This document shows positions 1 through 64,000 of a stretch of DNA of 64,000 nucleotides, one piece after another. How positions within the stretch are numbered: the stretch's first letter is position 1; each line of letters starts with the position of its first letter. The DNA lies in assembly GCA_021373115.1 (NCBI GenBank), contig JAJFTI010000030.1, positions 1-64,000 of the forward strand. The letters are read 5' to 3'. The notes under the pieces were generated by a model. That model was not told the origin of the DNA, made no database searches, and worked only from the letters and a program-made list of their open reading frames with translations. The position numbers and the translations under genes were made by a program. This DNA is from Eubacteriales bacterium (GTDB taxonomy: Bacteria > Bacillota > Clostridia > Christensenellales > CAG-138).

Positions 1-40
1 GATCCGATACTACAATCAAATAAGGCCGCATTCGAGCCTC

Positions 41-58
41 AGCGGGCGGTCGCCCGCT
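41..58. repeat. GC-rich hairpin near left edge
   Basis: Perfect 8-bp inverted repeat AGCGGGCG / CGCCCGCT separated by only two bases. No run of T follows on either strand, so it is not a classical terminator. It lies about 145 bp before the GntR start and may close an upstream transcript that is outside the window. The rest of bases 1-203 holds no gene I can support. Confidence 0.4.
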
Positions 59-203
59 CCACAAACCGTGGTTCCAATCGCTGCCTAGAATTCCGAGTTT
101 ACTAACATTGCTCCTGGACCATAAATCGGGGGCAGATCAACAACACATCCTACTCGCATATTCCAACATGTCATACAACCCGGAAAACGGTAAGGAGAAA
201 TAT

Positions 204-887
204 ATGCCCAAAACATCACAGGCAAAAAAAGTATACGACTATGTGATTCGGCAGATCAAACTTGGCCGATGGAATCCCGGCGATCAAATCATGACGGAAA
301 TGGAATTGTGCGAAGAGCTGGACGTCAGCCGGATCGCGGTGCGTGAAGCGCTCGGCCAGTGCTCTGCGCTGGGGGTTCTGGAAAAACGCAAGGGATCGGG
401 CACCTATGTTTGCGAAATCAACATCAGCAATATCCTTAAAAACATCATTCCGCTCATGACGCTGAACCGTCTGGATTTAATGGACGTACTCAAATTTCGT
501 CTCTCGTTTGAATCGGGTAACGTGATTGAATTCGTGCAGCATTGTACGCAGGAGGATATTGCGGAACTCGAACAGACCTATGCGGAAATGACCGGGCGGA
601 AGCTGGACGCTTCATTTTATACCGCGGACTATAAATTCCATGAAATCATTGCGCGCGGAACCAAAAATCCGCTTGTGATCGCCGTCAACGAAATGCTGAC
701 GGGCGTGCTGCTCTCCTCGCAGGAACTGACGAACTTAGCCGTCGGTCCCGAAATTGGTCTCTCGTTTCACAAGGATATCATCAACGCGATCAAAAATAGG
801 GATTCCCAGATGGCCGCCCTCCTGATGACGCGCCATATTGAAGCGACGATAGCCGCGGTAGAATTAACGAACGACAAGGCGGAGTGA
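204..887 (+). CDS. GntR-family (FadR/FCD subfamily) transcriptional regulator
   Basis: A 227-residue repressor-type regulator. The first ~70 residues form a winged helix-turn-helix typical of GntR proteins (key stretch DVSRIAVREALG). The remainder is an all-helical FCD ligand-binding domain whose conserved metal-binding histidines appear in FHEII, FHKDI and RHIEA. FCD regulators usually sense carboxylates or sugar acids, which fits the catabolic genes that follow. I chose the ATG at 204, preceded by AAGGAG, rather than the in-frame ATG at 108, which has no ribosome site and adds 32 unconserved residues. It is the first gene of the sugar-acid locus and probably controls it and itself; no operator could be assigned with confidence. 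Confidence 0.9.
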   Translation: MPKTSQAKKVYDYVIRQIKLGRWNPGDQIMTEMELCEELDVSRIAVREALGQCSALGVLEKRKGSGTYVCEINISNILKNIIPLMTLNRLDLMDVLKFRLSFESGNVIEFVQHCTQEDIAELEQTYAEMTGRKLDASFYTADYKFHEIIARGTKNPLVIAVNEMLTGVLLSSQELTNLAVGPEIGLSFHKDIINAIKNRDSQMAALLMTRHIEATIAAVELTNDKAE

Positions 888-994
888 ACTTGCGGCGCTG
901 CCCGGCAGCTTGACGGAAGCATCGGCAGCGACGGATCAAATTCAGCCGGATCGAAAAGAACTTGCGCCGCGGGACGCGGCAGGAGGAACCGTTT

Positions 995-1672
995 GTGAAA
1001 TCCATCATCAAAGAACACGCAGCAATCAATCCGGAAATCTTCCGGAAATTCCGTACGCTCCAGGACGTATACAGCCTGTCCTGCATTCTCACGGATGTGC
1101 AGGAGCGCGATAACGTAATGCGGCATACCATTGTAACGCGCAGCGTGAACCGCCGCGTCATCGGCCCCGCGCTGACGGTAAAGCTCACGGCGGGGGACAT
1201 TGTTGACTGCCTCGCGATCTTTGATTTGGCGCAGGCGGGGGACGTGGTCGTGATCGACGCGTTTTCGGAATCCGAAACCTCCATTTGGGGCGGGCTGATG
1301 TCCGGACTTGCGAAGGCGGCCGGAGTCGTCGGCGTTGTGATAGACGGGAGCGCGCGCGATACGGACGAAGCGAAGATGCTTGATTTCCCGATTTACTCCC
1401 ACGCGGTCTGCCCGCGCGCGGCGCACACGGCTTACGACGGTCGGAGAGAGCCAATTGAAATCAATACGCCCATTGTCTGCGGCGGCGTGATCGTCCGTCC
1501 CGGAGATCTGATTGTTGCGGATGAAATCGGCGTTACCGTTGCGCCGCAGGAAGAACTGGAAGAGATCTTTACCCGCTGCGTTGAGCAGGCGGAAAAGGAA
1601 GAATTAACCCGAAAGGCGATTCTGGAAGGCGCGAGCGTGGAAGAGCTGCTTGCCCGGTTTGGCAGAATATAA
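995..1672 (+). CDS. RraA-like / HMG-aldolase family protein
   Basis: A 225-residue member of the RraA-like fold. This family includes 4-hydroxy-4-methyl-2-oxoglutarate/4-carboxy-4-hydroxy-2-oxoadipate aldolases, oxaloacetate decarboxylases and the RNase E regulator RraA. The diagnostic substrate/metal stretch GVVIDGSARD is present, as is the glycine-rich GGLMSGLAKAAG segment. In this setting a class II, divalent-metal aldolase or decarboxylase acting on a keto acid is likelier than an RNase regulator, but the substrate cannot be read from sequence. The start is the GTG at 995, ten bases after a perfect AGGAGG; the ATG at 962 lies upstream of that site. Next gene follows after 15 bp. Confidence 0.85.
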   Translation: MKSIIKEHAAINPEIFRKFRTLQDVYSLSCILTDVQERDNVMRHTIVTRSVNRRVIGPALTVKLTAGDIVDCLAIFDLAQAGDVVVIDAFSESETSIWGGLMSGLAKAAGVVGVVIDGSARDTDEAKMLDFPIYSHAVCPRAAHTAYDGRREPIEINTPIVCGGVIVRPGDLIVADEIGVTVAPQEELEEIFTRCVEQAEKEELTRKAILEGASVEELLARFGRI

Positions 1673-1687
1673 GGGAGGAGAGGCACG

Positions 1688-2326
1688 ATGAAGATTACGG
1701 ATCTGTCCCATGCTTTTTCAATTGAAGACTGTGTTTTTCCCGGAACGCAGCCGATGAGCTGGAACCGCACGCACACCTGCGAGCGGGACGGCTATAATTT
1801 GACCATGTGCAACCTAAACTCCCATGCGGGAACGCATACCGATGCTCCGCTCCATTTTCTTGCAGACGGAAAAGCGCTCAGCCAGGTTGAAATCGACCGT
1901 TATGTCGGAGACTGCTATATTGCGGACTGCCGGAAAAAAGGGTATGCCAACGCGATGATCGAAGTTTCGGATGTAAAACCATTTGAGCGCAAGATCCGCC
2001 GTGCCGGACGACTGATCCTTGCAACCGGCTGGAACAGAGAATTCAACACGGAGCACTTTTTTACCGAATACCCATCCGTTTCCCTGGAACTGGCTGCCTA
2101 TCTTGCGGGGCTGAACATTAAAATGCTTGGCGTGGAAGGCCCCTCCGTGAACACGAAGGATGGCGCAGAGGTTCATAAAATTCTGCTTGGCGCGGATGTG
2201 GCGATTGTGGAAGCGCTTACGAATACGGAATCGCTGGTTGGCAAGCGGGTGTTCTTCAGCGGCGCGCCGCTTGCGTTTTCCGGCATGGACGGATTTCCGC
2301 TTCGCGCGTACGCGATTGAACGCTAA
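1688..2326 (+). CDS. Cyclase-family (kynurenine formamidase-like) metal-dependent hydrolase
   Basis: 212 residues with the family signature HAGTHTDAPLHF near residue 45, the metal-binding HxGTHxDxPxH motif of the cyclase/kynurenine formamidase superfamily. Members hydrolyse amides, esters or lactones, or act as cyclases. Next to sugar-acid genes a lactone- or diketo-acid-hydrolysing role is plausible, but that is inference. GGAGAGG precedes the ATG. It is co-transcribed with the RraA-like gene (15-bp gap) and precedes the KDPG aldolase. Tryptophan catabolism is unlikely because no other kynurenine-pathway gene is near. Confidence 0.85.
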   Translation: MKITDLSHAFSIEDCVFPGTQPMSWNRTHTCERDGYNLTMCNLNSHAGTHTDAPLHFLADGKALSQVEIDRYVGDCYIADCRKKGYANAMIEVSDVKPFERKIRRAGRLILATGWNREFNTEHFFTEYPSVSLELAAYLAGLNIKMLGVEGPSVNTKDGAEVHKILLGADVAIVEALTNTESLVGKRVFFSGAPLAFSGMDGFPLRAYAIER

Positions 2327-2379
2327 ATCCGATCGGATAAAACGGCAACGAAGAAAGACAGCAAGGAACGAAACAAGTC

Positions 2380-3039
2380 ATGTTAACAGAATCGATCAAA
2401 CAGGAAAAACTGATTGCCATTTTACGCGGTATTCCGGTCGAAAAGACCGTTCCCGTGGTAAAGTCGCTGCGCGACGGCGGAATCCGCTTCGTCGAGGTTA
2501 CGTTTGCGCAGAGCTCGCCGACCTGCCTGGAGGACACCGCGCGCGCGATTGCCGGTTTAGTGGAAAACGTTGCGGACGTAATGGTTGGCGCGGGTACCGT
2601 GCTCAACGTCGGGCAGGTGGAAGCCGCGCATGCCGCAGGCGCAAAATACATCATATCCCCCAATACGGATCGAGCCGTTATCGAACGCACCGTAGCGCTT
2701 GGCATGCTCTCGATCCCGGGGGCGTTTACGCCGAGCGAAATCGTGGCGGCGCACCAATACGGCGCGGCATTCGTAAAGCTCTTTCCGGCTGGCAATCTTG
2801 GCGCTTCCTATATTAAAGCGATCCGCGCGCCGATCAGCCACATTCCGCTGCTCGCGGTGGGAGGGGTCGATCTGGAAAACATGGAAGAATTCTATCAAGC
2901 GGGAATCTGCGGCTTTGGAATCGGCGCGAGTATCACAAAAAAAGACTTGATTGAGAGCGGCAACTATCCGGCTCTTGCGGAGCTGGCCAAGGAGTACGTC
3001 CTGCGGGCTGCACAATTGGGGAAGGAACGGCATTCATGA
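2380..3039 (+). CDS. eda: KDPG/KHG aldolase
   Basis: A 219-residue class I aldolase that cleaves 2-keto-3-deoxy-6-phosphogluconate (or 4-hydroxy-2-oxoglutarate) to pyruvate and an aldehyde. The Schiff-base lysine is K133 in FVKLFPAGNLG, the catalytic glutamate is E39 in FVEVTF, and the phosphate/TIM-barrel motifs VMVGAGTVLN, SPNTD, SIPGAFTP and LLAVGGVDLEN are in order. The protein ends right after the barrel. Some clostridial relatives carry an extra C-terminal VOC domain; here a similar VOC protein is encoded separately at 10807. The stop overlaps the start of the following kinase (ATGA), so the two are translationally coupled. Confidence 0.93.
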   Translation: MLTESIKQEKLIAILRGIPVEKTVPVVKSLRDGGIRFVEVTFAQSSPTCLEDTARAIAGLVENVADVMVGAGTVLNVGQVEAAHAAGAKYIISPNTDRAVIERTVALGMLSIPGAFTPSEIVAAHQYGAAFVKLFPAGNLGASYIKAIRAPISHIPLLAVGGVDLENMEEFYQAGICGFGIGASITKKDLIESGNYPALAELAKEYVLRAAQLGKERHS

Positions 3040-4058
3040 GCGGATTGGTCACATTTGGAGAAGTCATGGGTCGGCTGAACCCGCACGGATATCTGCGAAT
3101 CGTCCAGGCGGACGAATACGAACTGACCTTTGCAGGCGGCGAGGTGAATGTTGCGGTTGCGGTGGCCAATTTTGGCGGGCAGGCATCGTTTGTTACGAAG
3201 CTGCCCAAAAACGACTTGACCACCCGGGCGCTGCGGCTGATTCGCGGCTACAACGTGAATACGGAGCATATCGTGTTCGGCGGGGATCGCCTGGGCATGT
3301 ATTATGTGGAGAAAGGCGCTTCCCAGCGCCCGTCGAAGGTAGTCTACGACCGGAAGTATTCTTCGATTTCCACCGCACGGCGGGAGGATTTCGATTGGGA
3401 CGCAATTCTCGCGGGCGCGAGCTGGTTTCACTTTACCGGAATTACCCCCGCGCTGTCGGACGAGATGCCGCGGATCTGCCTGGATGCGCTGAAGAAGGCG
3501 AAGGAACTCGGGTTAACCGTCTCCTGCGACCTGAATTATCGCGGGAATCTCTGGTCTTCCGCGAAGGCGGGCGAAGCGATGAGCCTGCTTATGCCGTATG
3601 TGGACGTTTGCATTGCAAACGAGGAAGACTCGGAAAAAGTCTTTGGAATCAAGGCGGAGGATACGGACCTTCTTGGCGGGGATCTCAGTAAAAACGGGTA
3701 TCAGGCCGTCGCGCGAAAGCTGATGGAGCGCTTCTCATTTCAAAAAGTGGCGATTACCCTGCGCGGCAGCCTTTCCGCAAGCGACAACACCTGGGCGGGA
3801 ATCCTTTACGACGGGCGCGAATTCTACGCTTCCCGCGAGTATAGGATCCACCTTGTGGATCGCGTTGGCGGAGGAGACTCCTTCGGCGGCGGACTGATCT
3901 ACGCGCTGATGAGCGGCTACGCGCCTTTGCAGGCGATTGAGTTTGCAGCGGCGGCATCCTGCCTCAAGCAGGCGACCGAATATGACTTCAGCCTTTCCAC
4001 CGTGGATGACGTGAAGAAACTGATGGGCGGCGACGGCTCCGGCCGCGTTCAAAGGTAG
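3036..4058 (+). CDS. kdgK: PfkB-family sugar kinase, probable 2-keto-3-deoxygluconate kinase
   Basis: A 340-residue ribokinase-fold kinase. The N-terminal substrate signature GGEVNVAVAVANFGG is present. The C-terminal ATP/anion-hole motif reads VGGGDSFGGG (around residue 277-286), whose Asp is the catalytic base. Its four-base overlap with the KDPG aldolase gene strongly suggests it makes that enzyme's substrate, phosphorylating 2-keto-3-deoxygluconate or a close analogue. The family also contains fructokinases and other keto-sugar kinases, so the exact sugar is not proven. The ABC ATPase starts 13 bp downstream. Confidence 0.85.
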   Translation: MSGLVTFGEVMGRLNPHGYLRIVQADEYELTFAGGEVNVAVAVANFGGQASFVTKLPKNDLTTRALRLIRGYNVNTEHIVFGGDRLGMYYVEKGASQRPSKVVYDRKYSSISTARREDFDWDAILAGASWFHFTGITPALSDEMPRICLDALKKAKELGLTVSCDLNYRGNLWSSAKAGEAMSLLMPYVDVCIANEEDSEKVFGIKAEDTDLLGGDLSKNGYQAVARKLMERFSFQKVAITLRGSLSASDNTWAGILYDGREFYASREYRIHLVDRVGGGDSFGGGLIYALMSGYAPLQAIEFAAAASCLKQATEYDFSLSTVDDVKKLMGGDGSGRVQR

Positions 4059-4070
4059 GAGTAAAAACGC

Positions 4071-5579
4071 ATGGCAGAACGATTGAGAGTAGAGCACCTG
4101 ATGAAAAAGTATCCGGGCGTCGTCGCGGTAAACGACGTGAGCTTCTCGCTGAACGATGGTGAGGTGCTTGCGCTGCTCGGCGAAAACGGCGCGGGGAAAT
4201 CGACGCTGTCCAAAATGATCTGCGGCGTTGAAAAACCGAACTCCGGCTGCATATTTCTCTGCGGAGAGGAAGCGCACTTAAACAGCGCGCTGGATGCGAT
4301 GAACCGCGGAGTGGCAATGGTGCACCAGGAGCTTTCCATGGTGGGCGAAATGAGCGTTGCGGAAAACGTGTTCATCAACCGTCAGCCGGTCGATTTTTTA
4401 GGCAACATCCGCTGGAAAGAGCTGTTTGAGAACACAAGAAATCTCCTGAAGAGTTTTCAGCTCGATATTGATCCGCATACGCTGGTCAAACGGCTTCCCG
4501 TCGGCGTTCAGCAGTTGCTGGAGATTATTCGCGCGGTATCGATGGGCTGCAAGCTGATCATTCTGGATGAACCAACCAGCTCGCTGGCGGACGATCAGAT
4601 TCAGCTGATGTTCGCAAATATCCGCCGTCTCCGGGAGCAGGGGTATTCGTTCATTTATATTACGCATAAGCTGGACGAGGTTATGACGATTGCGGATCGT
4701 GTGATCGTGATGCGCGACGGCTGCATGGTGGGCGAGAAAAGCGTAAACAATATTACGGTGAACGAGATCATCACCCTGATGGTCGGGCGCGAAATCAAGC
4801 AGCTCTTCGGCGAAGAACCCGCGGATCGGACCATTTCGGAGGATTATGCGTTTGAAGTGCGCGACCTGAGCGCAAAAGAGCTGTATCATGACGTCAATTT
4901 TGGTGTTCACGGCGGGGAGATTGTTGGAATCGCGGGGTTGATTGGCGCCGGACGAACCGAGATGGCGCTGGGGATTATCCACGCGCATAAGCGAACCGGC
5001 ACGATCCTGAAAAACGGCAAAGTCTGCCGCATCGACAGTACGACGGACGCGGTGAAGAACGGCATAGCTTACGTGACGGAGGATCGAAAAGGCAACGGAC
5101 TGTATCTGGATTATTCGATCAGCCAAAACCTGCTGGTCATGCAGCTCGAAGCGCTTTCAAACGGGCTTGGGATGCTGAAAAAATCCAAAATTAACGCTTA
5201 CGCAACGAAACAGGTGGAGGATTTTCGAATCTCGACGCCTTCCATCCACCAAACCCTCGGCAATCTTTCCGGCGGAAATCAGCAGAAGTGCCTGCTCGCA
5301 ACATGGATGGGAATTGAGCCGGACATCTTCATTATTGACGAGCCGACGCGCGGGATTGACGTTGGCGCGAAGGCGGAGATCTATCAGATGCTGAAAAATC
5401 TGGCGGAAAAGGGCAAAGCGGTCGTTGTGATTTCCTCCGAACTGCCCGAACTGCTCGGTATTTGCGACCGGATCGTCGTGATGAGCGGCGGAACGGTAAC
5501 GGGTGAAGTGAAAAAAGAAGCTTTTTCCGAAAATGCCGTAATGGATCTTGCCATGCGCGCAAATCGAACTTCATATTGA
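4071..5579 (+). CDS. Ribose/galactose-type sugar ABC importer ATPase (two fused NBDs)
   Basis: 502 residues, the usual size of RbsA/MglA/XylG proteins. The first nucleotide-binding domain has Walker A GENGAGKS (about residue 38), and Walker B LIILDEP. The second has the degenerate Walker A GLIGAGRTE typical of this class, signature LSGGNQQK and Walker B IFIIDEPTRG. It powers uptake through the permease encoded 11 bp downstream with the lipoprotein at 8043. Substrates of the CUT2 class are monosaccharides, so the transported compound is probably a free sugar or sugar acid degraded by the neighbouring enzymes. Confidence 0.94.
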   Translation: MAERLRVEHLMKKYPGVVAVNDVSFSLNDGEVLALLGENGAGKSTLSKMICGVEKPNSGCIFLCGEEAHLNSALDAMNRGVAMVHQELSMVGEMSVAENVFINRQPVDFLGNIRWKELFENTRNLLKSFQLDIDPHTLVKRLPVGVQQLLEIIRAVSMGCKLIILDEPTSSLADDQIQLMFANIRRLREQGYSFIYITHKLDEVMTIADRVIVMRDGCMVGEKSVNNITVNEIITLMVGREIKQLFGEEPADRTISEDYAFEVRDLSAKELYHDVNFGVHGGEIVGIAGLIGAGRTEMALGIIHAHKRTGTILKNGKVCRIDSTTDAVKNGIAYVTEDRKGNGLYLDYSISQNLLVMQLEALSNGLGMLKKSKINAYATKQVEDFRISTPSIHQTLGNLSGGNQQKCLLATWMGIEPDIFIIDEPTRGIDVGAKAEIYQMLKNLAEKGKAVVVISSELPELLGICDRIVVMSGGTVTGEVKKEAFSENAVMDLAMRANRTSY

Positions 5580-5589
5580 GGAGCTTGCT

Positions 5590-6567
5590 ATGAACCATTC
5601 CTTTTCAAAAAAACTGGTTTCCATTTTCACCTCGAGAGAATTCATTCTGGCGGCGCTGCTCGTGGTTGCGAGCGTCATCGTATCCTTCTTTTCGCCGGTC
5701 TTTCTCTCATCGGCCAATATTCTTTCGGTTATCATCGCAATTACGGTAAACGGCGTCATTGCCGTTGGGATGGTCATGCTGCTGGCCTGCGGCGAAATGG
5801 ACCTTTCGGTCGGCAAGAACATGGCGTTTACGGGCGTGATTGTTGCGAAACTGATCGTTTCTGGCGTCCCGGTTGCCGTTGCCATTGTGCTGAGCCTGCT
5901 GGTTGCCGTTTTCATTGGAGCGTTCAACGGGTTCTTCGTATCAAAAATCGGGCTGAATGCGTTTATCACGACGCTGGGTATGAGCTGCTGTATTGAAGGC
6001 GTCATGCTGGTTATGGCCAACGGCCGCTCCATCACCGGGCTGTCCGAAAGTTTCAAGATGCTTGGCCAGGGCAAACTTGCGGGAATTCAGTACCCGATCT
6101 TCGTGATGATTCTGCTGGTGGTCGTTGCGGATCTGCTGCTTCGAAACTCAAGGCAGCTGCGCAAGATCTATTTTGCGGGCAGCAATGCCAAAGCCGCTAA
6201 GCTCAACGGAATCAGCGTAACGCGCGTGAAGCTCTACACCTTCGTGTTTACCGGGTTTTGCGCAGGACTTGCCGGCGTCATGTTCGCTTCGCGGCTTGGC
6301 TCCGCCTCCGTCACCGTTGGAGGGAGTACGGCACTGGACGTGATTACCGCCTGCATCATTGGCGGCGCGAGCCTTAACGGCGGAAAAGGAACCGTTCTTG
6401 GCGCGGTTCTCGGAGCGTTGTTCCTCGCCGTGCTGAGCACCGCGCTGAACCTGTTGAGCGTGAACATCTACTGGCAGAACTTTGCGACCGGCGCAATCCT
6501 GATTCTGGCGATCCTGCTCGACGCGCTGAGCGAAAAGAGAAAGTCCGTCGGCAAAGCGGTGCTGTAA
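5590..6567 (+). CDS. Ribose-type sugar ABC importer permease
   Basis: 325-residue polytopic membrane protein of the RbsC/MglC family. About 8-10 hydrophobic segments are visible, and the family's conserved stretch ACIIGGASLNGGKGT, which contacts the ATPase, lies in the C-terminal half. I set the start at ATG 5590, preceded by GAGGAG; the in-frame ATG at 5548 lies inside the ATPase gene. It partners the ATPase at 4071 and the binding lipoprotein at 8043. Confidence 0.93.
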   Translation: MNHSFSKKLVSIFTSREFILAALLVVASVIVSFFSPVFLSSANILSVIIAITVNGVIAVGMVMLLACGEMDLSVGKNMAFTGVIVAKLIVSGVPVAVAIVLSLLVAVFIGAFNGFFVSKIGLNAFITTLGMSCCIEGVMLVMANGRSITGLSESFKMLGQGKLAGIQYPIFVMILLVVVADLLLRNSRQLRKIYFAGSNAKAAKLNGISVTRVKLYTFVFTGFCAGLAGVMFASRLGSASVTVGGSTALDVITACIIGGASLNGGKGTVLGAVLGALFLAVLSTALNLLSVNIYWQNFATGAILILAILLDALSEKRKSVGKAVL

Positions 6568-6639
6568 AAAGCGGGCGGTAGAAGCGGAAACAGAAACCGG
6601 AAAACAGTCCTGTAAGGACGATCCTGCAAGGAGAATAAT

Positions 6640-7695
6640 ATGACAGGCAAGATGCACTCGTTTCGAATTGTCGCACCGCTCAAGGTGGAGAATCAGTTGA
6701 TCGATATTCCGCAAATTGAGCCGCACGAAGTTCTGGTTCGCGTTCTGGCAACCGGTGTTTGCACGACGGACGTCGAGCTATATGACGGCAGCATGTCCTA
6801 TTACCGGGACGGGCTGAGCAAGATGCCGCTGACGGCGGGGCACGAATGGTCCGGCACCATTGCGCAGATTGGTTCCGCGGTAAAGGGATTCGAAATCGGA
6901 GACCTCGTGGTCGGGGATATTTCCATTGGCTGCGGCAAATGCAAGAACTGCAAAAAAGGGAAATACCACCTCTGCTCAAGCCGCACGGAACTCGGCGTAA
7001 TCCGTTACGACGGCTCCATGGCGGAATACCTGAAAACCGAAGGCAAGAATGTTTATAAGGTTCCCGCAGGCGTATCCGCGGATATTGCCGCGCTCTGCGA
7101 ACCGCTCGCCACCGTACTGTACGCGGTTCGGCGCACGGGAATCGAGCCTGGGGATAACGTTGTTGTGTTTGGCGACGGACCAATCGGGCTTCTTAACGCG
7201 CAGCTGGCAAATTGCTGCGGTGCGGGGAAGGTCGCCGTCGTTGCGCGAAAGGAACTGCACCGGAATCTGATCGAACAGAAATGGGGGATGCACCTGATCA
7301 ACTCCACGCAGGGAGACGTTGTGAATGCGGTCTGCGATCTGTTTGGCGATTATGCGGACGTGGTGTTTGAGGATACGGGTAATCCGGAAGTGATCAATCT
7401 TGCCGTTCGCGCCACCGCGCCCGGCGGCAGACTCTGTGCGCTGAGCCTGACCGGAAAGCAGACCGTGCCCTTCCAGCTCGAGTATGTGACCAGCCGCGAC
7501 ATAACGGTCTACGGCGTACTGGCGAGCCCGAACAGTTTTGCGCCCGCGCTGAACATGATGGCGAGCGGAAAACTGGACCTCGAACCAATCATTTCGCACC
7601 GCTTTTCCTTCGAGCAGACGCCGGAAGCGCTGGAGTTTGCGCGCACGTCCCACGGGCAGGGAAGAATCAAGGTAATGATCGAGCAAAAATCGTAA
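6640..7695 (+). CDS. Zinc-dependent medium-chain alcohol/polyol dehydrogenase
   Basis: 351 residues of the MDR superfamily (sorbitol/threonine dehydrogenase branch). Catalytic zinc ligands are C41, H68 and E69 (GVCTTD, GHEW). The structural zinc site is C98, C101, C104 and C112. The Rossmann NAD(P) loop is VVVFGDGPIG. It likely oxidises a secondary alcohol of the imported sugar or sugar acid. CAAGGAG precedes the ATG. The 72-bp gap after the permease and the long regulated gap downstream suggest it closes the first transcription segment of the locus. Confidence 0.9.
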   Translation: MTGKMHSFRIVAPLKVENQLIDIPQIEPHEVLVRVLATGVCTTDVELYDGSMSYYRDGLSKMPLTAGHEWSGTIAQIGSAVKGFEIGDLVVGDISIGCGKCKNCKKGKYHLCSSRTELGVIRYDGSMAEYLKTEGKNVYKVPAGVSADIAALCEPLATVLYAVRRTGIEPGDNVVVFGDGPIGLLNAQLANCCGAGKVAVVARKELHRNLIEQKWGMHLINSTQGDVVNAVCDLFGDYADVVFEDTGNPEVINLAVRATAPGGRLCALSLTGKQTVPFQLEYVTSRDITVYGVLASPNSFAPALNMMASGKLDLEPIISHRFSFEQTPEALEFARTSHGQGRIKVMIEQKS

Positions 7696-7765
7696 CGGAA
7701 TGCGTCTCGAACGCTTTTTCGCCGGGGACTGAAAAAGCGGGATATTTGGCAAACAGGACTCGATC

Positions 7766-7830
7766 TCTCGTTTTTCAGCCCGTGCAGCACTTACAAATGT
7801 TTCGGGCACGGCTGAATAGAGACGAGAAAA
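7766..7830. repeat. Long imperfect stem-loop in leader
   Basis: Left arm TTCAGCCcGTGC (about 7774-7785) pairs with GCACGGCTGAA (7806-7816) with one bulged C. The arms extend outward with TCTCG... and ...GACGAGA. Loop of about 20 bases. The structure could end or stabilise the upstream transcript, or fold in the leader of the binding-protein mRNA. It has no U-tract, so simple intrinsic termination is unlikely. Confidence 0.5.
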
Positions 7831-7935
7831 CCACCGCAGCATTCAACTGAATAACGGAAGGAAAACACGAAATGTTCTTATTTTGATAAGGGCTTGGGAT
7901 TGTTTTTCAATAAAACGGATTGACGAAACAAACGG

Positions 7936-7951
7936 ATGGATCAAAATCCAT
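7936..7951. promoter_or_regulatory. Inverted repeat ATGGAT-N4-ATCCAT
   Basis: Perfect 6-bp dyad with a CAAA spacer, about 92 bp before the binding-protein start. Size and position suit a repressor or activator operator, possibly for the GntR protein at 204. No second copy was noticed upstream of the GntR gene, so the assignment is speculative. Confidence 0.3.
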
Positions 7952-7990
7952 ATCACGGCTGAAGAAAACAGAAAAGTTTTACCTGGATAC

Positions 7991-8015
7991 AAGTTCTTAT
8001 GAAATTTAAGAACTT
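7991..8015. promoter_or_regulatory. Inverted repeat AAGTTCTTA-N7-TAAGAACTT before the RBS
   Basis: Perfect 9-bp arms with a 7-base AT loop, ending 27 bases before the ATG of the binding lipoprotein. It may be an operator or an mRNA hairpin that protects the 5' end of an abundant transcript. Confidence 0.45.
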
Positions 8016-8042
8016 CATCAAATAAAAAAAAGGAGAGAAAAA

Positions 8043-9119
8043 ATGAAAAAAACTATTGCTCTGATTTCGGTTCTGGCGCTGGTGCTTTGCGCGTTTGCCG
8101 GCTGTGCCACGCCCGCCGCCGCGACAACGGAATCCACTGCTCCCGCTGCTGAAGCAGCCGCGCCGGCTGCAGCCGCTGCCGACAACGGTACCATCTGGTC
8201 GAGCGTTGACCCAAATGAAGAGTATATCGTGGTCAACTGCCTGAACAACATCGAGTATTTCAACGCCCACAAGTATATGTGGGAACAGTGCGGAAAGATG
8301 TTCGGCGTGAAGGTGTCGTTCACCGGTCCTGCGGATGACGACATGACCGTTATGTGCACCGCCATGGACAGCGCGATTGCCAAGAACCCGGCCGGTATCT
8401 GCGTTTGGGGCTATGACGCGGCGCTGGATTCCTACATCGTAAAGGCGCAGGAAGCCGGAATCCCCGTTGTCACCTTCGTTGGGAGCACGACGGAACACGG
8501 CGATTGCTACATTGGCACATCGCAGTACGACCTTGGTTACAACGGCGGCAAGCTCTATGCGGATTCCATCGGCGGCCAGGGCCAGGTTGCGATTCTGACG
8601 ATCCTTGGCTCCAATATGTTCGAAGAGCGCACAAAGGGCTTTGAAGACGCATTTGCGGAGTACCCGGGCATTTCGGTTGTCGCATACGGCGACACCAAGG
8701 CGGATGCAACCACCGCGATCAGCGCGGCGAAGGATATTGCGATTAAGTATCCCGAACTCAAAGGCTATGTCTGCACCGACTCGACAGGCGCGCAGGGCGC
8801 GGCAACCGCTCTTTCCGAGCTGAGCCTGACCGGTAAAGTGGACGTTCTCGGCCTCGACCGGAACACGGAAACCCTCCAGATGGTCAAGGACGGCACCATT
8901 ACGGGCACGCTGGCGCAGAACGACGTTTCGGTCGCCTACTGGGCCTTCATTACCCTGTTTACCGCCAAACATGTCGATATGGCGCTGACGACGGATAACG
9001 TCGCAGCCGGCGCGAAGGTTGCCCCGAACTATATCTATACTTCGGTCAACCTGATCACGAAAGACAATGTGGACTATTATCTCGCGGCCAACGATCTGTA
9101 CGCGACGAACGGATTCTAA
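8043..9119 (+). CDS. Sugar ABC importer substrate-binding lipoprotein
   Basis: 358 residues. A type II signal peptide ends in a lipobox with C21 (LCAFAGC). A low-complexity Ala/Pro/Thr linker follows to about residue 48, then a periplasmic-binding fold of the ribose/xylose (peripla_BP_4) type, with DVLGLDRNTETLQMVKDG-like C-terminal core. It captures the substrate for the ATPase/permease pair at 4071-6567. It is expressed from its own leader and followed by a hairpin, consistent with higher dosage than its partners. Confidence 0.93.
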   Translation: MKKTIALISVLALVLCAFAGCATPAAATTESTAPAAEAAAPAAAAADNGTIWSSVDPNEEYIVVNCLNNIEYFNAHKYMWEQCGKMFGVKVSFTGPADDDMTVMCTAMDSAIAKNPAGICVWGYDAALDSYIVKAQEAGIPVVTFVGSTTEHGDCYIGTSQYDLGYNGGKLYADSIGGQGQVAILTILGSNMFEERTKGFEDAFAEYPGISVVAYGDTKADATTAISAAKDIAIKYPELKGYVCTDSTGAQGAATALSELSLTGKVDVLGLDRNTETLQMVKDGTITGTLAQNDVSVAYWAFITLFTAKHVDMALTTDNVAAGAKVAPNYIYTSVNLITKDNVDYYLAANDLYATNGF

Positions 9120-9139
9120 GAAAGAGAGACCGGACGAAC

Positions 9140-9164
9140 GGGAGGCGCGTATTTTGCGCCTCCC
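9140..9164 (+). terminator. Hairpin after binding-protein gene
   Basis: GGGAGGCGC-N7-GCGCCTCCC 20 bp after the stop codon, followed by TTCCCC rather than a U-run. It probably works as a 3' stabiliser or partial terminator, lowering expression of the downstream dehydrogenase relative to the binding protein. Confidence 0.55.
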
Positions 9165-9184
9165 TTCCCCCCGAAGGAGTTGCT

Positions 9185-10162
9185 ATGAGCAAATTTAAAG
9201 TCTATATCAGCGATTATGATTATCCGGATAACGAAATTGAAAAAAGCATCCTCGAGCCGATTGGCGCGGAGGTGATTGGGTTAAAATGTAAGACCGGCGA
9301 AAATCTTGGCGAACTGGCGGGCGATGCGGATGCGATCCTGCAGCAATATGCCAAGATTACGCGAGCGACGATTGAGAAACTAAAAAAATGCAAAATCATT
9401 GCGCGGTATGGCGTTGGCGTTGACATTCTGGATATGCAGGCTTGCCGCGACCATGGTATTATTGTGACGAACGTGCCGGACTATTGCCTGGACGAAGTAG
9501 CCGACCATGCGATTGCCAACGCGTTTATGCTGATGCGGAATCTGCCGCGCTATAATCAGTGCGTTCGGACGGGCAGTTACCGCTGGCAGGACTGGCTTGC
9601 GCCGATTCCGCGTTTCCGCGGCGCAACGTTCGGGCTGCTCGGATTCGGCCGTATCGCACAGAATGCGGCGAGAAAGCTGCAGGTGTTCGGTTTCCGGGTT
9701 ATCGCTTACGATCCGTATATTTCCGAGAGCTTCATGTGGACCAACGGCGTTCAAAAGGTCGGCCTGAACGAGCTGTTTTCGGAGAGCGACGTCGTTTCCG
9801 TGCATTCGCCGTATACGCCCGATACGCACCATATTGTAAATGCGGATACGCTTGCGAAGATGAAATCATCCGCTTATGTAATCTGTACGTCCCGCGGCAA
9901 GTGCATTGACAATAAAGCGCTTTACAACGCGCTGGTCAATCGTCAGATTGCCGGCGCAGCGGTTGATGACCCGGAAGAGGAACCGATGAAGCTGGAGCAT
10001 TGGTCGGTAGAGGAGAATCCGCTGTTTACCCTGGATAATTTCTTCTGTACGCCGCACACCGCCTACGTCAGCGCCCAATCCCTGCAGGAGTGCAGAAAGG
10101 TTGCCTCGAACAATGTAAAAGCGGTTCTGCTGGGGCAGAGGCCGTTTGACTTAATGCGGTAA
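9185..10162 (+). CDS. D-isomer-specific 2-hydroxyacid dehydrogenase
   Basis: 325 residues of the phosphoglycerate dehydrogenase/CtBP family. The NAD-binding glycine motif is GFGRIA (153-158). The catalytic triad is R237 (TSRGK), a glutamate in the DDPEEEP stretch (about 264-266) and H291 (CTPHTAY). It interconverts a 2-hydroxy acid and 2-keto acid. Lacking an ACT domain, it is unlikely to be the serine-pathway enzyme. Its place after the transporter suggests reduction or oxidation of a sugar-acid intermediate. GAAGGAG precedes the ATG. Confidence 0.88.
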   Translation: MSKFKVYISDYDYPDNEIEKSILEPIGAEVIGLKCKTGENLGELAGDADAILQQYAKITRATIEKLKKCKIIARYGVGVDILDMQACRDHGIIVTNVPDYCLDEVADHAIANAFMLMRNLPRYNQCVRTGSYRWQDWLAPIPRFRGATFGLLGFGRIAQNAARKLQVFGFRVIAYDPYISESFMWTNGVQKVGLNELFSESDVVSVHSPYTPDTHHIVNADTLAKMKSSAYVICTSRGKCIDNKALYNALVNRQIAGAAVDDPEEEPMKLEHWSVEENPLFTLDNFFCTPHTAYVSAQSLQECRKVASNNVKAVLLGQRPFDLMR

Positions 10163-10216
10163 CAAGGCGGCGAAACGCCGTTTCTGCGCCGCGATAACAA
10201 GGAAGGAGGAAATTCC

Positions 10217-10720
10217 ATGACTTATCCCCGTGCGTTTTCCCATGTCGGCCTTTCCGTGCCGGATATTGAAAAAGCCGTCAAGTTTTACACCGAGGTGATG
10301 GGCTTTTACGAGCTGATGCCGCCGTCCGTCATTACGCGGGATGATTCCGATATCGGCGTTATGTGCGACGAATGCTTTGCAACCACGAACTGGACGAGCT
10401 TTCGCATTGCGCATCTTTCCACCGCGGATGGAATCGGCATTGAGCTTTTCGAGTTCCCGAACAACGAGCCGCACGAAGACATGCTCCGGTTCTGGCGTAC
10501 GGACCTGTTCCACTTTGGCATTCAGGACCCGGATGTTGAGGGCCTCGTAAAGAAGATCGTCGAACACGGAGGCAAGCAGAGAATGCCGATTCGTTTCTAC
10601 TACAAGGGCGAAAAGCCGTACCGCATGTGCTATGTGGAAGACCCGTTCGGCATCATCTTCGAAGTTTACAGCCACAGCTATGAGCTGATCTATTCTTCCG
10701 GCGCGTACGAAAAAGCGTAA
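10217..10720 (+). CDS. VOC (glyoxalase/bleomycin-resistance) family protein
   Basis: 167 residues with the paired beta-alpha-beta-beta-beta modules of the vicinal oxygen chelate fold. Candidate metal ligands are a histidine near the N-terminus (SHVGLSV), IELFEF in the middle, a histidine in LFHFGI and the C-terminal EDPFGIIFEVY glutamate. Reactions in this family range from lactoylglutathione lyase to extradiol cleavage and epimerisation. AAGGAGG precedes the ATG. It lies 55 bp after the hydroxyacid dehydrogenase, so probably acts on a keto or hydroxy intermediate of the same route. Confidence 0.8.
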   Translation: MTYPRAFSHVGLSVPDIEKAVKFYTEVMGFYELMPPSVITRDDSDIGVMCDECFATTNWTSFRIAHLSTADGIGIELFEFPNNEPHEDMLRFWRTDLFHFGIQDPDVEGLVKKIVEHGGKQRMPIRFYYKGEKPYRMCYVEDPFGIIFEVYSHSYELIYSSGAYEKA

Positions 10721-10759
10721 CGTACCGGACATGCCGCGATTTACATAACACCGATTGAC

Positions 10760-10788
10760 AAACACCTCCCGACCCGGAGGTGTTTTCT
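10760..10788 (+). terminator. Intrinsic terminator between the two VOC genes
   Basis: AACACCTCC / GGAGGTGTT stem with a 6-base loop followed by TTTTCT. It should end or attenuate the catabolic transcript before the small second VOC gene. Confidence 0.75.
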
Positions 10789-10806
10789 CGGAGAAGGGAT
10801 CCTATT

Positions 10807-11193
10807 ATGGAAGAGTGCCCGCAGGACCTCGGATTTTCGCTTGTTCATGTTGGAATCAATACCGGCGCGCCGGAAGAGGCCGCCGCGCTTGCGGGGCTGT
10901 TTGCCGCCGCATTCGGGTTTCCGGTTCGGCAGGGGTCGAGCTCGTACTTTGCCGGAAGCGGAATCGAAATCATGAAGAGCCGATACCTCGGCAGAAACGG
11001 CCATATCGCGATTGGGACGAAGGATCTCAATAAGGCGATTGAGCATCTGGAAGCGCGGGGATTTTCAATGGATCGGGATACGTTCAAGTACAGCGGCGAA
11101 ACGCTGACGGCGGCCTATCTCAAGGGTGATTTTGGCGGGTTCGCCGTTCATCTGGTGAAAGCGGCGGAGCCTGCCGGCCCGTCCGGAACGTAA
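10807..11193 (+). CDS. Small VOC-fold protein resembling the domain fused to some KDPG aldolases
   Basis: 128 residues. The segment GRNGHIAIGTKDLNKAIEHL and the ending GGFAVHLV closely recall the C-terminal VOC domain that I know from clostridial KDPG/KHG aldolases. Here it stands alone, 7.8 kb from the aldolase, which lacks the domain. The start ATG 10807 follows GGAGAAGGG; the ATG at 10780 lies inside the terminator hairpin. A regulatory, chaperone-like or epimerase role for aldolase substrates is conceivable; no catalytic function can be stated. Confidence 0.75.
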   Translation: MEECPQDLGFSLVHVGINTGAPEEAAALAGLFAAAFGFPVRQGSSSYFAGSGIEIMKSRYLGRNGHIAIGTKDLNKAIEHLEARGFSMDRDTFKYSGETLTAAYLKGDFGGFAVHLVKAAEPAGPSGT

Positions 11194-11303
11194 CGGCGGA
11201 GAAACCTCCGGCATCCGGCAAAACGCCGCGCCGCAACCGGATGTGCGCGGAAGCGCAATCATTCCGGGGAGCGAACGCCGCCTGAAAACCGCACGTTGCG
11301 AAT

Positions 11304-11331
11304 AAGCGGACAAATGCGTCCGCTTTTCTTT
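11304..11331 (+). terminator. Intrinsic terminator after the sugar-acid locus
   Basis: AAGCGGAC-N6-GTCCGCTT followed by TTCTTTG. It separates the sugar-acid locus from the AraC regulator, whose own promoter starts within the same T-rich tail. Confidence 0.8.
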
Positions 11332-11357
11332 GTTGTTGCTCCGTAAACTTGTATAAT
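11330..11357 (+). promoter_or_regulatory. Promoter of AraC-family regulator
   Basis: TTGTTG-N16-TATAAT, with transcription expected near 11364. It lies directly behind the terminator, so the regulator is an independent unit. Confidence 0.65.
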
Positions 11358-11452
11358 AGCACTATGCCGGAATCGGCCGGCGGATCACACAAAGCAATCC
11401 CGTTCAAGAAATCGTTCCGGCATTCATGCTATTCTTTCTCCGGGTGGTAGAA

Positions 11453-12358
11453 ATGACGAACAATACGGAAAAAATAAGCGCCGTACGCCGCATGCAGGAG
11501 TACATATTGGCGCATCATCAGGAGGAAATCACGCTGCCGGACCTCGCGAGGGCGGCGATGTATTCGCCGTGGCATGCGCTGCGCGCTTTTTCCGAGCTGG
11601 TGGGAAAGACGCCGTTCGAGTACCTGAGAACGGTTCGCCTGTCCGAAGCGGCAAAAAAGCTGCGGGACACGAACCGGAGCGTGCTCGACGTTGCGCTGGA
11701 GTCCGCGTTCGGATCGCACGAGGGGTTTACAAAGGCGTTTTCGCGCGAATTCGCCATTTCCCCGCAGCGGTACCGAAAGGAGATGCCGCCGATTCCGCTT
11801 TTTTGCTACTATCCCGTTCGTTCGTCCGAAACCGCACTTTCAAGCGAGAAAGGAAACGAGGAAATGGCAAGCACGGTAATTTTTACACAGGTCATCGAGC
11901 GCCCCGCGCGTAAGCTGATACTGAAGAGGGGATTCAAGGCGGAGGACTATTTCGCCTATTGCGGAGAGGTCGGCTGCGACATTTGGGGCATTCTGGAGAG
12001 CATCAAGGGCGCGCTGCACGAGTCGATTGGCCTCTGGCTGCCGGAAGGGATGCGCAAACCCGGCACGTCCGAGTACTGCCAGGGGGTCGAGGTGCCCGTC
12101 GATTTTACCGGAGCAATCCCGGAAGGGTTCGATCTGATCGACCTGCCCGCCTGCAAGTACATGGTGTTTCACGGCGAGCCGTTTGAGGACGAGAAGTTCG
12201 GCGAGGCGGTTGAAACCGTTTGGGATGCGATCGAGCGCTACGATCCGAAGCAGTACGGCTGGGATTGGGCGCCGGAGGATGGGCCGCGGTTCCAGCTGGC
12301 GCCCGTCGGCGCGCGCGGGTATATCGAGGGCGTGTCGGTGAGAGAGTATAAGAGGTAA
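11453..12358 (+). CDS. AraC-family regulator with GyrI-like effector domain
   Basis: About 301 residues. The N-terminal ~105 residues hold two helix-turn-helix motifs of the AraC/XylS type (LARAAMYSPWHALRAF; VALESAFGSHEGFTKAF). The C-terminal ~160 residues (from MASTVIFTQVIERPARK) form a GyrI/Rob-like effector-binding domain that usually binds small lipophilic compounds and activates resistance genes. Both ATG 11426 and ATG 11453 are possible; I prefer 11453 because a weak GGGTGG precedes it and the conserved HTH follows closely. No obvious target sits next to it. Confidence 0.85.
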   Translation: MTNNTEKISAVRRMQEYILAHHQEEITLPDLARAAMYSPWHALRAFSELVGKTPFEYLRTVRLSEAAKKLRDTNRSVLDVALESAFGSHEGFTKAFSREFAISPQRYRKEMPPIPLFCYYPVRSSETALSSEKGNEEMASTVIFTQVIERPARKLILKRGFKAEDYFAYCGEVGCDIWGILESIKGALHESIGLWLPEGMRKPGTSEYCQGVEVPVDFTGAIPEGFDLIDLPACKYMVFHGEPFEDEKFGEAVETVWDAIERYDPKQYGWDWAPEDGPRFQLAPVGARGYIEGVSVREYKR

Positions 12359-12379
12359 GGGAATAGGATAAGGGATAAA

Positions 12380-12405
12380 GAACCCCCGTCGAAAGGCGGG
12401 GGTTC
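12380..12405 (+). terminator. Hairpin after AraC gene
   Basis: GAACCCCCG-N8-CGGGGGTTC 21 bp after the stop. It has no T-run but a very stable stem; likely transcript end for the regulator. Confidence 0.55.
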
Positions 12406-12490
12406 CTGAATGAAAATGAGTTTCAATATACACTTACCATTAAACTGTTTTGCAGATCATTCTGAAGTTCGAGCAGAAGGATATTTCGTA

Positions 12491-12519
12491 TTGACAACTT
12501 GTTCCGCTCAGAATACAGT
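12491..12519 (+). promoter_or_regulatory. Promoter of GT-C membrane protein gene
   Basis: Consensus TTGACA-N17-TACAGT, predicted start near 12526, followed by CGGAG before the ATG at 12548. Confidence 0.75.
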
Positions 12520-12547
12520 TTAAGAAAAAACGTTTCGGAGATGAACA

Positions 12548-14491
12548 ATGCATTTCTCTGTATGGATCCCGATTGGTATTTTACTGCTATTTTCGATTGC
12601 TGTCTCCAGGCTGTTTCAAACGAATATCGAATGGGCGCTGTCTTTCTCGGTTTGTTTTTTCATTTGTTTCATATATTTAACAGGGATGTTTGACAGACTC
12701 GATTTGGGCGTATATGGTATAATCATTTTCGGCATCGCCGGTGCGGCATATCTAATTTACAACAGTATAAAAACGAAAAGCGTTTCAATTCGAGTTACAC
12801 CAGGATTAACGCTTTTTTTCGCGATTTGTACTTTTGCAATTATCCTGCATACAAAAGAGACGATCGTTGGCTGGGATGAAGCGTCGCACTGGATGCTCAC
12901 AGCAAAAAACGCTTTTCTGAACGATCGATTCGGGGCATCGGTATATTCAAATGCATATACATCCTATAAGCAGTATTTGCCAGGAAGCGCATTGTTCCAT
13001 TATTACATAATGAAACTTTCAGGGGGTTTCTCGGTAGCAAAAACAAGGATATCCATGTGTATTTTAAGTGCGGCCTTTTTGTCGCCTGCATTATCGGCTT
13101 TTTCATGGCAGAAGAAAAGCGCGATAAAATCCGTATTTCTTATCCTGTTATTCTGGTCGATCCCTTTTATTTGTTTCCGAAACGCATACAATTCAGCCAC
13201 GGTAGACTGTATCCTGGGTTTGCTTTTTGGGAATGCACTGCTTGGTTTTGCGTTATGCAGAGGAAGAATCCGTTACTTCGCGGCTGCTATCAATATAATC
13301 ACTCTTGGCCTAATAAAATCATCCGGAGCTTTTCTAGGCGTTGTTGTTTCGTTGCTTTACATAATTGAGAGCTTCTGGAAGGTATATGAAACACGAAAAC
13401 GAACAAAAACAGGGGGCGGTAAGAGCCTGCTTATTTTAATCGGCATATCCGTAGCTTTGCTTACGTTACCTTTATTAACGAAATACTCATGGGTAATATA
13501 CTTAAGCCGGCAAAATGTTCATGGTTTAAGAGAGACGGCAACTATTCGGGATTTAATCGCCGGTATTTTTAATAAAGCTCCATTTAGTGAATATGGACTT
13601 GCAGCTTTTCAGAATTTTTTCAAAAGCATACTTTTTAATCCGAATTTTAGTGATGCTACTAAGTTCTACTTATCGACGCTGGTGGTTCCATATAGTGTTC
13701 ATTTTCTGATCGTTATTGGATTGTTCATTCTTGGGAGGAGATTTGTCAAAACACAGGAGAAATCGCTGTATGATTTAGCGGCAGTTTTCGTGTTTGTCTG
13801 CAATATTCTATGGGTACTGTCTTCTTCGCTGCTGTATCTCGGGGTATTCCCGGAAAGTGAAGTTGCCGTTTTGTCTTCCGTGTCTCGTTATCTTGGAACA
13901 TATCTTGTGGCGATGTATTTTTTAATAATTGCATTCTTGTTTGCGCGGATGGAAGCAACGAATGTCAAGCAATATATAGTAATAGTTTCCGCCGTATTTC
14001 TATTGCTGTTGCCCAATTATAAAGTTTTGTACGATCCTTCTTATTTCGTGCAACATCGAGCACAACCCCTCTTCGCTTTCAGAGAAACCGATGAAGATGA
14101 GCGTTCCAAAAAGATAAACGCAAGGTATAGCAAATTATATAAATACTTAGTCAGCGGACAGGGTCAAAGTATCGATGTGAAATATAGGTTGCTATTTTAT
14201 TCGAGCGAAGATTTATCCGAGTTGCGTATGCTCTTTGCTGTTGCTCCCGTAAAATGTTATAGCGTCGGTTCATGCGAAGAAGCTTACAACATCGTAAGTC
14301 CTTTGCCGGATAACGAGTTTATGTTATTTCTTGATGCAAATGCAGATTTGAGCCTGTTTGACGATTTTGAGAAAGTAAAACATGAAGGGGATCTACAGAA
14401 AAACACCTTGTACTATGTTGTACATCATTCGAATGGAGATGGCATGATTTATCTAGAAAAGGTAGTCACTATTTCAGAAGATTCAAACTGA
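12548..14491 (+). CDS. AT-rich polytopic membrane protein, probable GT-C glycosyltransferase
   Basis: 647 residues with roughly 10-13 hydrophobic segments. The motif GWDEASHW (residues 108-115) lies in the first external loop. An acidic pair at this place (D110, E111) is the catalytic or metal site of GT-C enzymes such as ArnT/PMT-type lipid-linked sugar transferases. The C-terminal ~130 residues are soluble. The gene is conspicuously richer in A+T than its neighbours and has its own promoter, which suggests recent acquisition. Exact family is not certain; an O-antigen or teichoic-acid-related membrane protein is an alternative. Confidence 0.6.
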   Translation: MHFSVWIPIGILLLFSIAVSRLFQTNIEWALSFSVCFFICFIYLTGMFDRLDLGVYGIIIFGIAGAAYLIYNSIKTKSVSIRVTPGLTLFFAICTFAIILHTKETIVGWDEASHWMLTAKNAFLNDRFGASVYSNAYTSYKQYLPGSALFHYYIMKLSGGFSVAKTRISMCILSAAFLSPALSAFSWQKKSAIKSVFLILLFWSIPFICFRNAYNSATVDCILGLLFGNALLGFALCRGRIRYFAAAINIITLGLIKSSGAFLGVVVSLLYIIESFWKVYETRKRTKTGGGKSLLILIGISVALLTLPLLTKYSWVIYLSRQNVHGLRETATIRDLIAGIFNKAPFSEYGLAAFQNFFKSILFNPNFSDATKFYLSTLVVPYSVHFLIVIGLFILGRRFVKTQEKSLYDLAAVFVFVCNILWVLSSSLLYLGVFPESEVAVLSSVSRYLGTYLVAMYFLIIAFLFARMEATNVKQYIVIVSAVFLLLLPNYKVLYDPSYFVQHRAQPLFAFRETDEDERSKKINARYSKLYKYLVSGQGQSIDVKYRLLFYSSEDLSELRMLFAVAPVKCYSVGSCEEAYNIVSPLPDNEFMLFLDANADLSLFDDFEKVKHEGDLQKNTLYYVVHHSNGDGMIYLEKVVTISEDSN

Positions 14492-14596
14492 ATAAACCAT
14501 CATGAAAAGTATTGTTCATATTGAGGTATTTACTTGTTAGCTATTTCCCTGTAACCAATACCCTTTTCCTCGTTCACAGAAAAGTTACATACATTT

Positions 14597-14612
14597 GTTT
14601 CACGTGAAACGT
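14597..14612. other. parS-like ParB/Spo0J binding site
   Basis: TGTTTCACGTGAAACG matches the bacterial parS consensus TGTTNCACGTGAAACA at 15 of 16 positions and contains a perfect 14-bp palindrome GTTTCACGTGAAAC. It sits in a 253-bp AT-rich gene-free stretch between the GT-C gene and a bidirectional terminator. ParB binds such sites and loads SMC for chromosome segregation. I saw no second copy in the window. Confidence 0.65.
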
Positions 14613-14695
14613 GACTAATTTATGAACAAAACGGTTTTTTCACCTACAATTTCTTGTAACAAAAACCCGGAAAAATGTTACGGCACCACAAGATA

Positions 14696-14724
14696 TAGAA
14701 AACCGCCCGTTTGGGCGGTTTTTC
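14696..14724. terminator. Bidirectional intrinsic terminator
   Basis: AACCGCCC-GTTT-GGGCGGTT flanked by A-rich and T-rich runs on both sides. It serves the converging GT-C and TM2 genes. Confidence 0.85.
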
Positions 14725-14744
14725 ATGCCTATTGAGATTGCTTT

Positions 14745-15248
14745 CTAAATCTTGTCCATCAGCGACGCTTTTTTCTGCTCGTATTCCTCCGGCGAAATCG
14801 CGCCGGAATCGCGCAGTTTTGCGAGTTTTTCGAGCTGATCAATCGCTTCGTCACGCGCGCTTCTTGTCGGCTGGGCTCCGTTCGCCGCGTAAGCGGGGCG
14901 CGGGTTCTTGCGCGAGTCCTGCACGATGAGGCGGTTGTCGTCGTCCGTAAAGTTCTCGGTCGCGACCATGATGATATCCACCAGGGCGCCAATGCCAAGG
15001 CAGCCGCCCGTGAGCAGCCAGAGGATGCCCGTGCCGATTTTGCCGACGTAGAAACGGTGAATACCCAGCGCGCCGAGGAAGATGGAGAAGAGCAGCGTGG
15101 TCAGCCAGTCCTTGTCGGAATACTGCGCTGTCTGTGCCTGCACGGACACGCCCTTTTTCGCTTCGCATTCGCCGCAGCAGCCGCTGGCGCTGCGAAATTC
15201 GGTTGGTGCAATCGGCCTGCCGCAGTTGGTGCAATACTTGGTTTCCAT
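14745..15248 (-). CDS. TM2-domain protein with zinc ribbon and SHOCT tail
   Basis: 167 residues. An N-terminal zinc-ribbon-like segment has C6, C9, C24/C25 and C28. A TM2 domain follows (about residues 44-100): two hydrophobic helices with the family features GxxGxHRFYxGxxxxGI and a conserved Asp (VDI). The tail (DEAIDQLEKLAKLRDSGAIS...) is a SHOCT-type oligomerisation motif. ATG 15248 is preceded by GGGGGG. TM2 proteins have no firmly established biochemical role in bacteria. Confidence 0.85.
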   Translation of the reverse strand: METKYCTNCGRPIAPTEFRSASGCCGECEAKKGVSVQAQTAQYSDKDWLTTLLFSIFLGALGIHRFYVGKIGTGILWLLTGGCLGIGALVDIIMVATENFTDDDNRLIVQDSRKNPRPAYAANGAQPTRSARDEAIDQLEKLAKLRDSGAISPEEYEQKKASLMDKI

Positions 15249-15360
15249 ATGAATCGATTCCCCCCCATTGATCAGATTCGGATTTCCCGCGAAACGCATG
15301 CCGCCGACGGTGAAAAACACGCATAACGGCGCTGTATTCCGCAGTTTTTTTACTAATGAT

Positions 15361-15388
15361 ACTATATACCAACGCGAATAGAATGCAA
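15361..15388 (-). promoter_or_regulatory. Probable promoter of TM2 gene
   Basis: Read on the minus strand: TTGCAT-N16-TATAGT, giving a leader of about 105 nt before the ATG at 15248. Confidence 0.45.
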
Positions 15389-15586
15389 GCGCCTGCGCGT
15401 GAAAAAATTGCAACATTGCGTATGGTATAAAAGGTTTGCTGCGCCGGTATTTCGAGCCGGAAACCGGGGGAAAATCGTCGGTTCAGCACGCGGCATACCG
15501 CTCACTTTCCGTTGCTTTCCGACCTTCAATATGGTAAACTCACGGGAATCAAACCATATTGCGAACGGATAGGAGTTCCTTTTACC

Positions 15587-15856
15587 ATGCATGCCATCGT
15601 CACTGTCATCGGCCACGACCGCGTCGGCATTATTGCGGGAATCTGCGTGGCGCTCGCCAACATCAACGTCAACGTTCTGGACATCAGCCAGACGATTCTT
15701 GGCGGTATGTTCACCATGATTATGCTTGTGGACATCAAGGAGGCCAGCGTGCCCTTTGACCGGATCGCCGCTGCGCTCGACGAAGTGGGCGAACGCCTCG
15801 GCGTGAATATCCGCATCCAGCGGGAAGACATCTTCAACGCCATGCACCGCGTGTAA
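15587..15856 (+). CDS. ACT-domain protein (UPF0237 family)
   Basis: 89 residues forming one ACT domain (MHAIVTVIGHDRVGIIAGI...). ACT domains bind amino acids and regulate partner enzymes. In many Bacillota this small gene precedes the DUF711/PFL gene exactly as here (12-bp gap), so it is probably the regulatory subunit or ligand sensor for that protein. The ATG at 15587 follows AGGAG; the earlier in-frame start at 15512 has none. Confidence 0.88.
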   Translation: MHAIVTVIGHDRVGIIAGICVALANINVNVLDISQTILGGMFTMIMLVDIKEASVPFDRIAAALDEVGERLGVNIRIQREDIFNAMHRV

Positions 15857-15868
15857 GGAGCGAAAACG

Positions 15869-17227
15869 ATGCTCAATCAACGCGAAATTTTTGAAACGCA
15901 GCACATGATCGACCGCGAACATCTCGACATTCGCACGATCACGATGGGCGTTTCCCTGCGCGACTGCGCGCATGGCGACGTGAACATTGCGACAAGAAAG
16001 ATTTACGACAAGATTACGCGCTGCGCCGAACGGCTTGTTTCCGTTGGCGAGGACATCGAGCGCGAAATGGGCATTCCCATCGTGAACAAGCGCATCTCCG
16101 TTACCCCCATGGCGCTGGTTGCGGAAGCGAGCGAAACGGAGGATTATGTCCCGTTTGCGCTTGCGATGGACCGTGCGGCGGAGGCCTGCGGCGTGAATTT
16201 CATCGGCGGGTTTTCCGCGTTGGTTCAGAAGGGCTTTACGGCTGGCGACCGCCGATTGATCGCCGCGATTCCGGAAGCGCTCGCGACCACGAAATACGTT
16301 TGCTCCTCCGTCAACGTCGCTTCCACGCGCGCTGGCATCAACATGGACGCCGTGCGGCTTATGGGCGAAGTCATCAAAGCGACGGCGGAACGCACCGCCG
16401 ATCAGGACGGCTTAGGCTGCGCGAAGCTCGTCGTTTTCTGCAACGCGGTGGAGGACAACCCCTTCATGGCAGGCGCGTTCCACGGAACGGGCGAGGCGGA
16501 GTGCGTCATCAACGTCGGCGTATCCGGCCCCGGTGTGGTGTATCATGCGCTGAAAGAAGTGCGCGGCGCGTCGATCGACGTTGTTGCGGAAACCGTTAAG
16601 AAAACGGCGTTCAAGGTCACACGAATGGGACAGCTCATCGCGCGAGAAGCCAGCATGCGGCTGAACGTTCCCTTTGGAATCGTTGATCTCAGCCTTGCGC
16701 CAACGCCCGCGCAGGGGGACTCCGTTGCGCGGATCCTCGAGGAGATGGGGCTGGAGCGCTGCGGAACGCACGGAACGACGGCGGCGCTCGCGCTGCTTAA
16801 CGACGCGGTGAAAAAGGGCGGCGTGATGGCCTCCTCACAGGTCGGCGGGCTTTCCGGCGCGTTCATCCCCGTTTCGGAGGACGAGGGCATGATTGCCGCC
16901 GCGCAGGCGGGCACGCTGACGATCGACAAGCTGGAAGCAATGACCTGCGTCTGCTCCGTCGGTTTGGATATGATTGCCGTTCCCGGCGATACGCCCGCGG
17001 AGACGATCTCCGCAATTATTGCGGACGAAGCTGCCATTGGCATGATCAACAGCAAGACGACCGCCGTTCGCATCATTCCCGCGCCGGGAAAACAGGTTGG
17101 GGACATGGTGGAAATGGGCGGGCTGCTCGGCAGCGCGCCGGTGATGCCGGTGCATACGGAATCGAGCGCGGCGTTCATCCAGCGCGGCGGGCGCATTCCC
17201 GCGCCGCTGAACGCGCTGCGGAATTAA
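15869..17227 (+). CDS. DUF711 / UPF0210 (PFL-family) protein
   Basis: 452 residues, full length for the family. It is glycine-rich with conserved blocks such as [26 protein letters not shown] and [13 protein letters not shown]. Sequence relationship to glycyl-radical enzymes gave the PFL name, but no glycyl-radical loop is evident. Function is unknown. It follows the ACT-domain gene and precedes fhs and folD, so a link to one-carbon or amino-acid metabolism is reasonable inference. Confidence 0.88.
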
Positions 17228-17300
17228 TCCTTTCGAGGCGGGATAAATAAAAAGGGAAAGAATACGATTATCTAGAGCGGAGAACTATTTTTTCGATACA

Positions 17301-17316
17301 GCGGGCGAAGGCCCGC
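17301..17316. repeat. Small hairpin in fhs leader
   Basis: GCGGGC-GAAG-GCCCGC ends 5 bases before the AAGGAG of fhs. A stable GNRA-like tetraloop stem this close could modulate initiation. The rest of the 107-bp gap shows no recognisable tetrahydrofolate riboswitch. Confidence 0.4.
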
Positions 17317-17334
17317 GGCGCAAGGAGAGCATGC

Positions 17335-19008
17335 ATGAGCCTATCCGATATTGAAATTGCCCAGCAAACGCAGATGGAACCCATCGCGCAGATTGCCGGC
17401 GAACTGGGAATCGACGAGCGGTACCTGGAGCAATATGGCAAATACAAAGCGAAGATCGACTATAATCTATTGAACGACGAGAAGAACGCACCGGACGGCA
17501 AGCTGATTCTGGTAACGGCCATTTCCCCGACCCCTGCGGGCGAGGGAAAAACGACCACGACGGTCGGCCTGGCCGACGGCCTGCGCAAAATCGGAAAAAA
17601 CGCGATCGTTGCCCTGCGCGAGCCTTCGCTTGGCCCGGTTTTTGGCGTGAAGGGCGGCGCGGCGGGCGGCGGAAGGGCGCAGGTCGTGCCCATGGAGGAT
17701 ATCAACCTGCACTTTACGGGGGACTTTCACGCGATCGGCGCGGCGAACAATCTGCTCGCGGCGATGCTGGACAACCATATCTACCAGGGAAACGCGCTGG
17801 GGATCGATCCGCGCAGGATCACCTGGCGCCGGTGCGTCGATATGAACGACCGCCAGCTGCGCTTTGTGGTGGACGGACTGGGCGGGCGCGTCAACGGCGT
17901 TCCCCGCGAGGACGGCTACGATATTACCGTTGCCAGCGAAGTGATGGCGGTGCTTTGCCTTGCCTCCGACGTTTCGGACTTGAAGCAGCGCCTCGCGCGC
18001 ATGATCGTTGGATATACCTACGCCGAGCAGCCCGTGACCGCGGGCGATCTGCACGCGGAGGGCGCGATGACCGCGCTGCTGAAGGACGCGCTCAAACCGA
18101 ACCTTGTGCAGACGCTGGAGCATACGCCCGCTTTAGTGCATGGCGGACCGTTTGCCAACATTGCGCATGGCTGCAACTCGCTGCTTGCCACGCGCATGGC
18201 GCTCAAACTCGGCGACTACGCGGTGACGGAAGCGGGATTCGGCGCGGATCTCGGCGCGGAAAAGTTTCTCGATATCAAGTGCCGTATGGCGGGATTAACG
18301 CCCGCAGCGGTGGTCGTTGTCGCGACGGTTCGCGCGCTCAAACACCACGGAGGAGTGCCAAAGGATCAGCTCAACGCTGAAAACCTCAACGCGCTCGAGA
18401 AGGGGCTGCCGAACCTGCTCCAGCATGTAAGCAACATCAAGGACGTGTTCCATCTGCCCTGCGTGGTGGCGGTCAACGCGTTTCCAAAGGACACGAAAGC
18501 GGAGCTGAATCTCGTGGAAGCGCGCTGCAGGGAGATGGGCGTTCACGTTGCGCTCTCCGAGGTCTGGGCGAAGGGCGGGGAAGGCGGCGTGGCGCTGGCG
18601 AGGGAAGTCTGCCGTATAGCGGAACAGCCGAATGAATTTACGCAGAGCTACCCCTTGGATTTGCCGATCGAGGAAAAAATCGATGCGATTGTAAAAAAGA
18701 TCTACCACGGTGAAGGCGTAACGTTCACGCCGCAGGCGCGTCAGCAGGCGCAAAAGCTGACGGAACTCGGCTTTGGAAACCTGCCGGTCTGCATGGCAAA
18801 GACGCAGTATTCGTTTTCGGACAACGCATCCCTGCTCGGTGCGCCGGAAGGGTTCACCGTTACGGTGCGCAATCTAAAAGTCAGCGCGGGCGCGGGGTTT
18901 CTCGTTGCGCTCACGGGGGATATCATGACCATGCCGGGCTTGCCCAAGTCGCCCGCCGCGGAGCGGATCGACGTGGACGACAGCGGCAGAATCAGCGGAT
19001 TGTTTTAA
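17335..19008 (+). CDS. fhs: Formate-tetrahydrofolate ligase
   Basis: 557 residues, the normal length. It catalyses ATP-dependent formation of 10-formyl-THF from formate and THF in the cytoplasm. The P-loop is [10 protein letters not shown] (about 66-75). Further family blocks are [19 protein letters not shown], the [11 protein letters not shown] segment and RWKGG-equivalent MARHGG-type regions. AAGGAG precedes the ATG. It forms a one-carbon pair with folD 37 bp downstream. The organism may be acetogenic, purinolytic or simply use formate for purine and serine synthesis. Confidence 0.97.
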
Positions 19009-19045
19009 CTTAAACACGCGCGAGCGCAGAAACGGAGCACACATT

Positions 19046-19903
19046 ATGGCGAGGATCCTCAAGGGCGCGGAGGTCGTCTCCGCTCTGCACGCGCAACTGA
19101 CGCCGCAGGTGGAAGCGCTGAAGGCGAAGGGAGTTTTACCGACGCTGGCGATTGTTCGCGTTGGCGCGCGGCAGGACGACGTGGCCTATGAAAAAGGCGC
19201 GACGAAGCGCGCGGAAACGCTCGGCGTTGCGGTTCGAACGTTCCTGCTGGACGAGGGCGCGACGCAGGCGGAGCTGCTCGCCACCATTCAGGCAATCAAC
19301 GCGGACGATGCCATCCATGGCGTTTTGCTGTTTCGACCGCTGCCGAAACGGATGGATGACGAATCGGTTCGCGCGGCGCTGCTGCCGGAAAAGGATATCG
19401 ACGGCATTACGGACGGGTCGCTCGCGGGGGTGTTCACCGGAACGAGACGTGGATTTCCGCCCTGCACGGCGCAGGCTTGCATGGAGATTCTAAACTACTA
19501 CCGGATCCCCGTTTCGGGAAGAAACGCGGTTGTAATTGGCCGGAGTCTTGTGGTTGGCAAGCCGGTTGCCATGATGCTTCTTCAGCAAAATGCAACGGTG
19601 ACCGTTTGCCATACGAAGACGCAGGATATGCCCTCCGTCACGAAACAGGCGGATATCCTGATCGTCGCCGCCGGGCGAGCAGGGGTGGTCGGAGCGGACT
19701 ACGTGAGCGCGGGGCAGACCGTCATTGACGTTGGCATCAACTTTACGCCGGAAGGCGCGATGGTTGGCGATGCGGACTTTGCCGCAATTGAACCAATTGT
19801 CGGCGCGATCACTCCGGTTCCGGGCGGGGTTGGCACCGTTACAACAACGGTATTAATCGCCCATGTTATTGAAGCGGCGCAGCGCTCGATAAAGCGCGGC
19901 TAG
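19046..19903 (+). CDS. folD: Methylene-THF dehydrogenase / methenyl-THF cyclohydrolase
   Basis: 285 residues. Bifunctional enzyme converting 5,10-methylene-THF to 10-formyl-THF, the step adjacent to fhs. The catalytic Tyr/Lys lie in VAYEKGATKRAE (near residue 50). Conserved blocks PLPKRMDD, KDIDGIT and the Rossmann segment VVIGRSLVVGKPVA are present, as is the C-terminal TPVPGGVGTVTT. All expected motifs are intact. Confidence 0.97.
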   Translation: MARILKGAEVVSALHAQLTPQVEALKAKGVLPTLAIVRVGARQDDVAYEKGATKRAETLGVAVRTFLLDEGATQAELLATIQAINADDAIHGVLLFRPLPKRMDDESVRAALLPEKDIDGITDGSLAGVFTGTRRGFPPCTAQACMEILNYYRIPVSGRNAVVIGRSLVVGKPVAMMLLQQNATVTVCHTKTQDMPSVTKQADILIVAAGRAGVVGADYVSAGQTVIDVGINFTPEGAMVGDADFAAIEPIVGAITPVPGGVGTVTTTVLIAHVIEAAQRSIKRG

Positions 19904-19937
19904 ATTCTTGTTTTTCATTTCGGGTGGGGGATTTCTC

Positions 19938-20810
19938 GTGAAGCAAAGCATTGGAAAGAGTTTTCTGTTTACGCTGGCCGTATATGGATTGGCCGCGCTT
20001 TTCGGATTATTTGTTTACCGAACGCTGCGGCTGGAGCCAATCGTCCGGCTGCTTGCGGCGGACGTTGCGGCGACGCTGCTGGTCTATCTGGTCAGTGTGC
20101 CGCTGGGAAACGCTTCCGTCTACGATCCTTACTGGTCGGTCGCGCCGGTTGTGATGCTGCCGTTTGCAATATCGGAATTCGGCGAGTGGAACGCGGGGAC
20201 GATTGCGCTGTTGGTCTGCGTCGTCTACTGGGGCGTCCGGCTGACCGCGAACTGGGCATATACCTTTCGCGGGTATGCGCACCAGGACTGGCGCTATACG
20301 ATGCTCCGCGAAAAGACGGGCGCGTTCTACCCGCTTGTAAGCCTGCTCGGAATCATGCTGTTTCCAACGCTCGTCGTGTTTTTCTGTCTGCTGCCGGCGC
20401 TGCATTATATTCAAAACGGCGGGGTCAACTGGATGACAGGCCTCGGATTTCTGCTCTGCCTCTCGGCTGCGACGCTTCAGTTGATTGCGGACGCCCAGAT
20501 GCATGCGTTTCAAACGCGCGCAAAGAACCGTGCCGCAATCCTTCGAACGGGCGTCTGGCGGCATGCGCGGCATCCGAACTACCTTGGCGAAATTCTGATG
20601 TGGTGGGGCGTATACCTCGTTACGGTATCGGCGCTGCCGCAACTCTGGCCGCTCGGCCTTGGCGCGCTTCTGAACACGCTGATGTTTCTGTTCATCAGCA
20701 TTCCCATGGCGGAAACAAGGCTTTCCGGATATAAAGAGGGTTTTGACGCGTATGTTGTGGAAACGAACCTTCTGCTCCCGCTGCCGCTGGGAAAGGCGAA
20801 ACAGCGGTAG
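19938..20810 (+). CDS. DUF1295 membrane protein, steroid-reductase / isoprenylcysteine-methyltransferase-like
   Basis: About 290 residues with six to seven hydrophobic segments. The C-terminal signature RHARHPNYLGEILMWWG followed by PMAETRLSGYKEGFDAY is characteristic of DUF1295/ICMT-like integral membrane enzymes, which reduce or methylate lipids. GTG 19938 follows GGTGGGGG; the earlier ATG 19908 overlaps the folD end without a ribosome site. No operon partner is evident, though a response regulator starts 77 bp later. Confidence 0.8.
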   Translation: MKQSIGKSFLFTLAVYGLAALFGLFVYRTLRLEPIVRLLAADVAATLLVYLVSVPLGNASVYDPYWSVAPVVMLPFAISEFGEWNAGTIALLVCVVYWGVRLTANWAYTFRGYAHQDWRYTMLREKTGAFYPLVSLLGIMLFPTLVVFFCLLPALHYIQNGGVNWMTGLGFLLCLSAATLQLIADAQMHAFQTRAKNRAAILRTGVWRHARHPNYLGEILMWWGVYLVTVSALPQLWPLGLGALLNTLMFLFISIPMAETRLSGYKEGFDAYVVETNLLLPLPLGKAKQR

Positions 20811-20887
20811 AGCGAATCGGGAAAGAGGATTCCGAAGGATCGCAGCGACATGGCAGCGCATATTTGTGTGCAAACGGGAGGAGCCGG

Positions 20888-21571
20888 ATGCGGTTATTGG
20901 TGGTAGAGGACGACAAGGACCTCAGCTGTGCGCTTAAATCGCGATTCACGCAGGAGGGCTTTGAATGCGATACTTGCGAAGACGGCCTTGACGCCGGATA
21001 TTATCTGAAGAACGGCGGTTATAACGCCATGATTCTGGATCGCATGCTGCCGGGAAGGGACGGACTGACGATTCTGCGCGAAATGCGGCAGGGAGGCGAC
21101 GCAACGCCGGTGCTCATGCTCACCGCGCTGGAAACGGTGAAGGACCGCACGGACGGGCTGGACGCGGGTGCGGACGATTACCTGGTGAAACCGTTCGCCA
21201 TGCCGGAACTGCTTTCGCGCATCCGCGCGCTGATTCGGCGTCCGCCCGCGATCCGCGGCGGCGAAACGCTTTGTTTTGAAGATCTGTCCCTCAATCCTTC
21301 CCAGTGCAAACTCGTTTGCGGAAAGAACGCGCAAACCCTCTCCCGCAAGGAGAGCGCGGTGCTGGAGCTGTTTTTCGAGCACCCGGATCGGGTGCTCTCC
21401 CGTGCGGAACTACTCTCGCGCGGGTGGGGCGGCGACGAGGCGGTGGAAGACGGAAACGTGGATAACTACATCTATTTTTTACGCCGCAGGCTGAAGGCGG
21501 CCGGAACGCGCGCGGCGATAAAAACGGTGCACGGCGTTGGATACCAACTGACGATGGAATGCGACGAATAG
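20888..21571 (+). CDS. OmpR-family response regulator
   Basis: 227 residues. Receiver domain with acidic pocket (E7/D8/D9 region), phosphoacceptor D51 (MILDRMLPG) and conserved K near 100 (DDYLVKPF). A winged-helix DNA-binding domain ends in KTVHGVGYQL. GGGAGGAG precedes the ATG. It overlaps the sensor kinase frame and probably controls the transport/export operon downstream. Confidence 0.95.
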   Translation: MRLLVVEDDKDLSCALKSRFTQEGFECDTCEDGLDAGYYLKNGGYNAMILDRMLPGRDGLTILREMRQGGDATPVLMLTALETVKDRTDGLDAGADDYLVKPFAMPELLSRIRALIRRPPAIRGGETLCFEDLSLNPSQCKLVCGKNAQTLSRKESAVLELFFEHPDRVLSRAELLSRGWGGDEAVEDGNVDNYIYFLRRRLKAAGTRAAIKTVHGVGYQLTMECDE

Positions 21572-21594
21572 AGGCGGCACAGGAGCGGGCGGAT

Positions 21595-22869
21595 ATGGAA
21601 GAGCGAAAACTGCGGCTACACCTGATACGGATCTATGTCGTCACCATAGCCGCAATCCTTGCGGCGCTGCTGGCGGCGATCCTGCTGTTTTCGGTTCGGG
21701 AAATTGAGCAAAAAAACCGCGAAACGTTTACCACGCTGCTTACCGCGCTGGGGGACGAACTCCAAACCAATAATATTGTTCGGCACAGCGAGCTTCGAAG
21801 ACAGGAACAGGAAAACCGCCTGTTCCTTCTGGTAAAGGATAATGGGGAAGCGCTTCTTTACAACAGTCTGGACAGCACCGGAAAGGAAGACCTCCTGAAA
21901 ATCATCGAACAGGCGGCGCGCGAGGAAGGATTCGACACGCAAAGCCTTCCGCTGACGAACGCCAGGCGCACGTCCCCGGTTCGCCCGTACTCGGTAAATG
22001 GAGAGCGCTATCTTGGCGCGGTGAGCATTCTCCCGCTTGCAAACGGGTATCGTACGCTGACCCTGGCACAACGTCTGGATGCTTCATGGTCCGGCAGCGT
22101 TGCGTTCTACTGCATTCTCTACTTCGGCGGCGTGTTTTTGCTTGGCGGCGTCGGCGTCATGCTGATCGACCGTGCGCTGCAGCCTGCCCTGGAAAGTCGA
22201 AAGCGGCAGAATCAGTTTATCGCCGCGGCGTCCCATGAACTGCGCTCCCCGCTTGCGGTGATTTCCGCAAACGCCGAGATGCTGCCGGTCGTCACTCCGG
22301 AAGGCGCGGCTACGGCGGGCATTATTACTGCGGAGTGTGCGCGGATGTCCCGCCTGATCGGCGATTTGCTGATGCTGGCATCCGCAGACGCCAAGTCATG
22401 GACGTTCATCCCGGAACCGATTGAGCTGGACACCCTGCTGCTGAACGTTTACGAAGCATATGTTCCGCTCTACCGGAAAAGCGGCTGTACGCTGGAGCTC
22501 CGGCTGCCGGAAAATTCGCTTGCGCGGGTTCGGGGAGATGCGGAACGGCTGAAGCAGGTGCTTGGAATCCTGCTGGAAAACGCGTTGTCCTATGGCGTGA
22601 CGCAGGATCGCCGTTCGGTTGAGCTCAGCGTATCGACCCAGAGGCAGCGCGTAAGCATCTGCGTGACGGATCACGGGGACGGACTTTCCGCAGAGCAGAA
22701 AGCGCATGTGTTCGACCGGTTTTACCGGGCGGATACGTCCCGCAGGGAGAAGCAGCATTTCGGTCTGGGGCTTTCCGTTGCGCAGGAGCTGGTTGCGCTG
22801 CAAAAAGGAACGCTGGATGTATTCGATACGGCGGGGGGCGGATGCACGTTTCGCATTCTGCTGGGATAA
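21595..22869 (+). CDS. Two-component sensor histidine kinase
   Basis: About 424 residues. Two membrane helices (around residues 8-32 and 162-187) flank an extracellular sensor loop of ~130 residues; no clear HAMP domain follows. The dimerisation/phosphoacceptor motif is ASHELRSPL with H214. The ATPase domain shows N- and G-boxes (LLENALSYG, FGLGLSVAQEL). A start at 21559 is also possible and would overlap the regulator by 13 bp. Partner of the regulator at 20888. Confidence 0.93.
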   Translation: MEERKLRLHLIRIYVVTIAAILAALLAAILLFSVREIEQKNRETFTTLLTALGDELQTNNIVRHSELRRQEQENRLFLLVKDNGEALLYNSLDSTGKEDLLKIIEQAAREEGFDTQSLPLTNARRTSPVRPYSVNGERYLGAVSILPLANGYRTLTLAQRLDASWSGSVAFYCILYFGGVFLLGGVGVMLIDRALQPALESRKRQNQFIAAASHELRSPLAVISANAEMLPVVTPEGAATAGIITAECARMSRLIGDLLMLASADAKSWTFIPEPIELDTLLLNVYEAYVPLYRKSGCTLELRLPENSLARVRGDAERLKQVLGILLENALSYGVTQDRRSVELSVSTQRQRVSICVTDHGDGLSAEQKAHVFDRFYRADTSRREKQHFGLGLSVAQELVALQKGTLDVFDTAGGGCTFRILLG

Positions 22870-22897
22870 ATTGATTTGAAATCGAAGGATGATACGG

Positions 22898-22925
22898 GCG
22901 CGCTCAAAAGCGCGCTCTTTTCATT
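22898..22925 (+). terminator. Intrinsic terminator after sensor kinase
   Basis: GCGCGCT-CAAA-AGCGCGC followed by TCTTTTCATTTT. It separates the two-component genes from the binding-protein operon. Confidence 0.8.
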
Positions 22926-22998
22926 TTAGATTAGAGGATTTTTAGAGATTTGTTGGATAGAATAGGGGGCGTAAGAAACAGGAGGATGATACATTTTT

Positions 22999-25215
22999 AT
23001 GAAAAAAGCGATATCCATTCTGCTCTGCGCCGTTCTTTTGGCCGGGGCGATCGGTTGCAGTGGCCCTTCGGGTGCAAGCAACTCAAATGCCGCAGATGCC
23101 GCGACCGGGCGGTATATGGAACAGGTCATCGACCTGCCGATTCCGGAAGGATTCAGCGAGCAGTATGTCATCGGTTTGGCTGCGCTGGAAAACGGCGTTG
23201 AGGTATTTACCAATACGTATGCCGATAACAAAGACGGAACATCAAGCGCGCGTTATTTCCGTTATACGATCCTGGACGACGGATCAGTAAAAACCGCCGA
23301 AGAACAATGGCTGAACGACCTTGCGGTGGACGGCGGGAACGAAATGCGCGTGATTCGCGCAAAAGACGGCGCACTCTATATGTTTTATAGCGGGTTCGGC
23401 GAAAATTACCAGATTCAGCCGCATTTTATCGTGAGCCGCGACGACGGAAAAACCGGCACGGAACTGACCGGCGACGGAATTTCAACCATCGCAATTGCCA
23501 ACAGCTTCGGTGTGCTGGACGACGGCTCCATCGCGTATACCGACTATTTTAACGCGAACCTTGGGCTGCTGGATCAAAACGGCAGCATGGTGGAACAGTT
23601 GGAGGGTGAAACAGGAAAGGCAACGCCGACGCTCGCCGCTTCCGGCAGCCGCATCGCAACCATTGCGCCGGAGGCAAAGGCGATTCGCGTGTATGACCGC
23701 GCGGATGGAACCAGCGCGAATTACGAGTATGCCATTGCCGAAAACAGCTCCGTCATCATGGCGTTTTCGGCGGACGGCGCGCTCTATCTTTGCGACGCAA
23801 CGGGTATCTACCGCCATACGCAGGATGGAACGCTCTGGGAGCGGATTATGGATGGAGGCACCTGCAACCTCGGATTGCCGTCCTTCTATCCCGGTAATAT
23901 GGTGATTCGCGCCGGAAGCCCGGATACGATTTATCTTTGCGACTCAAGTTCGGTCTTTCGCTACTGGTATGACGAAACCGCGCCTGCCGCCGCAAGCGAG
24001 GAACTGAATATCTTCTCGCTCAAGGAGAACGAAACCGTTCAGCAGGCGGTCGTCGCATTTAACCGCGCGCAGAGCGAAGTGCTCGCGATTTACACCGTGG
24101 CTATGGGCCAGGACGCGGGCGGCACGGAACAGGACTATATCAAAGCCCTCAATACGGAGCTTCTCGCGGGAAACGGGCCGGATGTGCTGATTCTGGATGG
24201 ACTGCCCGTTGAGTCCTATGTTCAAAAAGGCGTTCTTGCGGAAATCGGCGGAATTCTGGATCAGGCGGAGGTCGTACTGCCGAATATCCGCACCGCTTCG
24301 CAGTCTCCGGACGGAAAGCTCTATGCAATGCCAACAGGCATTCGCGTACCGCTGGCCTATGCCAGCGGCGATCCGGACAGCGCGTTTTCCTCGCTCTCTG
24401 CGCTGGCGGACGCCTGCGAAGCCTCCGGAACCGAACCGCTGCTCTCCAGCACGGCATTCAACTACCAGATGCTTGCGGAAGTGCTGCTGAGTTACTATGG
24501 CGGCGATCTGTATCAAAACAAGGACGGCGCGGTAAACGCGTTCCTTTCGGACATCGGCCGTATCAGCAAAGCGATCGGCGCAGACGAAGTGCTTTGCGAA
24601 GGCTGGGAAGCGGCGCAGGGCAGCACACAGGAAGAACTGCTGAAAGTCGTGCGCATGCAGAACGGCGGGCCGCAGATCTGGGCGAACGCGACGAACCGGG
24701 CGTCGGCAGCGCTGTTTCTGCCCATGGGGTCGCTGTATGGGGGGATGATCAATCTCGCCGCGGCGGAACAGCTGAACAAAACGTTCTGCGGAATCAACAA
24801 ACAGTATGAACCGGTTGGAATCGTTGGCGTTAACCGCGCCGGCAAACATACGGATGCTGCGGCATCGTTTCTGAACACACTGTTCTCTTACGATGTGCAG
24901 AGCGGCAATAAATTCGCCGAGCAGTTTCCGGTGAACCAGAAGGCAATCGAAGAAACGCTGAACCGCGTGGATAATACCATTTCAAGCGGCATGTCGATTG
25001 ATCCGGAGATCACCATCTTTGCGGAATGGCCTTCCGAGGCGATGCGTGCGATGCTGGGCTCCATGATAAAGGAACTCAACCGTCCGCTCGCGACCGATCA
25101 TACCCTCAGCGAGATGCTGGTTCCGTTGATCGTGTCCTATCTCGATAGCAGCGATACGCTGGAAACCGCCGCGGGGAAGATGGAAAGCGTGATTTCCACC
25201 TATTTATCGGAATGA
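22999..25215 (+). CDS. Very large extracellular solute-binding lipoprotein
   Basis: 738 residues, against ~420-550 for common CUT1 binding proteins. Lipobox cysteine is C20 (AGAIGC). Residues ~30-320 form an extra N-terminal module of short beta-rich repeats with recurring DGS/DGT/DGA turns (VLDDGSIAYTD, AKDGALYMFY, SADGALYLCD), suggesting a beta-propeller. A solute-binding domain follows from about residue 330 (QAVVAFNRAQSEVLAIYT; GNGPDVLILDG) to the end. AGGAGG precedes the ATG. Its stop overlaps the first permease start (ATGA). Confidence 0.85.
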   Translation: MKKAISILLCAVLLAGAIGCSGPSGASNSNAADAATGRYMEQVIDLPIPEGFSEQYVIGLAALENGVEVFTNTYADNKDGTSSARYFRYTILDDGSVKTAEEQWLNDLAVDGGNEMRVIRAKDGALYMFYSGFGENYQIQPHFIVSRDDGKTGTELTGDGISTIAIANSFGVLDDGSIAYTDYFNANLGLLDQNGSMVEQLEGETGKATPTLAASGSRIATIAPEAKAIRVYDRADGTSANYEYAIAENSSVIMAFSADGALYLCDATGIYRHTQDGTLWERIMDGGTCNLGLPSFYPGNMVIRAGSPDTIYLCDSSSVFRYWYDETAPAAASEELNIFSLKENETVQQAVVAFNRAQSEVLAIYTVAMGQDAGGTEQDYIKALNTELLAGNGPDVLILDGLPVESYVQKGVLAEIGGILDQAEVVLPNIRTASQSPDGKLYAMPTGIRVPLAYASGDPDSAFSSLSALADACEASGTEPLLSSTAFNYQMLAEVLLSYYGGDLYQNKDGAVNAFLSDIGRISKAIGADEVLCEGWEAAQGSTQEELLKVVRMQNGGPQIWANATNRASAALFLPMGSLYGGMINLAAAEQLNKTFCGINKQYEPVGIVGVNRAGKHTDAAASFLNTLFSYDVQSGNKFAEQFPVNQKAIEETLNRVDNTISSGMSIDPEITIFAEWPSEAMRAMLGSMIKELNRPLATDHTLSEMLVPLIVSYLDSSDTLETAAGKMESVISTYLSE

Positions 25216-26087
25216 TACGCGCTCGAAATAAGAGAATGGGCAGGGGGGAGGCGCGCGCTGCGCTCGCCTTCCTCGCCCCGAGTCTGATCGGTATTTTCGG
25301 CATGGTGCTGCTGCCGACGGCGGATGTAATCCGAAGGTCGTTTTTTTCCGCGATGGGCAATACGTTTGTCGGGCTGGAAAACTACAGAGCCATTTTCGAA
25401 AACGAATCCTTCCGGCTCGCGGTGGGCAATACGATCCGCTTTCTGCTGGTTTGCATTCCGCTGCTCCTGCTGCTTTCGCTCGCAACCGCGCTCATGCTCT
25501 ACCGGCGGAAACGGCTGCAGGATCTGTTCCGAACGACGTACCTGCTGACGCTGGTCGTTCCCGTTACGAGCGTCGTGATGATTATTCAGACCGTGTTTCA
25601 TAAAAACGGGCTGCTCTCCGCGCTCTGCGCTCTGCTGGGATCGACTCCGCAGGACTGGCTCAACAGCGAATTTGCGTTTCTCGTGCTAGTGGTCTGTTAC
25701 CTCTGGAAGTACTTCGGCTATAACGTAATCCTTTGGCTTGCGGGACTTGCGGCGATTCCGGATTCCTATTACGAGGCCGCGCGTGTGGACGGCGCAAACG
25801 AAATCAAATGTTTTTTCTATATTACGCTGCCGCAGCTGGGCGGAACGCTGTTTATTACAGGCGTTCTTGCGCTGATCAACTCCTTTAAGGTGTTTCGCGA
25901 GGCCTACCTTGTTGCGGGACGGTATCCGAACAGCAGCATCTATATGCTGCAGCATGTGCTCTCCAACTGGTTCTCCAATTTGGATATGCAGAAGATCAGC
26001 GCGGCGGCGGTGCTGCTCATGCTGTCGATCCTGCTGGTGGTTTTTGCAGCGCAGCGCCGGATGGATCGAAAAAAGGAGGGCGCATGA
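25212..26087 (+). CDS. CUT1-type sugar ABC permease (UgpA/LacF-like)
   Basis: 291 residues with six predicted membrane helices. The ATPase-contact EAA loop is YYEAARVDGANEIKCFFYIT near residue 187. It couples translationally to the binding protein upstream (ATGA) and to the second permease downstream (ATGA). No ATP-binding subunit is encoded in the operon, as often seen when a shared MsiK/MsmK-type ATPase is used. Confidence 0.92.
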   Translation: MIRARNKRMGRGEARAALAFLAPSLIGIFGMVLLPTADVIRRSFFSAMGNTFVGLENYRAIFENESFRLAVGNTIRFLLVCIPLLLLLSLATALMLYRRKRLQDLFRTTYLLTLVVPVTSVVMIIQTVFHKNGLLSALCALLGSTPQDWLNSEFAFLVLVVCYLWKYFGYNVILWLAGLAAIPDSYYEAARVDGANEIKCFFYITLPQLGGTLFITGVLALINSFKVFREAYLVAGRYPNSSIYMLQHVLSNWFSNLDMQKISAAAVLLMLSILLVVFAAQRRMDRKKEGA

Positions 26088-26935
26088 AAATAAAACGCTG
26101 GCAGCCCGCTTCCTTCGTTGTGCTGTTTCTATTGGCACTGCTGGTTTGGTCGCCGCTTTGGATGCTGATTACCGGCGCGCTGACGCCGACGGACGAACTG
26201 GATCGGCATCTCTCCGGCGTGCTGGGCGCATCCGGCGAGCTGGCGAGCTGGAGCGTGCTTCCGAACCGGATCACTTTCAAACATGTGGTGGAACTGCTGC
26301 TGGACACGCCCGCGTTCTTTCGCGTATTCTGGAATTCCTGCATTCAGGTGTTCCCGGCCGTGGCGGGACAGATTCTCGTTGGCGCGCCGGCAGCGTGGGC
26401 GCTGTCGCAACTGCGGTTTCGCGGGCGAAACGCGCTCTTTCGGCTCTATATCGTGCTGATGATCCTGCCGTTTCAAGTTACCATGGCGTCGAGCTATATC
26501 GTGCTCAACCGGCTTGATCTGATCGACACTCCCCTTGCGATTATCCTGCCCGCCATGTTCTCCGCGTTTCCGGTCTTCATTATGACAAAATTCTTCGGCG
26601 GCATTCCGCGGGAAATGCTGGAAGCGGCGCGAATGGACGGCGCAAGCGAATGGTCGCTGTTTTTTCGAATCGGGCTGCCGCTGGGACTGCCGGGCGTTCT
26701 TTCCGCCGCACTGCTTGGCTTTGTGGAAGGATGGAATGCGGTGGAGCAACCCATTACGTTTCTGAAAACCGCTTCCTTAACACCGCTTTCCGTGTTTTTA
26801 CCCGCAACAACGGTGTCGAACGCGGGTATATCGTTCGTTTCCGCCGTCGTTACGCTGCTTCCTGCGGTTCTGATTTTTCTGCTGGGGCAGCAGTATCTCG
26901 AGCAGGGCATTCTTGCCTCGGGAATCAAGGAGTAA
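26084..26935 (+). CDS. CUT1-type sugar ABC permease (UgpE/LacG-like)
   Basis: 283 residues, six predicted helices. EAA loop MLEAARMDGASEWSLFFRI near residue 180. The periplasmic segment after helix 1 (LTPTDELDRHLSG) is typical of the second permease of CUT1 systems. Partner of the permease at 25212; the adaptor gene begins 5 bp after its stop, so all are one operon. Confidence 0.92.
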   Translation: MKIKRWQPASFVVLFLLALLVWSPLWMLITGALTPTDELDRHLSGVLGASGELASWSVLPNRITFKHVVELLLDTPAFFRVFWNSCIQVFPAVAGQILVGAPAAWALSQLRFRGRNALFRLYIVLMILPFQVTMASSYIVLNRLDLIDTPLAIILPAMFSAFPVFIMTKFFGGIPREMLEAARMDGASEWSLFFRIGLPLGLPGVLSAALLGFVEGWNAVEQPITFLKTASLTPLSVFLPATTVSNAGISFVSAVVTLLPAVLIFLLGQQYLEQGILASGIKE

Positions 26936-26940
26936 TTAAA

Positions 26941-28035
26941 ATGATGTCTGAAGAAAAACAAACAGAAGCGAAGGAGCGGACGTTTTCTCGGAAAGTCGGC
27001 CGTGTGCTGATTTGGTTTTTTGCGGTGATGCTGCTGCTGACGTTTCTTTCGCGTGCGGCAAGCGATGCGCTCAAAGCCAAGGTTTCGGTTGGCTACACGA
27101 GCACCGGATCGCTGGATCTAAGCGTGAACGGCACCGGAAAATGGGCGAGCGGCGAATCGCTGTTTTTCACGACCTATTTCACGCGCCGGATTGCCAAGGT
27201 ATTTGTGAAGCCCGGAGAATCGGTTCAGGAGGGCGACCCGCTTTTTGCCTACGACGTTTCCACCGTAACCGGCGGAAAAGACGTATCCAAACAAAAGGTA
27301 GCCGCCGCCGAGCGGGCGCTGGAGAAAGCAAAGACGCTTTTAAAGGAGCAGCCGGATTCCGCTTACGCCGCAAGCACGGTGGAAAACGCCGAACAGTCGC
27401 TCCTGCTTGCCCGGTTTACCTATGAACAGTATGTTGCGCTGCAGAACGGCGGCGTGGTTCGCGCGCCGTTTTCCGGCACGGTGATCGCTTGCGACCTTGC
27501 CGCCGGAAAGGCCTCCGTTTCCGGAACCAGCGGGCTTGAGGTTGCTTTGGGCACGCCGCAGCTTACGATGCAGATTCCGAAAAAAGAAGCGGAGCGCATT
27601 ACAATCGGGGACGAGATCACCCTGCTGCGCGATGGAAAGCAGGAGGATCAAACGCTGAGCGTACGCTCGATCTCCGCGCTGGACGCAAACGATACCGTTA
27701 CCGTAATTGGCGGCGGAAACGGCGGCACGGAGCGGGAGATTGGCGCTTCGCAGGACTGGAAAATCCGAAAAAAATCCGGGCAGTACGACACCTGTGTTCC
27801 GCTGGAGGCGCTTCGGCAGGGCGGCGGGGACACGTACTATGTATTCGTGATTCGTGAGAAATCGACGATTCTCGGCACGGAACTCATGGCCGTTCAAGTG
27901 GATGTTAACCTGCTCGCGCATGACGACAAGCGCGCCGCGGTGGACGGCGAACTGACGAGTGAAGACCGCCTCGTAACCGCCTGCTCCAAGGAGATTGTCG
28001 ATGGCGACTTGGTGGTACTGCAAAATGCGGAATAA
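26941..28035 (+). CDS. HlyD/MacA-like periplasmic adaptor (membrane fusion) protein
   Basis: 364 residues. One N-terminal membrane anchor (about 20-40), a barrel-sandwich half (IAKVFVKPGESVQEGDPLFAYD), a coiled-coil hairpin (about 118-155), the returning half (GVVRAPFSGTVIACDLAAG) and beta-barrel domains. Such proteins link an inner-membrane exporter to the outside or, in Gram-positives, assist MacB/FtsX-type ABC exporters. The start ATG 26941 follows the permease stop; the longer frame from 26650 is only an upstream extension. It overlaps the next gene by 11 bp. Confidence 0.88.
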   Translation: MMSEEKQTEAKERTFSRKVGRVLIWFFAVMLLLTFLSRAASDALKAKVSVGYTSTGSLDLSVNGTGKWASGESLFFTTYFTRRIAKVFVKPGESVQEGDPLFAYDVSTVTGGKDVSKQKVAAAERALEKAKTLLKEQPDSAYAASTVENAEQSLLLARFTYEQYVALQNGGVVRAPFSGTVIACDLAAGKASVSGTSGLEVALGTPQLTMQIPKKEAERITIGDEITLLRDGKQEDQTLSVRSISALDANDTVTVIGGGNGGTEREIGASQDWKIRKKSGQYDTCVPLEALRQGGGDTYYVFVIREKSTILGTELMAVQVDVNLLAHDDKRAAVDGELTSEDRLVTACSKEIVDGDLVVLQNAE

Positions 28036-29086
28036 ACGGGTTTGGCTGCGCGCCGCGCTGCTCGCGGCGGTATCGCTTACCAGCTGGCTGATGGCGCTGG
28101 GGTGCGCAAACCGGCTTGCGTCGCAATACGCCGGGGTAAGCGTTCGTCTTGCGGAAGCCGCCGTCACGGCAAAGCAGATTCGGCAGGCGAACGAACAGAG
28201 CGCGAGCTCCGGACTGGTCTGTAGCGCGGCCTGGACGCGGGGACTGTCAATTCTGGCTGAAAACGCGGCGTTCGGCCTGGAAACAAAGCTCAGGATTCTT
28301 TCCGTCTACGGGGATATGCGCGAGGTTGCGCCGATGAAACTGCTCTGCGGCAGTTTTCCGGTGGAGGATGATACAAGCGGCTGCCTGATCGACGCGAAAT
28401 CCGCTTGGAAGCTGTTTCACTCCGGCGACTGCACTGGCGCGAGCGTGTCCGCCGGGGATGCGCGGTATACGGTTCGCGGAATTGTGGAGACATACGAACC
28501 GGTGCTTCTCATTCGCAACCAATCGGCAAAGTTTGAGAACCTCGAATTCGCCATGCCGGATCCTTCGGCGTCCAGGCAGGCGATTGAAACATATCTCTAC
28601 CGCTGCGGGAGCAGCGCGGAGAGCGAAATGCTCGTTGAGAACGGGCTTGCGGCAAGGATTGTTCGAGGCGCCGCTTGGATTCCGCTGTACCCGGCCGCCG
28701 CCGCGGCTGCGGTTTGGCTGTTTTTTTGCGCCTGGAACAAACGCGGCAGCGCGCGGTCCTCTCTGCCTTACTGGATCGCGGGTGCTTCTATAGCGGCGGC
28801 TCTGGTATGCCTGCTTGTGCGAACGGCATATTGGCCGCAATCCTTTCTGCCGACGAAATGGTCGGACTTCTCCTTCTGGCCGCGGCTGATCGAGGGCTGG
28901 CGGGAGCAGTGGAAGGCGCTTTCGCTGGCAACGCCCCTGCCAAAGGAGATACAGTTCTTCCAATCGATCCGCCGAATCGCTTTCCTGCTGACGGTTGCCT
29001 TGCTGTCGGGCGGATGGGGCGTTTCGTCGATGCGGCTTGCAGCGGCAAGGCGCCGCTTGCCTTCTGGAAAGATGAATGAAACATAA
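28025..29086 (+). CDS. MacB-like membrane protein (periplasmic core domain between TM1 and TM2-4)
   Basis: About 353 residues. One N-terminal helix, a ~200-residue extracytoplasmic domain with MacB-PCD features (MREVAPMKLLCGSFP, CLIDAKSAWKLF, YTVRGIVETYEPVL) and three C-terminal helices. Topology therefore mimics MacB/FtsX permeases, but the usual FtsX helices are not well conserved and no ATPase gene follows. GTG-GT sequence before ATG 28025 offers a ribosome site inside the adaptor gene, whose stop is 28035. Presumably forms a complex with the adaptor. Confidence 0.65.
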   Translation: MRNKRVWLRAALLAAVSLTSWLMALGCANRLASQYAGVSVRLAEAAVTAKQIRQANEQSASSGLVCSAAWTRGLSILAENAAFGLETKLRILSVYGDMREVAPMKLLCGSFPVEDDTSGCLIDAKSAWKLFHSGDCTGASVSAGDARYTVRGIVETYEPVLLIRNQSAKFENLEFAMPDPSASRQAIETYLYRCGSSAESEMLVENGLAARIVRGAAWIPLYPAAAAAAVWLFFCAWNKRGSARSSLPYWIAGASIAAALVCLLVRTAYWPQSFLPTKWSDFSFWPRLIEGWREQWKALSLATPLPKEIQFFQSIRRIAFLLTVALLSGGWGVSSMRLAAARRRLPSGKMNET

Positions 29087-29190
29087 AAAAAGCAGGCGTG
29101 CTGCCGGCAGGCAAGAAAAAAGCGGAGGATTTGAATTGCGGGATTGCCTGCGAAAATTATCGGAAGGAAACACGCAAACGTCGCACCGGG

Positions 29191-29199
29191 TGCTATAAT
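29191..29199 (+). promoter_or_regulatory. Extended -10 promoter of MFS gene
   Basis: TGCTATAAT is an ideal extended -10; no good -35 is visible. Transcription would begin near 29206, downstream of the longest-frame ATG at 29144, which argues for a later start codon. Confidence 0.65.
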
Positions 29200-29260
29200 A
29201 ATATGCGCTCCGGTGCGCCCGAATACGCGGGCGAAACTGTGCGGAAGCCCAGAGGTCGCT

Positions 29261-30505
29261 TTGCCAATAACACAGCCTGCGAAAAGCATACTGAACAATC
29301 CGTTTCTTTCGCTGAAACATAAGAACTACCGGTATTATTTTTGCGGTATGTGCGTCTCTACGATCGGCACATGGATGCAGAACACCGCGCAGCCTTGGCT
29401 CGCCTATTCGCTGACCAAGTCCGCGTTGCTGCTCAGCGTCGTCAGCGCGCTGCAGTTCCTTCCCGCCCTGCTGTTTTCCCTCTTTGCGGGCGTGCTGATC
29501 GACCGTTTGCCCAAGAAGAAAATGCTGATTGTGACGCAGACGCTTTCGCTGCTGATCACGTTCGGATTATGGCTGATATCCAAGTTCGGCGGAATTCAAT
29601 ACTGGCATCTGCTGATTTCCGCAACGCTTCTCGGCTTTGTCAACACGCTAGACATGCCGCTTCGCCAGGCGTTTGTCGTGGAAATGGTCGGGCATGAGGA
29701 TCTGACGAACGCCATTGCGCTCAACTCGCTGACCTTTAACGCCGCGCGGCTGATCGGCCCCTCCCTTGCGGGCATCGTTATGGGCGCGCTTGGCGTACCT
29801 GCGTGTTTTCTGATGAACTCGCTGAGCTTTTGCGCGGTGCTGATCAGCCTCTTTTTCATCCACCCGCATCCGGTGGTGCCGAACGGGGATACCGTGCGGC
29901 TGGGTGTGATGGAGAGCATCCGTGAGGGGCTGCGGTACATTCGCTGGGACGAGGATCTGTTTCTTTCGATGCTGTTTATCGCCGTCGTCTCCACGTTTGC
30001 AATGAATTACAGCGTCAGCGTACCGGTATTTGCGCAGCAGATCCTTGGTCTTGCGGAGACGGGATACGGCTTTCTGCTCTCCAGCCTCGGCGCGGGCGCG
30101 CTGCTTGGCGCGCTGCTCGTTGCGTCGCTGAGCAGGAGCGGGCCTAGGCGGTTTATCCTGTATGTGCTGCCGGCTATTACGGGGATTGTGCTGATTTTCA
30201 TCGGTTTGACAAGCGACTTTGCCGAAACGAGCGTTGCGCTCGCGCTTGGCGGATTCCTGTTCGTGACCTATCTTTCCACCGCAAATTCGAATATTCAAAT
30301 TCGGACGGATGACCGCTTTCGCGGCCGCGTGATGAGCGTGTACTCGCTGATTGTCGCGGGGTCTTCGCCTATCGGCAATTTGTTTGTCGGCGCCGCGGAC
30401 AGCTGGTTTGGCGCGCGCATGGGGTTCATTGCCTGCGGCGTTGCGGTGCTCGCATTCGTGATACCGCTTTATATTAAGATGGCGGCGGGGCGAAATCGCG
30501 TATAA
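29261..30505 (+). CDS. Major facilitator superfamily exporter (MFS_3 / EntS-like)
   Basis: About 414 residues with 12 predicted helices. The motif GVLIDRLPKKKMLI between helices 2 and 3 and NALDMPLRQAF-like NTLDMPLRQAFVVE are typical of the drug/siderophore exporter subfamily. I propose a TTG start at 29261 (AGAGG upstream) because the promoter lies after the ATG at 29144. The N-terminus before NPFLSLKHKNYRYYF is otherwise unconserved. Substrate unknown. Confidence 0.85.
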   Translation: MPITQPAKSILNNPFLSLKHKNYRYYFCGMCVSTIGTWMQNTAQPWLAYSLTKSALLLSVVSALQFLPALLFSLFAGVLIDRLPKKKMLIVTQTLSLLITFGLWLISKFGGIQYWHLLISATLLGFVNTLDMPLRQAFVVEMVGHEDLTNAIALNSLTFNAARLIGPSLAGIVMGALGVPACFLMNSLSFCAVLISLFFIHPHPVVPNGDTVRLGVMESIREGLRYIRWDEDLFLSMLFIAVVSTFAMNYSVSVPVFAQQILGLAETGYGFLLSSLGAGALLGALLVASLSRSGPRRFILYVLPAITGIVLIFIGLTSDFAETSVALALGGFLFVTYLSTANSNIQIRTDDRFRGRVMSVYSLIVAGSSPIGNLFVGAADSWFGARMGFIACGVAVLAFVIPLYIKMAAGRNRV

Positions 30506-30590
30506 CGCTCTAACATCCCTCCCGACCGGGGGGAGAAGGGGAACGATACCCGAGCTGCGACTTTAAACCTGAAATTTGATACGGTCCGAC

Positions 30591-30612
30591 CCGCGCTTAG
30601 GCGCGGTTTTTT
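30591..30612 (+). terminator. Intrinsic terminator after MFS gene
   Basis: CCGCGC-TTAG-GCGCGG followed by TTTTTT. Confidence 0.88.
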
Positions 30613-30697
30613 CGTGCAATTCCGTTAAAACAATGATACGATCAAAGAAAAGCTGGCGTGAACGCCGCGCGGGCGGCACGCAGGGAGGGCGAACGAT

Positions 30698-31375
30698 TTG
30701 ATCCGGATTCTGCTGGCGGATGACGACGCGCGCATCCGTTCGATCATTCGGGAATATGCGCAGGCCGAGGACTGGACGTTTGACGAGGCCGGAGACGGGG
30801 AAGAGGCGCTGAGTCTGTTTGCTGCGGGGGGCTACTCGCTTGTCGTGCTGGATGTGATGATGCCGCATTTGGACGGGTGGGGCGCACTGAAGCAAATCCG
30901 GAAAAGCAGTTCGGTTCCGGTCGTCCTGCTCACCGCGCGCAACGAGGAATACGACCGCCTGCTCGGGTTTGAACTCGGGGTGGACGACTATATCGGCAAG
31001 CCCTTCAGCCCGCGGGAGTTGGTTGCGCGCATGAAGGCGCTGCTCAAACGCTCCGGCGCGGTTCCGGGAGCGGGAAACGTGTTTGTTTTGGGCGGTTTGC
31101 GCGTGGATTCTACCGCGCGGACGGTTCAGATTGACGCGGAAAGCGTGAATCTCAGCCCGAAGGAGTTTGATCTGCTGGCGTTTTTCGTTTCAAAACCGGA
31201 AGTTGCGTTTACGCGGGATCAGCTTCTGAACCATGTGTGGGGGTATGATTTCTTTGGCGACGCGCGGACGGTGGACACGCATGTGAAGAGCCTTCGAGAA
31301 AAGCTGGGCGTTTACCGCGAGCATATTGTGACCGTCTGGGGAACCGGTTACCGGTTTACAGGAGGCAGGGCATGA
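30698..31375 (+). CDS. OmpR-family response regulator
   Basis: 225 residues beginning with TTG (GGGAGGG upstream). Receiver phosphoacceptor D52 (VVLDVMMPH), acidic triad D8-D10, conserved lysine in DYIGKPF. The C-terminal winged helix contains RTVDTHVKSLREKLG and VWGTGYRF. Four-base overlap with the kinase gene. Its targets may include the converging Fe-S/ferritin-like genes at 32754-34912, which is inference from position only. Confidence 0.95.
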   Translation: MIRILLADDDARIRSIIREYAQAEDWTFDEAGDGEEALSLFAAGGYSLVVLDVMMPHLDGWGALKQIRKSSSVPVVLLTARNEEYDRLLGFELGVDDYIGKPFSPRELVARMKALLKRSGAVPGAGNVFVLGGLRVDSTARTVQIDAESVNLSPKEFDLLAFFVSKPEVAFTRDQLLNHVWGYDFFGDARTVDTHVKSLREKLGVYREHIVTVWGTGYRFTGGRA

Positions 31376-32709
31376 AGCGGATTTCTGCGAAACTGACGCT
31401 TGCGTTTCTCGGCATGGCAGCGCTTGCCGTCGCGCTGATATGGCTGATACAGGCGGTGTTTCTGAATGACAGTTATCTCAACCGGCGGGTGGAAAGCATT
31501 GATCAGGCGGCCGATTCTTTTTCGATTGCGGCCAAACCGGATTATGCCGCGCTGGAAAGCGCGCTCAATGTAAGCCTGCTTGCAGTCAACGATCAGGGAA
31601 GCGTTGTGTACCAGTCCGACGGGCTGCCTATGCGCGGGCAGATTGTCAAGCGCATTCCGGAATTAGCCGCCGAGGCGGGCGGCGGGGTGGAATACCTGCA
31701 AACAGAGACGGATGAAGCACGCTACGCGCTGATCAGCCGCACGGTCGAGGGCGGAACGCTGCTGATTGTGTTTTCCCTGGTCGATGTTTCCGAGGCCTCC
31801 CGCGTGCTGCTCCAGCAGTTGTGGATCATCACCGCCGTGCTGCTGATTGCGGCTCTGCTGCTCTCGGTATTCCTCTCCCGTCTGTTCTCCCGCCCGATCG
31901 TCGCCGTGACAAAGGCGGCAAAGGCCATGGCGGCCGGGAATTATTCGATCAAGACGCCGGTTACCGCCCGGGATGAGATTGGCCAGCTGACGCAGGCGCT
32001 CAACGAGCTGGGCGACGAACTGGGAAAGGCGGAGGAGCTGCGCCGGGAACTGATTGCCAATGTTTCGCACGAGCTGCGCGCGCCGCTGACGATTATCCGC
32101 GGCTTTGCGGAGACGGTTCGGGATGTAACCTGGCCGAACGAGCAGAAACGGACGGAACAGCTCAACGCAATCAGCAGCGAGTCTGCGCGTCTCGGCGCGC
32201 TCGTAAGCGATATTCTGGATTACTCCAAGCTGCAGTCCGGCGCGGAACCAATGAACCCTGTCGTTTTTTCCTGCGCGGAAACGCTGGGCTGCATTCTGGG
32301 GCGTTTTGAAATCGAGGCGGGCAAGCGCGATATCGCGCTGGAGCTGGACTGCCGCAAAGGGGAAATCCGCTTTGACCGCGCGCAGTTTACGCAGGTGATG
32401 AACAATCTTCTGGACAATGCCATTCGGCATGCAAAGCCGCGTTCCCGCGTCCGCATCGCCTGTGAACCGCTTGAAAAAAACATGCGGATTTCAATTGAAA
32501 ACGCGGGCGAACCGATTCCGCCGGAGGAACTGCCTAAAATATGGGATCGTTACCACCGCGCGCCGAAGACCGGCGAAGCGGGCGGCCTCGGCACGGGGCT
32601 TGGGCTCGCGATTGTCAAGAGCATACTGGAACGCCATAGCGTGGCTTACGGCGCGGCAAGCGACGAAACGGGGACCGTATTCTGGTTTGAGACGATGGCA
32701 AACGCGTAA
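31372..32709 (+). CDS. Sensor histidine kinase with HAMP domain
   Basis: 445 residues. Two membrane helices (about 8-27 and 144-165) enclose an external loop of ~115 residues. HAMP (SRPIVAVTKAAKAMAAGNY), then NVSHELRAPL with H233, then ATPase G-box GTGLGLAIVKSI. Complete and unremarkable; cognate to the regulator at 30698. Confidence 0.95.
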   Translation: MKRISAKLTLAFLGMAALAVALIWLIQAVFLNDSYLNRRVESIDQAADSFSIAAKPDYAALESALNVSLLAVNDQGSVVYQSDGLPMRGQIVKRIPELAAEAGGGVEYLQTETDEARYALISRTVEGGTLLIVFSLVDVSEASRVLLQQLWIITAVLLIAALLLSVFLSRLFSRPIVAVTKAAKAMAAGNYSIKTPVTARDEIGQLTQALNELGDELGKAEELRRELIANVSHELRAPLTIIRGFAETVRDVTWPNEQKRTEQLNAISSESARLGALVSDILDYSKLQSGAEPMNPVVFSCAETLGCILGRFEIEAGKRDIALELDCRKGEIRFDRAQFTQVMNNLLDNAIRHAKPRSRVRIACEPLEKNMRISIENAGEPIPPEELPKIWDRYHRAPKTGEAGGLGTGLGLAIVKSILERHSVAYGAASDETGTVFWFETMANA

Positions 32710-32742
32710 AATCAGGCTCCGGCGATTGCCGGAGCCTGATTT
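32709..32742. terminator. Bidirectional terminator
   Basis: A 14-15-bp perfect stem AATCAGGCTCCGGC / GCCGGAGCCTGATT with a GATT loop between the converging kinase and Fe-S protein genes. Confidence 0.88.
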
Positions 32743-32753
32743 CTATATGTACG

Positions 32754-34037
32754 TCAGTCGAAGAGCTGATGCTTAAAGTCGCTCAGTCCCATGCCCATAT
32801 CCGCGGCTGCATTGCTCAGCGTTGTGGCGGAAGGATAGTCTGCGGGGAGGTTGAGACGGGCGTACAGCTCGTCGAGCGGGATTTCCAGCAGGCCTGCGGT
32901 TTGCTCGAGGGTAAACGATCCGCGAAGGTCGCTTGGCTCGTAGCCGTTGATCGGGGCGTAGTCCGCCTCTTGCTCGGCTGCATTTTCCGCGGAACCGGAA
33001 AGCGTGCCATCGCCGGCCGATTCGTCCGCGCGGCCGCCTTCGCCGCCTTCGGTGGATTCCACGGGCGTACCCCAGGCAAGGCCGACGTATTTATTTGGCA
33101 GCAACTGCATGTCCCCCAAAGCAACCGCGACGCCCATCGGCGCGAAAAACAGTACCAGCGCCATTATTGTTGCGGCAATCGGGTGAATGCGCACCTGTTT
33201 TGAGTATCCCGTATGGATGGCGCCCTGTACGGGGCAGGCGGTGACGCATTCGTTGCAGTTGATGCACTCCGCGCTCGTGACGCGCCCGCTTTTCGCGTTC
33301 ATTACTTCGAGGTTCATCGGGCAGGCACGGTTGCATTTACCACAACGGATACAGACATCCTGATCCACCTGTACGGCGTACGGGCTGGCCTTGCCGATGA
33401 CTCCGTAGAGCGCACCAGCCGGGCAGAGGTACTTGCAGAAGAAACGGTCGTACACAAGGCTGCCAAGCAGCGTAACGACCAGTATGATGAATCCAACGAG
33501 GTAGGATGTAACCAGCGCGTTAAAATCCGCGAGGTGCCCCAGCGCGTTGAAGGGATCGTAAGGCGTAATCCAGAGTTCGCCGGTGATCCATGCCATTGCG
33601 AGCGTAACGGCAAGCACGACGTATTTCAGGTAGCGCAGCACACGGTCGAGCTTTTGCGGCACGGCGGGGCGTTTGCGAAAGAGCTTGCCTCCAATTTTGC
33701 CAAAGAACTCCTGCAATGCGCCAAACGCGCAGATCTGGCCGCAAAACGAGCGGCGCATAGTCAGCGCAAGCAGCACGGTCGAACCAAAGAGCACAAACGT
33801 GCCGATGACGATTCGCTTTAGAAAAGTGCCGGCCGTGACGAGAGTCAGCATGGATTCCAATCCGCCGTAAGGGCAGAGTGCGTGGATGGACGGGCCGACA
33901 TAGCCAAGCGTATGCAGCGCGGTCGCCGCGAGCACGAAAGCAAGAAAGCTGCCGAGCGTGACCCAGCGAAGGATACGGGAGACGAGCGCAAGGCGCTTTT
34001 CGCGTTTGCCGTTCATCGGCAAGGGATTGGCGGACAT
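32754..34037 (-). CDS. NapH/NosR-type membrane Fe-S protein
   Basis: 427 residues. About five membrane helices precede and surround two 4Fe-4S motifs, CIRCGKCNRACP and CINCNECVTACP. Cysteine pairs CGQIC and CKYLCP in membrane loops match the NapH/polyferredoxin family. It probably moves electrons from quinol or a flavoprotein to an unknown acceptor. The C-terminal ~60 residues (LRGSFTLEQTAGLLEIPLDELYARLNLP) form an added soluble helical motif. GGAGG precedes the ATG. Downstream of the ferritin-like lipoprotein gene on the same strand. Confidence 0.88.
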   Translation of the reverse strand: MSANPLPMNGKREKRLALVSRILRWVTLGSFLAFVLAATALHTLGYVGPSIHALCPYGGLESMLTLVTAGTFLKRIVIGTFVLFGSTVLLALTMRRSFCGQICAFGALQEFFGKIGGKLFRKRPAVPQKLDRVLRYLKYVVLAVTLAMAWITGELWITPYDPFNALGHLADFNALVTSYLVGFIILVVTLLGSLVYDRFFCKYLCPAGALYGVIGKASPYAVQVDQDVCIRCGKCNRACPMNLEVMNAKSGRVTSAECINCNECVTACPVQGAIHTGYSKQVRIHPIAATIMALVLFFAPMGVAVALGDMQLLPNKYVGLAWGTPVESTEGGEGGRADESAGDGTLSGSAENAAEQEADYAPINGYEPSDLRGSFTLEQTAGLLEIPLDELYARLNLPADYPSATTLSNAAADMGMGLSDFKHQLFD

Positions 34038-34062
34038 ATTTGTTACCTCCTATTTTTGCTTG

Positions 34063-34098
34063 GTGCGGATCGGCTGCTTAAGGACAGCCGATCCGCAC
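34063..34098. terminator. 14-bp stem between DUF2202 and Fe-S genes
   Basis: GTGCGGATCGGCTG-N8-CAGCCGATCCGCAC. No U-run on the minus strand follows, so it is more likely an attenuator or mRNA stabiliser that sets unequal expression of the two genes. Confidence 0.55.
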
Positions 34099-34132
34099 TG
34101 GTTTGTGTATCCGGCAGGTTCGGTGCCGACGG

Positions 34133-34912
34133 TTAGAGTTGGTTCTGGAATGCGCGCAGATGGTTTTCCGAAGCGCGCATGAGACTCTCAAAAACGGTGC
34201 GGACATTGGAAGGCAGTTCCTGGTCCAGGAAGGTTTCATACATGGCGATATTGTTCACCTCCGCGCTGACGCCCGCCTGATAAGCATCCGTGAGACTGCC
34301 CGCGCTGACGGCGCGGCTGGCGCCTTCGTCCGCCGGGGCGGCGACGCCGTAGGCGTCAAACAGCGGCAGCAGCGCGTCAATATGAGACTCCTCCGCGCGC
34401 AGGATGTTGGTAAACGGGCGGACACTGCCGTTTTCGCTCAGAATCCGGTCATATTCCGCATAGGCAAGGTACTCGTCCTGAATTGCGTAGGTGAGCATGT
34501 CCGCGAGCGTCAGGTTCGTGTCGTCCAGCGCGCCGGAGGAACCGTAACCCACTAAAGAGAGCGTTCGATCCGCTTCGCTCAGCGCAAAGTCGGGATCGGG
34601 GGTCGTGCTGTCGTTGTAGACGGGATCGCAGCTGTCAAGGTAACCCTGGCCTGCGTTTCCGCTTCCGCTTCCATTTCCGTTTCCGTTACCGCCGCGGTAA
34701 CCGGTCCCGACTTCAACGGGGCTGACGGAGCGATTCGCGTAGCCCGCTCCTGTGCGGTAGCCATCATCGTACAAGGTGGAAGCGGCGGCATTGTCGTTTG
34801 TGGCAGAGTCGTTGTCCTCGCTGGCCGCGGGCGCCGCGGCGACGGTGCACCCGGCGAGAATCAGTGAGAACGTGAGGATCGTTGCAAGGACGATCGTTAA
34901 TTTGCGTTTCAT
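34133..34912 (-). CDS. DUF2202 ferritin-like lipoprotein
   Basis: 259 residues. Lipobox with C22 (SLILAGC). A Gly/Asn/Ser-rich linker (about 78-95) leads to a C-terminal DUF2202 four-helix domain. Ferritin-like metal-ligand residues are evident: EYLAYAEYDRIL and ILRAEESHIDALL. Such proteins may bind a di-iron centre and handle oxygen or electrons at the cell surface. AGGAGG lies 8 bases before the ATG. Likely functional partner of the Fe-S membrane protein at 32754. Confidence 0.85.
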   Translation of the reverse strand: MKRKLTIVLATILTFSLILAGCTVAAAPAASEDNDSATNDNAAASTLYDDGYRTGAGYANRSVSPVEVGTGYRGGNGNGNGSGSGNAGQGYLDSCDPVYNDSTTPDPDFALSEADRTLSLVGYGSSGALDDTNLTLADMLTYAIQDEYLAYAEYDRILSENGSVRPFTNILRAEESHIDALLPLFDAYGVAAPADEGASRAVSAGSLTDAYQAGVSAEVNNIAMYETFLDQELPSNVRTVFESLMRASENHLRAFQNQL

Positions 34913-35104
34913 AATGCTTAACCTCCTGTGGTCGCTTGTTATGCTTTAATAATAGAAGCAGGATGTGATGAATTCGTGATGGGTTCTTGAAAGTATGATG
35001 TGAGATGCCGCAATGTGTCTTTCGGCAGAATGCAGCCGTATACGATGCCCGGCAGAAAGATTGGGCGCAACAGGAACGGACTCTGGAAGAAAAACAATTC
35101 CGTA

Positions 35105-35134
35105 TTGATTTTACACGTCGTGCTGGTATATAAC
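35105..35134 (+). promoter_or_regulatory. Promoter of membrane-anchored orphan
   Basis: TTGATT followed by TATATA (16-bp spacer) or TATAAC (18-bp spacer), about 50 bp before the chosen start. Confidence 0.5.
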
Positions 35135-35185
35135 TAAGATAACTGGATGAGCCAAACAAGTATTACGCAGGAGGTTCATGAAGTG

Positions 35186-36643
35186 ATGGAACAGCAGCTG
35201 AAAAAGAATAAACGGGTATGGCCAAAGGTGTTGATCACGATTTTTGCCGTACTTCTGATCCTTCCCCTGGCACTTTACGCCTATCTGTCGTATGACCATT
35301 TTCAGATAGACGACAAACGCGTGGGGTATGATTATCATGCGCCATACGCGGGAGAAGCCATATATCGGGCGAGCGGGGACGTGGAGATTCCTCTTGCGGC
35401 CGAAGATCTCTACTGGCTGATAGATGAATATCGGCTGCTGGACGATCTGGGTATTCCCGACTTGGCTTGCCGGAAAATCGCGGTGGAAATCGGGGACTCC
35501 GCACTAACGATCTATGCGAACATTCGGTACAAAGGATTTCTGCCGCTTCCGCTTCGCGCTGATCTGTCAATACAAACAAACGGTGGATTGAAGATCGACG
35601 TGGTTGGCATACATGTTGGAAAATGGATTAATCTCCCCGCAGAACAGCTGGCGAAATATGGCGTAGAAACACACTACAGCGTATTGCTGAAGGACTTGCT
35701 GAGGGATTCATCGATTACGTCGATCGCATTTAAGGACGGAAAAATTGTGGCGACCGCACCGTTTCTAACCGAATTCAGCGAATCGGCTATTCCCGATATG
35801 ACGGCGGATACTCTGCTGCTCTACGGAGCGGAGGCGGATGGCGCGATTGACCAGGCATCCGCCTGCTACCGTGCGGAAACGATTGGGATACGTGAACGGA
35901 GCATTCGCGATTACGTTGCCGGTGCGCCGAATCCGGTGGTTGCGATGATGCGGCTGCTTGCCCTCTGCGATACGACGAATGCCGAGCAAACGATTCAGGA
36001 GCAGGACGCTTTTCGTACGCATTTCTTTCTGCCGGCATCCGCCGAAGATATCTCCGCTTATCGGGAAACGTATCTCGAAAGGATTGTGAGTGAAAACCGC
36101 AAGCTGGAGACGCTGCTCACCGCGGTCCGCGAAAAATACAAAGCGCTTGAAATCCGGCTGACACGGGACGCATATGTAGATACTGTCACAAACGAAGCGC
36201 TGTCGCTTGCCGCGCTGTGTCCTGCAATTGGGCTGGATAACAGCCAGTGTCATCCAATACTGCTCCTTGCAACAGAACCGCAAAAGGCGCCTTACACCGC
36301 GGATCTGCAGCCGTTTTCGCAGATACCGAAAAGCCCGGGTTTGAAACTGGATATGACCCAGGATTATCTGCGCAATGACATTGGAGTGATGCTGGTTTTG
36401 CCGGGCGGTTCCACCGCAATGCTCTATTATACGGTAGCCAGCGAGCTGATGGTGCAGTGCTTGCCGCAGGAGACGGCGGCAAGTCTATTTGAAGAATACC
36501 GCGCGCCAAAGGTGCTGAATCTGGATTTGGCCGTATTCTCCACCAAACGGGTGCTTCATGATGCGCCTACTTCCGACTTGAGTCCGTACATTGTATTTCT
36601 GCCATGGGATATTGAGAAAACCTGGAATGCAATGTCGAAATGA
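35186..36643 (+). CDS. Membrane-anchored protein of unknown function
   Basis: About 485 residues. A charged N-terminus, one membrane helix (VLITIFAVLLILPLALYAYL, about residues 14-33), then a large extracytoplasmic region with no motif I recognise. The first ~200 residues after the helix look beta-rich, the middle helical. AGGAGG lies 11 bases before ATG 35186 and 8 before GTG 35183, so either may be used; the ATG at 35147 precedes the ribosome site. It stands alone between a promoter and a convergent terminator. Confidence 0.75.
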   Translation: MEQQLKKNKRVWPKVLITIFAVLLILPLALYAYLSYDHFQIDDKRVGYDYHAPYAGEAIYRASGDVEIPLAAEDLYWLIDEYRLLDDLGIPDLACRKIAVEIGDSALTIYANIRYKGFLPLPLRADLSIQTNGGLKIDVVGIHVGKWINLPAEQLAKYGVETHYSVLLKDLLRDSSITSIAFKDGKIVATAPFLTEFSESAIPDMTADTLLLYGAEADGAIDQASACYRAETIGIRERSIRDYVAGAPNPVVAMMRLLALCDTTNAEQTIQEQDAFRTHFFLPASAEDISAYRETYLERIVSENRKLETLLTAVREKYKALEIRLTRDAYVDTVTNEALSLAALCPAIGLDNSQCHPILLLATEPQKAPYTADLQPFSQIPKSPGLKLDMTQDYLRNDIGVMLVLPGGSTAMLYYTVASELMVQCLPQETAASLFEEYRAPKVLNLDLAVFSTKRVLHDAPTSDLSPYIVFLPWDIEKTWNAMSK

Positions 36644-36749
36644 TGCGCGTCGTTCCGGCAGCCGTGCTGTTCTCCGAAAATTCGGGCAAAGTCATGCATT
36701 CCGCTTCACCGGCTGCCACATCGGGTAATTTCGCGCCATGGTGTATGAA

Positions 36750-36833
36750 AAGCATAACCGTATCCGTTTCCTGCACCGGCGTTTGCCGCCAAAGCCTGCG
36801 GGATCGGTAACGGTTATGCTTCTTCTTTTTTCT
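36750..36833. terminator. Nested terminator between converging genes
   Basis: Outer arms AAGCATAACCGT and ACGGTTATGCTT (perfect 12 bp, with more pairing inside) enclose ~48 bases that contain a second small stem (GGCG-TTT-GCC type). CTTCTTTTTTCTC follows on the + strand. The rest of 36644-36879 holds no gene. Confidence 0.65.
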
Positions 36834-36879
36834 CTTTGTCCCAAAGTATCGAGAGAAGCAAACCTCTGCGAAACGGCAT

Positions 36880-38232
36880 TTAGTTTGTGGGCGCGGAATA
36901 GTCCTCCGTGTAAGCAAACACCTTTCGTAATCCTTCGTTTCCATCGTGGCTGATGCGAATGTTGTCCGTCAGCGTAAAGTGCATTCCGTCGCTGGTGGAA
37001 ATATAGTAGTGTCCCCATTGGAACCCGGCACGGTAGAAGGCCAGCTCGTAGAGCAGATAGTTGATCACCGTCTCCGGAACGGACTGGAACACCCAGATCA
37101 GCGAATCCCCGGAATAGGTATAATCATAATAGGTTACGTCGTTTTCTGTTTTTGTACCGTTGTAAACGAGTTTATTGCGCACCTCGTCGTCAATGAGGGC
37201 TTTATTCTCCTTAAGGTTGTCGTTTGCGCCCATCCCCCCGTTGAGATCGATTGCCGTACCGAACGCATGATGGCTGATTGACTTCTCGCTGGAAGTAAAG
37301 CGCGAGCAGTAGCTTCCGTTATAGGTATCGATCAGGTCGCCAAGCAGTAATATGCCGGAATCCCCGTTTGTGCCGGATACGCGGACATGAACGCTGTTGA
37401 GGTAGTAGGAAACCGCTTCAAAATAGGGCAGCGTGGCCTTGTGAATACGCCACGGTTCCCTGCCGGGCAGACAATCGTAAGAAATAATGTATTCATTTTC
37501 CCAGTCCGGGTCGGCTACGATATAACGCGCGTCCACCCACTGGTAGCGGTAGAGAAACGCGTCCTTGTCCTTGAAGAACCGAAGCGCGGTCTCATAGCTG
37601 CTGTTGCTGAAATCGGAGCGCTGAATTTTCTTCCAGGTATCGGACAGCACATAGAACTGCGTTTGATAAACCTGCTCCGGTGTTGGCTGGCCGAGGCTGG
37701 TTGCCGTTATGGTAAGCGTATGAATCCCCGTGTGCAGCGCGGAGAACTGAACCAGCGAATCGAGCGATACACCATCACTGGTCAGCGCGTCGTCGAGCGA
37801 ATAGGAGTATACCTGCTTCGCCGGATCGAACGTGACCGTTTGCGTATACGGATAGAACAGGTCTTCGCTGTACGCACAGTTGATGGCTGCCGAAACGGAG
37901 AGCAGAGGGTAATTGGATTGCACCGTGCCACGCAGGCGATATCCCTTGCCGAGCGGAAGCCGGTCCTGTATGGTCGGCATTGGATCGTCCGAGCTTTCAT
38001 CGAAGGTGAGAACGCTGGGGATCATTGGCGTTGGCGAGGGCGAAGGCGGCAAAGTGACGAGAAGAACGGTTGGGGCGGGCGAAGAAACGGGACTTGGGGA
38101 ATTTTTCAGCGCGCGAAGCGGCAGCACAACGGCCAGAAACAGCAAACATGCGCCGCCGACGATGCAGAGCGCAAGGATTGCCGCGCCGCGCATGCCGACG
38201 CGCGATTTCTTTCGCTTTGTCCATTCCGTCAT
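36880..38232 (-). CDS. M15-family peptidase (VanY-type D,D-carboxypeptidase-like)
   Basis: 450 residues. A basic N-terminus and one membrane helix (about 15-37) are followed by a Pro/Ser-rich linker. An Ig-like or cadherin-like region leads to a C-terminal M15 catalytic domain. Zinc-ligand motifs are SHHAFGTAIDLNGG (near residue 320) and DGMHFTL near the end. It should trim peptidoglycan stem peptides outside the membrane. It is transcribed from a clear promoter divergent from the AmmeMemoRadiSam operon. Confidence 0.85.
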   Translation of the reverse strand: MTEWTKRKKSRVGMRGAAILALCIVGGACLLFLAVVLPLRALKNSPSPVSSPAPTVLLVTLPPSPSPTPMIPSVLTFDESSDDPMPTIQDRLPLGKGYRLRGTVQSNYPLLSVSAAINCAYSEDLFYPYTQTVTFDPAKQVYSYSLDDALTSDGVSLDSLVQFSALHTGIHTLTITATSLGQPTPEQVYQTQFYVLSDTWKKIQRSDFSNSSYETALRFFKDKDAFLYRYQWVDARYIVADPDWENEYIISYDCLPGREPWRIHKATLPYFEAVSYYLNSVHVRVSGTNGDSGILLLGDLIDTYNGSYCSRFTSSEKSISHHAFGTAIDLNGGMGANDNLKENKALIDDEVRNKLVYNGTKTENDVTYYDYTYSGDSLIWVFQSVPETVINYLLYELAFYRAGFQWGHYYISTSDGMHFTLTDNIRISHDGNEGLRKVFAYTEDYSAPTN

Positions 38233-38265
38233 GAAAGGGCCTCGCTTTCCCGTCCTTGTTCCAGT

Positions 38266-38295
38266 ATTTTACCACAAAGCGCAGGGATGTGACAA
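38266..38295 (-). promoter_or_regulatory. Promoter of M15 peptidase
   Basis: Minus strand TTGTCA-N18-TAAAAT. Its -35 is 30 bp from the -35 of the opposite promoter at 38325. Two direct copies of ACAAAGCGCA (38274-38283 and 38292-38301) overlap the -10/-35 interval and could be operator half-sites. Confidence 0.65.
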
Positions 38296-38324
38296 AGCGC
38301 ACGCAGGACGAAGCGCCGTGTTTT

Positions 38325-38353
38325 TTGACACTATCGGTGCGCAATGATAAAAT
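38325..38353 (+). promoter_or_regulatory. Promoter of AmmeMemoRadiSam operon
   Basis: TTGACA-N17-TAAAAT, near-consensus, giving a leader of about 90 nt before the ATG at 38450. Confidence 0.8.
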
Positions 38354-38449
38354 ACGCGTAGAAACGCGGAGCATTCCCGTTTCCCGCGGCGTTTCTTTTT
38401 CAACTTTGCTGACGACGCGCGATATAACGGAACGCAAAGGAATAACCAT

Positions 38450-39835
38450 ATGCCTATCGTATTTGCTGCGGCAGTGCCGCATCCGCCGATTATTCTGCCG
38501 GAGATCGGCATGGGTCAGGAACGGGAAATCCGGCAGACGACCGAAGCGTACCGCGAGATTGCGCGGCGGATTCGGCAGGCAAAGCCGGAAACGATTGTGG
38601 TTCTCTCGCCGCACGCGACAAGCTATGCGGATTATTTTCATATTTCACCCGGTAAAAAGGCACACGGCGATTTTCGCCGGTTTGGCGCGAAGCAGGTGGA
38701 AGTAACCGCGTTTTACGATGAAGAATTTGTCGCGGCGCTGGAAAAGAACGCGAAACGCGCGGGCGTTCCGGCGGGAACGCGCGGCGAGCGGGATGCGGCG
38801 CTCGATCACGGAACTATGATTCCGCTGACGCTTCTGGCCGAGCGCGAACTGCCCTGCGCAATTGTTCGCATCGGCCTCTCCGGGCTCGATCCGGCCGCCC
38901 ACTACCGCCTGGGAAAGTGCATCAAGAAGACGGCGGAGGAACTTGACCGCGACGTTGCGGTGATCGCCAGCGGGGATCTTTCGCACAAGCTGCTGGAATC
39001 GGGCCCCTACGGGTTTGCCGAACAGGGGCCGGAGTTCGACCGGTTTGCGACGGCGGCGCTGGGCAGGGGCGATTTTTATACATTGCTTACCATGGATCTA
39101 TCCCTGAGCGAAGCGGCGGCGGAATGCGGTCTGGGCGCGTTTCGAATTCTCGCGGGCGCGTTCGACCGAACCGCGGTCTCCAGCGAGCTGCTTAGCTATC
39201 AGGGTCCCTTTGGCGTCGGATATGCCGTTGTCGCGTTCCAGCCGGAAGGCGAGGATGAGAGCCGCGCGTTCGATGTTGTCTATCAGCAGGCGGAGCGCGC
39301 GCGCATCGGCACCGTCCGCGAGCGGGAGGACGCCTACACGCGCCTGGCGCGGGTAACGGTGGAATCGTTTGTGAAAACCGGCGAAACACCGCCCCTGCCG
39401 GAGGATTTGCCGACGGAAATGACGGGCGAACGCGCGGGCGTTTTCGTTTCGCTCAAGTACGCCGGCAAGCTGCGCGGCTGCATTGGCACCATCAGTGCCG
39501 TGACCGGCAGCATTGCCGAGGAAATTGTGAAAAATGCGGTTTCCGCCTGCAGCGAGGACCCGCGGTTTGACCCTGTCCGTCCGGAGGAGCTGGAGCGGAT
39601 CAGCTATAGCGTGGATGTGCTCGGCAAAACAGAGCGCGTCGATTCGATGGATCAGCTGGACCCGAAGCGCTATGGGGTCGTCGTGATTTCCGGCTACCGG
39701 AAGGGTCTGCTTTTGCCGAATCTGGACGGCGTGGATACCGTGGAAGAACAAATTCGAATATCCAAGCAGAAAGCGGGTATCCCCGAGAACGAGCGTTGCC
39801 GGCTGGAGCGGTTTGAGGTGGTGCGCCATCTGTAA
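38450..39835 (+). CDS. Fused Memo-like / AMMECR1 protein (AmmeMemoRadiSam B+A)
   Basis: 461 residues. Residues ~1-265 are a Memo/extradiol-dioxygenase-like domain with the metal-site stretches PHPPIILPEIG, SPHATSYADYF, DHGTMIPL and SGDLSHKL. Residues ~285-461 are an AMMECR1 domain (GVFVSLKYAGKLRGCIGTI; EDPRFDPV). These two domains plus the radical SAM enzyme encoded 56 bp downstream make the conserved AmmeMemoRadiSam trio, whose substrate is unknown. Here two components are one polypeptide, supporting physical interaction. Confidence 0.93.
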   Translation: MPIVFAAAVPHPPIILPEIGMGQEREIRQTTEAYREIARRIRQAKPETIVVLSPHATSYADYFHISPGKKAHGDFRRFGAKQVEVTAFYDEEFVAALEKNAKRAGVPAGTRGERDAALDHGTMIPLTLLAERELPCAIVRIGLSGLDPAAHYRLGKCIKKTAEELDRDVAVIASGDLSHKLLESGPYGFAEQGPEFDRFATAALGRGDFYTLLTMDLSLSEAAAECGLGAFRILAGAFDRTAVSSELLSYQGPFGVGYAVVAFQPEGEDESRAFDVVYQQAERARIGTVREREDAYTRLARVTVESFVKTGETPPLPEDLPTEMTGERAGVFVSLKYAGKLRGCIGTISAVTGSIAEEIVKNAVSACSEDPRFDPVRPEELERISYSVDVLGKTERVDSMDQLDPKRYGVVVISGYRKGLLLPNLDGVDTVEEQIRISKQKAGIPENERCRLERFEVVRHL

Positions 39836-39891
39836 CGCGCACTCCGTTTACGGCCGATTCTGGACAAGAATGCTTAGGTGGTGTTTGACCG

Positions 39892-40719
39892 GTGAAGGCA
39901 ACCTGCGATATCTGCCCGCGGGCATGCGAAATAGAGGAAGGCGCGCTGGGCTTCTGCCGCGCGCGAACGAACCAAAATGGAACTGTTGTGTGCCAGAACT
40001 ATGCGCGGGTGACCGCGATTGCGCTGGATCCGATGGAGAAAAAACCGCTGCGGCGATTCCACCCGGGCAGCCGGATTCTCTCGGTTGGCAGTTATGGGTG
40101 CAACATGAACTGCGCCTATTGCCAGAACTGCGAAATCTCGATGGCGCGGGCGGAATATGTCGAGTGGACGGAGATTCCACCGGAGGAATTGATTGCGCGC
40201 GCGGAGGCGCTCCAGCCGCGCGGAAACATCGGAATAGCTTTTACCTACAACGAGCCGCTGATCGGGTATGAATACGTGATGGACTGCGCCAAGTTGGCAA
40301 AAGCGCGCGGCTTAAGCGTTGTTCTTGTGACAAACGGCATGATCAACAGCGATCCCTGGCAAAAACTCCTGCCGTATGTAGACGCCGCGAATATCGACCT
40401 AAAGACGTTCTCGCGCGAGGGATATCGCTCGCTCGGCGGTTATCGGGATACCGTGCTGGAGGCAATTTCTCTTGCGGCGGAGCGGATACACGTTGAGGTG
40501 ACGACGCTGGTCGTGCCGGGGTTCAGCGACGACGAGGCGCTCCTTCGGGAGGAAGCCGCCTGGCTGGCGGGGGAGTCGTGTGAGATTTCGCTCCATTTGT
40601 CGCGCTTTTTTCCAAGGCACCGCATGAAAAACACGGAGCCGACGCCGGTGGAGACGGTGCGGCGTCTCGCGGTTGCCGCGCGGGAGTTTCTGCCTTATGT
40701 GTATGAAGGGAATCTGTAG
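39892..40719 (+). CDS. amrS: AmmeMemoRadiSam system radical SAM enzyme
   Basis: 275 residues starting at GTG (AGGTGG upstream). The radical SAM cluster motif is C70, C74, C77 (CNMNCAYC). Four N-terminal cysteines (C5, C8, C12, C22; CDICPRAC) form the extra binding motif of this PflA-like family. SAM-domain blocks GNIGIAFTYNEPLIGYEY and AANIDLKTF are intact. Partner of the fused Memo-AMMECR1 protein. Confidence 0.93.
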   Translation: MKATCDICPRACEIEEGALGFCRARTNQNGTVVCQNYARVTAIALDPMEKKPLRRFHPGSRILSVGSYGCNMNCAYCQNCEISMARAEYVEWTEIPPEELIARAEALQPRGNIGIAFTYNEPLIGYEYVMDCAKLAKARGLSVVLVTNGMINSDPWQKLLPYVDAANIDLKTFSREGYRSLGGYRDTVLEAISLAAERIHVEVTTLVVPGFSDDEALLREEAAWLAGESCEISLHLSRFFPRHRMKNTEPTPVETVRRLAVAAREFLPYVYEGNL

Positions 40720-40738
40720 ATACAAGGAGTGTCGAACA

Positions 40739-41101
40739 ATGATTAAAACAGAGAATCAGCAGCCGGTCCGTGAGCGCAAAGACGTGCGCGGCGGAAAAGG
40801 AATCGTGACGTTTCACGACTTTTTAGCGGCAGAAGAGGCGTTTGGCGCGGGAAACCTCTTTACAAAAGCGACCATTCCCGCGGGCGCGTCGGTTGGCGAA
40901 CACCGGCATGACGGCGAATTCGAGGTCTACTACGTGCTGGCCGGCACGGCCGAGGTAAACGACAACGGCGCCTTGGCCATGCTGAACGCGGGGGACATGC
41001 ACCGGTGCGCGAGCGGGGAAAGCCATGCGATTCGCAACGCCGGGGCGGGAGATCTTGAAGTCGTCATGCTGATTCTCAACGAGAATCCGGGCCGGTCGTA
41101 A
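40739..41101 (+). CDS. Cupin-domain protein
   Basis: 120 residues with a single beta-barrel. Metal ligands are in GEHRHDGEFEVYYVLAG (His, His, Glu) and in AGDMHRC (His). AAGGAG precedes the ATG, 19 bp after the radical SAM gene, so it is probably the last gene of that operon. It may handle the product of the system or act as a small dioxygenase or isomerase. Confidence 0.85.
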   Translation: MIKTENQQPVRERKDVRGGKGIVTFHDFLAAEEAFGAGNLFTKATIPAGASVGEHRHDGEFEVYYVLAGTAEVNDNGALAMLNAGDMHRCASGESHAIRNAGAGDLEVVMLILNENPGRS

Positions 41102-41126
41102 CCGTCCCGGAGGCCGCAGGATCGGC

Positions 41127-41155
41127 TTGAAGCATACCAAAGAAAATGGTATGAT
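41127..41155 (+). promoter_or_regulatory. Promoter with internal operator-like dyad, near-leaderless
   Basis: TTGAAG-N17-TATGAT. Transcription would begin within a few bases of the ATG at 41162, so the message may be leaderless. The spacer contains CATACCA-N7-TGGTATG (41133-41153), a perfect 7-bp dyad suited to a repressor. Confidence 0.55.
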
Positions 41156-41161
41156 GGGAAC

Positions 41162-42937
41162 ATGGAACTGGAAAGATCGAACAAACGAAAGGCCAACGTT
41201 CTAACGCTCCTGTGCGTGCTGACGCTGGTTGTTTTATTTGTACTCCTACTTTGGAGAGTGCCCTTTGGCTACGACTGGACGGACGAACAGTACTATTCCG
41301 AGATCGGATACCGGCTGCTGCAAGGTGACCGGCCGCTGGTTGACACGTGGGAAGTGCACCAGTTTTCGGCGATCCTCATCGCCCCGGTACTAAAAACCTT
41401 CCTGCTCTGCAACCACAACAGCACGGACGGAATGGTGCTGTTTCTGCGTTATTTTGCGGTTTCGTTTCAGTTTGTCGCGAGCTTGACCGCGTTTTTTCTG
41501 CTCAAAAAGCGCTACGGCTGGATTCCCGCGCTGCTTGCGGCGGGCATGCTGCTTGCGTATTCGCATTTTGCGATCAACAGCTATTATTACAACAGCATGA
41601 CGCTGCTCTTTTCGGTACTCTCGGGTCTTTTTTGCATGGAGTTCCTCCGCCGCACGGCAGGCGGCTTTGCGTTTGCCGCGCTGGGCGGAATCTGCTTTGC
41701 GCTGGCGGTAGTCGCTTATCCGTTTTTTCTGTTGTTCGCGCCGGTTTTTCTTTTGTACTGGCTTGCTCTTTTGCGAAGGCAGAGCGAACGTAAACGAACC
41801 GCTTTTGGCTTACTCGCGTTTTTTACGGGCGCCGCCGTGATCGCGCTGGCGCTTATTGCGTTTTTATTATCCCGTGCGACGGCTTCCCAGCTCATTGCGG
41901 GTGTTTCCAATATGCTCGACGATCCGGATCATCAGTCCATGAACCTGCTGGAGGTGACGGGGCAGTATTTCAACGCGATTCGGGTGGTGTACTCTCCCGC
42001 AAGCTATGGGGCGGCGGCGCTGCTGCTGCTTGGGATATTCTATTCGCGCAGTAAGCGCGAAAACCTTCGGCTGGCGCTTCGCAGGGTCGGCGCCGTCGCG
42101 GTCACGCTGCTGCTGTTCGGGGTTGTCTGGATTGCGTTTTGGTACGACTGGCCCGGCATCTACCGTATCAATCTGCTCGCAATGGGCTTTGCGCTACTTG
42201 CGCCGGGGCTGTACGGTTTTTCGGATCGAACGCGAGATCATGGCACGCTGCTGCTGTATTGGATTGGCTGCGGATTGTCCTTTACGGTACAAATTGGAAG
42301 CAATACGCGCATCCTTGCATCCTCCGGCATGCTGCTGCCTGCTGCGATGGCAACGGTGCTCTATCTCTTTGAACATGCGGATGAACTCTTTCGCTGGAAA
42401 GCGGAGCGGGGCCCGGGAACGGCGAACGGGACGGATCGACGCTCGATCGCGCTGCGGGCGGCGGCGACGCTGGCCTGCTTTGCCTGCGTTGCGGGCCTGA
42501 TGGCGCTTCGCCTGACGGCGGTCCACCGCGACGAGCCGGTTAAGCAATTGACGGCGACCATTGAAAGCGGCGCGGCAAAAGGCATTCGAACGACGCCAAA
42601 GAGCGCGGAACTGCACGATCGCCTGATTGCGGATCTTCGCGCAAACGCGCCATCGAGCGGATCGATTCTTGTCACCTGCCTGTTCCCGGAGGGATATCTG
42701 GTCACGGGGCTGCGCGCGGGGACGCCTTCCGCCTACAATATGACGATGAATTCGCCGTGGCTTGCGCAGTATTACGAACAACATCCGGAGCGAATGCCGA
42801 GCTATGTGTTCGCCATTGATCCGGCAATGCCGTACAACGAGCCTGGACAGGTAGGAATTGAGACGTTTGCATGCAATCCGGATTATGAGCAGCGCGATTG
42901 CCGAACCGGCATAGCGTTTTTAAACACAGCGCCATGA
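41162..42937 (+). CDS. GT-C type membrane glycosyltransferase-like protein
   Basis: 591 residues with about 11 membrane helices. The first external loop has YDWTDEQYYSEIGYRLL; the acidic pair D41/E42 is the expected catalytic or metal site of PMT/ArnT-like (GT39/GT83-related) enzymes, which transfer sugars from polyprenyl phosphate. The last ~110 residues form an external soluble domain. No Shine-Dalgarno with proper spacing precedes the only plausible ATG. Sugar and acceptor unknown. Confidence 0.75.
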   Translation: MELERSNKRKANVLTLLCVLTLVVLFVLLLWRVPFGYDWTDEQYYSEIGYRLLQGDRPLVDTWEVHQFSAILIAPVLKTFLLCNHNSTDGMVLFLRYFAVSFQFVASLTAFFLLKKRYGWIPALLAAGMLLAYSHFAINSYYYNSMTLLFSVLSGLFCMEFLRRTAGGFAFAALGGICFALAVVAYPFFLLFAPVFLLYWLALLRRQSERKRTAFGLLAFFTGAAVIALALIAFLLSRATASQLIAGVSNMLDDPDHQSMNLLEVTGQYFNAIRVVYSPASYGAAALLLLGIFYSRSKRENLRLALRRVGAVAVTLLLFGVVWIAFWYDWPGIYRINLLAMGFALLAPGLYGFSDRTRDHGTLLLYWIGCGLSFTVQIGSNTRILASSGMLLPAAMATVLYLFEHADELFRWKAERGPGTANGTDRRSIALRAAATLACFACVAGLMALRLTAVHRDEPVKQLTATIESGAAKGIRTTPKSAELHDRLIADLRANAPSSGSILVTCLFPEGYLVTGLRAGTPSAYNMTMNSPWLAQYYEQHPERMPSYVFAIDPAMPYNEPGQVGIETFACNPDYEQRDCRTGIAFLNTAP

Positions 42938-43001
42938 CGAAGCTACAGACGAACATTGGAACGAAAGCGATATTGTAAAAAAAGAAAGCGAGGATTGTGG
43001 A

Positions 43002-43931
43002 ATGGGCTATTCGGATGCGATTATTCAAACCATACTGGGGAACGACGCCGTTGGCGCGCTGAGCAAGTCCAGCGGCGCGAAAAAAACGCAGGTGGAATCC
43101 CTCATTGGCGCGGCTCTGCCACTGATGCTGGAGAGCATGCAGAACAACGCGAGCTCGCCGAAGGGGGAAGAGGCGCTCACGCAGGCGCTTAGCGATCATG
43201 CGGGAAGCGACGCTTCCGACGTGAAAGCCTTTCTTTCCGGCGTGGACGCACAGGACAGCGCAAAGATTCTGCAGCATCTCTTTGGAGAGAGCACGAACAA
43301 AACGGTTTCCGCACTTTCCAAGAAAACGGGGATGCAAAAGTCGCAAACCATGTCAATTCTGCTTCAGCTTGCGCCGCTGCTGCTTTCCCTGCTCGGCCAG
43401 CAGAACCAGAATTCCTCCGGCGGGATTGGTTCGCTGCTTGGTTCCCTGCTTGGCGGTTCGGGTTCCAATTCAACGGGATCGCTGATCGGTTCCCTGCTGG
43501 GTAGTGACACGAGCGACGCGGCGGGTTCGCTCATTGGCAATCTGCTGGGCGGCGGATCCGGTAATTCCGGTTCCTCGATTGGCGGCGCGCTGCTCGGCAG
43601 CCTGCTGGGCTCCGGCAACTCCAGCTCCTCCGGCTCGAATTCCGGTGTTGCGGGATCGCTGCTCTCCGCACTGCTTTCGGACGGCGACAACAACGACGAC
43701 GACGACGGCGGGGATCTGCTGGGCAGCCTGCTCGGAGGCGGCGGTTCCAACAGCCTGGGCGGCGGCTTACTGACGAGCCTGTTCGGGGACGATTCGCAAA
43801 AGATCAAAAGCCCGGCGAAAAAGAAATCCTCCTCCGGTGCAAAAAAAACCTCGACCGCGAAAAAGCCAACAGCCGCAAAGAAGAAAACGACGAAGAAACC
43901 GTCCGCAACGGGCAAGAAAAAAGGCAACTGA
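43002..43931 (+). CDS. DUF937 (YidB-like) protein with histone-H1-like tail
   Basis: 309 residues. The N-terminal ~130 residues contain DUF937 repeats (VESLIGAALPLMLESMQNNASS; SMILLQLAPLLLSLLG-type). Residues ~135-255 are low complexity: recurrent GSLLGSLLG units mixed with Gly/Ser/Asn. The last ~45 residues are Lys/Ala/Thr/Ser-rich (AKKPTAAKKKTTKKP), resembling histone H1-like bacterial proteins. The function is unknown. Basic-tail DNA or cell-wall binding is possible. Confidence 0.8.
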   Translation: MGYSDAIIQTILGNDAVGALSKSSGAKKTQVESLIGAALPLMLESMQNNASSPKGEEALTQALSDHAGSDASDVKAFLSGVDAQDSAKILQHLFGESTNKTVSALSKKTGMQKSQTMSILLQLAPLLLSLLGQQNQNSSGGIGSLLGSLLGGSGSNSTGSLIGSLLGSDTSDAAGSLIGNLLGGGSGNSGSSIGGALLGSLLGSGNSSSSGSNSGVAGSLLSALLSDGDNNDDDDGGDLLGSLLGGGGSNSLGGGLLTSLFGDDSQKIKSPAKKKSSSGAKKTSTAKKPTAAKKKTTKKPSATGKKKGN

Positions 43932-43945
43932 GCCCTGTATACAGC

Positions 43946-43978
43946 AAAAGGCGGCCGTCCCGAGGACGGCCGCCTTTT
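43946..43978. terminator. Bidirectional terminator
   Basis: A 15-bp perfect stem AAAAGGCGGCCGTCC / GGACGGCCGCCTTTT with a 3-base loop between the converging DUF937 and helical-repeat genes. Confidence 0.88.
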
Positions 43979-43995
43979 ACGACCGAAAGCGGATT

Positions 43996-44622
43996 CTATC
44001 CGCGCGAACTGGAACTCATGCGCGCGAGGATGCTTTTCTTCGTTTTTGCATCCAGAAGGTCGCCGGAGAGCGCGCCGGACAGATAGGAATCGATTCCGTC
44101 GATCGAGGCGGATTCCCGAATGAGAAGGAGCACGTCAACGATATCAAGCAGGATCAATTTGCGCATGGTATCCCGCTGCCCAGCCAGGTTCAGCGCAAGC
44201 AGCCTTTCCGAAATGGTCTTTGCGAGCTCCGGATGATAAGGAACGATTAACAGCAGTCCCTGGATGCACTGGCGAACGGTAATCGGTTTTTCGTCGTCTA
44301 AAAGCGCGAGATACGGTTCCAGCGCGGCCGCTGTTTTACCGCCGCCATCCCAGCGCGCGTTTGCCGCGAGCAGCATTGCGCCGATGCTGCGCTGATAGGA
44401 ATTTTCGCTGCCGAGCTTTGCGGCAAATTCGTCCCAAAATGGAAACACGTCCGCCTGCGAGCGCGCGCGTTCGTTGAGCAGCAGAAACGCGCCGTAGCGA
44501 ATTTTATCGTCCTTCAGGGCGAGCAGACCCACCAGCCAGACAATTTCTCCGGAGGTGAGCGCCGCCGCCCGGGCGGGGAGTTCCTCTTTCTTCAGTTCCA
44601 GCAGATCCGTTTCAGTCAGCAT
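43996..44622 (-). CDS. Helical (HEAT-like) repeat protein, function unknown
   Basis: 208 residues, almost entirely alpha-helical by composition, with alternating leucine-rich helices (GEIVWLVGLLALKDDKIRYGAFLLLNE). It resembles HEAT-type scaffolds. No catalytic motif. ATG 44622 follows AAAGGAG; longer upstream frame lacks support. Its start overlaps the GNAT stop by 11 bp, so the two are translated together. Confidence 0.75.
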   Translation of the reverse strand: MLTETDLLELKKEELPARAAALTSGEIVWLVGLLALKDDKIRYGAFLLLNERARSQADVFPFWDEFAAKLGSENSYQRSIGAMLLAANARWDGGGKTAAALEPYLALLDDEKPITVRQCIQGLLLIVPYHPELAKTISERLLALNLAGQRDTMRKLILLDIVDVLLLIRESASIDGIDSYLSGALSGDLLDAKTKKSILARMSSSSRG

Positions 44623-45082
44623 GGAAATACGCTCCTTTCGTTTCCGCTTTGGAATACTGCATCGGGTAATAGCGAATACCATCGGACAGCTGCTCCCCGC
44701 TGACGGCGGTGAAGCCAAGGTGCTCGTAGATTGCCTTCGCATACGGAGAGGAATGCACGGTCATTCGCTCGCCGCGGCATTGCTCGCGCGCGGCGGTAAA
44801 CAGCGCTCTGCCCACGCCGCGCCCCTGCCAGACGGCATCGACAAAGAACAGAGCAATGTGGGAACCGTCCTCCCCGCGCGTGGCGAGCACCCCGGCGAGC
44901 GAACCCGCTTCGTATGCGCCGTAAAAATGCAGCTTTTTAAGCTCTTCGCTGCTTTGAAGAAAGGAACGGAACGTTTCGACGCCCTGTTCGCAGTAGTCCG
45001 GCGCTTCAAACGCAAGGAACACGCGGAGCACGAGATCGAGCGCCCGCTGGATATCCCGTTCGGGTACCGGCGAAATCTCCAT
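44612..45082 (-). CDS. GNAT-family N-acetyltransferase
   Basis: 156 residues. The acetyl-CoA pyrophosphate loop appears as WQGRGVGRALFTAA, preceded by the beta4 strand IALFFVDAVW; the C-terminal helix/strand YEHLGFTAV completes the fold. AAAAGGAG precedes the ATG. Overlaps the helical-repeat protein downstream. Acceptor unknown. Confidence 0.9.
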   Translation of the reverse strand: MEISPVPERDIQRALDLVLRVFLAFEAPDYCEQGVETFRSFLQSSEELKKLHFYGAYEAGSLAGVLATRGEDGSHIALFFVDAVWQGRGVGRALFTAAREQCRGERMTVHSSPYAKAIYEHLGFTAVSGEQLSDGIRYYPMQYSKAETKGAYFHAD

Positions 45083-45126
45083 TGGCAGAACTCCTTTTCG
45101 GATTGAATGAGAAAGGCAACTTTCGG

Positions 45127-45684
45127 TCAGCGCGCGTTCATGCGCTCCAGAAGCTGCAGTGTCGTATTCCAGTTACGCGCGGTAACGGGGGAGAGCGCGT
45201 CCTGCAGGCGTACCGCCAGCTTGGAATTGCGAATGCTCTGCGATAACAGCAGGTAAGCGTCGCGTCCAACGACGCGGAAACGGTCTTCCGTTCCGGTCGG
45301 ACCGCATGCTTTTTCGAGCGTTTCCGGATTTGGCGGCTTTGCGGCAAAGAGCAGATAGAGGGTTTCGCCTTCAAGATTGCGCGCACAAGCCGCGGCGATT
45401 TCATCCGCCGAAAAAGGCAGGCGGGAAACCGCGAGCCGGAGTTCTTCCGCGGAACGCAGGATCACGCTGGTTTGTATTGCAGCGCCGCTTTTCAGCAAGT
45501 CTTCGAGTTTCGGGGCGAGTTCGCTTTCCTCCAGAGGGGTATCGAACAGGACGTTTCCGCTCTGAATGTAGGTTTCCACGCGGGAACACCCAGCCTGCTC
45601 AAACAAGCGCCTAAGATCCTCCATGCGGATTCGGTTTGCGGAACCAACGTTAACGCCGCGCAACAGCGCAAGACAGGATGCCAT
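45127..45684 (-). CDS. DUF1697 family protein
   Basis: 185 residues with the family opening CLALLRGVNVGSANRIRMEDL, YIQSGNVLFDT near residue 40 and the downstream NWNTTLQLLE ending. DUF1697 proteins are small cytoplasmic proteins of unknown function. GAAAGGAG precedes ATG 45684; the frame open to 46017 runs antiparallel through the next gene and is not coding there. Confidence 0.9.
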   Translation of the reverse strand: MASCLALLRGVNVGSANRIRMEDLRRLFEQAGCSRVETYIQSGNVLFDTPLEESELAPKLEDLLKSGAAIQTSVILRSAEELRLAVSRLPFSADEIAAACARNLEGETLYLLFAAKPPNPETLEKACGPTGTEDRFRVVGRDAYLLLSQSIRNSKLAVRLQDALSPVTARNWNTTLQLLERMNAR

Positions 45685-45739
45685 AGCCGCTCCTTTCGAC
45701 GATTCATCAGGCGGGGGGTGCGCGCTGCTCTCCGGCGGC

Positions 45740-46186
45740 TCAGGACCACCCCTGCAGCTCGAGAATGTTTCCCTCGGGGTCGGTTGCGTATACGACACAG
45801 ATCGTCCGCCCGTCCGCATAAGTGCTGCGAACCAGCTCGCCGACCGTTCCGCCGCCGCAGGAGAGCACACGATCGAGTGCCTCCGAAACGTCATCCACCT
45901 CGAACGCGATATGCGCAAAACCGGGCGTGTTGACCGCGCCGGAGGGAGAATCCGGCATGGCGCTATACGTAAAGATTTCAAGCGTCGGGCCGTGCCCTTC
46001 ATAACCGGGCAGCGCAAGGTGCTCTCCGGTGAGGTGCGCGTTTTCTATGCCGGTCAGCCGGTCGAGCCACGCGCCGGATAGGTCGCGCGTTTCTCCGATG
46101 CTGCGGCAGCCGAGCGCCTGTTTATAGAACGCAATCAATACGGGAGCGTTTTTCGCAATCAGATTGGTATGCGCATAACGAATCAT
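45740..46186 (-). CDS. VOC-family (glyoxalase-like) protein
   Basis: 148 residues. Two VOC modules with potential metal ligands H6 (YAHTNL), the mid glutamate in TLEIFTY, H in FAHIAFEVDD and terminal glutamate in DPEGNILELQGW. Full-length for lactoylglutathione-lyase-like proteins. GAAAGGA precedes the ATG. Unrelated in close sequence to the two VOC proteins of the sugar-acid locus. Confidence 0.88.
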   Translation of the reverse strand: MIRYAHTNLIAKNAPVLIAFYKQALGCRSIGETRDLSGAWLDRLTGIENAHLTGEHLALPGYEGHGPTLEIFTYSAMPDSPSGAVNTPGFAHIAFEVDDVSEALDRVLSCGGGTVGELVRSTYADGRTICVVYATDPEGNILELQGWS

Positions 46187-46550
46187 GGTACGAACGTCCT
46201 TTCGCTGCTTGATTTGTTCAGATCAAGCCATATAACGTGCATGGATTCGACCGTTTTGAGCTCGCGGTAATCCGCTTTCCGCTGCATATCCGGCGTTCCG
46301 CGGCAACGCTTCCGCTTGATTGGTTTCGAGCGGGTGAGCTCTCCATCCGTCAAATGAGAAGGCATTTTAATCGTAACGGCAGAAGCGGAAAGCCCAGTGC
46401 GGCATACCGGAAAAGTCCAGGTTCGAAACAAAGTCGGCGAATGTCTCCGCCAGCGCGGGGCAAGGCGGCTGGATTCTATAGCTCGTTTGAGCTTCCTCCG
46501 CTATAAACCATTCGTCGTTGAAGGGAGGGGGTGGGATGCCAGGCTCGCCT
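46187..46550. other. Gene-poor segment
   Basis: Short overlapping reading frames on both strands lack ribosome sites and recognisable domains. On the minus strand a frame at 46367-46639 encodes a proline/aromatic-rich run (FNDEWFIAEE...) that could be the shifted continuation of the broken gene at 46551. I see no supportable intact gene here. Confidence 0.4.
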
Positions 46551-46667
46551 TCAGCCCGGAAAAAGGGAGACGAGTTTACCAAATACCCGCGCAGCCAGCG
46601 CCCGTGGCGAGCGCGCGGCCTCGACGGCCTGGGTATCAAACCAGAGATGCAAAACGATCCGCTGCAT
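46551..46667 (-). pseudogene. Broken PhnB/demethylubiquinone-methyltransferase-like (VOC) gene, 5' part
   Basis: A perfect AGGAGG precedes ATG 46667. The 38-codon frame reads MQRIVLHLWFDTQAVEAA, the typical opening of PhnB-like VOC proteins, then runs into GC-rich residues and ends LVSLFPG-stop. In intact relatives the AA is followed directly by a FYxSLFPxS motif, so the SLFPG here looks displaced by an insertion, followed by premature termination. Remaining sequence to 46187 shows no clean continuation. Tentative. Confidence 0.4.
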
Positions 46668-46820
46668 GGCGATATCCTCCTGCCGGTTCTTATATCATTT
46701 GAAAACCGGGGATTGTTCTTTGCGGAATTATACCATATTTTTCGACAGAGGGACTACGGTTCATCGTATCGGAAAAGCTCTGTCACGGACGGGCGATGCC
46801 AACGGGAGAGGGCGTACGGC

Positions 46821-47327
46821 TTATATGGACGGAAAAAGCCGGAGAATCTCTTCCGCCGCCTCTTTCGGTGTTCGCGAGGTAACATCCACCTTTTCGGTTT
46901 GAAGGGAATCATACAAACGGATTCGTGCCATGCTTCTGGGGAATACGTCCGCGGTGCGGATGCCCGCGTCGATATCCCTCTGGATTCGGGCTGCCAGCGC
47001 CCGTTCTTCACAGACGAGTGAAACGCAGTGCACAGTACAGCCGTTCGTTTCGAGGCGGGAAAAAAGGCCGTCCAGAATCGACTGCTCGTGCAGTACCCAG
47101 CAGAACACGATATTCTCATAGGCGGAGCAATGCAGAAAGCTGTTGAGCAAAAAGCAGATATTGTTCTGCACCAGCTGCTTTGTTTCGTCCGTAACCTGAA
47201 ACGGGTCCATATACCAGCACCAGTCGCCGTCCAGAAACACGCTGTTTGGCAGGCAATGGTTCAGGCAGAGACTCGTGGCTGTTTTTCCAACGCCCATTGT
47301 GCCGCCGATAATGTAGAGATGCTTCAT
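46821..47327 (-). CDS. P-loop nucleotide/small-molecule kinase-like protein
   Basis: 168 residues. Walker A GGTMGVGKTATS at residues 8-19, acidic FLDGDWCWY near residue 33 and helices typical of AAA_18/AAA_33 kinases. The LID-like region has RIQRDIDAGIR. AAGGAAATC precedes ATG 47327. Likely phosphorylates a small molecule or nucleotide; relatives are annotated only as nucleotide kinases. Confidence 0.8.
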   Translation of the reverse strand: MKHLYIIGGTMGVGKTATSLCLNHCLPNSVFLDGDWCWYMDPFQVTDETKQLVQNNICFLLNSFLHCSAYENIVFCWVLHEQSILDGLFSRLETNGCTVHCVSLVCEERALAARIQRDIDAGIRTADVFPRSMARIRLYDSLQTEKVDVTSRTPKEAAEEILRLFPSI

Positions 47328-47403
47328 GAATGATTTCCTTCTTTTGCGCGCGCAAAGTGATGATGCTTCCAACTGCTGTTCCCGCCGCTGAGAGGAGACG
47401 AGG

Positions 47404-47967
47404 TCAACGGCCGAGCGTCCGCTGCAAAAAGACGGTTCCGGCAATCGGCGAGTCGTAGTACGGTTCGATCGGTACAAACCCAAGCCGGCGGTAGAGCTGC
47501 TGTGCGCGCTCCATTGAACCGAGCGTATCCAGCAGAACCGCGCGATACCCGATCTGCGCCGCATCCCGGAGAACGCGTTCGGAAAGCAGCCTGCCCAGAT
47601 GCAGCCCCCGAAAACCGGGGCGCACGTAGAGCCGCTTCATCTCTGCGCGTTCGCCGTCGAAGCGCCGCAATGCGACGCATCCGGCGGGCGAGCCGTCCGC
47701 CAGCGCGAGATACAGCCGCCCTTCCGGTTTCGCATACTTGCCGGGCAAGCCGGAGAGCTCTTCCGAAAAGTTCTGATATCCCAGATCAATTCCAAGCGAG
47801 GCGGAGTATTCCAGGAAGAGCGCTCTTACGTCCTCCAGATTGGAATACGCTTCCAGAATTTCGATCCTGCTGCCGCCTGCCTGCAAATGGCCGGGCGCGG
47901 GGACGCGTTTTTGCTGCATATTCGACTCTCCCGGAGACAAAGGATCGACAGAACGGTTTTGATTCAT
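47404..47967 (-). CDS. GNAT-family N-acetyltransferase
   Basis: 187 residues. The N-terminal ~35 residues are variable. The GNAT core runs from EILEAYSNLEDVRALF to the end, with acetyl-CoA loop RGLHLGRLLSERVL and YRRLGFVPIEPY. Start ATG 47967 follows AAAGGGA. Probably co-transcribed with the diguanylate cyclase gene just upstream on the same strand (14-bp gap). Confidence 0.88.
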   Translation of the reverse strand: MNQNRSVDPLSPGESNMQQKRVPAPGHLQAGGSRIEILEAYSNLEDVRALFLEYSASLGIDLGYQNFSEELSGLPGKYAKPEGRLYLALADGSPAGCVALRRFDGERAEMKRLYVRPGFRGLHLGRLLSERVLRDAAQIGYRAVLLDTLGSMERAQQLYRRLGFVPIEPYYDSPIAGTVFLQRTLGR

Positions 47968-47981
47968 ACGACAGTCCCTTT

Positions 47982-49556
47982 TTAAACTCTATCGCTGACG
48001 TATTGTGCGGTTTGCTCCCATGCAACACAGCAGTTTCCCTGTTTGCTCTTTGCCAGATACATGGCCTGATCCGCGTATTTCAGCAGACTTTCTTCCGAAG
48101 CGGCGGCTTCGTTGTCACATACGCCGATGCTGAGCATAAGTCGGGTGTTCACGCCGGATTCGAGCGGCACAACCCGCTGCTCGGCGGCCTTTAGAATGCG
48201 GCTTGCGATTTCCTGTGCTCCCTGCCGGGAAATTCCGGGAAGGAGTGCGACGAATTCATCGCCGCCGACGCGAGCAACGGCGTCTTCATGCCGCAGAACG
48301 TTTTTCAGCAGATTTGCAAATGCAATGAGAACCCGGTCTCCGCTGTCGTGACCATAGGTGTCGTTGATGCTCTTGAATTTATCCAAATCCATCATGAGCA
48401 GCGAGACGGGTTCGCCGTTTTGCGAGGACTCCATCAGCCTTTCGGAAAGTAAATCCATGAAGCTTTCGCGATTCATCAATCCGGTCAGACCGTCGGTTTC
48501 GGCTTTTGCGCGCAAGGCGGTTTCCTGCATGCGAAGAACGGTGACGTCCCGCATGATGGAAACGGCGCCAAGCAGAGCCCCTTTCTTCGATTGCAGAGGA
48601 TATACGTGAATAAGGATAAAATACGGAGTCTTGGATGACAGCTTCAGCTCAAATTCCCCGGCCGAATTGCTTTTTAAAAGCGACAGCCAGCTTGGGAACC
48701 CGCCAAGAACCGCCTCCGCTTTCTTGCCGTTTAGTTTTCCGTGAATGCCGAAGCATTCATTAAGCAATTGAAAAGCGCAGGGATTAACATCCGCAATCAT
48801 TCCGGAACCATCCGTTACGACAATGCCCATATCAACGACGTCGAATACCTTTTCCCGTGCGATCGGGGATACGCGAAAAACGTTGTTTTGATAGAGATTG
48901 TAAAACAAAATGGCGCTGCCCGGCAGATAGATGATTACGATTGGTATATTGACGCGCGTTCCTTCCAGAAAGACCGATTTTAAAAAACCAAGTAGAAAAA
49001 TCAACCCGATCGCGACGAAGTTCAGCATAACCTGTCGCCGAAGCGCCTTCGTCACCTGCCTTGAAAAGACGAAAAGAATCAGAAGGGAAACGAGCGCGAG
49101 CAGATAATTATACGAAACCAGAATTTTCCCGGTATTGGTTTGCACGACGGAGAGCGCTTTTCCAAAGATAGGGCTGTAGCTTACAAGATAGCCCGTTCGC
49201 ATGATATGGGTCGAGGAATCCGTAAAAATCAGAATAATCGCGATGACGGATACGATCAGCAGCGGCGGGATGAATTTGAGCAGTTTCGTATACTGCGCAT
49301 AGTCAACGGCAAAATATACGCATGCAACGGGGATCAGAAAAACACCGATCTGCTGAATGTTTCTCCAGAGCAGCATCCCCTGTTCCGTTGGCGCGAGCAT
49401 CTCCAGCAGGGAACCGACCGACCATATTGTGATGCAGAAAATCTGCAGAAGAAAGGCCTTTGATCCGGCGATGTCGATATTGCGCACTGCGTAGACGGCA
49501 ACGACGAATAGAAACGCCAGCGAACTGCCGACGATGAAGATATACGCAATAGACAT
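47982..49556 (-). CDS. Diguanylate cyclase with 7TM sensor, PAS and GGDEF domains
   Basis: 524 residues. Seven N-terminal membrane helices (to about residue 220) of the HisKA_7TM type, a PAS region (IVVTDGSGMIADVNPCAF, about 240-350) and a C-terminal GGDEF domain with active-site RVGGDEFVALL. It should synthesise c-di-GMP from GTP under control of an external or membrane signal. No degenerate active-site residue is seen. GGGAAATC precedes the ATG. Confidence 0.93.
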   Translation of the reverse strand: MSIAYIFIVGSSLAFLFVVAVYAVRNIDIAGSKAFLLQIFCITIWSVGSLLEMLAPTEQGMLLWRNIQQIGVFLIPVACVYFAVDYAQYTKLLKFIPPLLIVSVIAIILIFTDSSTHIMRTGYLVSYSPIFGKALSVVQTNTGKILVSYNYLLALVSLLILFVFSRQVTKALRRQVMLNFVAIGLIFLLGFLKSVFLEGTRVNIPIVIIYLPGSAILFYNLYQNNVFRVSPIAREKVFDVVDMGIVVTDGSGMIADVNPCAFQLLNECFGIHGKLNGKKAEAVLGGFPSWLSLLKSNSAGEFELKLSSKTPYFILIHVYPLQSKKGALLGAVSIMRDVTVLRMQETALRAKAETDGLTGLMNRESFMDLLSERLMESSQNGEPVSLLMMDLDKFKSINDTYGHDSGDRVLIAFANLLKNVLRHEDAVARVGGDEFVALLPGISRQGAQEIASRILKAAEQRVVPLESGVNTRLMLSIGVCDNEAAASEESLLKYADQAMYLAKSKQGNCCVAWEQTAQYVSDRV

Positions 49557-49817
49557 GATTTCCCGTTCCTTTTCGCGATCTATGCTGAATTCTATAAAAA
49601 CGCTCTTTTTCTATCATGCGAAGTTCAGGCGGTTTCCAGGTAGTGGGGATTACCGCATCCAAGAGCGACTAAAACCGGAGCACTGCCATTGTTTGAAAAA
49701 GCTTCCTATACCGTATAAGAAACGCATTGTCGTTTGCAATCTTTTTTTAATTCACGCAAAAAAACAGGCTTTTCACGCTTCTGTGCGGTGATAAATAACA
49801 GAAGGCATGCCACGCTT

Positions 49818-49840
49818 AGCGTTCGTTTGAAGGGAACGCT
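49818..49840. repeat. Small hairpin at the 3' end of the XRE gene
   Basis: AGCGTTC-N9-GAACGCT overlaps the stop region of the minus-strand XRE gene; without a U-run, so a weak terminator at best. The remaining 49557-49817 interval contains no gene I can support. Confidence 0.4.
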
Positions 49841-50678
49841 AGTTTTCTAGCAACAATCGCATCTTTTCGGCGGTACCCGTTCCCGGCAACGGCACGTGTG
49901 TGATTAATTGAAACCTCGTGCCATCCGTTGTGTCGAAGTGATTCACTTCAAATTCCAACAGCCCGGCGGAGGGATGATTCAGCAATTTCCGCGTTTCCCG
50001 GCTGTTGTCGATTTCGTGCAGGGACCACAGCGCTTCAAATTCCGCACTTTCCCGCTTTAAGTCCGCTACGAATGAAATCAGCCAAGGGTCTTCCGCGTAT
50101 TGCCCGCAGCTTGCGCGAAAATTTCCCAGCAGACGCCGCGCGCTTTGGCTCCAGTCGGGACAAAGCGACCGGTGTTTCTGATCGGTAAATATCGTCCAAA
50201 CGATATTTCGTTCACGGGCACCCATTTCGTTAAAATCCCCATAAAGCAGGTTAGCCGCTTTATTCCAGGCGATCACGTTCCACCGCGCATCCGCAACGAA
50301 CGACGGGCAGACGATAAAACTGTCCAGAACGTGCGCTAGCGCGGGACTGACCGCGCATGGATAAACCGGATATTCCGCCGGAAACGGTTGACAGGCTAAC
50401 TCGTAAAGATGCCTGCGTTCATTCGAATTCAGCAGGAATACCCTGGACAGACTTTCGAGAACCGAGGCGGAAACATGGATCGGCCGCCCCTGTTCCAGCC
50501 AGGTATACCAGGTCAGCCCGATTCCGGATAGCTGCGCGACCTCTTCGCGACGCAGTCCGGGCGTTCGCCTCCGCGCCGACGTCAAGAGCCCGACCTGCGA
50601 AGGCGAAATGTTCCGCCTGCGTGCTTTTAAGAAATCGGCCAATTCTTTGCAGCGATAATTTACAGGATGTAAATCCAT
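49839..50678 (-). CDS. XRE-family regulator with MmyB-like ligand-binding domain
   Basis: About 279 residues. N-terminal helix-turn-helix (LRREEVAQLSGIGLTWYTWLEQGR, about residues 38-60) and a C-terminal MmyB-like PAS-type domain (WNVIAWNKAANLLYGDF; FAALWSLHEI-type helices). Such regulators usually control the adjacent divergent gene and bind fatty-acid-like ligands. Diverges from the DUF998 gene at 50837; operator-like dyad sits over its own start site. ATG 50678 preferred over the adjacent TTG. Confidence 0.9.
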   Translation of the reverse strand: MDLHPVNYRCKELADFLKARRRNISPSQVGLLTSARRRTPGLRREEVAQLSGIGLTWYTWLEQGRPIHVSASVLESLSRVFLLNSNERRHLYELACQPFPAEYPVYPCAVSPALAHVLDSFIVCPSFVADARWNVIAWNKAANLLYGDFNEMGARERNIVWTIFTDQKHRSLCPDWSQSARRLLGNFRASCGQYAEDPWLISFVADLKRESAEFEALWSLHEIDNSRETRKLLNHPSAGLLEFEVNHFDTTDGTRFQLITHVPLPGTGTAEKMRLLLEN

Positions 50679-50706
50679 CAAAAATCCCGCCTGTTACAAA
50701 ATATAC

Positions 50707-50758
50707 TAGGATATTTTCACTCCTATCACTATTATAAATGAATCCTATAATTATACAA
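50707..50758 (-). promoter_or_regulatory. XRE promoter and operator-like dyad
   Basis: Minus strand TTGTAT-N16-TATAAT (50731-50758). TAGGA-N9-TCCTA (50707-50725) covers the predicted start site, as expected for autoregulation; a further ATCCTAT at 50743 may be another half-site. A TATAAT is also present on the + strand at 50746 facing the DUF998 gene, without a good -35. Confidence 0.55.
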
Positions 50759-50836
50759 GACGGCGTTCAGGCGGATCCAATATGGATGCATTGCCGCGCG
50801 CGGATCGATTCGGATTGGGAAAAGGGAGAACATTCT

Positions 50837-51502
50837 ATGGTTACCTTCAGGAACAGAAAACTGGAAAACTGGCTGGGGCTTATAGGTGTTGCGAGTTTTC
50901 TTGTGTATTTGCTCGCAATCGTTCTTGCGCAGCGTGCTTATCCGGGTTATCGCTGGATGGCTCAGGCAATCAGCGATTTAAACGCACAGAACGCTCCGTC
51001 CCATGAGCTATGGATGCGGCTCAACACCATATCCAGCCCGTGCGGGCTGATATCCGCTACGGTTGCATGCCTCTGCGTTCGGAACCGCCTGAACCGAAAA
51101 CTGCGCATAGGGATCTACCTGTTCGCCATTCTGAGCTGGGTCGGCACGATCGGGTACGCGGCGTTTCCGCTTACGGAAAGCGGTTATGCGGGTACGCTTC
51201 AGGATATCGTGCATGTGTTTGTATTAACGTCGGCCGTTCTGATTTTGGGCATCGCGTCGTTCCTGCTGCTCATCGTCGGCGGTTTTCAAGACCGCAAATA
51301 CGGTTCGATTGCCATCATTGCAACGGTTTGCCTTTGCGGATTGGTTGGCGGTACGATTGGAATGGTAACTGCGCCTTTCGGTTACGGAGGCCTGATGGAA
51401 CGGATCAGCGTATTTTCGAGCGTCGGATTCAGCTTCTTTTTGGGACTTTATGTGTTTGCCGGTTTCGATTGGATGGAAAAAGGGCGACCGACGGCTGATT
51501 GA
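50837..51502 (+). CDS. DUF998 membrane protein
   Basis: About 221 residues with six predicted helices and the family region MAQAISDLNAQNAPSHELW. DUF998 proteins are integral membrane proteins of unknown function. The ATG 50837 has GGGAG eight bases upstream; the frame from 50738 adds unconserved residues inside the promoter region. Divergent from and presumably regulated by the XRE protein. Confidence 0.85.
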   Translation: MVTFRNRKLENWLGLIGVASFLVYLLAIVLAQRAYPGYRWMAQAISDLNAQNAPSHELWMRLNTISSPCGLISATVACLCVRNRLNRKLRIGIYLFAILSWVGTIGYAAFPLTESGYAGTLQDIVHVFVLTSAVLILGIASFLLLIVGGFQDRKYGSIAIIATVCLCGLVGGTIGMVTAPFGYGGLMERISVFSSVGFSFFLGLYVFAGFDWMEKGRPTAD

Positions 51503-51587
51503 GCTGACACTGCCGGCAGGGAAAGCGCACCGCGGATTCCCGGCCGGGTTTTACGTGATAATGGAAGAATTATGCATACAGAAGTAA

Positions 51588-51618
51588 GGCGCACTGCACG
51601 AATAAAACGCAGTGCGCC
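51588..51618. repeat. Perfect 10-bp hairpin
   Basis: GGCGCACTGC-N11-GCAGTGCGCC between the converging DUF998 and C39-like genes. No T-run on either side. Probably a bidirectional transcript end. Confidence 0.5.
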
Positions 51619-51707
51619 ATGCGCATGATCCAACTTGGACAACAGGCGTAAGGCAAAAGGAGTTCGTTGTACATAGGCGGGTTCGTACTAAGAATACGAC
51701 AACGCTC

Positions 51708-52223
51708 CTAACGTGGCTGGAACGCTATCATCATATGGCTCGGATATTTCTGCTTAATCAAGTCGGGCAAACACTCGTTTCGAAAGGAAACGGCGTTAAA
51801 AAATACCTTTTTTTTGATTGTCCGTATGCTTCCATAGGGATCTGCGACCGAATAGGATTCCGCTGCGGCGTCATAACCGATCAGAGCGGCGTAGTGTAGC
51901 ACCGGTTTTCGATCACCCATTAAGTCTTCCGTCAGGTATTGGATATGGAGCGGAATACCGGATTGAAGGCTGTTTTCTATGAGCGCTGACATCTTGTCAA
52001 TATCGCCGTAGACGATTTCGGCGCTGTGTTTTTGCAGGTATTTCCGGTAGACTTCCATCAGCTTTCGGAAAGTAATTCCAAACGCATCAAAAGGATCGTT
52101 CGCCAGAAGATAGTCCTCATCTATGCATTGATCCTCCAAAAAGGACAGTATCATTCCGGCGGTTGCATAACCGCAGGTATTGCTTCTTTTCTGCTTAGCT
52201 AAATGAAAACAATTCAGAATCAT
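51708..52223 (-). CDS. C39-like cysteine peptidase-fold protein
   Basis: 171 residues with no signal peptide. Papain-like triad can be placed as C17 in SNTCGYATA, H in LHYAALIGYDA and D in VADPYGS. This matches the peptidase_C39_2 family. Being intracellular and lacking an ABC transporter, it may process a small peptide or be a pseudo-enzyme of this fold. GGCGGGAAATCG precedes the ATG; 45 bp after the AraC-type gene on the same strand. Confidence 0.75.
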   Translation of the reverse strand: MILNCFHLAKQKRSNTCGYATAGMILSFLEDQCIDEDYLLANDPFDAFGITFRKLMEVYRKYLQKHSAEIVYGDIDKMSALIENSLQSGIPLHIQYLTEDLMGDRKPVLHYAALIGYDAAAESYSVADPYGSIRTIKKKVFFNAVSFRNECLPDLIKQKYPSHMMIAFQPR

Positions 52224-52268
52224 CGATTTCCCGCCTTTCCAATGCGTCTGCCTAAAAAATACAGAAGA

Positions 52269-53126
52269 TCAGAGGTAGCTGACCGGTATGTATATCTTGC
52301 AAGCGATATCACAGTTGTTCCGGTTCGGAACCATACCGTATTTGTGAAATTGAACCCGATAATCGTATTTCAGCCCTTTTTGAGGGAAGTAATACTTAAT
52401 CGCCCAGGTATATGCCTCCCGGAATCGGCTTCTCAAACCTTCGTAATCCAATACGGCATATTTGCCATCCAGCACGATGTTGCAGAATTCCGGAATATCC
52501 CGGTCACTTTCAAACCCAAGCAGATACAGGCAGCTTTCTCGATCCGTTACAGCCGGAGAGTTCAAAGAGATCAGCACATATTGCCCGCCGCACCGATTGC
52601 TGCTTTTTACTTGATTCCAAACATCCCCGGTTTTTGCGTCACAATAATCACCGTAGTAGATCTTTGCGGATATTCTCACAGGCTGAAGATCGACAATGCT
52701 TATCTTTGCTATTTCCTTTGGGATCCCGGTATCAGAATAATCAATAAATTGCTTGTAGTTTTTGCAAATATTGCTGTCTTTTTGATCGGCGGCATTTTTT
52801 TTATAGATATTGCGCCATTCGTTTGGCGTCCGATTGAAAACGTTTCGAAATTCCCTTGAATAAGTTGCGGACGAAAAGCCGCAGTAACCGGCGACCTCGG
52901 TGATATCGATATCCGGATTCGCGGATAAAAGATAGATGCTGTTTTCGATTCTTCTTTTCCGGATATACGCATTCAGGGTGATACCGGCGATCTCTTTGAA
53001 TTTACGGTGCAAATGATATTTCGAATAGGAGAACCTGTTTGACAACATATCCAGCGTTATATGCTCAAACAAGTTCAAATTGATAAACACCATAATTTCA
53101 TAAATGGTATCCGTAATATCGCTCAT
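52269..53126 (-). CDS. AraC-family regulator with GyrI-like C-terminal domain
   Basis: About 285 residues. Two HTH motifs (LDMLSNRFSYSKYHLHRKF; TEVAGYCGFSSATYSREF) fill the first ~110 residues. The remainder is an effector-binding-type domain (VDLQPVRISAKIYYGDY...; YKYGMVPNRN region). GGGTGG lies before ATG 53126. It is upstream of the C39-like gene and could control it. More A+T-rich than genes to its left. Confidence 0.85.
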   Translation of the reverse strand: MSDITDTIYEIMVFINLNLFEHITLDMLSNRFSYSKYHLHRKFKEIAGITLNAYIRKRRIENSIYLLSANPDIDITEVAGYCGFSSATYSREFRNVFNRTPNEWRNIYKKNAADQKDSNICKNYKQFIDYSDTGIPKEIAKISIVDLQPVRISAKIYYGDYCDAKTGDVWNQVKSSNRCGGQYVLISLNSPAVTDRESCLYLLGFESDRDIPEFCNIVLDGKYAVLDYEGLRSRFREAYTWAIKYYFPQKGLKYDYRVQFHKYGMVPNRNNCDIACKIYIPVSYL

Positions 53127-53211
53127 CCAAACGCCACCCGAAAATAGAATCAAACGCATTTGGTTTTCGGAAAAAACGCAATTTTAACATCGCTTTGCCG
53201 AGTTCAAGCCG

Positions 53212-53667
53212 TCAGCCAAGCCGCATTTCGCATTCCGCAATGGTATCCGACAATGTATGCATTCTTCCGGTCATGCGAAAGCCGGTACGCTCATAAAGCC
53301 TTCGCGCTCCTTCGTTCTTTTCGAGAATCCACAGCGTCGGCGCTTGATCGCATTTTTCGATGGCATGCCTAAGCAGCCGCGTTCCGTACCCTCGATTCTG
53401 TTCTTCCGGCAATACATAAAGATTTTCAATCAGGCTTTTGTGTACCGAAACGATTCCTACCGGCTTGCCTTTCACGGACAGCATGTAGAACCCCGCGCCG
53501 TTTTCCATTGCTTGTTCCAAATACTTCTTTTGATGCTCCGGAGTGTGGATGGAGAGGAACGCTTCGGAACAGATTGCCTGATGGGAAGCTTGCCATGAAA
53601 CGGAATGGATGGCCGCCGCCTGCGGCAGGTCGGCGTATTTCACTTTTTTAATCTCGAATGGATTCAA
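53212..53667 (-). CDS. GNAT-family N-acetyltransferase (start set by repeat boundary)
   Basis: About 151 residues. GNAT core with acetyl-CoA loop EQNRGYGTRLLRHAI, preceding strand SLIENLYVLP and C-terminal YERTGFRMTGR. I propose TTG 53667 with GAGG upstream. The longest frame starts at 53784, but its first 39 residues (YPFGRTAPQAEAALPPDE) are translated from the dispersed repeat copy at 53683 and also occur out of any gene near 55680, so they are not native protein. Confidence 0.8.
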   Translation of the reverse strand: MNPFEIKKVKYADLPQAAAIHSVSWQASHQAICSEAFLSIHTPEHQKKYLEQAMENGAGFYMLSVKGKPVGIVSVHKSLIENLYVLPEEQNRGYGTRLLRHAIEKCDQAPTLWILEKNEGARRLYERTGFRMTGRMHTLSDTIAECEMRLG

Positions 53668-53682
53668 ACTGGTTTCCTCTTT

Positions 53683-53785
53683 GGACGGACTTTCGTCTGG
53701 CGGCAAGGCCGCCTCCGCTTGGGGCGCGGTGCGACCGAACGGATAATTAAGAAGGGCGCCGACCTTCTCAGCCGCGGGGAACATG
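53683..53785. repeat. Dispersed intergenic repeat, copy A
   Basis: Bases 53683-53746 match 55641-55704 with a single mismatch, and similarity continues with a one-base indel to about 53785. It contains GGCGGC-AAG-GCCGCC, a perfect small hairpin, and an imperfect GAGAAGG...CCTTCTC dyad. It sits directly upstream of the GNAT gene. Confidence 0.85.
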
Positions 53786-53833
53786 CTGGCTATTGATTGT
53801 TTTATACAGGTTCTTTTCGATAACTATTCCAAA

Positions 53834-55507
53834 CTACTGAACGAGTTTGCGAATAACAGGAATCTGCACGGCTATGATACAGATTGCAAAACTTAGCAAT
53901 ACGCTGAAAATTGCGCCGCTAAGCCCGTTGATCGATATGCGCGCCAGCATCTTAATCACCAGAACATGGATAAAGTACACGCCCATTACGATGCTGGATG
54001 TGCCTGCAAGGCCTGCTTTCACACGCATGGGCAGCTTTTGAAACGCTGGTTCGAGCGAGTGGAAGAGCAGGAAAACACTAATGCCAAATAACGTTGCGGG
54101 CAGCCGACCCTGGTAAAAGAATTCGTTGTACCCACCGCCGGTTGCCTTCGAAGAGAAATAGCTCATCAGAACGGTACAGGCAAAGCCAATGCAGGCTCCG
54201 AGAAAATACAGGTAGGGCGGTACTTGCTTTTTCTCGGAAAAGTCGATGATCAGCCAGCCGAGCAGGAACAAAGAAAGCTCGTTCAAGCCAAACTGAGACC
54301 AGCCAACAACCAGCATATTACCGGCAGTTGGATTGATGAGCCGAAGGATTGTGTCCACAACACTTGGCAAGATTAAAGTAACACCGACAAATCCCCAGAG
54401 ATATTTTCGGGGGACAGATTGCCGCACCTTCCAGATAAATGGAAGAACCAAATAAAACGCGACAAGTTCATATGCATACCAAAGGTGCACTTGACTGCGA
54501 CCAAATGGAATCGTGAGCAGCAGATCCTTGAGCCGAGCGGAACCAAGATAATACTCGAAGACAACGTAGAGCAGGCTCCATAATAGATAAAGAACGCACA
54601 TCCGCAGCGCTTTCTGGAAAGCCCTCCTGTCGGATGATTCTCTCGAAATTGCTAAATATCCTGAAATGAACATAAAACAAGGCAATGCAAATCGCGACAA
54701 AGACTCGGTGAAGAGCTGGTTATACCACGATAAGGAATCACCAAACTGCCAATAGAACGATCCTGCCCGATGAATGATTACAATAAAAACGATAGAAATG
54801 ATTTTTAGAAGATCAATCCATACCGAATGCGAACGGTTTTGCGCGTCAACACCGGCTGTCGAGCGTTTCTTTTTCGCTCCGAAATACGCAACCAACGAGA
54901 AAGCAATCCCCGCAAACGAGAAGACGATCCACTGCGTCTTGGTCGGCGCGATACGGTTTTCCGCAATCGTGCCCGTGTTCAGATGAACCGAAACCGGCAA
55001 CTCGCCATTTGTTTCCGAAGCAGTATAACAATCGACGCTTTTGACTTCGCTGCCGACGATCAGATCGGCTATTCCCGCCCATCGATTGCTGCGAAACACA
55101 ATCGTTATGTCTGTACCGCCCGAAATAGTTGTCCCGACGCGGTCCGACAACGTCTCAGAACGGTTATACGAGCGCCAGCCTAACGCGTTGTCGTCACGAA
55201 GCCACTGCGCATTTGGGAAGAAATCAACCGGACGATAGCTCTGGTCATCCAGACGCACCTCCTGAATCCAGATCTCACTGCCCTGCGCCAGCGCGTTGCT
55301 CTCCCCCGTTGAAACGATCTCGACCGGGATTCCATTGCCGGATTCCGAGCGCATCAAAAAATGATCGATAACTTGACCACCAAACACGCCCACTACTGCA
55401 GAAGCGACGAGCACTGCCAGAACAGTTTTCAAGGTCTGCAGTTTTTGAATGGGCAACAGGCAAATAAGCGCAGCCGCAATGATGGTTATGATGATAATAC
55501 GATCCAT
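53834..55507 (-). CDS. Acyltransferase-3 family membrane protein with N-terminal extracytoplasmic domain
   Basis: About 557 residues. Helix 1 and 2 near the N-terminus, a beta-rich external region (about 55-180), another helix, then a ~10-helix acyltransferase-3 domain starting SVWIDLLKIISIVFIVIIHR with the conserved His and Arg. Such enzymes O-acetylate envelope polysaccharides. GGAGA precedes ATG 55507. It lies between two repeat copies, as an accessory cassette. Confidence 0.88.
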   Translation of the reverse strand: MDRIIIITIIAAALICLLPIQKLQTLKTVLAVLVASAVVGVFGGQVIDHFLMRSESGNGIPVEIVSTGESNALAQGSEIWIQEVRLDDQSYRPVDFFPNAQWLRDDNALGWRSYNRSETLSDRVGTTISGGTDITIVFRSNRWAGIADLIVGSEVKSVDCYTASETNGELPVSVHLNTGTIAENRIAPTKTQWIVFSFAGIAFSLVAYFGAKKKRSTAGVDAQNRSHSVWIDLLKIISIVFIVIIHRAGSFYWQFGDSLSWYNQLFTESLSRFALPCFMFISGYLAISRESSDRRAFQKALRMCVLYLLWSLLYVVFEYYLGSARLKDLLLTIPFGRSQVHLWYAYELVAFYLVLPFIWKVRQSVPRKYLWGFVGVTLILPSVVDTILRLINPTAGNMLVVGWSQFGLNELSLFLLGWLIIDFSEKKQVPPYLYFLGACIGFACTVLMSYFSSKATGGGYNEFFYQGRLPATLFGISVFLLFHSLEPAFQKLPMRVKAGLAGTSSIVMGVYFIHVLVIKMLARISINGLSGAIFSVLLSFAICIIAVQIPVIRKLVQ

Positions 55508-55640
55508 ATGGTCTCCATTTCCCAGCCGAGCAATCATTCTTTATTCAACGGTGAATGCCACGCAGATACTTGGCCAAAACTGCCATGCCTGCTGAATCGT
55601 TCAGGTCATGATATTCGGGGCAGAGGATGCAATCATATCC

Positions 55641-55771
55641 GGACGGATTTTCGTCTGGCGGCAAGGCCGCCTCCGCTTGGGGCGCGGTGCGACCGAACGG
55701 ATAAAATGAGAAGGGCGCCGATCCTCTCAGCCATTGGGAACATGATAGCGCAATTTTATGGTTTTGGGAAT
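55641..55771. repeat. Dispersed intergenic repeat, copy B
   Basis: Longest copy. The left part (55641-55744) matches copy A; the right part (about 55732-55771, CATTGGGNACATGATAGCGC and following) matches copy C. It lies between the acyltransferase and isochorismatase genes, in a 442-bp gap (55508-55949) without a supportable gene. Confidence 0.85.
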
Positions 55772-55949
55772 AATCGTTGTGCTGAAAAATAGAAACGGGG
55801 CAGGCGGAATGCGGCAAACCGATTGCTTGCCGCGATTGAAAAGTCTCTTTTACTCGGATCGATTTGCCGTGGGGTTCAAGTTTGGTAAAACAGCGGGTGC
55901 GGAGGAATTTAGACGGATGCGAACCGGGCGATTGGAACGCTCTGGAAGT

Positions 55950-56447
55950 CTATTCTTCTATTAGGTTTTCGACGCTGCTGATTATTTTACAGCCCTTGCT
56001 TTCATAATAGCGCAGCATTTCTTCAATTTTTCTTTTGTCATAGCTGGTAATACAATCGGACAAAACACAAACGCCGTAGTTTGCTTTGCGTAAGTTGTAA
56101 CAGGTTGCTTTCACGCAGGCAACCGCATCCGCGCCCGCGATGTAGAATTCGCTTACTTCACTTTTGCGGATGAAATCTGCAAATCCCTCGCTGCTCAGCG
56201 CGTTTCCTTTGGATTTTGTAAAAACATTGCGGGATGCAATTTTCAAGTCGGGAGCGAATTCAAACCCATGCGTATTGGGTTTAAAAGTCCGCGTACCTTC
56301 CGATAGATTTTCGTGACGGATATAAACCACAGGAATCTGCCGACCGACCGCCCAATCAATCGCATGATTGATGTTGCCGATCACATCCTTGTAATTCTTG
56401 GTTATGTCGTTTTGAATATCGATGATGACGAGGGCTTTTTTCTGCAT
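55950..56447 (-). CDS. Isochorismatase-family cysteine hydrolase
   Basis: About 165 residues. Triad expected for the family: D10 (VIIDIQND), a lysine in FTKSKGNAL and a cysteine in ADAVACVKAT. Rossmann-like fold of nicotinamidase/isochorismatase-like hydrolases; the substrate is likely an amide. GGAGG precedes the ATG near 56447. Divergent from the WYL regulator at 56568, which probably controls it. Confidence 0.9.
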   Translation of the reverse strand: MQKKALVIIDIQNDITKNYKDVIGNINHAIDWAVGRQIPVVYIRHENLSEGTRTFKPNTHGFEFAPDLKIASRNVFTKSKGNALSSEGFADFIRKSEVSEFYIAGADAVACVKATCYNLRKANYGVCVLSDCITSYDKRKIEEMLRYYESKGCKIISSVENLIEE

Positions 56448-56567
56448 GGTGCTTCCTCCCGCGTGTTCCATTGATTTGCTCGCACTTTTATGATACCTTG
56501 TAATTGATGACAACAATATGGCAACAATCAACCGCAATCACGGGAAATTTTGGAAGGCGGCGATCCG

Positions 56568-57500
56568 ATGAAGGTAGACAGGCTTGTCAGCATCATCATG
56601 ATTCTCCTGGATAAGGAGCGAATCGGCGCGCAGGAGCTGGCGGACCGGTTTGAGGTTTCTCCCCGCACCATCTACCGCGATATTGACGCGATCTGCCTCG
56701 CGGGTATTCCGGTTCGCTCGACATCGGGAGTTGGCGGCGGTTTTGAAATCATGCAGCAATACAAGATGGATCGAAAGGTTTTTTCAACAGCTGATCTTTC
56801 CGCGATCCTGATGGGTCTTTCCAGCCTGTCCGGCATGATGCGCGGCGATGAACTCGTGAACGCCCTCGCGAAAGTCAGGAGCTTTATTCCCGCAGACAGA
56901 GCGAAGGAGATTGAGCTAAAAGCGAACCAAATTCATATTGATTTAAGTCCGTGGATGGGCAACCGGAACTTGCAGCCGTATCTAGAAACGATCAAGACGG
57001 CGTTGCAGGAGAACAGGCTTCTTTCGTTTGAATATCTAGACCACCATGGGAATAAAACCACACGGACAGCCGAGCCATACCAGCTTGTATGGAAAAGCAG
57101 CCATTGGTACTGGCAAGGGCATTGCCACGAAAGAAATGATTTTCGCCTATTCAAACTAACCCGCATGTCGAACCTGCAAATGCGGGAGGAGTTTTTTACG
57201 CCGCGGGATTATCAAAAACCGCAGCTGGACTTTTCGGATGTTCTGGCGACGATGCAAACAAAGATAAAAATCCGGATCCATCAATCGGTCATGGAACGGG
57301 TACTTGATTATTGCGCGTTCGAAGATTTTTCGCCGGACGGCGACGAGCACTATATTGTTCGTTTTCCGTTTATAGAGAACGAATACTATTATGGTATCCT
57401 TTTCAGTTTCGGAAACAAATGCGAGTGCCTGGAGCCAAAGCATGTCCGCGCGGAGATGAAGCGAAGGATACAGGATATTGCGGCGATATATGAGAGTTAA
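56568..57500 (+). CDS. WYL-domain (YafY-like) transcriptional regulator
   Basis: About 310 residues. N-terminal HTH_11 (IGAQELADRFEVSPRTIYRDI, about residues 18-38) and a C-terminal WYL domain (about 140-215, with LLSFEYLDHHGNKTTRTAEPYQLVWKSSHWYW) followed by a WCX tail. WYL regulators bind nucleotides or ssDNA-like ligands and often act near defence or metabolic genes. GGAAGGCGG precedes the ATG. Confidence 0.92.
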   Translation: MKVDRLVSIIMILLDKERIGAQELADRFEVSPRTIYRDIDAICLAGIPVRSTSGVGGGFEIMQQYKMDRKVFSTADLSAILMGLSSLSGMMRGDELVNALAKVRSFIPADRAKEIELKANQIHIDLSPWMGNRNLQPYLETIKTALQENRLLSFEYLDHHGNKTTRTAEPYQLVWKSSHWYWQGHCHERNDFRLFKLTRMSNLQMREEFFTPRDYQKPQLDFSDVLATMQTKIKIRIHQSVMERVLDYCAFEDFSPDGDEHYIVRFPFIENEYYYGILFSFGNKCECLEPKHVRAEMKRRIQDIAAIYES

Positions 57501-57530
57501 AACTGGGGGAGGACGAAAAACGCCTTTCAT

Positions 57531-57621
57531 GGCGCGAGCCGGTCGAACGGTTCATTGAGAAGGATTAACGCCGTTTCAAACATTGGGTACATGATAGCGC
57601 GGATTTATGATTTTGGGAATA
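57531..57621. repeat. Dispersed intergenic repeat, copy C (diverged)
   Basis: The end CATTGGGTACATGATAGCGC and following TTTATG/TTTTGGGAATA match copy B closely; the left part (GGCGCGAGCCGGTCGAACGG) is recognisable but diverged. Located after the WYL gene in a 288-bp gap without a gene. Confidence 0.7.
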
Positions 57622-57788
57622 TTTACGGCGCGGGAAGGTGAAATGGAAAGGTGGAATACGACGAGGTGATTGTTCGAAGGTTGATCGAAAAATCCGCTAT
57701 TTACGAGAACATTCGACGGGGAATTCTAGTTCGGCAATTGTACACTTCGATAAATATTAGTCTGTTAATTATTACCACTAGTAGGTTA

Positions 57789-58781
57789 CTAATCACTAAC
57801 TTTTACTAGAACATCTCCATCAACTTTGAAGAATTTAATAACATCCGGTGCTACGGACATATCGAATAATAATGAGCCGTATATTTCTTTATCAAAGAAA
57901 TATATGGAGATAAACGTTTTCATGAAATAATAGTTGTTATAAAAGTCCTGTGCGACTTTTTTTTCATAATAATCTGAATCAGTATATCCACAATACTCCA
58001 GACAACCTCTGATGTCATCGTAAGCGGCATCAAACGAAATAGGTTCAAATGTTACCATTTCTGATATCAGGACAGGAAATAGAAGCAAGTAACAATCTTT
58101 TTTCTCTGAAATCCAGTCATTACAAAGTGTGTATGGATTATCAAGCAAGTCTCTAGCCACAGAATAAACTTTATCTAAAGTACCTAATATTTCTGGACAT
58201 CTACAGATTGTTGAATACCGTTTCATTTTAGGCAATGACGTATTTATAAAGCATTCGACAGTTGCATTATAATAAAACAATTTTGATGCCAATATTAAAA
58301 GTTTATCAAATAAATCACATCTTGAATAACCGGTGCATATCTTTTTTCTTCCAATATAACAATAGGGACAGATTTCTCCGCTCTGAAGAATAGGATATTC
58401 TCTATTTCCGATCTTTATTATTGCTTTATCGACATTCACTTCTATTTCGTGTTTTTTCAGAAAATTAGATAAAGGCGTTTCTTCCTGAAACATTTCTCGC
58501 AAGTTGAGAATACCAGCTTCTTTAAAAGAATCTAAACTTTCTTCATTAGCAGTTGTTATATGACGACATAAAATTGACAATTTATTACTATCATATTTAT
58601 TTAGATTCAAATCGAATTTTCGAACTATAACTTCAGGAACGAGTATATTAGGATTAACGCTTATAAAATATGACTTCAATTCATCTACGTCTAGTCGAAA
58701 ATGTGCTGCAAATTTTTCTACTAATTCAACAGGTGTGTCAACAACAAAATCCACTGTTATCACTGCAGTTATTCCCTCCAT
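57789..58781 (-). CDS. AT-rich orphan with CxxC zinc-finger-like motif
   Basis: 330 residues, no family recognised. Centre has CPYCYIGRKKICTGYSRC (about residues 141-158), a likely zinc or Fe-S site with four cysteines, then a mostly helical region rich in Tyr and Phe. Predicted cytoplasmic. Strongly more A+T-rich than all neighbours, with AAA/TTA-rich codons, a sign of recent transfer. The ATG 58781 has only a weak ribosome site; a GTG ~8 codons later follows GGAGGG and may be the true start. Function cannot be assigned. Confidence 0.7.
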   Translation of the reverse strand: MEGITAVITVDFVVDTPVELVEKFAAHFRLDVDELKSYFISVNPNILVPEVIVRKFDLNLNKYDSNKLSILCRHITTANEESLDSFKEAGILNLREMFQEETPLSNFLKKHEIEVNVDKAIIKIGNREYPILQSGEICPYCYIGRKKICTGYSRCDLFDKLLILASKLFYYNATVECFINTSLPKMKRYSTICRCPEILGTLDKVYSVARDLLDNPYTLCNDWISEKKDCYLLLFPVLISEMVTFEPISFDAAYDDIRGCLEYCGYTDSDYYEKKVAQDFYNNYYFMKTFISIYFFDKEIYGSLLFDMSVAPDVIKFFKVDGDVLVKVSD

Positions 58782-59011
58782 ACCCGACTTACTATCATTC
58801 TATTGCATTTCACTATAACTAATTATCTATCCAGCCTACATTATTTTAATATATGAAAACATCCAAACCGACTATACGTAAACCCATATACCTAGTCTGT
58901 CCACACGAAAACTACAAAATCTCATCTCTCATTTGGTTTTTCTTCATTTTCATGGCCTTATTCCCTTTAAGCGACTTAAGCAACCTTCTCGTTTTTTCAA
59001 ACATAAACTTG

Positions 59012-59050
59012 TTAAAAAAAAAGAAAGTCCAGCAAAACTGGACTTTCTAT
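59012..59050 (-). terminator. Intrinsic terminator of rRNA methyltransferase gene
   Basis: Read on the minus strand: GAAAGTCCAG-TTTTG-CTGGACTTTC followed by eight or more T. Remaining 58782-59011 is AT-rich with no supportable gene. Confidence 0.9.
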
Positions 59051-59055
59051 ACACG

Positions 59056-60417
59056 CTATTTCTGCCTCTCCATCAGCACCACCGTCTCCATGTGGCACGT
59101 CTGCGGAAACATGTCCACCGGGCGCACGGCGGAGAGGGCAAAACCGTGCTCGGAAAGATACTTGCAGTCCCGCGCGAGGGTCGCCGGGTTGCAGGAAACG
59201 TAGACGACGCGGCTGACGCTGCTCTGCGCGATCGCCGCAAGCGCGGCCTCCTCGCAGCCTTTGCGCGGCGGGTCGAGCACGATTGCGTCGATTTGTTCCT
59301 TTGCGGCGATCAGGCGGGGGAGAACGTCCTCCACATTGCCGCAGACGAACTCCGCGTTGCTTACCCCGTTTGCTTTCGCATTCGCTTTCGCGTCCTCAAC
59401 GGCGGGGGCAACCTGCTCGACGCCGATCACGCGGCGGCAATCCCCGGCGACGAAGAGCGAGATCGTGCCAACGCCGCAGTACGCGTCCACAACGGTTTCC
59501 TCCGGTTTGGCCGCGAGGAATTCCCGCGCGGTTTCGTAGAGCGCCCGCGTCTGGATGCGGTTGACCTGCAAAAACGACTGCGGGCTGACCAAGAAGCGCT
59601 TGTCGCCAATGGTTTCGGTGAGCGCCGCTTTACCGGAGAGCAGCGTGAAGCGGTCCCCGAAGACCACGTTGGTATCCCGGGTGTTCTCATTGTGCCAAAC
59701 GCTGTCGCAGTCCTCTAGGAAGGAGAGCAGGTCGTCCTTCTTTTTTAGCGGACCTTTCGTGACAACGACGACCATCAGCTCGCCGTCGGCGGTCGTCCGC
59801 GCGACGACGTGGCGGAGATGGCCTTCGCCGGTCGTTTCATCGTAAACCGGAATGCCGCTGGCGTTTGCCCAGGCGGCGACGCGGCGCGCTGCGTCCACGA
59901 TGCGCTCGTCCTGAATCAGACAGTCCGAAAACGGAACGAGGCGGTGGCTCCGCTCCGCGTAAAACCCGAACACAGCCCCGCTCCCCGCAACGCCGAAGGG
60001 GAAACTGCCCTTGTTGCGGTAGCGAACCGGCTCCTCCATCCCGACAATGGGCTGCATGGGTACGCCGGAAAACGCGCCAAGGCGGACGAGCGCATCCTCG
60101 ACCCACTGCTGCTTCTGGCGGAGCTGCGCGGGATACGAAAGGTGCCAGAGCGCGCACCCGCCGCACTGCGCGAAGACGGGGCAGGCGGGGCGGACGCGAT
60201 CCGGCGACGGCTTGATAATCTCAATCGCCTTGGCAATGGCGTAGGAAGGCATCACCTTGATAACATGCGCCTTCACTTCTTCGCCGACAAGCGCGCCGAC
60301 AATGAACACCGCGTAGCCGTCCACGCGGGCAACACCCTGACCTTCACTGGTCAGCGACTCAATGATAACGACGAGCTCGTCGTTTTTCTGGATGGGAGGG
60401 CGCAGTTTTTGCGACAT
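59056..60417 (-). CDS. 23S rRNA (uracil-5-)-methyltransferase, RlmD/RlmCD-type
   Basis: 453 residues. N-terminal TRAM domain (about 12-68), then the 4Fe-4S ligands in CPVFAQCGGC plus an earlier/later cysteine, and a SAM-dependent TrmA-type methyltransferase domain (VVDAYCGVGTISLF). The catalytic cysteine lies in VSCNPATLARD. It forms 5-methyluridine in 23S rRNA. AAAGGAA precedes ATG 60417. Directly downstream of dnaE (41 bp), likely one transcript. Confidence 0.93.
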   Translation of the reverse strand: MSQKLRPPIQKNDELVVIIESLTSEGQGVARVDGYAVFIVGALVGEEVKAHVIKVMPSYAIAKAIEIIKPSPDRVRPACPVFAQCGGCALWHLSYPAQLRQKQQWVEDALVRLGAFSGVPMQPIVGMEEPVRYRNKGSFPFGVAGSGAVFGFYAERSHRLVPFSDCLIQDERIVDAARRVAAWANASGIPVYDETTGEGHLRHVVARTTADGELMVVVVTKGPLKKKDDLLSFLEDCDSVWHNENTRDTNVVFGDRFTLLSGKAALTETIGDKRFLVSPQSFLQVNRIQTRALYETAREFLAAKPEETVVDAYCGVGTISLFVAGDCRRVIGVEQVAPAVEDAKANAKANGVSNAEFVCGNVEDVLPRLIAAKEQIDAIVLDPPRKGCEEAALAAIAQSSVSRVVYVSCNPATLARDCKYLSEHGFALSAVRPVDMFPQTCHMETVVLMERQK

Positions 60418-60458
60418 ACTAAATTCCTTTCGGCGCGAAGAGCGCCCGGTAAAATGAT

Positions 60459-63400
60459 TTATTTGATCTTGATTGAGCCTCTTCCGAAACGATCCTCCGC
60501 GGCGGCGAGAAATACGTCCGACGGATCGACAAAGAACTCCTTTGGAACGCCTTTTCCCGTGCGCTTTGCCGCGTCGCAGAGGACGACCGGCGTATTGCCC
60601 GGGTATTTTTTCAGGAACGCGCAGGCAACCGCCGTCGCCTGCTCCGTGAGCATCGGGAACTGGATATAAACGCTCTTTCCCGCTTCGCCGAGGGGCAGGA
60701 GTTCGTCGATTAAGAGGGAATTCGCGCGGTCGTCGCGGATATTGAGCTTGCCGCGCGCGAGCACCGCCGCGTCGTCCACAAACAGTGAGCCGACTTGCTG
60801 GAGCGTGCGCGGGAAAAGCACCGCCTCCACACTGCCGGTGACGCCTTCCAGCACGGCGTAACCCATAAGCCCGGTTCCCGCCCGCGTGGGCTTTTGCTTG
60901 CACTGCGTCAGCAAGCCCGCAACGGTAACCGCGTCGTTGTCCTTTACATTGCCGGAACCGTCCGCTTCCGCAAGGTCGTCAATCGTGTACTTCAGTTTTC
61001 GCATTTGCTCCTGGTAATTGTCCAGCGGATGGCCGGAAAGATACAGCCCCGTGGATTCGCGCTCCTTGGCGAGCACGATCTGGTGCGAAAGATCCGGTAC
61101 GCTGGGCAGCGGGATCTGCTCGCTTTTAAGCGCCTTGCCGCCGTCCAGATCGAAAAGGGACATCTGCCCCGTGCCGCGCGCTTTTCTCGCGGCGGCGGAA
61201 GCGTCCAGCGCGCGTTCGTAAACCGCGAGCAGCTGCGCGCGCTTCGCGCCCATGGAATCGAAGCAGCCCGCGCTGATGAGCGCTTCGAGCATGCGCTTGT
61301 TCAGCCCGTCCACGCGGTCGCAAAAGTCGAAAAAGCTCGTAAACCGTCCGTTTTCCGTGCGCTCCTGCACCATGGCCTCCATCACGGCGGAGCCGACGTT
61401 TCGCACCGCGGAAAGCCCGAAGCGGATCGCGCCCTGTTCCGGCGAGAAGCGCGCGCGGGAAAAGTTCACGTCCGGCGGGAGCACCCGTATGCCGTGATTG
61501 CGCGCGCTGTAGACGTATTTGGCGACGGTTTCCACCGAACCAAGGTAGCTGTTGATGAGCGCCGTTAAAAACTCCACGGGATAGTAGTATTTCAAATAGG
61601 CCGTCCGGTAAGCGAGCACCGCGTAGGCCGCCGCGTGGGATTTATTGAACGCGTAGGACGCAAAGTCCATCATTTCGTCGAAAATCTTGTTGGCGACGGG
61701 CTCCGGCACGCCGTTTTTGACCGCGCCAACCACGCCTTCCGTCCCGTGGACGAAATACTCGCGCTCCTTGGCCATGACTTCGTGCTTTTTCTTCGCCATG
61801 GCGCGGCGAACGAGGTCGCTCCTGCCGTAGGAATAGCCCGCCAGCGCGCGGACGATTTCCATGACCTGCTCCTGATAGACCATGCAGCCGTAAGTGGTGC
61901 AGAGGATCGGTTCCAGCAGGGGATGCGAATAGACCACACTCGTTGGATCGTGCTTGCCCTTGACATAGCGCGGAATCTGCTCCATGGGGCCGGGGCGGTA
62001 AAGTGAAATGCCTGCGATGAGATCCTCGAAGCAGTCCGGTTTGAGCTGCTGGAGAAACTGGCGCATGCCGCCGGATTCCAGCTGGAACACCCCGTCCGTA
62101 TCCCCGACAGCTATCATGCGGTAAACCGCCGGGTCGGTGAACGGCACCTTGTCGAGGTCGGGTACGGCAAGGCCGTCGTCCGCAATGAAATGCAGCGTAT
62201 CGCGAATGACCGTGAGCGTGCGAAGGCCGAGGAAGTCCATCTTCAGCAGCCCCAGCTCTTCCAGCGTGGTCATGGGAAACTGGGTGGTCACGACGGAATC
62301 GTTCACCTGCAGCGGCACGGCTTCGGTAATCGGCACGCTGGAGATTACGACGCCCGCCGCGTGTGTGGAGCTATGCCGCGGGAGGCCTTCGAGGCGGAGG
62401 CAAAGATCGATGATCCTCTTCGTCGTTTCGTCGCTCTCGTATTGCTTTTTCAATTCGGGCGAAATCTGGAGGGCGCGTTCGAGCGTCATGCTGATTTCAA
62501 ACGGAACCATCTTGCTGAGCCGGTCCACATCCGCATACGGGACGCGGAGCACGCGGCCCACGTCGCGGATGACCGCGCGCGCCGCCATGGTGCCGAACGT
62601 GATGATCTGGCTGACATGCCCGTCGCCATACTTTTCGGCAACGTAATCGATGACCTCCTGCCGGCGTTCATAACAAAAGTCAATATCGAAGTCCGGCATG
62701 CTGATGCGCTCCGGATTGAGAAAGCGCTCGAACAGGAGGTTATACTGGATCGGATCGACGTCCGTAATATCGAGGCAGTAGGCAGCGAGACTGCCCGCGC
62801 CGCTTCCGCGGCCGGGGCCGACCATGATGCCGTGCAACTTCGCATAATGGATGAAGTCCCATACGATAAGAAAATAGTCCACGAACCCCATCTGCTTGAT
62901 GACGCCGAGTTCATAGTCCAGCCGGGCAAGCGCTTCCGCGTCCGCTTCCGGCAGTTTTTTCGTCATCCCTGCGCGGCAGAGCTGCTCGAGGTAAACCGCG
63001 TTGTCCAGCCCGTCCGGCGCGGTAAACGCGGGCATGCGGCGAATATTGAACGCGATCTCCAGATTGCATTTTTCGGCGACTTCCGCTGTGTTGGCAATCG
63101 CCTCCGCATCCTCCGGCAGGGCGAGCAGCATCTCCGCTTCGCTCTTGAGGTAGAACTGGGTTCCCTCCATGCGCATACGGTCCGGCTCGTCGATGAAGCG
63201 CTGTGTCTGGATGCAAAGCAGCACGTCCTGCGCTTCCGCGTCGTCCGGCGAAACATAGTGGATGTCGTTGGTTGCAACGCATTTTGCGCCGATTTCGGCC
63301 GCGATTTTCCGCAGCCCCGGCAGCACCTGCAGCTGCTCCGGGATGCCGTGATTCTGCAGTTCAATGTAAAAGTCCTCGCCGAACATCCCCTGCAGGCGTT

Positions 63401-63878
63401 TGGCGTAAGCAAGCGCGCCGTCGTAATTGTTTGCCAGCAGCGCTTGAGGAATATCGCCCGCGAGACAGGCCGAGAGGCAGACGAGGCCCTCGCAGTGCTG
63501 TTCCAGCAGGTCGTAGTCGATGCGGGGACGATAGTAAAACCCGTGCAGAAACGCTTCGCTGGAAAGATACATGAGGTTTTCATAGCCTGTTTGGTTTTTG
63601 CACAGAAGAATCAAATGCGCGTATTCGCGATCCTGCGAGCCTTCCCGGTCGCGCATGGAACGCGGAGCAATATAGGTTTCCATGCCGATCAGGGGCTTGA
63701 TCCCTTCCTTCTTACAGGCTTTATAAAAATCAATTACGCCGTACATGACCCCGTGGTCGGTCACGGCGAGCGCAGTTTGCCCGAGCGATTTCGCGCGCGC
63801 GACCAGATCGGAAATGCGCGCCGCGCCGTCAAGCAGGCTGAACTGCGTGTGAACGTGCAGATGCGTGAAATTACCCAT
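60459..63878 (-). CDS. dnaE: DNA polymerase III alpha subunit (DnaE type)
   Basis: 1139 residues. PHP domain opens MGNFTHLHVHTQFSLLDG; its other metal-site blocks follow. Palm catalytic aspartates lie in MPDFDIDFCYERR (about residue 391). Thumb, fingers and helix-hairpin-helix regions (GAASLRNVG-type AVRNVGSAVME), then an OB domain near residues 985-1060 (VTVAGLLTQCKQKPTRAG). No PolC exonuclease insert. ATG 63878 is preceded by AAAGGAG and overlaps the end of whiA by eight bases, so translation is coupled. Confidence 0.97.
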   Translation of the reverse strand: MGNFTHLHVHTQFSLLDGAARISDLVARAKSLGQTALAVTDHGVMYGVIDFYKACKKEGIKPLIGMETYIAPRSMRDREGSQDREYAHLILLCKNQTGYENLMYLSSEAFLHGFYYRPRIDYDLLEQHCEGLVCLSACLAGDIPQALLANNYDGALAYAKRLQGMFGEDFYIELQNHGIPEQLQVLPGLRKIAAEIGAKCVATNDIHYVSPDDAEAQDVLLCIQTQRFIDEPDRMRMEGTQFYLKSEAEMLLALPEDAEAIANTAEVAEKCNLEIAFNIRRMPAFTAPDGLDNAVYLEQLCRAGMTKKLPEADAEALARLDYELGVIKQMGFVDYFLIVWDFIHYAKLHGIMVGPGRGSGAGSLAAYCLDITDVDPIQYNLLFERFLNPERISMPDFDIDFCYERRQEVIDYVAEKYGDGHVSQIITFGTMAARAVIRDVGRVLRVPYADVDRLSKMVPFEISMTLERALQISPELKKQYESDETTKRIIDLCLRLEGLPRHSSTHAAGVVISSVPITEAVPLQVNDSVVTTQFPMTTLEELGLLKMDFLGLRTLTVIRDTLHFIADDGLAVPDLDKVPFTDPAVYRMIAVGDTDGVFQLESGGMRQFLQQLKPDCFEDLIAGISLYRPGPMEQIPRYVKGKHDPTSVVYSHPLLEPILCTTYGCMVYQEQVMEIVRALAGYSYGRSDLVRRAMAKKKHEVMAKEREYFVHGTEGVVGAVKNGVPEPVANKIFDEMMDFASYAFNKSHAAAYAVLAYRTAYLKYYYPVEFLTALINSYLGSVETVAKYVYSARNHGIRVLPPDVNFSRARFSPEQGAIRFGLSAVRNVGSAVMEAMVQERTENGRFTSFFDFCDRVDGLNKRMLEALISAGCFDSMGAKRAQLLAVYERALDASAAARKARGTGQMSLFDLDGGKALKSEQIPLPSVPDLSHQIVLAKERESTGLYLSGHPLDNYQEQMRKLKYTIDDLAEADGSGNVKDNDAVTVAGLLTQCKQKPTRAGTGLMGYAVLEGVTGSVEAVLFPRTLQQVGSLFVDDAAVLARGKLNIRDDRANSLLIDELLPLGEAGKSVYIQFPMLTEQATAVACAFLKKYPGNTPVVLCDAAKRTGKGVPKEFFVDPSDVFLAAAEDRFGRGSIKIK

Positions 63879-63999
63879 GACGGATCTCCTTTGCAATGCG
63901 AACCAAGCGCGCGAGCCGGTGGTTCATGCCGCTCTTGCCAAGTTCGGCGAGGTCGGCAAGCTCCTGCAGCGTTGCGTCCGGATGGCTGAGACGAAGCAT
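63871..63999 (-). CDS. whiA: Sporulation/cell-division regulator WhiA, C-terminal fragment
   Basis: The last 42 codons run off the right edge. They read LRLSHPDATLQELADL...KSGMNHRLARL, the C-terminal helix-turn-helix of WhiA, which in intact proteins follows a LAGLIDADG-type homing-endonuclease-like domain. Frame is closed at TAA 63871, inside the dnaE start. The gene order whiA-dnaE is common in Clostridia. Confidence 0.85.
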   Translation of the reverse strand: MLRLSHPDATLQELADLAELGKSGMNHRLARLVRIAKEIRHG

Positions 64000-64000
64000 C

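Follow-up and report, generated by a model that had tools for sequence, protein, structure and literature searches.

CUT1-type permeases encoded together with a MacA-like adaptor and a MacB-fold protein in a gene block conserved across Bacillota

Genes and predicted proteins of the locus

We analysed a 64,000-nucleotide stretch of a Eubacteriales genome (GCA_021373115.1, contig JAJFTI010000030.1, positions 1 to 64,000), hereafter the window, which carries a run of seven genes, all on the + strand and all exactly at the positions given in the original prediction. The run opens with an OmpR-family response regulator (RR, 20888-21571; Response_reg 8e-26, Trans_reg_C 2e-19) and a sensor histidine kinase with an extracytoplasmic domain (HK, 21592-22869, or from an alternative start at 21559 that overlaps RR; HisKA 4e-14, HATPase_c 1e-21), in which the domain scan gave no HAMP match. 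The terminator predicted 3' of HK was recovered as an intrinsic terminator at 22896-22917 (+ strand), with a 9-pair stem, 7 G-C pairs and a U-rich tail, and was the strongest in the scanned region. Beyond it lie a lipoprotein with an N-terminal beta-propeller and a CUT1-type solute-binding domain (SBP, 22999-25215), two CUT1 permeases (P1, 25212-26087; P2, 26084-26935), a MacA-like adaptor (ADP, 26941-28035) and a membrane protein of the MacB/YknZ fold (MAC, 28025-29086). These genes are spaced as had been claimed, with ATGA overlaps at 25212 and 26084, a 5-bp gap before 26941 and an 11-bp overlap between ADP and MAC, and no ATPase gene is encoded in the operon. Downstream of it we also noted an MFS_3 efflux-type transporter (29237-30505) and a second, unrelated RR-HK pair (30698-32709).

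By domain models and by sequence, both permeases are BPD_transp_1 proteins with EAA loops: P1 (4e-21) carries the loop EAARVDGANEIKCFFYITLP, and P2 (2e-14), which is UgpE/MalG-like, the loop EAARMDGASEWSLFFRIGLP. SBP matched SBP_bac_1 above the Pfam cut-off (9.2e-7), and its AlphaFold2 model (pLDDT 78) has a beta-propeller at the N-terminus and a binding-protein domain after it. In Foldseek searches the binding domain was closest to the sugar-binding protein CbpC of Clostridium thermocellum (7x0o, 3e-12), while the propeller half matched beta-propellers (2z2p, NHL and Pizza); a C-terminal Y-x-x-E pattern is invariant in the SBP alignment (A2).

ADP comprises one TM helix, a short hairpin, and barrel-sandwich and C-terminal domains. 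Its matches to the RND_mfp (4e-14) and HlyD models stayed below the curated cut-offs, and the profile of its family, built from alignment A3, retrieved the MacA structure 4dk0 (1.4e-15), which identifies it as a MacA-like adaptor. The TM helix is among the most conserved parts of the protein: its signature FAVMLLLTFLSRA (27016-27054, + strand) is kept in most system ADPs, reading FFAxMLxFTxLSRAAD near the window's branch and LTFFSNT or LTFFSNTIxN in distant relatives, and is missing from non-system adaptors, eight loci of which showed nothing similar. Since this is stronger conservation than a mere anchor needs, the helix probably makes a specific contact within the membrane. The hairpin differs in length, being short in the window and up to several hundred residues long in other members, and adaptor hairpins in some Lachnospiraceae carry low-complexity repeat insertions (GGNGSTGTGGSI and GNTNTGN; L010:7340-9631 and L023:3262-5520).

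For MAC, an AlphaFold2 model computed with 24 relatives (pLDDT 90) has TM1 at residues 2-34, an extracytoplasmic domain at 38-205, and TM2, TM3 and TM4 at 206-238, 243-267 and 306-344. Foldseek matched it to MacB (5gko, 1.8e-11), to the YknZ domain (5f9q, 5.6e-9) and to a MacB-like protein of S. pneumoniae (5xu1). The match of MAC itself to MacB_PCD (1e-3) is below the cut-off, and 14 of the 24 relatives match this model, the best at 7e-12. The extracytoplasmic core and four-TM topology of MacB are thus present in MAC by structure prediction, Foldseek and the Pfam matches of relatives. MacB has its major coupling helix, which links it to the NBD, between TM2 and TM3 (PMC5985334); at this place the model of MAC has a cytoplasmic loop of four residues (28739-28750, + strand), and the stretch is short in the 24 relatives too, with insertions in a few. 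The coupling motif EIGxRKAxGA occurs in 22 of 25 distinct ATPase-adjacent MacB-like permeases versus none of 58 distinct system MACs, and two of the three motif-less controls (L060 and L062) are really members of the system with a UgpC neighbour. No MacB-type NBD of its own, fused or adjacent, accompanies MAC, whereas the genome's canonical operons do include one; the original prediction of a MacB topology without its own ATPase partner was in this respect correct. As modelled, MAC keeps the body of MacB but no longer has the link known to join MacB to a motor.

An alignment of MAC relatives (A1) also displayed a KWSDFSFW motif in the extracytoplasmic TM3-TM4 loop (28856-28879, + strand). We rejected it as a universal MAC signature, because the peptide had served as a search pattern and its prevalence is partly an artefact: among members collected without this bias, near ones have KWSDFSFW or KWSDFDFW and distant ones have no such motif.

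The pair of ADP and MAC resembles MacAB, YknXYZ and SpMacAB (5xu1; PMC5985334) in that a MacA-like adaptor precedes a protein of the MacB fold that has TM1, an extracytoplasmic domain and TM2-TM4. It differs from these pumps in the CUT1 permeases, in the SBP that usually accompanies it, in the TM signature of ADP, and in the lack of a MacB-type ATPase and of a coupling helix, so that two defining features of a MacAB pump, the NBD of its own and the coupling helix, are missing.

Conservation of the block in Bacillota

A first search, made with short MAC peptide patterns alone, yielded 25 loci in Clostridia, nearly all with RR, HK, SBP, P1, P2, ADP and MAC as far as the contigs reach. Because these loci had been picked by MAC peptides, the search was repeated with the ADP profile on 391 whole genomes of Clostridia, taking E <= 1e-25 as a strong match. 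Strong matches were found in 34 of the 391 genomes and in 17 of 223 genera. In the loci fetched from them, P1 or P2 adjoins ADP everywhere except at L098, where the contig ends, and a MAC-like protein lies 3' of ADP everywhere except at L086. Among 398 Bacillota genomes, clear members again carried the entire block, and the weakest matches proved to be RND or EmrAB adaptors of the ordinary kind, which lack permeases. Once near copies and a spurious second ADP call (L141) had been discarded, MAC stands directly 3' of ADP in 62 of the 63 loci with ADP and permeases across Bacillota, mostly overlapping it or at a distance of at most 35 bp. Because the MAC profile scores no higher in distant loci than for ordinary MacB proteins, distant MACs were recognised by their position and by the missing coupling motif.

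One locus breaks the block (L006, 2341-5407), with SBP and MAC divergent and neither permeases nor ADP. A recognisable SBP is absent within range at seven distant loci (L073, L089, L091, L107, L110, L138 and L141). In genus g178, where no SBP of the family is near, a lipoprotein of 327-340 aa is encoded 3' of MAC (L089:9378-10361, L091:9432-10430 and L107:4074-5096) and may replace it. We saw no natural fusions among ADP, MAC, P1 and P2 in the ORFs of the collected loci, and annotated relatives in plasmid records were weak matches at most.

To place the permeases, a tree was built that set 60 P1 proteins of the system against 23 further CUT1 permeases, taken from six genomes. The system P1s grouped at 100/100, save one long-branched outsider (G108 C8) that itself belongs to a P1-P2-ADP locus, so that the system permeases form essentially one clade and the association appears to be old. 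A strict EAA pattern matched part of the distant P1s; it was too strict, and its counts carry no weight.

The co-occurrence of SBP, ADP and MAC homologues that the original prediction had proposed as a check was thus found, with the block kept across Bacillota. It had also named two observations that would speak against it, and neither was made: in the loci sampled, ADP and MAC of this family did not turn up regularly in the absence of permeases, nor was a standard MacB operon serving the set encountered. Two transporters that are only neighbours, the one a CUT1 importer and the other a MacAB-type pump in decay, would account for the origin of the parts from two families and for the ordinary MacAB pumps found nearby in some of the same genomes (L008 and L009). 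Conservation over the phylum, the essentially single permease clade, the overlapping genes, the shared promoter (below), the intact reading frames and the conserved signatures already contradict this reading, which we regard as highly improbable. They support the view that the gene set is not a chance neighbourhood and that a single system comprises the parts of importer and of exporter type. In the earlier proposal of a single machine rather than two unrelated transporters, it is this one-system part that stands, on block conservation, the permease clade and the dedicated promoter.

The two-component system and its promoter

Between the terminator and SBP lies a composite promoter of the form TTAGAGA-N4-TTAGAGA-N9-TANNNT (22931-22963, + strand). 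In the window it consists of a direct-repeat box, TTAGAGG-attt-TTAGAGA (22931-22948), a putative binding site of RR that has one exact copy in the window's genome and is conserved in relatives, and of a -10 element, TAGAAT (22958-22963), 9 bp 3' of the box, with TANNNT at the same offset in relatives. This layout of a box followed by a -10 element is that of PhoB-like activation. As a promoter with a response-regulator-type repeat follows the terminator, the latter divides transcription units, not systems.

In the 26 loci with a nearby two-component system the box, with at most one mismatch allowed, lies 5' of system genes 33 times and at other places twice, where 2.9 would be expected in all; the 38 locus rows without such a system have it once. 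These counts come from related loci, which are only partly independent of one another, and it was in the window that the motif was initially noticed. TANNNT stands exactly 9 bp past the box in 33 of 33 cases and in 0-4 cases at any other offset. In 24 genome entries (about 20-22 distinct genomes) the composite pattern gave 34 distinct sites, one of them in the window's genome, compared with 3 for a backward control pattern. Every one of the 34 lies at the module, where the promoter stands before SBP and P1 units, or, in G566 C12 and G1067 C53, in the gap that separates RR from a same-family SBP. This confinement to the module and to SBP-sensor pairs indicates that the two-component system is dedicated to this system, and the adjacent pair is accordingly predicted, from the sequence of the promoter, to control the window's operon through it. 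A stand-alone SBP-sensor unit was also seen at L213:4102-7168, where a second RR-HK pair and a divergent same-family SBP share the promoter and no permeases are present.

RR orthologues (44-50% identity) adjoin most loci of the near subfamily. Over the whole locus table an RR or HK is found within 9 kb in 26 of 64 rows, many of them from other two-component families; as these families differ or are absent near distant members, the two-component system belongs to the window's subfamily and not to the core.

Bce modules likewise place a type VII fold beside a two-component system, which controls its own transporter, and BceAB controls BceS. The resemblance to BceAB-BceRS lies in the type VII fold of MAC beside RR and HK. 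BceB spans the membrane with ten TM helices and has an ATPase of its own; the present system, unlike BceAB, has CUT1 permeases, an SBP and an adaptor, and the model of MAC shows four TM helices. Compared with a BceAB-like arrangement, in which a type VII permease with its own ATPase regulates the kinase, the two-component system is present and the ATPase absent. A solute-binding protein is also linked to a two-component system in CuaD-CuaSR of Ruminiclostridium cellulolyticum, which controls a sugar ABC importer and for which we know of no adaptor or MacB-like protein.

On the model of BceAB, SBP, P1/P2, MAC and ADP might form a complex that detects a ligand and controls HK, with transport secondary. 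The confinement of the promoter to the module or to SBP-TCS pairs would fit such a sensor, as would the second SBP of L213, which faces its own RR-HK pair, and the lack of catabolic partners: no consistent catabolic enzymes lie beside the loci, and the regulon is the module and the SBP-TCS pairs alone. Weighing against it are the 26 of 64 rows, many with other families of regulators, and since distant members do without the two-component system, sensing through it is not the core function. We consider a primarily sensory role unlikely.

The ATPase and possible modes of action

The absence of an ATPase noted in the original prediction applies to the operon; it does not extend to the system as a whole, for in relatives a UgpC/MalK-type (CUT1) ATPase adjoins MAC. 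Such a gene lies directly 3' of MAC in at least ten loci (L012, L066, L069, L104 and L128-L133), and all three of these ATPases that were scanned exceeded the NCBIfam UgpC cut-off. No MacB-type ATPase was seen adjoining a system MAC in the collected loci. The window's genome, which is 89% complete, has at least 16 CUT1 P1-type permeases and a single OB_MalK-type ATPase, above the same cut-off and orphaned among unrelated genes; the search for an orphan ATPase suggested earlier thus returned one of UgpC type. We also considered a MacB-type ATPase encoded elsewhere and rejected it, as the canonical MacB-type operons of the genome have their own.

An orphan of this kind is the arrangement of the multitask ATPases MsmX of B. 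subtilis and MsmK of S. pneumoniae, which energise CUT1 importers (PMC7658222), so that the orphan is probably the missing ATPase of the set and would serve P1/P2. The system shares with MsmX/MsmK-dependent importers the SBP_bac_1 domain, the two EAA-loop BPD_transp_1 permeases, the operon without an ATPase and the orphan UgpC-type ATPase; it differs from them in having ADP, MAC, the propeller of SBP and a dedicated two-component promoter, and in its own permease clade. At the gene level it departs from what a CUT1 importer should have only in where the ATPase is encoded. The core is P1-P2-ADP-MAC with UgpC, to which SBP is usually added.

We put forward, with about equal confidence for and against, that these parts form one machine: a CUT1 importer powered by a shared UgpC/MsmK-type ATPase and bearing an unpowered extracytoplasmic assembly of MacA/MacB-like proteins. 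The ATPase shared by the cell would power import through P1/P2, and ADP and MAC would sit on the outer face of the importer with no NBD of their own. Because MAC has lost the element that drives MacB, the two are most likely an extracytoplasmic guide or docking tower, which the TM helix of ADP and MAC would hold in the membrane against P1/P2. The propeller-bearing SBP would deliver cargo to the tower, and from there the cargo would cross the wall zone to reach the permeases; in addition, SBP probably acts with HK in sensing the ligand. A physical complex, the direction of transport, the role of the tower, the SBP-HK contact and a saccharide-like cargo are what we infer here. The poorest fit to an importer lies in the missing catabolic neighbours and the one-locus regulon, which are unusual for a nutrient importer.

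The same parts could instead work outward, towards the envelope, with UgpC on P1/P2 driving MAC and ADP sideways in the membrane to push or extract a substrate outside, as in MacAB. MAC keeps the extracytoplasmic domain and TM arrangement of MacB and ADP is MacA-like, although the usual drive is closed to MAC; the conservation of the ADP helix is as expected of a force-transmitting contact, and in ten loci UgpC genes lie directly 3' of MAC. The SBPs beside most loci, however, argue for import, and no precedent is known in which an importer of type I drives a fold of type VII; we hold an outward machine to be improbable. Somewhat less doubtful, yet still tentative, is a hybrid ABC machine in which the UgpC/CUT1 motor drives, through intramembrane contacts, a MacB-fold partner without an ATPase link of its own. 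If true, one ATP cycle would move cargo through both the MacA-like tower and the membrane, in a class of ABC systems joining type I and type VII folds.

A limited search of open-access full text found no description of this combination, in line with the original prediction. To our knowledge, no protein of the MacB fold has been described that is conserved despite lacking the ATPase interface and that adjoins sugar-type permeases. The system would represent a new solution either for fitting out an importer to suit the Gram-positive envelope or for powering the MacB fold, a question that is directly testable because the system is common and occurs in culturable species such as Anaerocolumna aminovalerica, and the promoter offers a ready reporter for finding the ligand. 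In one genome group (f58; L068, L092, L097, L099 and L101), a GntR-type regulator, an ABC ATPase and a large multi-TM protein are encoded directly 5' of P1-P2-ADP-MAC in the same orientation, which suggests an added ABC-2-type exporter.
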